A DNA stretch of 20,093 bases from the IMG/VR virus record IMGVR_UViG_3300042878_000758, positions 1 to 20,093 of that record. The stretch is one strand, 5' to 3'. The notes under the pieces were generated by a model. That model was not told where the DNA came from, did not search any database, and was given only the letters and a program-made list of their open reading frames with translations. The DNA comes from a virus. Position numbers and translations under genes: made by a program. This document shows positions 1 to 20,093 of the stretch, in pieces. Position 1 is the first letter of the stretch. Each line of letters starts with the position of its first letter.

Positions 1-1
1 G

Positions 2-436
2 CGTGGCCGTTCCAACCGGAACAAGGGCGCGCAAGCTGAGCGGGACGTCTGTCGCTACCTCTGGGACAGAGGCTGGCTCGACGCTCGGCGAATGCTGGAG
101 AGAGTCCACGGCAAGCAGCCGGGCGACGTGTGGTGCTTCGAGGGCGTGAGCATCGAAGTCAAGAACGTCAAAAACTCGAGCTGGCCGAGCTGGAGAAGCC
201 AGGCACGAATGGCAGCAGATCCGAACGATGTCGTGATGGTCGTCCGCAAGAAGGCCGGCACGACCGACGTCGGCCTCTGGACTGCGCACATCACCGCAAC
301 GGACTGGTTCCGATGGGGCGGGAACCCACAAACAAAGACGACATGGTGCGAACGGACTGCAGAGCTGTGGGCAGTGGTTCCGTTCGCCCATGTCGTCGAC
401 ACCATCAACGAGCTACACGAAAGGCACAACAGATGA
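2..436 (+). CDS. PD-(D/E)xK-type nuclease / Holliday-junction-resolvase-like protein, 5' partial
   Basis: The frame is open from the first bases, so the true start lies left of the window; an internal ATG at 92 would remove conserved N-terminal sequence. The visible part (144 codons) begins with a basic stretch, then GAQAERDVCRYLWDRGW, which looks like the helix carrying the first acidic residue of archaeal Hjc-like and RecB-like nucleases. It is followed by the pattern GD (in KQPGDVWCF) and E-V-K (in SIEVKN), which fits the metal-binding D-x(n)-E-x-K core. The C-terminal half has no motif I recognise. The likely role is cleavage of branched or damaged DNA during phage replication or recombination. 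It overlaps the next micro-ORF by ATGA. The fold call is inferred from motif spacing only; a VRR-NUC or restriction-like nuclease is an alternative. Confidence 0.6.
   Translation, partial: RGRSNRNKGAQAERDVCRYLWDRGWLDARRMLERVHGKQPGDVWCFEGVSIEVKNVKNSSWPSWRSQARMAADPNDVVMVVRKKAGTTDVGLWTAHITATDWFRWGGNPQTKTTWCERTAELWAVVPFAHVVDTINELHERHNR
415..436 (+). repeat. 22-nt junction repeat, left copy
   Basis: These 22 bases, covering the end of the nuclease gene and the ATGA overlap, recur at 1914-1935 with a single mismatch (C to G). The common start is ACACGAAAGGC and the common end AACAGATGA. Both copies sit at a stop/start junction. Confidence 0.9.
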
Positions 437-480
437 CAACAACAACAACAACAACAACAACAGGAGAAAAGACAGCATGA
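433..480 (+). CDS. 15-codon poly-threonine micro-ORF (possible leader peptide)
   Basis: ATG at 433 overlaps the stop of the upstream nuclease gene as ATGA, followed by nine consecutive ACA codons and then GEKTA. The TGA at 478-480 overlaps the ATG of the next gene, again as ATGA. The encoded peptide is Met, nine Thr, Gly-Glu-Lys-Thr-Ala. The tract contains the AGGAG (462-466) that serves the downstream start at 477. It could be a translated coupling peptide, or the frame could be an accident of an unstructured ACA-rich leader. Nothing shows the peptide itself has a function. Confidence 0.35.
   Translation: MTTTTTTTTTGEKTA
434..462 (+). repeat. (ACA)9 trinucleotide repeat
   Basis: Nine uninterrupted ACA triplets (436-462) follow an ATG, in the short interval between the nuclease gene and the next CDS. 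Such CA-rich sequence is unstructured in RNA and would leave the AGGAG site just downstream accessible. It is prone to length change by slippage. Confidence 0.9.
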
Positions 481-1097
481 CTACAAACGGAACAACAGCA
501 CCACAAGAGGCAGCGATCACACTGCACCGCATCGAGCGGGAAACGATAAGCATCCGGCTCAGCGGGACCGCTCCGCTCATCGTTCACCGCTTCGATGAGA
601 AGGCAAAGCAGATGATGCTCGACGCCCAACAGACCAAGACCCGAGCGAAGAAAGAAGCAAAGGACCCCGTCGCACTCTTTGAGGCGTCGAAGTACATCCT
701 CGAAGATGGTCGAGACGGCTTCCCAGCGGTTGCCTTCAAGGCTGCGACCGTCGGCGCTTGTCGACTCTTTGACGGGATCAGCATGGTGACCGCCAAGCAG
801 ATGATTCGAGTGATCGGCTTCGGCCCAGATCAACTCGTTCCGCTCATCCTTGACGGCCCTCCGGTCATGCGAGAGGACACCGTCCGAGTCGGCATGGGCA
901 CCGCCGACCTCCGCTATCGAGCTCAGTACACGAACTGGGCAGTCGATCTGCAGATCCAGTACGTCCCCTCGCAGATCAGCCTGGACAGCATCGTCTCACT
1001 TGTCGACGCTGGCGGGATCGGCGGAGTCGGCGAGTGGCGACCATCTTCGCCAAAGGGTGCAACTGGCAGCTACGGCACATGGACCGTCGACACATGA
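477..1097 (+). CDS. Conserved phage protein of unknown function (PLIVHRF...GVGEWRP family)
   Basis: 206 aa. ATG at 477 is chosen over an upstream ATG at 390 because AGGAG lies at 462-466 with good spacing, and the 390 start would add the Asn-rich translation of the ACA repeat. The protein has the segment SGTAPLIVHRFDEKAKQMM near residues 27-45, a basic linker KTRAKKEAKDP, GFPAVAFKAA near residue 82, and a C-terminal GVGEWRPSSPKG. I recognise this combination from proteins of unknown function in phages and prophages, often next to recombination or replication genes; I know of no assigned activity. The Gly-rich C-terminus recalls RAMP-like folds, but that is speculation. It sits between a nuclease and another conserved phage unknown, and ends with an ATGA overlap. 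Confidence 0.75.
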   Translation: MTTNGTTAPQEAAITLHRIERETISIRLSGTAPLIVHRFDEKAKQMMLDAQQTKTRAKKEAKDPVALFEASKYILEDGRDGFPAVAFKAATVGACRLFDGISMVTAKQMIRVIGFGPDQLVPLILDGPPVMREDTVRVGMGTADLRYRAQYTNWAVDLQIQYVPSQISLDSIVSLVDAGGIGGVGEWRPSSPKGATGSYGTWTVDT

Positions 1098-1531
1098 ACA
1101 ACGACGAGCTACAGCGTCAGCTTGAGCTCATCGGCACGGCGGCAGGGGCTTTGACCCCTGACGCTGTCGTCGATGCTGCGAGCAAGAAGAACCATCCTCT
1201 CCACGACGAGTTCAACTGGGACGACACCGAGGCCGCTCACAACTGGCGCAAACAGCAGGCGCGGCAGCTCATCGCTCGGGTCGACATAGTCCTCGCCAAG
1301 ACAACGTCTCGGGGCGTGGTCAACGTCACATGCAGGGCGTTCGCCTCTGTGGTCTCAGAGGACGGCGAGAAGCAGTACATGAACGTCCTCGACGTCAGCG
1401 CAGACCCCGAGCTGAGCAGCCAGGTACTGACCAACCTGAGACGAGAGATCGGCACGCTGAAGCGGAAGTTCTCAGCCTACGACGGGATCTTCGCTCAGGT
1501 TCTGACTGAAGTCTTGGCAGAGGAGGGCTGA
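1094..1531 (+). CDS. Conserved phage protein of unknown function (PLHDEFNWDDTEAA family)
   Basis: 145 aa, ATG overlapping the preceding stop (ATGA). The signature is LTPDAVVDAASKKNHPLHDEF followed by NWDDTEAAHNWRKQQARQLI at about residues 20-60; similar segments occur in many phage proteins of unknown role, usually in the early region beside replication or recombination genes. The C-terminal half has a predicted alpha/beta part (VVNVTCRAFASVV) and a final helical part rich in R, K and E. No catalytic motif is visible. The AGGAGG at 1521-1526, within its last codons, is placed to serve the next ORF at 1537. Reading it as a partner of the upstream 206-aa protein is inference from position. Confidence 0.75.
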   Translation: MNNDELQRQLELIGTAAGALTPDAVVDAASKKNHPLHDEFNWDDTEAAHNWRKQQARQLIARVDIVLAKTTSRGVVNVTCRAFASVVSEDGEKQYMNVLDVSADPELSSQVLTNLRREIGTLKRKFSAYDGIFAQVLTEVLAEEG

Positions 1532-1536
1532 GAGCA

Positions 1537-1935
1537 ATGGCAGGCACGGCGAGGCTCGGCCAGGCCCGGCACGGCTTGGCGCGGCAAGGCATGGCAGGCG
1601 TGGTATGGCGAGGCGCGGTTGGGCACGGCCAGGCGAGGCTTGGCAAGGCATGGCAGGAGCGGCAGGGCGCGGCTGGGATTGGCGTGGCCCGGATCGGCAC
1701 GGCAAGGCAGGGCAGGGCAAGGAATGGCAGGCATGGCTCGGCCCGGCAAGGCATGGCACGGCCTGGCTTGGCAGGGCGTGGCAGGCGTGGCGTGGCATGG
1801 ATCGGCAAGGCCCGGCAAGGCATGGCAGGCATGGAGCGGAGAGGCATGGCCCGGCAGCGCTTGGCAAGGCATGGCGGGGCAAGGAATGGCAGGCATGGAA
1901 CCAACAAGATCGAACACGAAAGGCAGAACAGATGA
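1537..1935 (+). CDS. Putative low-complexity basic protein encoded by a GGCNN pentamer array
   Basis: 132 codons. ATG at 1537 is preceded by AGGAGG at 1521-1526 with normal spacing, and the TGA at 1933-1935 overlaps the next ATG (1932) as ATGA, the same coupling used by neighbouring real genes. These two facts are the argument for translation. The predicted protein is almost only G, A, R, Q, H, M, W, V, L and I, with no Asp, Cys, Phe or Tyr, and is strongly basic. Five-residue periodicity follows from the 5-bp DNA repeat. However, all six frames are largely open here because the GGCNN unit rarely makes stop codons, so an open frame is weak evidence. It may be an RNA- or DNA-binding disordered protein, or simply a translated spacer that keeps ribosomes moving to the next gene. 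Confidence 0.35.
   Translation: MAGTARLGQARHGLARQGMAGVVWRGAVGHGQARLGKAWQERQGAAGIGVARIGTARQGRARNGRHGSARQGMARPGLAGRGRRGVAWIGKARQGMAGMERRGMARQRLARHGGARNGRHGTNKIEHERQNR
1540..1898 (+). repeat. Degenerate GGCNN pentanucleotide repeat array
   Basis: About 360 bp are built almost wholly of GG doublets spaced by three bases, mostly as GGCNN with NN varying (AA, AT, AC, GA, TC, CC, TT, GC). Local slips to GGCA or GGGCA occur. The compound unit GGCAAGGCATGGCA recurs several times, for instance near 1580, 1640, 1750, 1815 and 1865, and an exact 21-bp segment is repeated at 1716-1736 and 1878-1898. The + strand is G-rich throughout. This explains the open frames on both strands. Confidence 0.95.
1914..1935 (+). 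repeat. 22-nt junction repeat, right copy
   Basis: The second copy lies at the end of the GGCNN frame and at the ATG of the AT-rich gene. It has one mismatch to 415-436. It may be a recombination boundary that delivered the neighbouring gene. Confidence 0.9.
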
Positions 1936-2258
1936 GCAACGCTAAACAGATTAGAAACAGGCTTATGCGTCGCAGATTGCTTCTGCGTCAAACCTTTAAG
2001 CACGTTGAGCAATTCGTACCAAATTACGGTGTGGCGAATTGGTCAGCTTTGACGGGGCGTAAAGGCTTTCGCCTCCGCTTTAATGACCCTTGTCGAAACG
2101 GTCGAGAGATTGTTGTCAGATGGAAAAATGATGGTGTTTCTATTACTAGCGAAGCAGGAGAAACACTATTAAATCCGAATTTCGTCCGCGTCTGGATCAC
2201 GCATGAAGAATTTACTGAAGCTATCTGCAAGTTGCGTTCAGTGCGAGACGCAGCATGA
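1932..2258 (+). CDS. Hypothetical protein, AT-rich orphan gene
   Basis: 108 aa, ATG overlapping the preceding frame's stop (ATGA). I do not recognise the family. The N-terminus is strongly basic (RNRLMRRRLLLRQ); the centre contains GRKGFRLRF and EIVVRWKNDGVSI, which look like beta strands; the end is helical (EEFTEAICKL). It could be a small nucleic-acid-binding protein, but only charge supports that. Base use differs clearly from neighbours: 25 of 60 bases are G or C in 2101-2160, with codons such as AAA, ATT, TTA and AAT that adjacent genes avoid. Its start lies inside a 22-nt sequence nearly identical to the junction at 415-436. Both points suggest recent acquisition. It ends in an ATGA overlap with the next gene, so it is integrated into the coupled operon. 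Confidence 0.7.
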   Translation: MSNAKQIRNRLMRRRLLLRQTFKHVEQFVPNYGVANWSALTGRKGFRLRFNDPCRNGREIVVRWKNDGVSITSEAGETLLNPNFVRVWITHEEFTEAICKLRSVRDAA

Positions 2259-2581
2259 ACCACATCGGAGACCAGGAGCCCGACCTCATCGAGATCGCAA
2301 TCCCCCACTTGGCCGCTCTCGCACCTGACGACAACGTCGCCGAGTGGTCTCATGACATGGCCGTCCAGAACAGAGAACGGCGGCCGTTCGAGCCGCAGAT
2401 CCTCTACGGGCACGACCTCGTCCTCGACTGGGCGCTGCTCGGGCTCAGGATCAAGGAGTGCTCGAACACTCCAGGGCGGGCACCGACGCCGACAGAGAAG
2501 AAGCACTTCGTCATCCGAGAGACCGAGCTCACTCATGAGCAGGTCGCCGACCTCGTCGCAGACTACCGGGCAGCCAGATGA
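2255..2581 (+). CDS. Hypothetical protein
   Basis: 108 aa, ATGA overlap at both ends. The sequence is acidic overall (DQEPDLIEIAIPHLAALAPDDNVAEW at the N-terminus), with a central segment around LYGHDLVLDWALLGLRIKEC and a helical C-terminus (ELTHEQVADLVADY). There is no signal peptide, membrane segment or metal-binding motif, and I do not recognise the family. The codon use is that of the surrounding early genes, in contrast to the AT-rich gene before it. The strictly kept coupling suggests a normal early phage gene. Confidence 0.7.
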   Translation: MNHIGDQEPDLIEIAIPHLAALAPDDNVAEWSHDMAVQNRERRPFEPQILYGHDLVLDWALLGLRIKECSNTPGRAPTPTEKKHFVIRETELTHEQVADLVADYRAAR

Positions 2582-2895
2582 CCGCCCGAGAGGCCTCGGC
2601 CCGCACCGTCAAGGCGATACGGGCGACCGCTCATCAGGAGCTCGACGAGATCAACTTCTTCCACACGAACGCTCAGATGGTCGATGCCAGGGTTCGGGGC
2701 GATGACGTCGGAGACATCTCGTTTTCTATCGGCCTAGCGGTCTTCTTCTTGGAGGGCATCGGGACGAAGGCGCAGAAGCTCGCCGCCATCCGTGGCATCG
2801 CCAGCGCCATCGTCGTCGCTGCTGACTTCTTGGAAGCTGAGCTCGACGTCGAGCCAGACGTCCCTGACCAGCTCGACCTCGGCGATGATGTCTAG
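2578..2895 (+). CDS. Hypothetical protein
   Basis: 105 aa, beginning in an ATGA overlap and running 8 nt past the start chosen for the first WhiB-like gene. The N-terminal third is helical (MTAREASARTVKAIRATAHQ), the middle carries a hydrophobic segment (ISFSIGLAVFFLEGIG) and a helix with AAIRGIASAIVVAADFLEAE, and the C-terminal 15 residues are very acidic (DVEPDVPDQLDLGDDV). The hydrophobic parts are too short and mixed to call membrane helices confidently. The family is not recognised. Confidence 0.65.
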   Translation: MTAREASARTVKAIRATAHQELDEINFFHTNAQMVDARVRGDDVGDISFSIGLAVFFLEGIGTKAQKLAAIRGIASAIVVAADFLEAELDVEPDVPDQLDLGDDV

Positions 2896-3295
2896 CCTCC
2901 CGCCTCGGCCCGAGGTGCTGGAGATGCTGACCCTCATCGTCGAGGCGCGCAACGAGCGAGACTGGCGAGACTTGGCCGCCTGTAAGGGCATGGACCCCGA
3001 CGTCTTCTTCTTGAAGCGAGACCAGGGCGGTCGCAACGGCGCAGCGAAAGCAATCTGCGCAGGCTGTCCGGTCTCGGCCGAGTGTCTCGAAGTAGGGGCG
3101 AACGAGCTCTCTGGGATCTGGGGCGGGCTCAGTGCTCGACAGCGGCGGCAGCTCGGGCACTCGAAGACCGACTTTCGGATGATCTATCGGGAGTGGATCA
3201 GGCTCACCGATCCCTCTCAGGAGATGGCAGCTCACGACCTCGGGGTCTCGCCGGTCTCGATCCGCTCCTATCGACAGAGGGCGGCGCGCAAGTGA
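2888..3295 (+). CDS. WhiB-like Fe-S transcription factor with C-terminal HTH (copy 1)
   Basis: 135 aa. ATG codons stand in frame at 2885 and 2888; the frame stays open further upstream, but that part is a Ser-rich shadow of the previous gene. Four cysteines (about C32, C57, C60, C66) have the WhiB arrangement C-x(n)-C-x2-C-x5-C that binds a 4Fe-4S cluster, after AACKGMDPDVFF. They are followed by the glycine turn GIWGGLS near residue 76, which in this family contacts the sigma factor. Beyond the WhiB domain is a tail whose end (EMAAHDLGVSPVSIRSYRQRA) looks like a helix-turn-helix. WhiB proteins work with the main sigma factor of Actinobacteria, so a role in switching host or phage transcription is likely. 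It is the tandem paralogue of the next gene. Confidence 0.9.
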   Translation: MSSLPPRPEVLEMLTLIVEARNERDWRDLAACKGMDPDVFFLKRDQGGRNGAAKAICAGCPVSAECLEVGANELSGIWGGLSARQRRQLGHSKTDFRMIYREWIRLTDPSQEMAAHDLGVSPVSIRSYRQRAARK

Positions 3296-3717
3296 ACGAG
3301 CTCCCGCCTCGCTCAGAGGTCGCCGATCAGCTCTATCTCATCATGGAGCAGCGCAACGCTCAGGCCGGCTGGCGATGGTTCGCAGCCTGTAAGGGCATGG
3401 ACCCAGACATCTTCTTCGCTGGCAGAGGTCCAGGAGCGAACGATCACGCCCGAGCGATCTGCGGACGCTGCCCAGTTCGGGCCGACTGTCTGCGAGACCT
3501 CGGCCAGTACTACGGCGGCTTCGTCGGCGGGATGACCACGACCCAGCGAGTGAAGGCTCATATCGCCAAGCTCAGACTCGCCGAGCGGGAGATGTCCACG
3601 TTCATCGTGGAGACCGAGCCCGAGCAGATCGCAGCACTCGACCTCGGCATCAAGGCGAACTCGATTAACCGACGCCGACATCGAGCGGCGAAGAAGAACC
3701 AGGAGACCACGACATGA
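3292..3717 (+). CDS. WhiB-like Fe-S transcription factor with C-terminal HTH (copy 2)
   Basis: 141 aa from a GTG at 3292 that overlaps the previous stop as GTGA. The start is fixed by the N-terminus VNELPPRSEV, which aligns with copy 1 (LPPRPEV). The cluster cysteines are about C33, C57, C60 and C66, after AACKGMDPDIFF. The usual G-[IV]-W-G-G turn has become GFVGGM, losing the Trp that contacts sigma in studied WhiB proteins. The C-terminus (PEQIAALDLGIKANSINRRRHRAA) again resembles a helix-turn-helix. A 20-nt identical stretch around the first cysteine in copies 1 and 2 shows they arose by duplication. The changed turn suggests a shifted partner or weaker sigma contact. Confidence 0.88.
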   Translation: MNELPPRSEVADQLYLIMEQRNAQAGWRWFAACKGMDPDIFFAGRGPGANDHARAICGRCPVRADCLRDLGQYYGGFVGGMTTTQRVKAHIAKLRLAEREMSTFIVETEPEQIAALDLGIKANSINRRRHRAAKKNQETTT

Positions 3718-4028
3718 ACTCTCAGCCATTACCTCTCCGGCACTGTCACTACTGCGGGAAGAACATAGCGCCAGACGTCGAGCACGACACCGCTACCGAG
3801 AAGTCAGGCGTCCGCTTCTGGTGCCCTGAGCACTGCCCGCAGTGCAACGCCGCCGCCGAGGCCGAGGTGCAGGCGGCCGACTTCCCGGTCACGTTCGGAC
3901 GAGGCGTCCGAGATGCAGTGATTGAGGTCGACGGTCAGCCGATGAGGGTTCAGGACCTTCTCCGAATGCAGGCCGGCGACCACGAGAAGCTTGCTCGGAT
4001 CTGCGCTCAACTGTTCGGCAACGAGTGA
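3714..4028 (+). CDS. Small zinc-ribbon-like protein, unknown function
   Basis: 104 aa. ATG overlaps the previous stop (ATGA), with AGGAG at 3701-3705. Five cysteines (about C11, C14, C37, C41, C44) occur as HCHYCGK, WCPEHCPQC, a pattern consistent with a zinc ribbon or zinc finger. The C-terminal half (FPVTFGRGVRDAVIEVDGQPMRVQDLLRMQAGDHEKLARICAQLF) seems a separate small domain with a beta hairpin and two helices. It sits between the second and third WhiB-like genes and ends as GTGA into the third. Its cysteine spacing is not that of WhiB, so I do not count it as a fourth family member. It may bind nucleic acid or a protein partner. Confidence 0.7.
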   Translation: MNSQPLPLRHCHYCGKNIAPDVEHDTATEKSGVRFWCPEHCPQCNAAAEAEVQAADFPVTFGRGVRDAVIEVDGQPMRVQDLLRMQAGDHEKLARICAQLFGNE

Positions 4029-4465
4029 CACCTGAAGAAGCTGCACTCGCTGAGTGTCGTCCTTATCCGAAGGAGTGGTTCTTCCCCGAGCACGCCAACC
4101 ATGTGACCATGTGGAACAAGGCCGCCCCGATCTGCGCAGTCTGCGCAGTCATCGAGCCATGCCTCGAAGCTTCAGTCGACGAGCCGTGGGGTTACTGGGG
4201 CGGGACGACGCCAGCGGACCGAGGCTTCGGCCGAGCCGACTCGGTCATGGCTGGACCTCGGGGAGCAAGTCGAGCAGTGGCCGAACTGCTGCGAACGAAC
4301 AAGGGGACGCGCTTCACGATTGTCAGGCTGCAGGAGCTCACGACGTACCAGTGGCATCGCAACACCGTCCACCGCTGCCTCCGAGAACTCCGAGACCGTG
4401 GCGACGTCGAGATCATCGTCCAAGTCGATAACCGCCCACAGCTTTACGTCTGGATAGGTGAATGA
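4025..4465 (+). CDS. WhiB-like protein fused to a winged-helix-like C-terminus (copy 3)
   Basis: 146 aa from a GTG overlapping the preceding stop (GTGA). Four cysteines (about C11, C37, C40, C46) keep the WhiB spacing, and the turn GYWGGTT follows near residue 56. It is diverged from copies 1 and 2: the first cysteine is in AECRPYPKEWFFPE rather than AACKGMDPD. The last 65 residues read like a winged helix: SRAVAELLRTNKGTRFTIV, then RLQELTTYQWHRNTVHRCL and RELRDRGDVEIIVQ. This would let one protein combine cluster sensing or sigma binding with its own DNA recognition. WhiB proteins usually end soon after a basic AT-hook-like tail, so the extension is unusual. The stop overlaps the methyltransferase start. 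Confidence 0.82.
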   Translation: MTPEEAALAECRPYPKEWFFPEHANHVTMWNKAAPICAVCAVIEPCLEASVDEPWGYWGGTTPADRGFGRADSVMAGPRGASRAVAELLRTNKGTRFTIVRLQELTTYQWHRNTVHRCLRELRDRGDVEIIVQVDNRPQLYVWIGE

Positions 4466-5544
4466 TGAACACACTCGAACTCAAGAACTGCGACGCTCTG
4501 GAGCTGCTCGCAGACATCGAGGACGACACCGTCCAGCTCGTCGCAGTAGACCCACCGTACTTCCGATTCTTGAACGAGCCGTGGGACCGCCAGTGGGATG
4601 ACCGCTCGAAGTTTCTGCAGTGGATCGGGCAACTCGCCAGAGAGTGGCAGAGGGTCCTAGCGCCGAACGGGTCGCTCTACTGCTTCGCCTCGCCGCAGAT
4701 GGCCGCATCGGTCCAGATGGTCCTAGCGGAGTCGTTCGAGATCCTGAACGAGATCGTCTGGGTTAAGGACGGCGGCTGGCATAACAAGGCCGGCAAGGAG
4801 TCGCTCCGGTCGTTCTTCCCGCAGACTGAGCGGCTCATCTTCGCTGAGCAGTTCGGAGCAGATGGTTCAGCCCTCGCCGGTTCAGGATATGCGGCAGAGT
4901 GCGCAGAGCTACGAGCTGGAGTGTTCGAGCCGCTGCGGCAGTACCTAGAGAGTGAACGCCTCCGAGCTGGGATCTCGAACCGCCAAGTCGACCAGGCTCT
5001 TGGGACTAACGGCATGGCCGGACATTACTTCGGAGCGTCGCAGTGGTCTCTACCAACAGAGAGCGCCTACCTCATCATGCAGGAACTGTTTAACGCTAAC
5101 GGCGGCGAATACCTCCGGCGGGACTACGAAGAGCTCCGGCGGGACTACGAAGAGCTCCGGCGGGACTACGAAGAGCTCCGGCGACCATTCACAGTGAGCG
5201 CTGAAGTTCCATTCACTGACGTCTGGACCTATCCAACGGAGGCACAAGGAGCTGGGAGTGTCCGTCATCCTTGCGAGAAGCCGGCCGAGATGATGCGACA
5301 TATCGTCAGCAGCTCGACCCGAGAGGGCGACCTCGTCCTCGACTGCTTCGCAGGATCAGGCACGACCGCCATCGCTGCGCTCTCAACTGGCCGGCAGTTC
5401 ATCGGCTGCGATGCCTCGCCGAAGTGGGCCGAGTACGCAAACAACAGGATCAGGACATGGGAACCAGGGCGAGATGTCTACCGGCCGCAGATCCGCAACG
5501 ACGCTCAGCTCGAAATGTTCTCGATGTATATGGAGGACGAATGA
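4462..5544 (+). CDS. DNA methyltransferase, beta-class N6-adenine/N4-cytosine type
   Basis: 360 aa. ATGATG at 4462-4467 overlaps the upstream stop; either Met could start it. Motif IV, VDPPYFRF, is near residue 30 and precedes motif I, DCFAGSGTT, near residue 294, the order of beta-class amino methyltransferases. HPCEKPAEMMRHIV just before motif I is the conserved segment leading to the SAM site. Between the two lies an insert of about 130 residues with an HTH-like part (SERLRAGISNRQVDQALGTN) and a tandem heptad (DYEELRR, three copies, about residues 218-241), probably target recognition plus a coiled-coil spacer. No restriction endonuclease is adjacent, so it is probably an orphan enzyme protecting phage DNA or marking it for regulation. 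The target base and site cannot be read from sequence. Confidence 0.9.
   Translation: MMNTLELKNCDALELLADIEDDTVQLVAVDPPYFRFLNEPWDRQWDDRSKFLQWIGQLAREWQRVLAPNGSLYCFASPQMAASVQMVLAESFEILNEIVWVKDGGWHNKAGKESLRSFFPQTERLIFAEQFGADGSALAGSGYAAECAELRAGVFEPLRQYLESERLRAGISNRQVDQALGTNGMAGHYFGASQWSLPTESAYLIMQELFNANGGEYLRRDYEELRRDYEELRRDYEELRRPFTVSAEVPFTDVWTYPTEAQGAGSVRHPCEKPAEMMRHIVSSSTREGDLVLDCFAGSGTTAIAALSTGRQFIGCDASPKWAEYANNRIRTWEPGRDVYRPQIRNDAQLEMFSMYMEDE
5113..5183 (+). repeat. 21-bp in-frame tandem repeat in the methyltransferase gene
   Basis: Three perfect copies of a 21-bp unit (5113-5133, 5134-5154, 5155-5175) plus 8 further bases encode a repeated heptad, LRRDYEE. The copies are identical at the DNA level, so they are young or kept identical by slippage. 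Confidence 0.95.
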
Positions 5545-8078
5545 ACACGCTCGAAGCGGCGCTGAAGTATGCGCTCAGAGGTTGGCGGGTCGTGCCGATC
5601 ATGCCAGGAGACAAGCGGCCAGCGCTCAACGCTTGGCAAGACCTCGCCACGACCAACGCCGAGACGATCACTCAGTGGTTCTCTCAGCAGTACGCCGGGC
5701 ACGGAGTCGGCATCGCTACCGGCGAGAGCTCTGGGATCTGGGTCCTTGACGTCGATGACCGAGACAGCCTTCACGATCTCGAAGCTACTCACGGCAAACT
5801 CCCGCAGACGCTGACCTCGATCACTGGCTCAGGTGGCGAGCATCAGGTCTATCGCTGGCCGGCGGATGGACGGACGATCCGCAACTCTGCGAGCGGCATC
5901 CTTCCCGGCTTAGATGTCAGAGGCGAGGGCGGCCAGATCGTCGCTCCGCCGACGGTACATCCGAACGGGCGACCCTACGAGTGGGAGTTCGAGGAGGTCC
6001 TCGCCTATGCGCCCGAGTGGCTGCTTGACCTTGTCTGTGAGTCTGACGAGCCGCCTCGGTCGAAGCTGCGGACCGTCTCGGCCTCTGATCGGCCGGGCGA
6101 TCTCTGGGCCGCTGCGACTGATTGGGCCGAGATCCTCGGGGCGAGAGGCTGGCAGCTTCACCATGTTGACCGACAAGGCGAGCGGCACTGGACTCGACCA
6201 GGCAAGGAGCTGAGAGACGGAACCAGTGCGACGACTGGCTACACGCCGGCGGACACGATGAAGGTGTTCACGTCCTCGGTCCCACAACTGCGGACAGAGG
6301 AGGTCTACTCGAAGCTGGGCTTCTTGGCTGCGATGGATCACGGCGGAGACTTCTCCGCAGCAGCTCAAGCGCTGGCCGATCAGGGCTGGAGTCGCCCGCC
6401 CGAGCGTCAGCCAGAGGTCGAGCGTCAGGCGCTGTCAGATGCTCAGCCGCTGCCAGTGTGGCCAGTCGATGCGCTGCCAGCTTGGATGAGAGATCAGGTC
6501 GACGCTGCAGCGGATCGACTGCAGGTCCCGGTCGATCTCCTCGCCCAGCTCGGGATCGGGGCCCTCGCCTCTGTCTGTATGGGACATGCGACCGTCGAGT
6601 TCGCCACCTGGTCAGAGAACCTGAACCTCTATCTGTACTGCTCGATGCACTCAGGCGCTGGCAAGTCTCCCGCTGAGAAGGCGATGGTCTCGCCGCTGAG
6701 AAAGTGGGAGCAGGGCCGTCGACAGGATCGAGCCGAGGATCATGCGATGGAGTGCGCCATCTGGAAGACAACTCAGGCGAAGAAGAAGAAGTGGGACGAG
6801 TCGGTCGCTATGGGATCGAAGCAACAAGATGACCCTGAGTGGCGTGAGCTTGTCCTCAAGGCTGCTGAGCCGAGGCCGATGCCGTTCCGCCTAACTGTTG
6901 ACGATGCAACGCCCGAGCGTCTGGTTCAGCTTCTCGGGATGCACAAGAACCTCGCCATGATCTCAACCGAGGCCGGGCTTCTCGATATGGTCGGCGGTCA
7001 AGGCCGATCAGGTAGCTCAGTAAACATTGACGTCTACTTGAAGGCGTGGTCGGGCGAGACGATCCAGCGAGACCGCAAGGGCGGAGATGATGGTCCCGAG
7101 TCGACCATCGTCGAGAACGCACTGCTCTCGGTGGTGCTGACCGTGCAGCCCTCGGTGATTGCCAAGTATCAGACATCTAACGTCGAGCTATCGGGTCGAG
7201 GGTTCTTCGCTCGGTTCATGCCGTCGGTCCCAGCGTCGCTCGTGGGGACTCGGACCTTCGGCTCTGCTGCAGTGCCAGGAGCCGAGGCTGAGACGTACTC
7301 GGAGCGGCTGACTGCTCTAGCTGACACGCTCGCCAGTGCAACAGGTCTAGTACTGCGGCCAGATCCTGAAGCGGCTCAGATGTTCTACAGATGGTGCGAG
7401 GAGATGGAGGTCGAGCTCAAGGTCGGGCGACGCCTCGCCACACTTCATGACGCCTCCTCGAAGATCAGGAGCTGCACGATGAGAGTGGCAGCGCTGCTCT
7501 CGCTGGCCGACTCAGAGTGGAAGACCATCTCGGCCGAGGTCATGGGTCGAGCGCTTCGGATCGGTGACTACTGGACCGAGCACGCTGTGAGTGTGGCCGG
7601 CGGGAGCGAGGACGTCGACAGTCGTCACGCCGAGGAGATGGCCCGAGTCATTATCGAGTTCGCTCGCAAGCATGGGACCCTCGATCTGACTCCTCGGGAG
7701 GTCTATCTGAGCCGCCGACGAGGTCTCGGGCTGCGCTCAGTCGAGGAGCTCGTCCCTGGCTTCGAGCGTCTCGCAGCGCGTGGTTGGCTCACATTTACCG
7801 AGGGAAGCCTCGAAGAGATCGGAATCAACCGCGCGCGGGTGCGCGCGCGTTTAGATCCGTTAACGCTCGACTCTCTCACTGAGAGTGACGAGCCGACCAC
7901 AGCGAGCGTCTTAACGCGCGCAAAAATCCGTTATCCTAAAGAGCGAATTTCTTCTTCTTCTTCTTCTTTAGGCGTAGATGCACCCTCTGAGCCCATTAAC
8001 GGATTTTTGCGCGCGTTAACCGAAACCGAGCCCGAGGACTCAGACGGCGAAACTTTCGCCGCTGAGCTCGGATTCTGA
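5541..8078 (+). CDS. Primase-polymerase (Prim-Pol) with DUF3987 helicase-like domain, phage replication protein
   Basis: 845 aa, ATG overlapping the methyltransferase stop (ATGA). Residues 1-160 form a bifunctional primase/polymerase domain: RGWRVVPIMPGDKRP, the metal-binding VLDVDD (about D70 and D72), the SITGSGGEHQVYRW strand with H101, and LDVRGEGGQIVAPPTVHPNG. From about residue 300 the DUF3987 region follows, with a P-loop-like SGAGKSPAE near 373 and STEAGLL...GQGRSG around 475-490, as in phage replication proteins of this architecture. It would prime and unwind the phage genome. The final 60 residues (polar, with a run of six Ser) look disordered. There the codons switch to TTA, AAA, ATT and GTA over a set of inverted repeats, suggesting the DNA rather than the protein is under selection. 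This is the largest early gene and the main sign of autonomous replication. Confidence 0.92.
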   Translation: MNTLEAALKYALRGWRVVPIMPGDKRPALNAWQDLATTNAETITQWFSQQYAGHGVGIATGESSGIWVLDVDDRDSLHDLEATHGKLPQTLTSITGSGGEHQVYRWPADGRTIRNSASGILPGLDVRGEGGQIVAPPTVHPNGRPYEWEFEEVLAYAPEWLLDLVCESDEPPRSKLRTVSASDRPGDLWAAATDWAEILGARGWQLHHVDRQGERHWTRPGKELRDGTSATTGYTPADTMKVFTSSVPQLRTEEVYSKLGFLAAMDHGGDFSAAAQALADQGWSRPPERQPEVERQALSDAQPLPVWPVDALPAWMRDQVDAAADRLQVPVDLLAQLGIGALASVCMGHATVEFATWSENLNLYLYCSMHSGAGKSPAEKAMVSPLRKWEQGRRQDRAEDHAMECAIWKTTQAKKKKWDESVAMGSKQQDDPEWRELVLKAAEPRPMPFRLTVDDATPERLVQLLGMHKNLAMISTEAGLLDMVGGQGRSGSSVNIDVYLKAWSGETIQRDRKGGDDGPESTIVENALLSVVLTVQPSVIAKYQTSNVELSGRGFFARFMPSVPASLVGTRTFGSAAVPGAEAETYSERLTALADTLASATGLVLRPDPEAAQMFYRWCEEMEVELKVGRRLATLHDASSKIRSCTMRVAALLSLADSEWKTISAEVMGRALRIGDYWTEHAVSVAGGSEDVDSRHAEEMARVIIEFARKHGTLDLTPREVYLSRRRGLGLRSVEELVPGFERLAARGWLTFTEGSLEEIGINRARVRARLDPLTLDSLTESDEPTTASVLTRAKIRYPKERISSSSSSLGVDAPSEPINGFLRALTETEPEDSDGETFAAELGF
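7830..7847. repeat. Alternating CG hairpin in the 3' part of the primase gene
   Basis: Seven-base arms of alternating C and G (7830-7836 and 7841-7847) flank a GGGT loop. The alternating CG run could also adopt Z-DNA. It begins the structured tract that continues to 8019. Confidence 0.8.
7911..8019. repeat. Perfect 23-bp inverted repeat with nested 8-bp inverted repeat
   Basis: Arms 7911-7933 and 7997-8019 are exact reverse complements over 23 bp; the left arm starts TTAACGCGCGCAAAAATCCG. Inside, CCTAAAGA (7935-7942) and TCTTTAGG (7965-7972) form a second inverted pair around a (TCT)n tract. The core ATCCGTTA also occurs at 7855-7862, so three copies (7855, 7926, and inverted at 7997) are spaced 71 bp apart. 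The tract lies in codons 791-827 of the primase gene. Candidate roles are a replication origin inside the replication gene, as lambda ori lies inside O, a protein-binding operator, or an RNA structure. Confidence 0.85.
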
Positions 8079-8088
8079 GGAGAGCATC

Positions 8089-8328
8089 ATGTCCTTGTGT
8101 CATTGCCAGTTCGTCGGAGAGCTCAGCACTCCCGAGCATCGGGCTCATCATCGAAGCTGGGAGGAGCGACAGTTGACGCCGCCGGTCTCGGCCGTGACGA
8201 CCGTCATCGAGGTGACCGACATCTATCGAACGCTCGACGAGATCATCGCCGCTCTTCACGGCGGACCTCTGCCGAGGTTGACCGCCGGCGCTCAAGCCAT
8301 CATCGCGAAGACCAGGAGAGCAACATGA
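8089..8328 (+). CDS. Small hypothetical protein with Cys/His-rich N-terminus
   Basis: 79 aa. ATG at 8089 follows GAGGAG at 8078-8083, overlapping the end of the primase gene, with normal spacing. The N-terminus MSLCHCQFVGELSTPEHRAHH contains two Cys and several His that could bind a metal. The C-terminal part (IYRTLDEIIAALHGGPLPRLTAGAQAIIAKTR) is helical. I do not recognise the family. It ends in an ATGA overlap with the next gene, with AGGAG at 8313-8317 inside its last codons serving that gene. Confidence 0.7.
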   Translation: MSLCHCQFVGELSTPEHRAHHRSWEERQLTPPVSAVTTVIEVTDIYRTLDEIIAALHGGPLPRLTAGAQAIIAKTRRAT

Positions 8329-8843
8329 AAGACCTCGACCCACTTATCACGATGGCCGAGAGGATCACCTCACGGCTCACTCAGGCGACTCAGAAGCTCG
8401 TCGAGCAGGTCTCCGGCTATCCAGCCGGCGGCAGCGGCGGAGGATCATCGAGCGGAGGATCTGATCGAACTGGGACGCTTGCCACTCGACGAGCTGAGCT
8501 CGGACCTGAGCGGACCGACTCGGACTATCGGAGATGTTCGGAGATCCTCGCCGAGCTCGATGACATCATCAGGCGAGCGATGCCGAACACGCGCACGACC
8601 GAGCACGTCGCCTCGACGACGGCGGACGTTAATCCCGGCTGTCTTGGTTGTAAGCAGGTCGGCACCTGGTCACCTCGACAAGGGTCGAGTGATCTCTGCT
8701 CAAGCTGCTCGAATGTTCTCGGCCGCATCGAGGGGCTGACGAACCAGAGGCCGAAGCTCCCGCCCGTCGCCCTCGTCGAGCGGCAGCGTCAAGGCAAGAA
8801 GCCGAGCGACTCCGACGTGCTGCGCGCCATGCGAAAAAAATAA
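8325..8843 (+). CDS. Hypothetical protein with helical N-terminus, Gly/Ser linker and zinc ribbon
   Basis: 172 aa, starting at an ATG that overlaps the previous stop. An earlier in-frame ATG at 8097 reads through the preceding gene and is rejected. Residues 1-30 form an amphipathic helix (ITSRLTQATQKLVEQV). About residues 34-46 are a Gly/Ser linker, and residues 66-86 a helix (DYRRCSEILAELDDIIRR). A zinc ribbon follows with pairs CLGC (C106, C109) and CSSC (C125, C128). The tail is basic and ends in three charged residues. The layout suggests a DNA- or RNA-contacting adapter in the replication region. The product is not identified. Confidence 0.72.
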   Translation: MKDLDPLITMAERITSRLTQATQKLVEQVSGYPAGGSGGGSSSGGSDRTGTLATRRAELGPERTDSDYRRCSEILAELDDIIRRAMPNTRTTEHVASTTADVNPGCLGCKQVGTWSPRQGSSDLCSSCSNVLGRIEGLTNQRPKLPPVALVERQRQGKKPSDSDVLRAMRKK

Positions 8844-8851
8844 TCTTCATA

Positions 8852-8989
8852 GTGTTGACTTCGACTCGCAAACGGTGCGAACCTTTCCGGCAGTATCACG
8901 AGCGCCGACTACTGGCCGCCATGCTACGACGCGAGACACTAAGACAAGAGCTCAAGCCTTCGAGCCTGAGCTTCTGCGCGGAGGGCTGA
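8852..8989 (+). CDS. Putative small basic protein, GTG start, upstream of the HNH gene
   Basis: 45 codons from a GTG at 8852 (TTG at 8855 is an alternative). The stop TGA at 8987-8989 is two bases before the HNH start at 8992. The translation is strongly helical and basic (CEPFRQYHERRLLAAMLRR, then ETLRQELKPSS). It fills what would otherwise be a gap of about 150 bp in a region with almost no gaps. Against it, there is no clear ribosome site before the GTG. A competing frame from GTG 8875 runs into the HNH gene but gives a less protein-like N-terminus. Function is unknown. Confidence 0.35.
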   Translation: MLTSTRKRCEPFRQYHERRLLAAMLRRETLRQELKPSSLSFCAEG

Positions 8990-8991
8990 GC

Positions 8992-9267
8992 ATGGCGAGC
9001 AAGGGCCGCAGCACTCGGGCATGGAAGAAGATCACGCTCGTCGTCTATGCCGAGGAGACGAACTGCTGGCTATGCGGTCGAGTCGTTGACCATGACGTCC
9101 CGCCTCGTACTCGATGGGGACACTCAGTCGACCACGTCATCCCGATTAGCCAGGGCGGCGCTCCCTACGATCGGGCGAACTTAAGACTCGCTCATCATGG
9201 GTGCAACAGCCGCCGCAAAGACAACGTGGCGACGAGATCAACGCCCGGAGCGACTCGGCACTGGTAG
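8992..9267 (+). CDS. HNH endonuclease
   Basis: 91 aa. ATG at 8992 has GGAGG at 8980-8984; a longer version from GTG 8875 is possible but lacks such a site. The HNH fold is shown by the zinc pair CWLCG (C25, C28), SVDHVIPISQGG with the general base at about H48, N63 in RANLRLAHHGCN with the following His, and C71 as a further zinc ligand. Small HNH proteins directly before the terminase genes are common in HK97-like phages and are needed, with the large terminase, for specific DNA cutting in several of them. That role fits its place here, the last gene before the boundary at 9268. A free-standing homing-type nuclease is the alternative. Confidence 0.92.
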   Translation: MASKGRSTRAWKKITLVVYAEETNCWLCGRVVDHDVPPRTRWGHSVDHVIPISQGGAPYDRANLRLAHHGCNSRRKDNVATRSTPGATRHW

Positions 9268-9336
9268 AAAATTTAAAAAATAAATTCAAAAAGATTTCTG
9301 AAAATTTCAAAAAGATTTTGAATTTTTTTAAATTTT
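9268..9336. repeat. AT-rich imperfect palindrome after the HNH gene
   Basis: Starting directly after the stop codon, 13-bp arms AAAATTTAAAAAA (9268-9280) and TTTTTTAAATTTT (9324-9336) are exact reverse complements. A further pair, AAATTCAAAA (9282-9291) and TTTTGAATTT (9316-9325), lies inside with a small offset. Only 8 of the 73 bases at 9268-9340 are G or C. Two copies of TCAAAAAGATTT (9286-9297, 9307-9318) stand 21 bp apart. It may be a terminator ending early transcription or an easily melted origin element. Confidence 0.85.
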
Positions 9337-9373
9337 GAAATTCGCGTGATCCTGCCCCTTATCGTCCGTTTTC

Positions 9374-9390
9374 CCTCTCTGAGGTTTTTT
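9374..9390 (+). terminator. Weak intrinsic-terminator-like element
   Basis: CCTC (9374-9377) and GAGG (9381-9384) flank a TCT loop and are followed by six T. A stem of four pairs is short, so this is only a candidate. With the long AT hairpin upstream, it is in the right place to end early-region transcription. Confidence 0.25.
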
Positions 9391-9396
9391 CAAGAG

Positions 9397-9420
9397 TTGT
9401 CCACAGGGAAAAGTGGATAA
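9397..9420. other. Two opposed DnaA-box-like sites
   Basis: TTGTCCACA (9397-9405) on the + strand matches the DnaA box form used in high-G+C Actinobacteria. AGTGGATAA (9412-9420) is the complement of TTATCCACT, one base from the general consensus TTATNCACA. They are inverted, six bases apart, and lie about 60 bp after the AT-rich palindrome. The pair also reads as a 9-bp inverted repeat with one mismatch and could instead be an operator before the terminase genes. Confidence 0.5.
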
Positions 9421-9438
9421 CTCAGACTGGCGGTCACT

Positions 9439-9720
9439 TTGAGTGATGTTCTGAAAGCTGCGCAAAGTGGCGACCGGCCGGCGACTCTTGAAGCACTTCG
9501 AGACCGACTCGCCGAGACCATCGACTCGCCGATGACGACCGGAGCCGAGCTCGCATCTCTTGCGCGCCAGCTTGTGATCGTGACCGAGCTCCTCGATGCC
9601 ATTAACGAAGGGGCGGAGGTCAACCTTGTCGACTCTCTCGCCGCCCGACGTGCTCAAAGGGTCGCAAACTCCGACCCATCTGGTCATCCCTCCGACGGCA
9701 GTCAGCTCGGCGGGAGCTGA
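9439..9720 (+). CDS. Terminase small subunit-like protein
   Basis: 93 aa. The likely start is TTG at 9439 (MSDVLKAAQSGDRPATLEALRDRLAETID); no in-frame ATG or GTG lies near, and a stop at 9418 bars anything beyond a CTG at 9427. The sequence pattern SGDR-x4-LEALRDRLA-x2-ID, then helices with LARQLVIVTELLDAI and DSLAARRAQRV, matches short helical proteins encoded before the large terminase in actinophages. I therefore assign the DNA-recognition subunit of the packaging motor. It overlaps the large-terminase gene by about 70 nt. The ribosome site is poor, and a TTG start implies low expression. Confidence 0.7.
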   Translation: MSDVLKAAQSGDRPATLEALRDRLAETIDSPMTTGAELASLARQLVIVTELLDAINEGAEVNLVDSLAARRAQRVANSDPSGHPSDGSQLGGS

Positions 9721-11062
9721 AGCTGTCGAGTTAGCTGCCAGCGCTGGGCTCATCTTGGACCCGTGGCAAGAACTCGCCCTCGATGCGGCTCTCTCGGAGC
9801 GCTCCGACGGGCAGTGGGCAGCCTCTGAAGTTGGTCTCATCGTCCCGAGACAGAACGGGAAGTCCGCAGTCCTCGAAGCGCGTGAGCTCGCCGGTCTTTT
9901 CATCCTCGGCGAGGAGCTCATCGTCCACACTGCGCACAACTTCGGAACAGCGAAGGAGTGCTTCTACAGACTCCGCCACATGATCGATTCGACGGCGGAT
10001 CTCTCTCGGCTTGTCCGCAGAGTGACCACGGCGAACGGCGACGTCGGCATCGAGCTCACTTCTGGGGCTCGCCTCAAGTACCTGGCACGAACTCCCGGCT
10101 CGGGTCGAGGCTTCTCAGCCGACTGCGTGATCTTCGACGAGGCCTATCGGCTGCCCGCTGCGATGCTCGCCGCCATGATGCCGACCTTATCGGCCCGAAA
10201 GAACCCGCAAGTCTGGTACGCGACGAGCTCGCCGGCCGAGATTGACGAGCAATCTGAGCACATACGTCGGACGAAACTCCGCTCCTCGGAACAAGATCCC
10301 GGCGCTCTGTGCTGGATCGAGTGGTGCGGCGACCTGAGAGATGACCCGTCGGACCCTGCAGTCTGGGCGAAGACGAACCCAGCGCTCGGAATCCGCATCA
10401 GTCCCGAGGCTATCGACCGAGCCCTTCGCACTCTCCCGCCTCAAGACTTCGCAGTCGAGCACCTCGGAATATGGAAGACCCAGAGCCTAAGCGCCAAGAT
10501 CCCGCTCCACATCTGGGAGGCGCTCAAGGTTGACGAGTCTCCAGGCACCGAGGGCGTGACCTTCGGCCTCGATATTCCACCTGATCGCTCCTCGGCTTCG
10601 GTCGCAGCGTGTGCTCCAGACGGCGAGAACGGCTTCTCGGTCGAGCTCGCTGACCGTCGACCCGGCACCGACTGGCTCATTCATCGCTGCATTGAACTCT
10701 CGGACCGCTATCCCGGCAGCAGTTTCGTCGTCGATAGCTTCGGCCCGGCTGGAAGTTTCGTCAACGAACTGCAGAATCTCGGGCTCCGAGTGATCTCGAC
10801 GAACACAAGAGAGTACTCACAAGCCTGCACTCATCTCTTCGATCTCGTCATGGCGAAGAGAGTCACTCACACCGGCCAGCCCGAGCTCATCGCTGCGGTC
10901 ATGGGAGCGAAGACAAGAGCGCTCGGTGACTCATGGGCATGGTCGAGGACGAGCTCCTCGGTCGACATCGCTCCGCTAGTGGCAGCGACTCTCGCCCTCT
11001 GGGGCTGCTCGCAGGTGAGCGCAACGCCTGAACCAACGCCAGCGCCTGTCTTCGCTTACTAG
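9650..11062 (+). CDS. Terminase large subunit
   Basis: 470 aa from a GTG at 9650; an ATG at 9596 in the same frame would overlap the small terminase by 125 nt, and its extra 18 residues look non-conserved. The ATPase domain has an adenine/WQ-type motif (LDPWQ, about 36-40), Walker A PRQNGKS (66-72) and Walker B VIFDEA (about 160-165), followed by the coupling segment WYATSSP. The nuclease domain has acidic residues in GLDIPPDRSS, VVDSFGPAG, and a C-terminal block around SSSVDIAPLVAATLALWG. Together they translocate DNA into the prohead and cut it. Length and motifs fit HK97-like large terminases of Actinobacteria. The stop TAG overlaps the AGGAG serving the next small gene. Confidence 0.95.
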   Translation: MLKGSQTPTHLVIPPTAVSSAGAEAVELAASAGLILDPWQELALDAALSERSDGQWAASEVGLIVPRQNGKSAVLEARELAGLFILGEELIVHTAHNFGTAKECFYRLRHMIDSTADLSRLVRRVTTANGDVGIELTSGARLKYLARTPGSGRGFSADCVIFDEAYRLPAAMLAAMMPTLSARKNPQVWYATSSPAEIDEQSEHIRRTKLRSSEQDPGALCWIEWCGDLRDDPSDPAVWAKTNPALGIRISPEAIDRALRTLPPQDFAVEHLGIWKTQSLSAKIPLHIWEALKVDESPGTEGVTFGLDIPPDRSSASVAACAPDGENGFSVELADRRPGTDWLIHRCIELSDRYPGSSFVVDSFGPAGSFVNELQNLGLRVISTNTREYSQACTHLFDLVMAKRVTHTGQPELIAAVMGAKTRALGDSWAWSRTSSSVDIAPLVAATLALWGCSQVSATPEPTPAPVFAY

Positions 11063-11074
11063 GAGAACGCATAC

Positions 11075-11218
11075 ATGAAGAACATTCTCTCGACCTCTCT
11101 AGAGATCATCGGCATCGTGGCCGTCGTCCTCGCTCTTTTTATTGTCGCCCCAGCTCTCGGCCTGGCTGCTCTTGGCGTCGTGGTATTTCTGGCCGGCTTC
11201 ATGATTGACGGCGACTGA
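11075..11218 (+). CDS. Small hydrophobic membrane protein
   Basis: 47 aa. ATG at 11075 has AGGAG at 11061-11065 at good spacing, and the stop is one base before the portal start. The peptide begins MKNILSTSLE and then is almost wholly hydrophobic: IIGIVAVVLALFIVAPALG and LAALGVVVFLAGFMI, ending in DGD. It reads as one long or two short membrane helices with a turn at the Pro. Small membrane proteins between terminase and portal genes occur in other actinophages, without an assigned role that I know. A holin-like activity is possible but unsupported. Confidence 0.75.
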   Translation: MKNILSTSLEIIGIVAVVLALFIVAPALGLAALGVVVFLAGFMIDGD

Positions 11219-11219
11219 T

Positions 11220-12329
11220 ATGGGTCTATTCAGACCACAGCGCGAGGAGCGCGCGATCTCGTTTCAGTCGATCTGGGGCTCGGGCGGAGACTTCCATCCA
11301 GACAAGAACTACACCCTCACCGACGGGCTACGCCTCTCGGCGGTTATCGCGTGCATCAACCTACGCGCCAGCACCATCGCACAGCTCCCGCTTGTCGCAT
11401 ATCAGACCGACGCCGCTGGCCTGCAGCAGCCGGTCGCCATCCAGCCTCGCCTGATCGAGGCACCATCGAAGCTCCCGAGGTCGTTCTGGCTGCGGCAGAT
11501 GTCGATGAGCCGAGACCTCTATGGCAACGCATGGGGCGCGATCACCGGCAGAGACGCCGCCGGCTACGCGTCAAGCGTCGAATGGCTCAACCCTGTCAGC
11601 GTTCAAGTCGTCGACGCCTCCTCGGTCGGTCGAGCTCAGGTCCGCTACAACGGCCAGCCCTTCAACCTCGACGACCTGCTCGTCGTGCCCGGCTTCCCGG
11701 TACCTGGTCAGCAGTTCGGTATCGCACCTCTTGAGAGCTCCGGCCTCATCGAGCTCTCATCGAGGGCGCAGGAGTTCGGCTCCGAATGGTTCGCAAACGG
11801 CGCAGTCCCAAGCTCGATCATCTACGCCGACCAAGAACTCACCGCCGAGCAGGCCTCTCAGATCCGCTCAAGCATCACCTCGTCATGGAAGAAGCGCCGC
11901 CCGGCAGTCGTCGGAGCGGGCTTAAAGTACGAGAGCATTGACGTCAACGCCGACGAGAGCCAGTTCCTAGAGACCAAGCGGACCTGCGCCATCGAGATTT
12001 GTCAGGTCTTCGGAGTCCCGCCCGAGAAGATCGGAGTCGCTTCGAGCGGCTCCTCGGTCACCTATGCGAACCGAGAGCAGCAGGCTCAGCAGTTCCTAGT
12101 CGACTCAATAAACGCCGACCTAGTGCTCATTCAAGAGGTCCTCACCGCTGCAGTCCCGCAGCCGCAGTACGTCCGATTCAACACCGGAGCACTGCTCCGC
12201 TCGGACCTGCAAACCCGCTACGCCAGCTATGCGACCGCCCTCGCTGCTGGCTTCTTGACCGTCAACGAAGTCAGAGAACTCGAAGATCGGCCTCCTCTGG
12301 CCGACGTGAAAGCGAGCCCGAATGCATGA
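11220..12329 (+). CDS. Portal protein, HK97 family
   Basis: 369 aa. ATG at 11220 is preferred to a TTG at 11205, since it abuts the previous stop and gives the usual short N-terminus MGLFRP. Family features are LRLSAVIACINLRASTIAQLPL (early helix), NPVSVQVV, the DDLLVVPGF strand, FANGAVPSSIIY and EICQVFGVPPEKIG. The helical C-terminal segment LLRSDLQTRYASYATALAAGFLTVNEVRELE is also typical. The protein forms the ring at one head vertex through which terminase drives DNA and to which the tail connectors attach. It overlaps the protease gene by 8 nt (ATGCATGA), the usual head-operon coupling. Confidence 0.95.
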   Translation: MGLFRPQREERAISFQSIWGSGGDFHPDKNYTLTDGLRLSAVIACINLRASTIAQLPLVAYQTDAAGLQQPVAIQPRLIEAPSKLPRSFWLRQMSMSRDLYGNAWGAITGRDAAGYASSVEWLNPVSVQVVDASSVGRAQVRYNGQPFNLDDLLVVPGFPVPGQQFGIAPLESSGLIELSSRAQEFGSEWFANGAVPSSIIYADQELTAEQASQIRSSITSSWKKRRPAVVGAGLKYESIDVNADESQFLETKRTCAIEICQVFGVPPEKIGVASSGSSVTYANREQQAQQFLVDSINADLVLIQEVLTAAVPQPQYVRFNTGALLRSDLQTRYASYATALAAGFLTVNEVRELEDRPPLADVKASPNA

Positions 12330-13026
12330 ACTGCGAGCGAATAAGGACCGCCCCGAACTGCGGACCGCCGAAAACTCTCAACCTTCACTAGAGGGTTACG
12401 GTGCGACTTTTGAGCGCCTGAGCCAGAACCTCGGAGGCTTCGTCGAGATCATCGACCCTCAAGCCTTCACGGACACCCTGCGCCATGCCGATAGAAATAT
12501 CATCGGAGCGTTCAATCACGACATGAGCCTGCTCTTGGCTACGACAGACTCAGGCACGCTGGAGCTCGGCATCGACGAGACCGGCCTCCGCTACGCCATG
12601 CAGCTCGACGTGACCGACCCAGACGCTCAGCGCGTCATGGCGAAGGTCAGAGCTGGCAAGGTGCGCGGCTCGTCTTTCAGCTTCTCGACGCTGGCCGACT
12701 CCTGGACAACTACCGAGGAGGGCTTCCCGCTGCGCCGCCTAGAGGCAGTGCAGCTCTATGAGCTCGGCCCAGTCTCCTCGCCCGCTTACCGTTCAACAGA
12801 GGAGGCCGGCAACGCTGTCGCGCTGCGCTCCCTCTCTCAATTCGTAGACCTGCCATTCGAGCAGGTCTCCGAGGCTGCCCGCTTGGGCACGCTAGACCAC
12901 CTCATCCTTCGAGATGTCCGCTCGGACGTTCCAGACGAGGACGAGCCACAAGAGCCAGAGACCCCCAGTGAACCTGACGTCTCGCCCTCTAAGCGGACAG
13001 GTCGCCGCAACCCGCCAACCCGCTGA
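12322..13026 (+). CDS. Prohead protease, HK97 family
   Basis: 234 aa, ATG at 12322 overlapping the portal stop. The fold marks are GYGATFERLSQNLGGFVEII at the start, FNHD with the catalytic His at about 66, and VRGSSFSFS with the catalytic Ser at about 118. LGPVSSPAY follows, the conserved loop near the active site. The C-terminal 60 residues are rich in Glu, Asp and Pro and end basic (KRTGRRNPPTR). This tail may be a scaffold-like or self-cleaved extension. The enzyme cuts the delta domain of the capsid protein during maturation. No separate scaffold gene is seen, so the tail and the capsid delta domain may serve instead. Confidence 0.93.
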   Translation: MHELRANKDRPELRTAENSQPSLEGYGATFERLSQNLGGFVEIIDPQAFTDTLRHADRNIIGAFNHDMSLLLATTDSGTLELGIDETGLRYAMQLDVTDPDAQRVMAKVRAGKVRGSSFSFSTLADSWTTTEEGFPLRRLEAVQLYELGPVSSPAYRSTEEAGNAVALRSLSQFVDLPFEQVSEAARLGTLDHLILRDVRSDVPDEDEPQEPETPSEPDVSPSKRTGRRNPPTR

Positions 13027-13117
13027 GCTCGCGCGAAACGCACCTCGGCACCGTTAACGCATTACCCGCCGGCAACAACGTCGACGGACAACTCAAACAC
13101 AGAACGGAGGATTCATT

Positions 13118-14350
13118 ATGAATCCAGAAATTAAGCGCCTCGTAGAGGCACGAAACAAAGCATGGGCCGAGATGCGCGCCCTTTCCGATCACGTCGCAGC
13201 CGAAGGCCGTGAGTTTTCAGGTGAAGAGGAGATCCAGTGGGCAAAGGGTAACGCCGACCTTGACGCACTCGACGCCCGCCTGAACTCGATCATCGAGCTT
13301 GAGCAGCGCAACGCTGACATCGAAGCAACCCTCGGACGCTTCGCACCATCGGAAGCTCCAGCGGAAGTCAAGGTCTCCGACTCTGACATGCTGCGCTCCC
13401 TCGCAAGTGGCGAGCGTCGCTTCGCTGAGTTCGGCCCAGAGGCCGCTGAGAAGCGGACCCTCTCGAAGCTGTCCGCAGGCGCTGGAGCGAACACCGTCCC
13501 AACGTCCTTCTACGACCAGCTCATCGTCGCCCTCAAGGAAAACTCGACGGTCATGGCTGCGAACGCCATGCTCATCGAGACCGCCGGCGGCGAAGGCCTC
13601 CAGGTACCGACCGCAGCTTCTGGCTCCTTCCCTACAGCGGCCCTCGTCGCAGAGGCTGGCACCATCGGAGCATCGGACCCGGCCTTCGGTCAGGTCACCC
13701 TCGGGGCGTACAAGTACGCATTCCTCACACAGGTCAGCTCTGAGCTGCTCTCCGACGCTGCAGTCAACATCGAGGCCTTCTTGGCTCAGGTTGGCGGACA
13801 GGCTCTCGGGAACGGCTTCGGCGCTGCGACCATTACCGGCACCGGCTCATCCCAGCCAGTCGGCATCGCTGGCTCTGCAGGCTTCGCCACCGTCGCCTCG
13901 GCTTCTGGTTCAGCCGCTGCGGGCTTCTTGCTCAATGACGTGCTGACCCTGATGCACTCCATTACTCGGCCTTACCGTGAGAACGCCAGCTTCATCTGCA
14001 ACGACTCCGTCATGCTGACGCTGCGCAAGTTGCGCGATCTGTCCGGCGGCGCTGGCACTGGTCAGTACCTCTGGCAGCCATCGAACCAAGCAGGCACGCC
14101 TGACTTGCTTCTCGGCAAGCCGATCTACACCGACCCGAACATGCCAACCGTGACAACCACGGCCGGCAAGGGTCTCGCATTCGGTGACTGGGGACGTGGA
14201 GTTATGGTCCGCATCGCCGGCGGCGTTCGCGTTGAGTCCAGCCAGGACTACGCATTCAACACCGACCTGAACACCTTCCGCTTCATCATGCGCGGAGATT
14301 CTCAGATCATCGACGCGGCAGCAGCTCGGGTGCTCACCTATCTGACCTAA
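13118..14350 (+). CDS. Major capsid protein, HK97 fold
   Basis: 410 aa. ATG at 13118 has a strong site GGAGG at 13106-13110. The first 90 or so residues are charged and helical with coiled-coil character (EIKRLVEARNKAWAEMRALSDH), the delta or scaffold domain, ending before SGERRFAEF. The remainder is the HK97 shell domain: VPTSFYDQLIVAL (N-arm and start of core), then FGQVTLGAYKYAFLTQVSSELL, NGFGAATITGTGSSQPVG and SFICNDSVMLTLRKLRD. The segment GKPIYTDPNMP and a C-terminus with FAFGDWGRG-like and FRFIMRGD-like parts complete it. It assembles into the prohead and is cleaved by the upstream protease. The 91-bp leader between the two genes may hold a separate promoter or processing site, but I see no clear one. 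Confidence 0.95.
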   Translation: MNPEIKRLVEARNKAWAEMRALSDHVAAEGREFSGEEEIQWAKGNADLDALDARLNSIIELEQRNADIEATLGRFAPSEAPAEVKVSDSDMLRSLASGERRFAEFGPEAAEKRTLSKLSAGAGANTVPTSFYDQLIVALKENSTVMAANAMLIETAGGEGLQVPTAASGSFPTAALVAEAGTIGASDPAFGQVTLGAYKYAFLTQVSSELLSDAAVNIEAFLAQVGGQALGNGFGAATITGTGSSQPVGIAGSAGFATVASASGSAAAGFLLNDVLTLMHSITRPYRENASFICNDSVMLTLRKLRDLSGGAGTGQYLWQPSNQAGTPDLLLGKPIYTDPNMPTVTTTAGKGLAFGDWGRGVMVRIAGGVRVESSQDYAFNTDLNTFRFIMRGDSQIIDAAAARVLTYLT

Positions 14351-14364
14351 TCCGTTAGCTGAAG

Positions 14365-14396
14365 GGCGCACGCTGGGCCTCGGTCCAGTGTGCGCC
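14365..14396 (+). terminator. Strong stem-loop after the capsid gene
   Basis: Arms GGCGCACGCTGG (14365-14376) and CCAGTGTGCGCC (14385-14396) pair over 12 bp with one G-U and an 8-base loop. No T-run follows, so complete termination is unlikely. A partial terminator, or an mRNA-stabilising hairpin that keeps capsid message high, fits better. Confidence 0.55.
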
Positions 14397-14422
14397 TCAA
14401 GGCATTATCGAAAGGGGCACAG

Positions 14423-14644
14423 ATGCCCGCTATCCGTTTACAGATCGCAGCGTCCGGCTTTGAGTCCGGCGCAGTCGTCGAGGCCGACAAGGCCACAGCC
14501 GACAACCTCATCATGAACAACTTCGCTACACGCGCCGACAAGGACGAGATCGTCGTCGGCACACTGGAGACCGCTTCGGTCGATCTCAGCGTGGAGAACG
14601 CAGCACTAGCGACACCACGCGGCCGCAAGCCTAAAGCCTCCTAA
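14423..14644 (+). CDS. Small head protein, unknown function
   Basis: 73 aa. ATG at 14423 has GAAAGGGG just upstream; a longer frame from 14390 would start inside the hairpin. The sequence MPAIRLQIAASGFESGAVVEADKATADNLIMNNFATRAD follows the pattern of short proteins placed after the capsid gene in many actinophages: a beta strand, a turn with a Gly, VEVD-like, a helix, and an acidic/basic tail. The tail here is basic (TPRGRKPKAS). A role in head decoration or completion is possible; only position supports it. Confidence 0.65.
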   Translation: MPAIRLQIAASGFESGAVVEADKATADNLIMNNFATRADKDEIVVGTLETASVDLSVENAALATPRGRKPKAS

Positions 14645-14646
14645 AG

Positions 14647-15132
14647 ATGCACAGGGACGTTCTGGAGTGGGTTCAGAGGTGGGCAACCTCTGGGCCGAAG
14701 AACGTCCTTGATGTCGGCGGGCGAGACATTAACGGTCACGGGCGCTATCTCTTCGACTCGACCTCGACCTTCGAGATCATCGACCTCGTCGAGGCTCCCG
14801 AGGTGACATGGGTCGGCGACGTCTTGGACTTCGCCTCAGTCGAAACCTTCGACGTCGCCCTCTACCTTGAGGTGGCCGAGCACACTGCCGAATGGCCCGA
14901 GCACATCCGCCACATTTCGCACCTGGTCGACCCTCACGGCGGCCTCTTCGTCTTTACCGCTGCAGGTTACGGCCGAGCACCTCACTCAGCAGCCGACGGC
15001 GGACGCCTGCAGCCGGGCGAGCACTACCAGAACATAGCCCCAGACGCGCTCGCTGCAGTGCTGGAGAGCTGCTTCTCGAAGCACGTTCTCGACATTCACG
15101 GCGAAGACGTCCGAGCGGCGGCATGGAGATGA
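14647..15132 (+). CDS. SAM-dependent methyltransferase, class I
   Basis: 161 aa, ATG two bases after the previous stop. Motif I is NVLDVGGRDINGHGRYLF (about 19-36), followed by the acidic strand end IIDLVEAPEV, then VGDVLDF, and FDVALYLEVAEHTAEWPEH, the acceptor strand and helix. VDPHGGLFVFTAAG is the next core strand. The fold is small and lacks an obvious substrate domain. It is not of the DNA amino-methyltransferase type because no DPPY or NPPY is present. Such enzymes occur among head genes of some actinophages and may modify sugars, small molecules or virion proteins. With the glycosyltransferase 1.5 kb downstream it could act on the same glycan, which is inference. Confidence 0.8.
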   Translation: MHRDVLEWVQRWATSGPKNVLDVGGRDINGHGRYLFDSTSTFEIIDLVEAPEVTWVGDVLDFASVETFDVALYLEVAEHTAEWPEHIRHISHLVDPHGGLFVFTAAGYGRAPHSAADGGRLQPGEHYQNIAPDALAAVLESCFSKHVLDIHGEDVRAAAWR

Positions 15133-15136
15133 CCGA

Positions 15137-15763
15137 ATGACCATCACGAACGGCTACATCACAAGCGCCGAGGCTCAGGCCTATACGGGCGTCAACCTCG
15201 TCGGCTCGACAGCACTGCTTGACGATGTCGTCACGGCGTCGAGTCGCCTGATCGACGAGCACTGTGGCCGCCACTTCTACTCCGAGACATCCATTCGCTA
15301 CTTCGACACCGATGATTCTCAGATGCTCACGCTCGGAGCGTTTAACGATCTGACCTCGGCGACCTCGATCACCGAGGACACCGACGGAGACGGACTCTAT
15401 GCCACGACCTACTCGGCGAGCGAGTACCAGCTCGGCCCAGTCGGAGCAGCGACGAGAGCTCCGATAGCTGAGCCGTTCACCGAACTCAGGCTCCTCGATA
15501 ACGTCACCTTCTCGGTCGTCGTCCCGACTGGCCGGCGTGGACTCATCAAGATTAACGGGACATGGGGCTGGCCTGCAGTCCCGGTCGAAGTCAAGCAAGC
15601 CTGTCGGATCATCGTCGCCGAGGTCATGAAGCTGGAGTCCGCTCCGCTCGGGATCGTCGGCTTCGCAGACTTCGGCGTGACTCGGGTCTCGAAGTCAATG
15701 AGCCCTCGGGCGGTCCAGATGCTGCAGCCTTATCGCCACGGCGGGAACTTCGGCATCGCGTGA
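15137..15763 (+). CDS. Head-tail connector / adaptor protein (gp6-like)
   Basis: 208 aa, ATG at 15137, four bases after the methyltransferase stop. The helical start YITSAEAQAYTGVN followed by LLDDVVTASSRLIDEHCGRHFY is the pattern of HK97 gp6-like adaptors that sit under the portal. The centre is a beta-rich insertion (IRYFDTDDSQMLTL, LYATTYSASEYQLGP). The end, WGWPAVPVEVKQACRIIVAEVMKLE, is the final conserved helix pair, with a basic tail. It stops as GTGA into the next gene. Confidence 0.82.
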   Translation: MTITNGYITSAEAQAYTGVNLVGSTALLDDVVTASSRLIDEHCGRHFYSETSIRYFDTDDSQMLTLGAFNDLTSATSITEDTDGDGLYATTYSASEYQLGPVGAATRAPIAEPFTELRLLDNVTFSVVVPTGRRGLIKINGTWGWPAVPVEVKQACRIIVAEVMKLESAPLGIVGFADFGVTRVSKSMSPRAVQMLQPYRHGGNFGIA

Positions 15764-16152
15764 GCGAGATCACGAACGGCGAGATCCGAGACGCTATCGC
15801 CTCGGCGCTTTCAACCTGTCCAGGAATAAACATCTACCGCTTCCCGCCTGAGGACATCGCAGCGCCGGCCGTCTTCGTCGCTGGCTTCACGATCCGCCCG
15901 CTCAGCTTCGACGGCTACCGAGAGACCTCGGTCGACGTCACCGTCATGGTCTCGCACCGTCACGTCGACCAGCTCGCCCTCCTCGATGCGATGCTCGACA
16001 GTGAGGGCAGCTCCTCAATCGTCGCCGCCATCGACGCCGCAGCGAGCCCAGACGTCAACCTTCGAGTGAACACCATCGGGAACTACCGAGAGGTCAGCAT
16101 CGCAGACGTCCCCTATTACGCCGCCGATATAACCGTCGAGGTCTTGACCTAA
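15760..16152 (+). CDS. Tail terminator-like / head-tail joining protein
   Basis: 130 aa from a GTG at 15760 that overlaps the previous stop (GTGA); the frame is open farther upstream, but that is a shadow of the connector gene. The profile is a helix (EIRDAIASALS), a strand (GINIYRF), a PAVFV strand, then alternating strands (DVTVMVSHR), a helix with LALLDAMLD, and paired strands at the end (VADVPYYAADITVEV-like). This suits tail-terminator proteins that cap the tail tube. No direct motif exists for the family, so the assignment rests on length, predicted fold and gene order. A stopper protein is the alternative. Confidence 0.6.
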   Translation: MSEITNGEIRDAIASALSTCPGINIYRFPPEDIAAPAVFVAGFTIRPLSFDGYRETSVDVTVMVSHRHVDQLALLDAMLDSEGSSSIVAAIDAAASPDVNLRVNTIGNYREVSIADVPYYAADITVEVLT

Positions 16153-16646
16153 TGGCAACAACGAACAGCGCTCAGCTCTTCGGGCAAAGAATCATTAACT
16201 ACGGCGAGGCCATCGCCAACGCAAACAAGACCGCAGTGACTGCAGCGGCGATGGTCTACAAGGGCTCCATTCTTGCTTCTGGTGCAAAGTTTACCGGCGG
16301 CGACCTCCGCTTCTCACGCTGGAAGGGGAAGCAGGGCCCGAGGCTCGGAGCAGGCTTCGAGGTCACCGGCAAAATCAACGCTACAGCCCTCATCGAGGCG
16401 AAGCCGATGGGCATCTGGAAGGTCCTAGAGTTCGGCTCGCCTGCACACGTCATGACTCCGAAGTCAAAGCGACGAGCCGGGGCGAAGGCTCTGCACATGG
16501 GAAGCGGCCCGCTCTTCTACGCCCGAGTCAACCATCCAGGCCGCAAGGGCACGAACGCCTGGACCCTCGGATCAAAGGCCGGCGAGCCCGGCGCAATTCA
16601 GGCCTACAAGCGGACTCAGATCCTCGCCCTCGCAGAGGCCAACTGA
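16152..16646 (+). CDS. HK97 gp10-like neck / tail-completion protein
   Basis: 164 aa. The ATG shares a base with the previous TAA (TAATG). It begins with a helix (LFGQRIINYGEAIANANKTAVTAAA), then a basic central part (RFSRWKGKQGPRLGAG), and EFGSPAHVMTPKSKRRAG followed by a His-containing segment (RVNHPGRKGT). The elements E-[FY]-G-x2-x-H and V-x-H-P-G near the C-terminus are typical of HK97 gp10-like proteins. It probably completes the neck between head connector and tail tube. Confidence 0.72.
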   Translation: MATTNSAQLFGQRIINYGEAIANANKTAVTAAAMVYKGSILASGAKFTGGDLRFSRWKGKQGPRLGAGFEVTGKINATALIEAKPMGIWKVLEFGSPAHVMTPKSKRRAGAKALHMGSGPLFYARVNHPGRKGTNAWTLGSKAGEPGAIQAYKRTQILALAEAN

Positions 16647-17669
16647 GTGCGCGTTCTGCTTGTCCATCCCGGCCCGAGCTTCTCGGTTCAGGATGTTTAC
16701 GACGGATGGGCTGAAGGCTTCGAGACTCTCGGTCACGAGGTCGCCCATTACAACCTCGGCGAGCGCCTGACGTGGGGCGGGATAGCTCACCTCTCCAAGA
16801 CCGACGGGACATTCATCCGAGCGTTTAACGAGCCCGAGGACGTCTATCAGTTCGCTCTCAGCGGCTTGTCTCAGTCGGCCTTCTATTGGTGGCCGGATCT
16901 GATCGTCTTCGTCTCCGGCTTCATCTTGGACCCGCAGTTCATCGCAGTCTGTCGCAGCCGTGGAATGAAGACGGCCTGCATCTTTACAGAGTCGCCCTAT
17001 GAGGACACTCGCCAGATCTCAGCCGCTTCGACCTTTGACGTCGTAGCGCTAAACGATCCGACCAACCTGGCACAGTTCCAAGAGCTGACGAATGCCATCT
17101 ATACGCCTCACGCCTACCGGCCCTCGGTTCACTATCCCGGCGAGGTCAGCATCGAGTCTCGGGACTGCATCTTCGTCGGCACTGGCTACCCGTCGAGGGT
17201 CGCCTTCATGGAGCGATGTGACTGGGACGGCATCGACCTCGGCCTCGCTGGCAACTGGCAGAACGTCCCGCAGTCACTCACCGAGCGAGTCGTTCATGAC
17301 GTCGAGGACTGCATCGACAACTCCGACACCGCCGATCTCTACCGCCGAAGCCGAACCTCATTCAACCTCTACCGCACCGAGACGAACGGCGACGTCTCCG
17401 ACACTGCTGAAGGCTGGGCCGTTGGGCCTAGAGAGATCGAGCTCGCAGCTTCTGGATGCTGGCAAGCTCGCCAGAGCCGAGGCGAATCAGACGAACTCTT
17501 TCCGATGCTCCCGACCTTTACCAGTCCCGAGGAGCTCGGAGAACTCATCCGGTGGGCACTAGCTCATCCTCAAGAACGGGCGGCGCAGGCTGCTCTAGCA
17601 AGAGCGGCGGTCGCAGATCGCACGTTCCCGAATAATGCCCGGCAGCTAATCACGGCGGCCGGATTCTAG
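16647..17669 (+). CDS. Glycosyltransferase, CgeB-like
   Basis: 340 aa from a GTG directly after the preceding TGA. The N-terminal Rossmann-like half begins MRVLLVHPGPSFSVQDVYDGW and GFETLGHEV, with WWPDLIVFVSGFI and KTACIFTESPYED. The C-terminal half has a second nucleotide-sugar-binding domain with SFNLYRTETNGD and GPREIELAASGCWQA, the R-x-x-E-x-x-A-x-G pattern of CgeB/DUF3880-type enzymes, and a final ERAAQAALARAAVADRTFPN. It would transfer a sugar onto a phage or host component, possibly a virion protein or teichoic-acid-like receptor. Its place between neck and tail-tube genes makes virion decoration attractive, though unproven. No sugar-nucleotide synthesis genes lie in the window, so the donor must come from the host or elsewhere in the genome. 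Confidence 0.85.
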   Translation: MRVLLVHPGPSFSVQDVYDGWAEGFETLGHEVAHYNLGERLTWGGIAHLSKTDGTFIRAFNEPEDVYQFALSGLSQSAFYWWPDLIVFVSGFILDPQFIAVCRSRGMKTACIFTESPYEDTRQISAASTFDVVALNDPTNLAQFQELTNAIYTPHAYRPSVHYPGEVSIESRDCIFVGTGYPSRVAFMERCDWDGIDLGLAGNWQNVPQSLTERVVHDVEDCIDNSDTADLYRRSRTSFNLYRTETNGDVSDTAEGWAVGPREIELAASGCWQARQSRGESDELFPMLPTFTSPEELGELIRWALAHPQERAAQAALARAAVADRTFPNNARQLITAAGF

Positions 17670-17691
17670 TCAACGAAAGAGAGGCCATCTC

Positions 17692-18105
17692 ATGGCAGCA
17701 GTATCAGGCAAAAAAGGTAGATTGCTGGCGGACGTAACGCCCACAGGCATCGGAGCGGCCGTTCCGGTTGCACTCCTCAAGGACTGGTCACTCGACCTCT
17801 CCACCGATAACACGGATGTGACAAGCTTCGGCGACTCCGTTCATGTTTTTGTGCCCGGAATTCCTTCAGCAAGCGGAAGCTTCTCGGGCTACTTCGACAC
17901 CGCCGGCGCGCAGTTCGCTGTCGCCACAAGCGTCGCCTCTGGCCGGAAAGTGTACTTGTACCCAAACTTCACCGACAACGCTTCGCTCTACTGGTTCGGC
18001 ACTGCTCACTTCGACATGAGCGTCAGCACCGCCGTAGACGGAGCCGTCGAGATCAGCGGCAGCTTCAACGCCGCCAGCGCCATCACGAGCAGCACGGGCA
18101 TCTAG
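17692..18105 (+). CDS. Major tail tube protein
   Basis: 137 aa. ATG at 17692 follows a purine-rich site (AAAGAGAGG). The protein is almost all beta: GRLLADVTPTGIGAAVPVAL, then DWSLDLSTDNTDVTSFGDS, a strand-turn with GSFSGYFDTAGAQF, and VYLYPNFTDNASLYWFGTAHFDMSVS. This is the pattern of siphovirus tail tube proteins with the motif W-x-L/D-x-D-x(n)-DVT-x-F. It lies immediately before the frameshifting chaperone and tape measure genes, which is the standard tail order. Short length suggests a minimal tube protein without an added Ig-like domain. Confidence 0.85.
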   Translation: MAAVSGKKGRLLADVTPTGIGAAVPVALLKDWSLDLSTDNTDVTSFGDSVHVFVPGIPSASGSFSGYFDTAGAQFAVATSVASGRKVYLYPNFTDNASLYWFGTAHFDMSVSTAVDGAVEISGSFNAASAITSSTGI

Positions 18106-18107
18106 GT

Positions 18108-18473
18108 ATGGCTGACGAGTGGGCCGTCAACACACCTAGCGGACAGATGAGACTGGCGGACTTTACGCTCGACCAGCTCGTCGAACTCGAAGCGGACTGC
18201 GACGAGCAGTGGTGGCAACTGCTCAGCAGTCCGTTCCGATCCGCGCGTTCTGCGAAATACATCTATCGCTCGGCTTGCGCGCAGATGGGCTGCGAGCCCG
18301 AGGTGCTGACCGTGCGGACGATCACGGACGTATTCGTCCAGGTACCCGACGATCTTCCAGACACCTATGGCGGAGGACTCCCAAAAGCGGAGGACGATCC
18401 ATCTCTACCGACCAGTGGATCGTCTTCGGAGCAGCCAGCTTCAACTGGACCCCAGCCCAAACCCGAAGCCTGA
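18108..18473 (+). CDS. Tail assembly chaperone, G-type frame
   Basis: 121 aa, ATG two bases after the previous stop. The segment MRLADFTLDQLVELEADCDEQWWQLLSSPFRSARSAKYIYRSAC is helical, as in G proteins of other siphoviruses. The middle (EVLTVRTITDVFVQVPDDLPD) leads to the CCCAAAA slip site at codons 92-93. The 0-frame then continues into a Ser/Pro-rich tail (SSSEQPASTGPQPKPEA) and stops at 18473. The product guides tape measure folding and tube assembly. The frame that follows the -1 shift is described separately. Confidence 0.88.
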   Translation: MADEWAVNTPSGQMRLADFTLDQLVELEADCDEQWWQLLSSPFRSARSAKYIYRSACAQMGCEPEVLTVRTITDVFVQVPDDLPDTYGGGLPKAEDDPSLPTSGSSSEQPASTGPQPKPEA

Positions 18474-18520
18474 CAGTGAGGGAGCTCCAGCTCCTGAGCG
18501 AGTCGATGTCAAGCAGATGA
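18108..18520 (+). CDS. Tail assembly chaperone, GT fusion by -1 frameshift
   Basis: Translation in the G frame to AAA at 18384-18386, then a shift by -1 at CCCAAAA (18380-18386), gives a product of about 137 aa. The -1 frame reads PKSGGRSISTDQW, then IVFGAASFNWTPAQTRSL and TVRELQLLSES, and ends at TGA 18518-18520, 19 bases before the tape measure ATG. The new end is a well-formed helical domain with W-[TP]-x2-x-x-SLTVREL, the recognisable T-domain style, and has no start codon of its own in a sensible place. This arrangement is the well-known G/GT system, in which a small share of ribosomes shift. Confidence 0.85.
18380..18386 (+). other. CCCAAAA -1 ribosomal frameshift site
   Basis: In the G frame the bases read C CCA AAA, an exact X XXY YYZ heptamer. 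The shifted pairing CCC AAA keeps most tRNA contacts, and the -1 frame opens into the T domain. Confidence 0.88.
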
Positions 18521-18539
18521 TTACAGAGGAGGGCCCGTC

Positions 18540-20093
18540 ATGGCGTTAATGGAAAAGCTGCAGATGCTCATTACTGCAGACGCAGGCGGGGCGATCCGAG
18601 AGTTTAAGAAGGTCGGCAACACAGCCGACAAGGACCTCGGCAAGGCGACAAAGAGCATCGACCGCATGTCCTCGAAGATGATGTCGCTCGGCTCGGGCGC
18701 TGTCGTCGGTGCCATCGCCCTTGGCGCTGGCCTTGCTTCGTTAGCAAAGGATGCCTCCGAGGCTGAGCACCAACAGCTCAAGCTAAACAACTCGATCAAG
18801 AACTCAGATCAGGCCTTCGCCGGCAACGGCAAGGCGCTCAGGGATCAGGCCTCGGCGCTCATGAAGGTCACCGCCGCAGACGACGACGCCATCGTCTCGG
18901 CTCAGGCGCTCATGGTTCAGTTCGGGAAGAGCGAGGACGAGGTCCTGAGTTTGACCCCCCTCGTCGTCGACCTCTCGCGCAAGCTTGGCGTGGATCTGGA
19001 CACAGCTTCAAAGGCCGTGAGCAAATCAAGTGAGGGCAGTTTCGGGGCCCTAAAAAAAATGGGCGTGGTTGTTACAGATTTAGGCGGAGGGGCGACCGCA
19101 ACTGAGAGCACCATCGCAGCACTCAGCTCGACCGTCGGAGGCTTCGCCGAGGCGGAGGGGCAAACATTCGCCGGCCAGCTTGAGATCATGAACAATAAGT
19201 TCGGCGAGTTGCGCGAGTCACTTGGGGCGGGAGTGCTGGAGGTTGTCAACCCACTGCTGAACATGGCAGCCGCCGCCGGAGAGATCAGTCCAGCGGCCGC
19301 CGAGGCGACCGGCAAGCTCGCAGCGATAGGCACCATCGGAGCCGGGCTCGTCGGCTCGCTGTCTGTCGGCACCGGCGCAGTCATGAAGATGAAGGACAAC
19401 TTCACGACAATGAGCGGCGAGGGCGACAACGCCACGCGCAAGCTCACCGGAGTCGGCAAGGCCGCCGGCGTTATCGCCGCAATCGGCGCAGCCGTTGCGA
19501 TCTACGAGGTCGCCTCCGCCCTCAACGAGGCCGCTTTTGACGCTGCCAATTACGAGACGGCCCTGACGAATCTGAGCACCGAGGTAATTAAGACTGGCGA
19601 GGTATCAGCGAAGTCGTTTCAGAAAATGGCGGAAGCTTCGGCGAAGCCTGCTGACTCCTTTTACGACATCATCACATTTTCCGACACGATCGCCAAGAGC
19701 TTCAGCCTCGATGGACTGACGATCCAGTTTGACGACGCTCTGCGAAGCCTCAACGACCTAGCCGCAAGCGGCGACACTGCGACTCTGCAAAGCTCACTCG
19801 AAGCTCTGACCCGCGCTCAGTACAACCTCGGAGACGGCAGCGAGGCCTCCAAGCTTGCAGTGGCCGGGTTCCAAAATGAGATTGCCGGCATTGAGGGCCT
19901 CCTCAAAGCCACGGCCGAGAACTCGCAAGCCGCAGCCGCAGCGACAGCGGGGCTAAGTAAGGAGTTCGACCTCAGCGGCGACCTCATCGCCCAAAATAAA
20001 GCGGTTCTTGAGGGCTTCGACGAACAGCTCAAGCTGACCACGCTTTCAACAGGTGGAGCGGCCGCAGCGGCGGAGTCGTTTGCCGGGTCGTTG
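18540..20093 (+). CDS. Tape measure protein, 3' partial
   Basis: ATG at 18540 follows GAGGAGGG at 18526-18533. The frame is open to the window end (518 codons) without a stop. The N-terminus MALMEKLQMLITADAGGAIREFKKVGNTADK matches the start of many siphovirus tape measure proteins. After it come helices with coiled-coil character, and an Ala/Gly-rich hydrophobic stretch (GAVVGAIALGAGLASLAKD, about 57-75). Further hydrophobic, Gly/Ala-rich segments (about 260-280 and 307-327) may be the membrane-interacting parts. The segment VSAQALMVQFGKSEDEVL is conserved in this group. It sets tail length and helps DNA entry. Codons 171-172 lie in a run of eight A (19052-19059), which is unusual for this AAG-preferring genome. 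Confidence 0.92.
   Translation, partial: MALMEKLQMLITADAGGAIREFKKVGNTADKDLGKATKSIDRMSSKMMSLGSGAVVGAIALGAGLASLAKDASEAEHQQLKLNNSIKNSDQAFAGNGKALRDQASALMKVTAADDDAIVSAQALMVQFGKSEDEVLSLTPLVVDLSRKLGVDLDTASKAVSKSSEGSFGALKKMGVVVTDLGGGATATESTIAALSSTVGGFAEAEGQTFAGQLEIMNNKFGELRESLGAGVLEVVNPLLNMAAAAGEISPAAAEATGKLAAIGTIGAGLVGSLSVGTGAVMKMKDNFTTMSGEGDNATRKLTGVGKAAGVIAAIGAAVAIYEVASALNEAAFDAANYETALTNLSTEVIKTGEVSAKSFQKMAEASAKPADSFYDIITFSDTIAKSFSLDGLTIQFDDALRSLNDLAASGDTATLQSSLEALTRAQYNLGDGSEASKLAVAGFQNEIAGIEGLLKATAENSQAAAAATAGLSKEFDLSGDLIAQNKAVLEGFDEQLKLTTLSTGGAAAAAESFAGSL

Follow-up and report, generated by a model that had tools for sequence, protein, structure and literature searches.

The window analysed here, a 20,093-bp viral record (IMG/VR IMGVR_UViG_3300042878_000758), carries a perfect 23-bp inverted repeat inside the 3′ end of a primase-helicase gene, which raises the question of what such a structure does within coding sequence. 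A first-pass annotation had described this repeat together with an inner 8-bp pair, a CG hairpin and three ATCCGTTA cores at 71-bp intervals, and had proposed an origin of replication inside the gene. We found every one of these elements, and list them here with the parts of the gene that they overlap:

5541-8078, plus strand: primase-helicase gene (845 aa; Prim-Pol at residues 7-160, DUF3987 AAA+ helicase at residues 328-686)
7674-7853, plus strand: predicted C-terminal winged-helix domain (residues about 712-771, AlphaFold2 model)
7820-7859, no strand: CG-rich hairpin, arms 78% complementary and 4 nt apart, overlapping box 1
7845-7862, plus strand: box 1, a partial arm copy in direct orientation, the best upstream match to box 2 (16/23)
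7860-8075, plus strand: gene tail past the conserved protein, 72 codons, predicted to be disordered
7911-7933, plus strand: box 2, left arm of the perfect 23-bp inverted repeat
7934-7996, no strand: spacer of 63 nt (GC 0.44 vs. 0.61 for the window), with a pyrimidine run at 7948-7969
7935-7942 and 7965-7972: inner 8-bp pair in the spacer (CCTAAAGA and TCTTTAGG)
7997-8019, minus strand: box 3, right arm of the perfect 23-bp inverted repeat

The array, which sits inside the 3′ end of the gene from 168 to 60 nt ahead of the gene end, contains the window's only perfect inverted repeat of at least 16 bp. Base composition predicts about 4e-8 such repeats per 20 kb (spacers up to 130 nt), and 30 dinucleotide shuffles of the 500-bp region reached a top arm score of 11 vs. 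the 23 observed. The match between box 1 and box 2, which lie 71 apart start to start, was equalled in 0/300 shuffles, and the inner pair was equalled or exceeded in 1.5% of shuffled spacers. The ATCCGTTA cores, at 7855 and 7926 on the plus strand and 7997 on the minus strand, follow one another in steps of exactly 71 bp, with an isolated fourth copy at 14350; because this 8-mer, allowing one mismatch, is not enriched across the window (6 observed vs. 5.6 expected), only its clustering is unusual. Collectively, these findings exclude a chance origin of the array.

The abrupt shift toward AT-rich codons described in the first-pass annotation is likewise present, with GC3 falling to 0.30 at 7911-8000 vs. 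about 0.6-0.8 in most of the gene; a (TTC)n run at 7949-7968 accounts for part of this drop, and a second dip (0.47) occurs at 7311-7400. Low GC3 across the array would also fit a MITE-like mobile palindromic element inserted in frame, as would perfect terminal repeats that end in TTAA and a length of 109 bp that, minus one TTAA, gives 105 bp, which is divisible by three. Such an insertion is nevertheless highly improbable: the window record holds no second copy, other lineages show the same layout with unrelated sequence, and the 24 other viral stretches that match the core pattern have no extended arms and are apparently chance matches.

A closely related contig, IMG/VR 3300010885_017843, is 95% identical to the window over the primase region. 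It is 30,011 bp long with a 15-bp terminal overlap, appears circularly complete, and codes for a tyrosine integrase, an exonuclease, a RusA-like protein and a repressor-like HTH protein; WhiB-type proteins point to an actinobacterial host. Between this 30-kb relative and the window we counted 0 substitutions over 64 box bases (P = 0.045), which is only suggestive of box conservation. An exact-motif scan of viral contigs with a 17-bp core returned the near relative and two unrelated contigs, and the core pattern with a 50-80 gap returned 25 viral stretches, with arms running well past the pattern in the near relative only.

Given the integrase, and given that inverted repeats can support inversion, the array might be read as a site-specific recombination site (att or inversion), but the integrase gene lies about 9 kb from the array in the 30-kb relative, inversion would create a stop in the primase tail (window read by eye), and the inverted form is not seen in the near relative, leaving this reading extremely unlikely.

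Repeats of other kinds were also observed elsewhere in the window: an imperfect, GC-rich tandem repeat of GGCAN-type units at 1537-1935, open on both strands and of skewed composition; an almost perfect 21-bp repeat at 5106-5183 within a DNA methylase gene, encoding a repeated LRRDYEE peptide; and an (ACA)9 microsatellite at 436-462 close to an ORF start, with the alignment to the near relative breaking at 436. A viral contig unrelated to the window (L006, 5700-6200) carries dense noncoding TAACAGATTTTT-like repeats of iteron-like look.

The protein encoded across the array matched both Pfam models above cut-off (PF09250, Prim-Pol, E = 4.5e-43; PF13148, DUF3987, E = 1.1e-69), and earlier work (PMC5862659) predicts DUF3987 to be a helicase. 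In the AlphaFold2 model (mean pLDDT 86) the helicase is followed by a winged helix. The modelled helicase resembles MCM: MCM proteins give the best alignments (with VIA-align, Z 18.7 over 270 residues at rmsd 3.4 for 6mii_B), and Foldseek agrees on this likeness, with low TM-scores. The winged helix occupies segment residues 412-471 as helix-helix-strand-strand, with a block mean pLDDT of 88-96 up to residue 470. This predicted C-terminal domain is likely the origin-binding part, a likelier candidate than the primase N-terminus, for which DNA-binding tests had first been suggested. No second helicase or initiator was found among the proteins scanned, a subset of the ORFs of the window and the 30-kb relative (G001).

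In 64 aligned homologs the conserved protein ends near residue 773, with P773 almost invariant and the distant homologs L036 and L037 terminating near it. The tail that follows wholly contains box 2, box 3 and the spacer, and of box 1 only the end; pLDDT is below 50 at segment residues 482-516, 529-537 and 540-545, which make up most of the array-coded tail.

With close contigs grouped, the helicase is shared by 11 actinophage-type lineages, and in 9 of these the DUF3987 gene has, at its 3′ end, inverted arms 17-31 bp long; the arms differ in sequence and lie inside the gene in 7 lineages and at or after the stop in 2. For instance, in L046 and L047 (53-54% identity) this position is taken by 27-bp arms that differ in sequence from those of the window and are separated by 68 nt, and arms also lie inside the gene in L198, L200/L239, L201 and L202-204. 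The array follows the stop in L184 and in L197, where one control window of the same locus outscores it. The inverted-arm search at the gene end found no array in L205 and a marginal one in L206.

We also observed the three-box order of the window (two direct, one inverted) in L182/L183 (37%) and L184 (34%), here built of 9-bp iterons, with a start-to-start distance from box 1 to box 2 of 63 in both L182 and L184 (each equalled in 0/300 shuffles); L046 and L047 have no clear box 1. Spacers between box 2 and box 3 measure 63 nt in the window, 68 in L046/L047, 62 in L182 and 68 in L184, are AT-richer than their own locus in all four of these lineages (by 0.08 to 0.19), and start with a similar CCTARAG-like word, a post hoc observation. 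A 9-mer iteron test gave nothing for the window, L046 and L047 and clear 9-bp iterons in L182, L184 and others; each window arm is a single 23-bp site in which tandem 9-bp iterons are not evident. L182 has just two DnaA boxes in its 13-kb locus (7323 and 7572), one on either side of the array; the other lineages lack them.

The proposal of an origin inside a replication gene draws support from this layout, which sequence comparison finds at the same spot in relatives. The accompanying suggestion that nucleotide sequence is selected over protein is likewise supported. The first-pass annotation had named relatives with a conserved peptide but no repeat as grounds for rejection, and the comparison gave the opposite result: an inverted repeat persists at this spot in relatives, with a different repeat sequence and a largely different peptide. 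The peptide LxRxLTE near the right arm is common to the window and one other lineage, so the tail protein is not wholly free of constraint.

Between L046 and L047 one arm position is altered on both sides, a coordinated change of the arms that favours the origin reading. A compensated change of this type, together with the RNA fold of 7820-8090 (z = -6.3), would also suit an mRNA hairpin terminating, processing or coupling downstream gene expression. We consider this second reading very unlikely, as a hairpin would leave unexplained both the third, direct box and the iteron change in all boxes; additionally, a search of Rfam gave no hit at E up to 1, promoter-like sites are absent, and the sole terminator-like site is on the minus strand. 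Folded as single-stranded DNA, 7820-8030 gives z = -8.5.

L202, L203 and L204 provide a natural experiment on initiator target change. Between L202 and L203/L204 the boxes show the same iteron change, a second coordinated change of the arms, while the spacer is almost unchanged, and the L202 and L203 proteins, whose iterons differ the same way in the boxes, are 92% identical; a single-residue gap and a few residue differences separate the L202-type from the L203-type winged helix. The helicase core of L203 is L202-like (149 vs. 30 informative sites, alignment columns 0-1200), the winged-helix region and the beginning of the array are L204-like (44 vs. 5 sites, columns 1200-1500), and columns 1500-1650 are mixed (11 to 11). 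Judged by these sites, L203 is a recombinant in which the winged helix arrived along with the beginning of the array. Across 12 sequences (66 pairs), box similarity tracks winged-helix identity beyond core identity, a modest effect (partial r 0.35, permutation p 0.046), and the co-inheritance of winged helix and array may, at least in part, reflect mere adjacency.

Several known origins lie at or in initiator genes, and we compared the array with them. The iteron sets of PICI/SaPI origins are oppositely oriented. PICI origins directly follow the 3′ end of the initiator gene and consist of two iteron sets with an AT-rich region between them (PMC6092414), and SaPI Rep and SCCmec Cch2 bind there via their C-terminal domains (PMC7581432). 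In the window, too, an AT-richer stretch lies between inverted boxes, although these show no significant 9-bp iterons, and the whole is found near the 3′ end of a putative initiator helicase gene. It differs in its helicase (DUF3987 vs. DUF927 or D5) and in its sites, which are 23-bp arms inside coding sequence rather than immediately 3′ of the gene, and we therefore do not assign it to the PICI type. In SCCmec, at a putative origin, the Cch2 C-terminal domain similarly recognizes a site lying directly downstream of the gene that encodes it, but, unlike in the window array, short direct repeats are needed (PMC7581432), and by analogy this need would count against reading inverted arms as an origin.

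These origins beside PICI/SaPI initiator helicases and Cch2 are closer precedents than lambda O, which had been cited as a precedent. Lambda ori consists of direct iterons bound by the initiator N-terminus, unlike the two inverted arms and one direct partial copy of the window, and for the proteins scanned no O-type match is listed in Pfam or PHROGs. The pMEA300 origin has been claimed to lie in repAM, which we do not use as evidence. Lambda ori in gene O (PMC6022878) and phage P1 oriL in repL, where synonymous changes in the AT-rich part weakened oriL activity (PMC9948254), resemble the array in being within the initiator gene, with different initiator families. In IncU plasmid RA3, mapping placed oriV at the 3′ end of repB, the initiator gene, and in the AT-rich DNA next to it; unlike the window array, this origin has direct repeats, is transcription-activated, and is served by RepB, a different plasmid initiator (PMC9455977).

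Because its position and geometry match those of PICI/SaPI origins and a C-terminal winged helix adjoins it, we take the array to be probably the origin (ori) from which a temperate actinophage with a genome of about 30 kb replicates, or at the least the portion of that origin to which the initiator binds. The PrimPol-DUF3987 protein would be the initiator, with its C-terminal winged helix attaching to the boxes in their opposite orientations; a pair of MCM-like helicase rings would then form face to face across the AT-richer spacer and open it, and priming would fall to the PrimPol domain. In this reading the origin is written into the 3′ end of the gene, with the reading frame continuing through it as a disordered tail. 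Binding, melting, priming and origin activity at the array are all steps that we infer.

The chief rival site is a candidate cos/pac site or second origin at 9246-9420, 1.3 kb further on between the HNH and terminase genes; should the origin lie there, the array would be a copy-number or regulatory site. This stretch holds the window's only AT-rich 80-bp tract (AT 0.72 at 9246) and a DnaA-box-like pair (TTGTCCACA at 9397, inverted TTATCCACT at 9412) that recurs in near relatives, with a similar pair between HNH and TerL in L181. The AT-rich tract is absent from the other lineages examined, however, and a spot next to the terminase fits a cos or pac site equally, with several relatives' contigs beginning or ending near 9340, such that we consider an origin at this site unlikely. 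Cumulative GC skew, proposed earlier as a check on the origin, lends no support: the skew does flip sign close to the array, but the flip runs contrary to that of a usual origin, and the skew tracks the primase gene. As it is positive only over this gene in the 30-kb relative, we excluded it from the evidence.

Returning to the array as the probable origin, we also analyzed gene ends across the wider DUF3987 family, for which 134 loci were gathered (4 without a usable gene end; 129 in the motif counts). At least 3 GACARAA sites occur near the gene end in 63/129 loci vs. 10/2136 control windows of the same loci, a motif chosen from these same loci, and the other 66 lack 3 sites. After merging close relatives, at least 3 GACAAAA sites were found in 14/67 clusters vs. 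5/1496 windows. Among 11 loci from named records (including plasmid L185), 4 had at least 3 GACARAA sites, as did 7 of the later 27 loci (45 minus 18 on contigs already covered). The inverted-repeat score topped every control window in 15 of these 27 (1.3 expected), or in 8/18 clusters when deduplicated (0.85 expected), and a general iteron score over the family showed no enrichment (6/130 loci vs. 4.4 expected).

Pairs of sites recur in many Streptomyces loci, at positions of about +17/+26 and +82/+103 relative to the stop, with an inverted pair at about +168/+189. A Streptomyces plasmid, NZ_CP107792 (circular, 18 kb), encodes Prim-Pol and a DUF3987 (YfjI) protein and carries 9 GACARAA sites at the gene end, and its listed annotation contains no further replication gene. 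Mirrored GACARAA/TTYTGTC pairs were also observed directly after DUF3987 genes in Firmicutes and Streptomyces elements such as L062, L073, L148, L151 and L185. No array was found at the DUF3987 helicase genes of T1-like phages (L192, L193), phage GMA2 (L191) or plasmids L187 and L189; L190, whose gene end was missing, was left out.

Taken jointly, these patterns incline us, with some reserve, to a common origin design in those phages, prophages and integrative elements of Actinobacteria and Firmicutes that have DUF3987 (MCM-like) initiators: mirrored sites of 9-bp type, often GACARAA, at the end of the helicase gene, with winged helix and sites changing as a cassette. In some actinophages the reading frame would have been extended through the origin, its disordered tail being a passenger of DNA function.

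A search of a literature collection in which 10 papers use the word DUF3987 returned no description of an origin at DUF3987 genes. Our analysis predicts where a large set of uncultured phages and related replicons would begin replication, and with which initiator; for DUF3987, until now labelled a protein of unknown function, it proposes a role as an origin-binding helicase. If this is true, the like layout beside an unrelated helicase family would mean either convergence or a wider spread of this arrangement.
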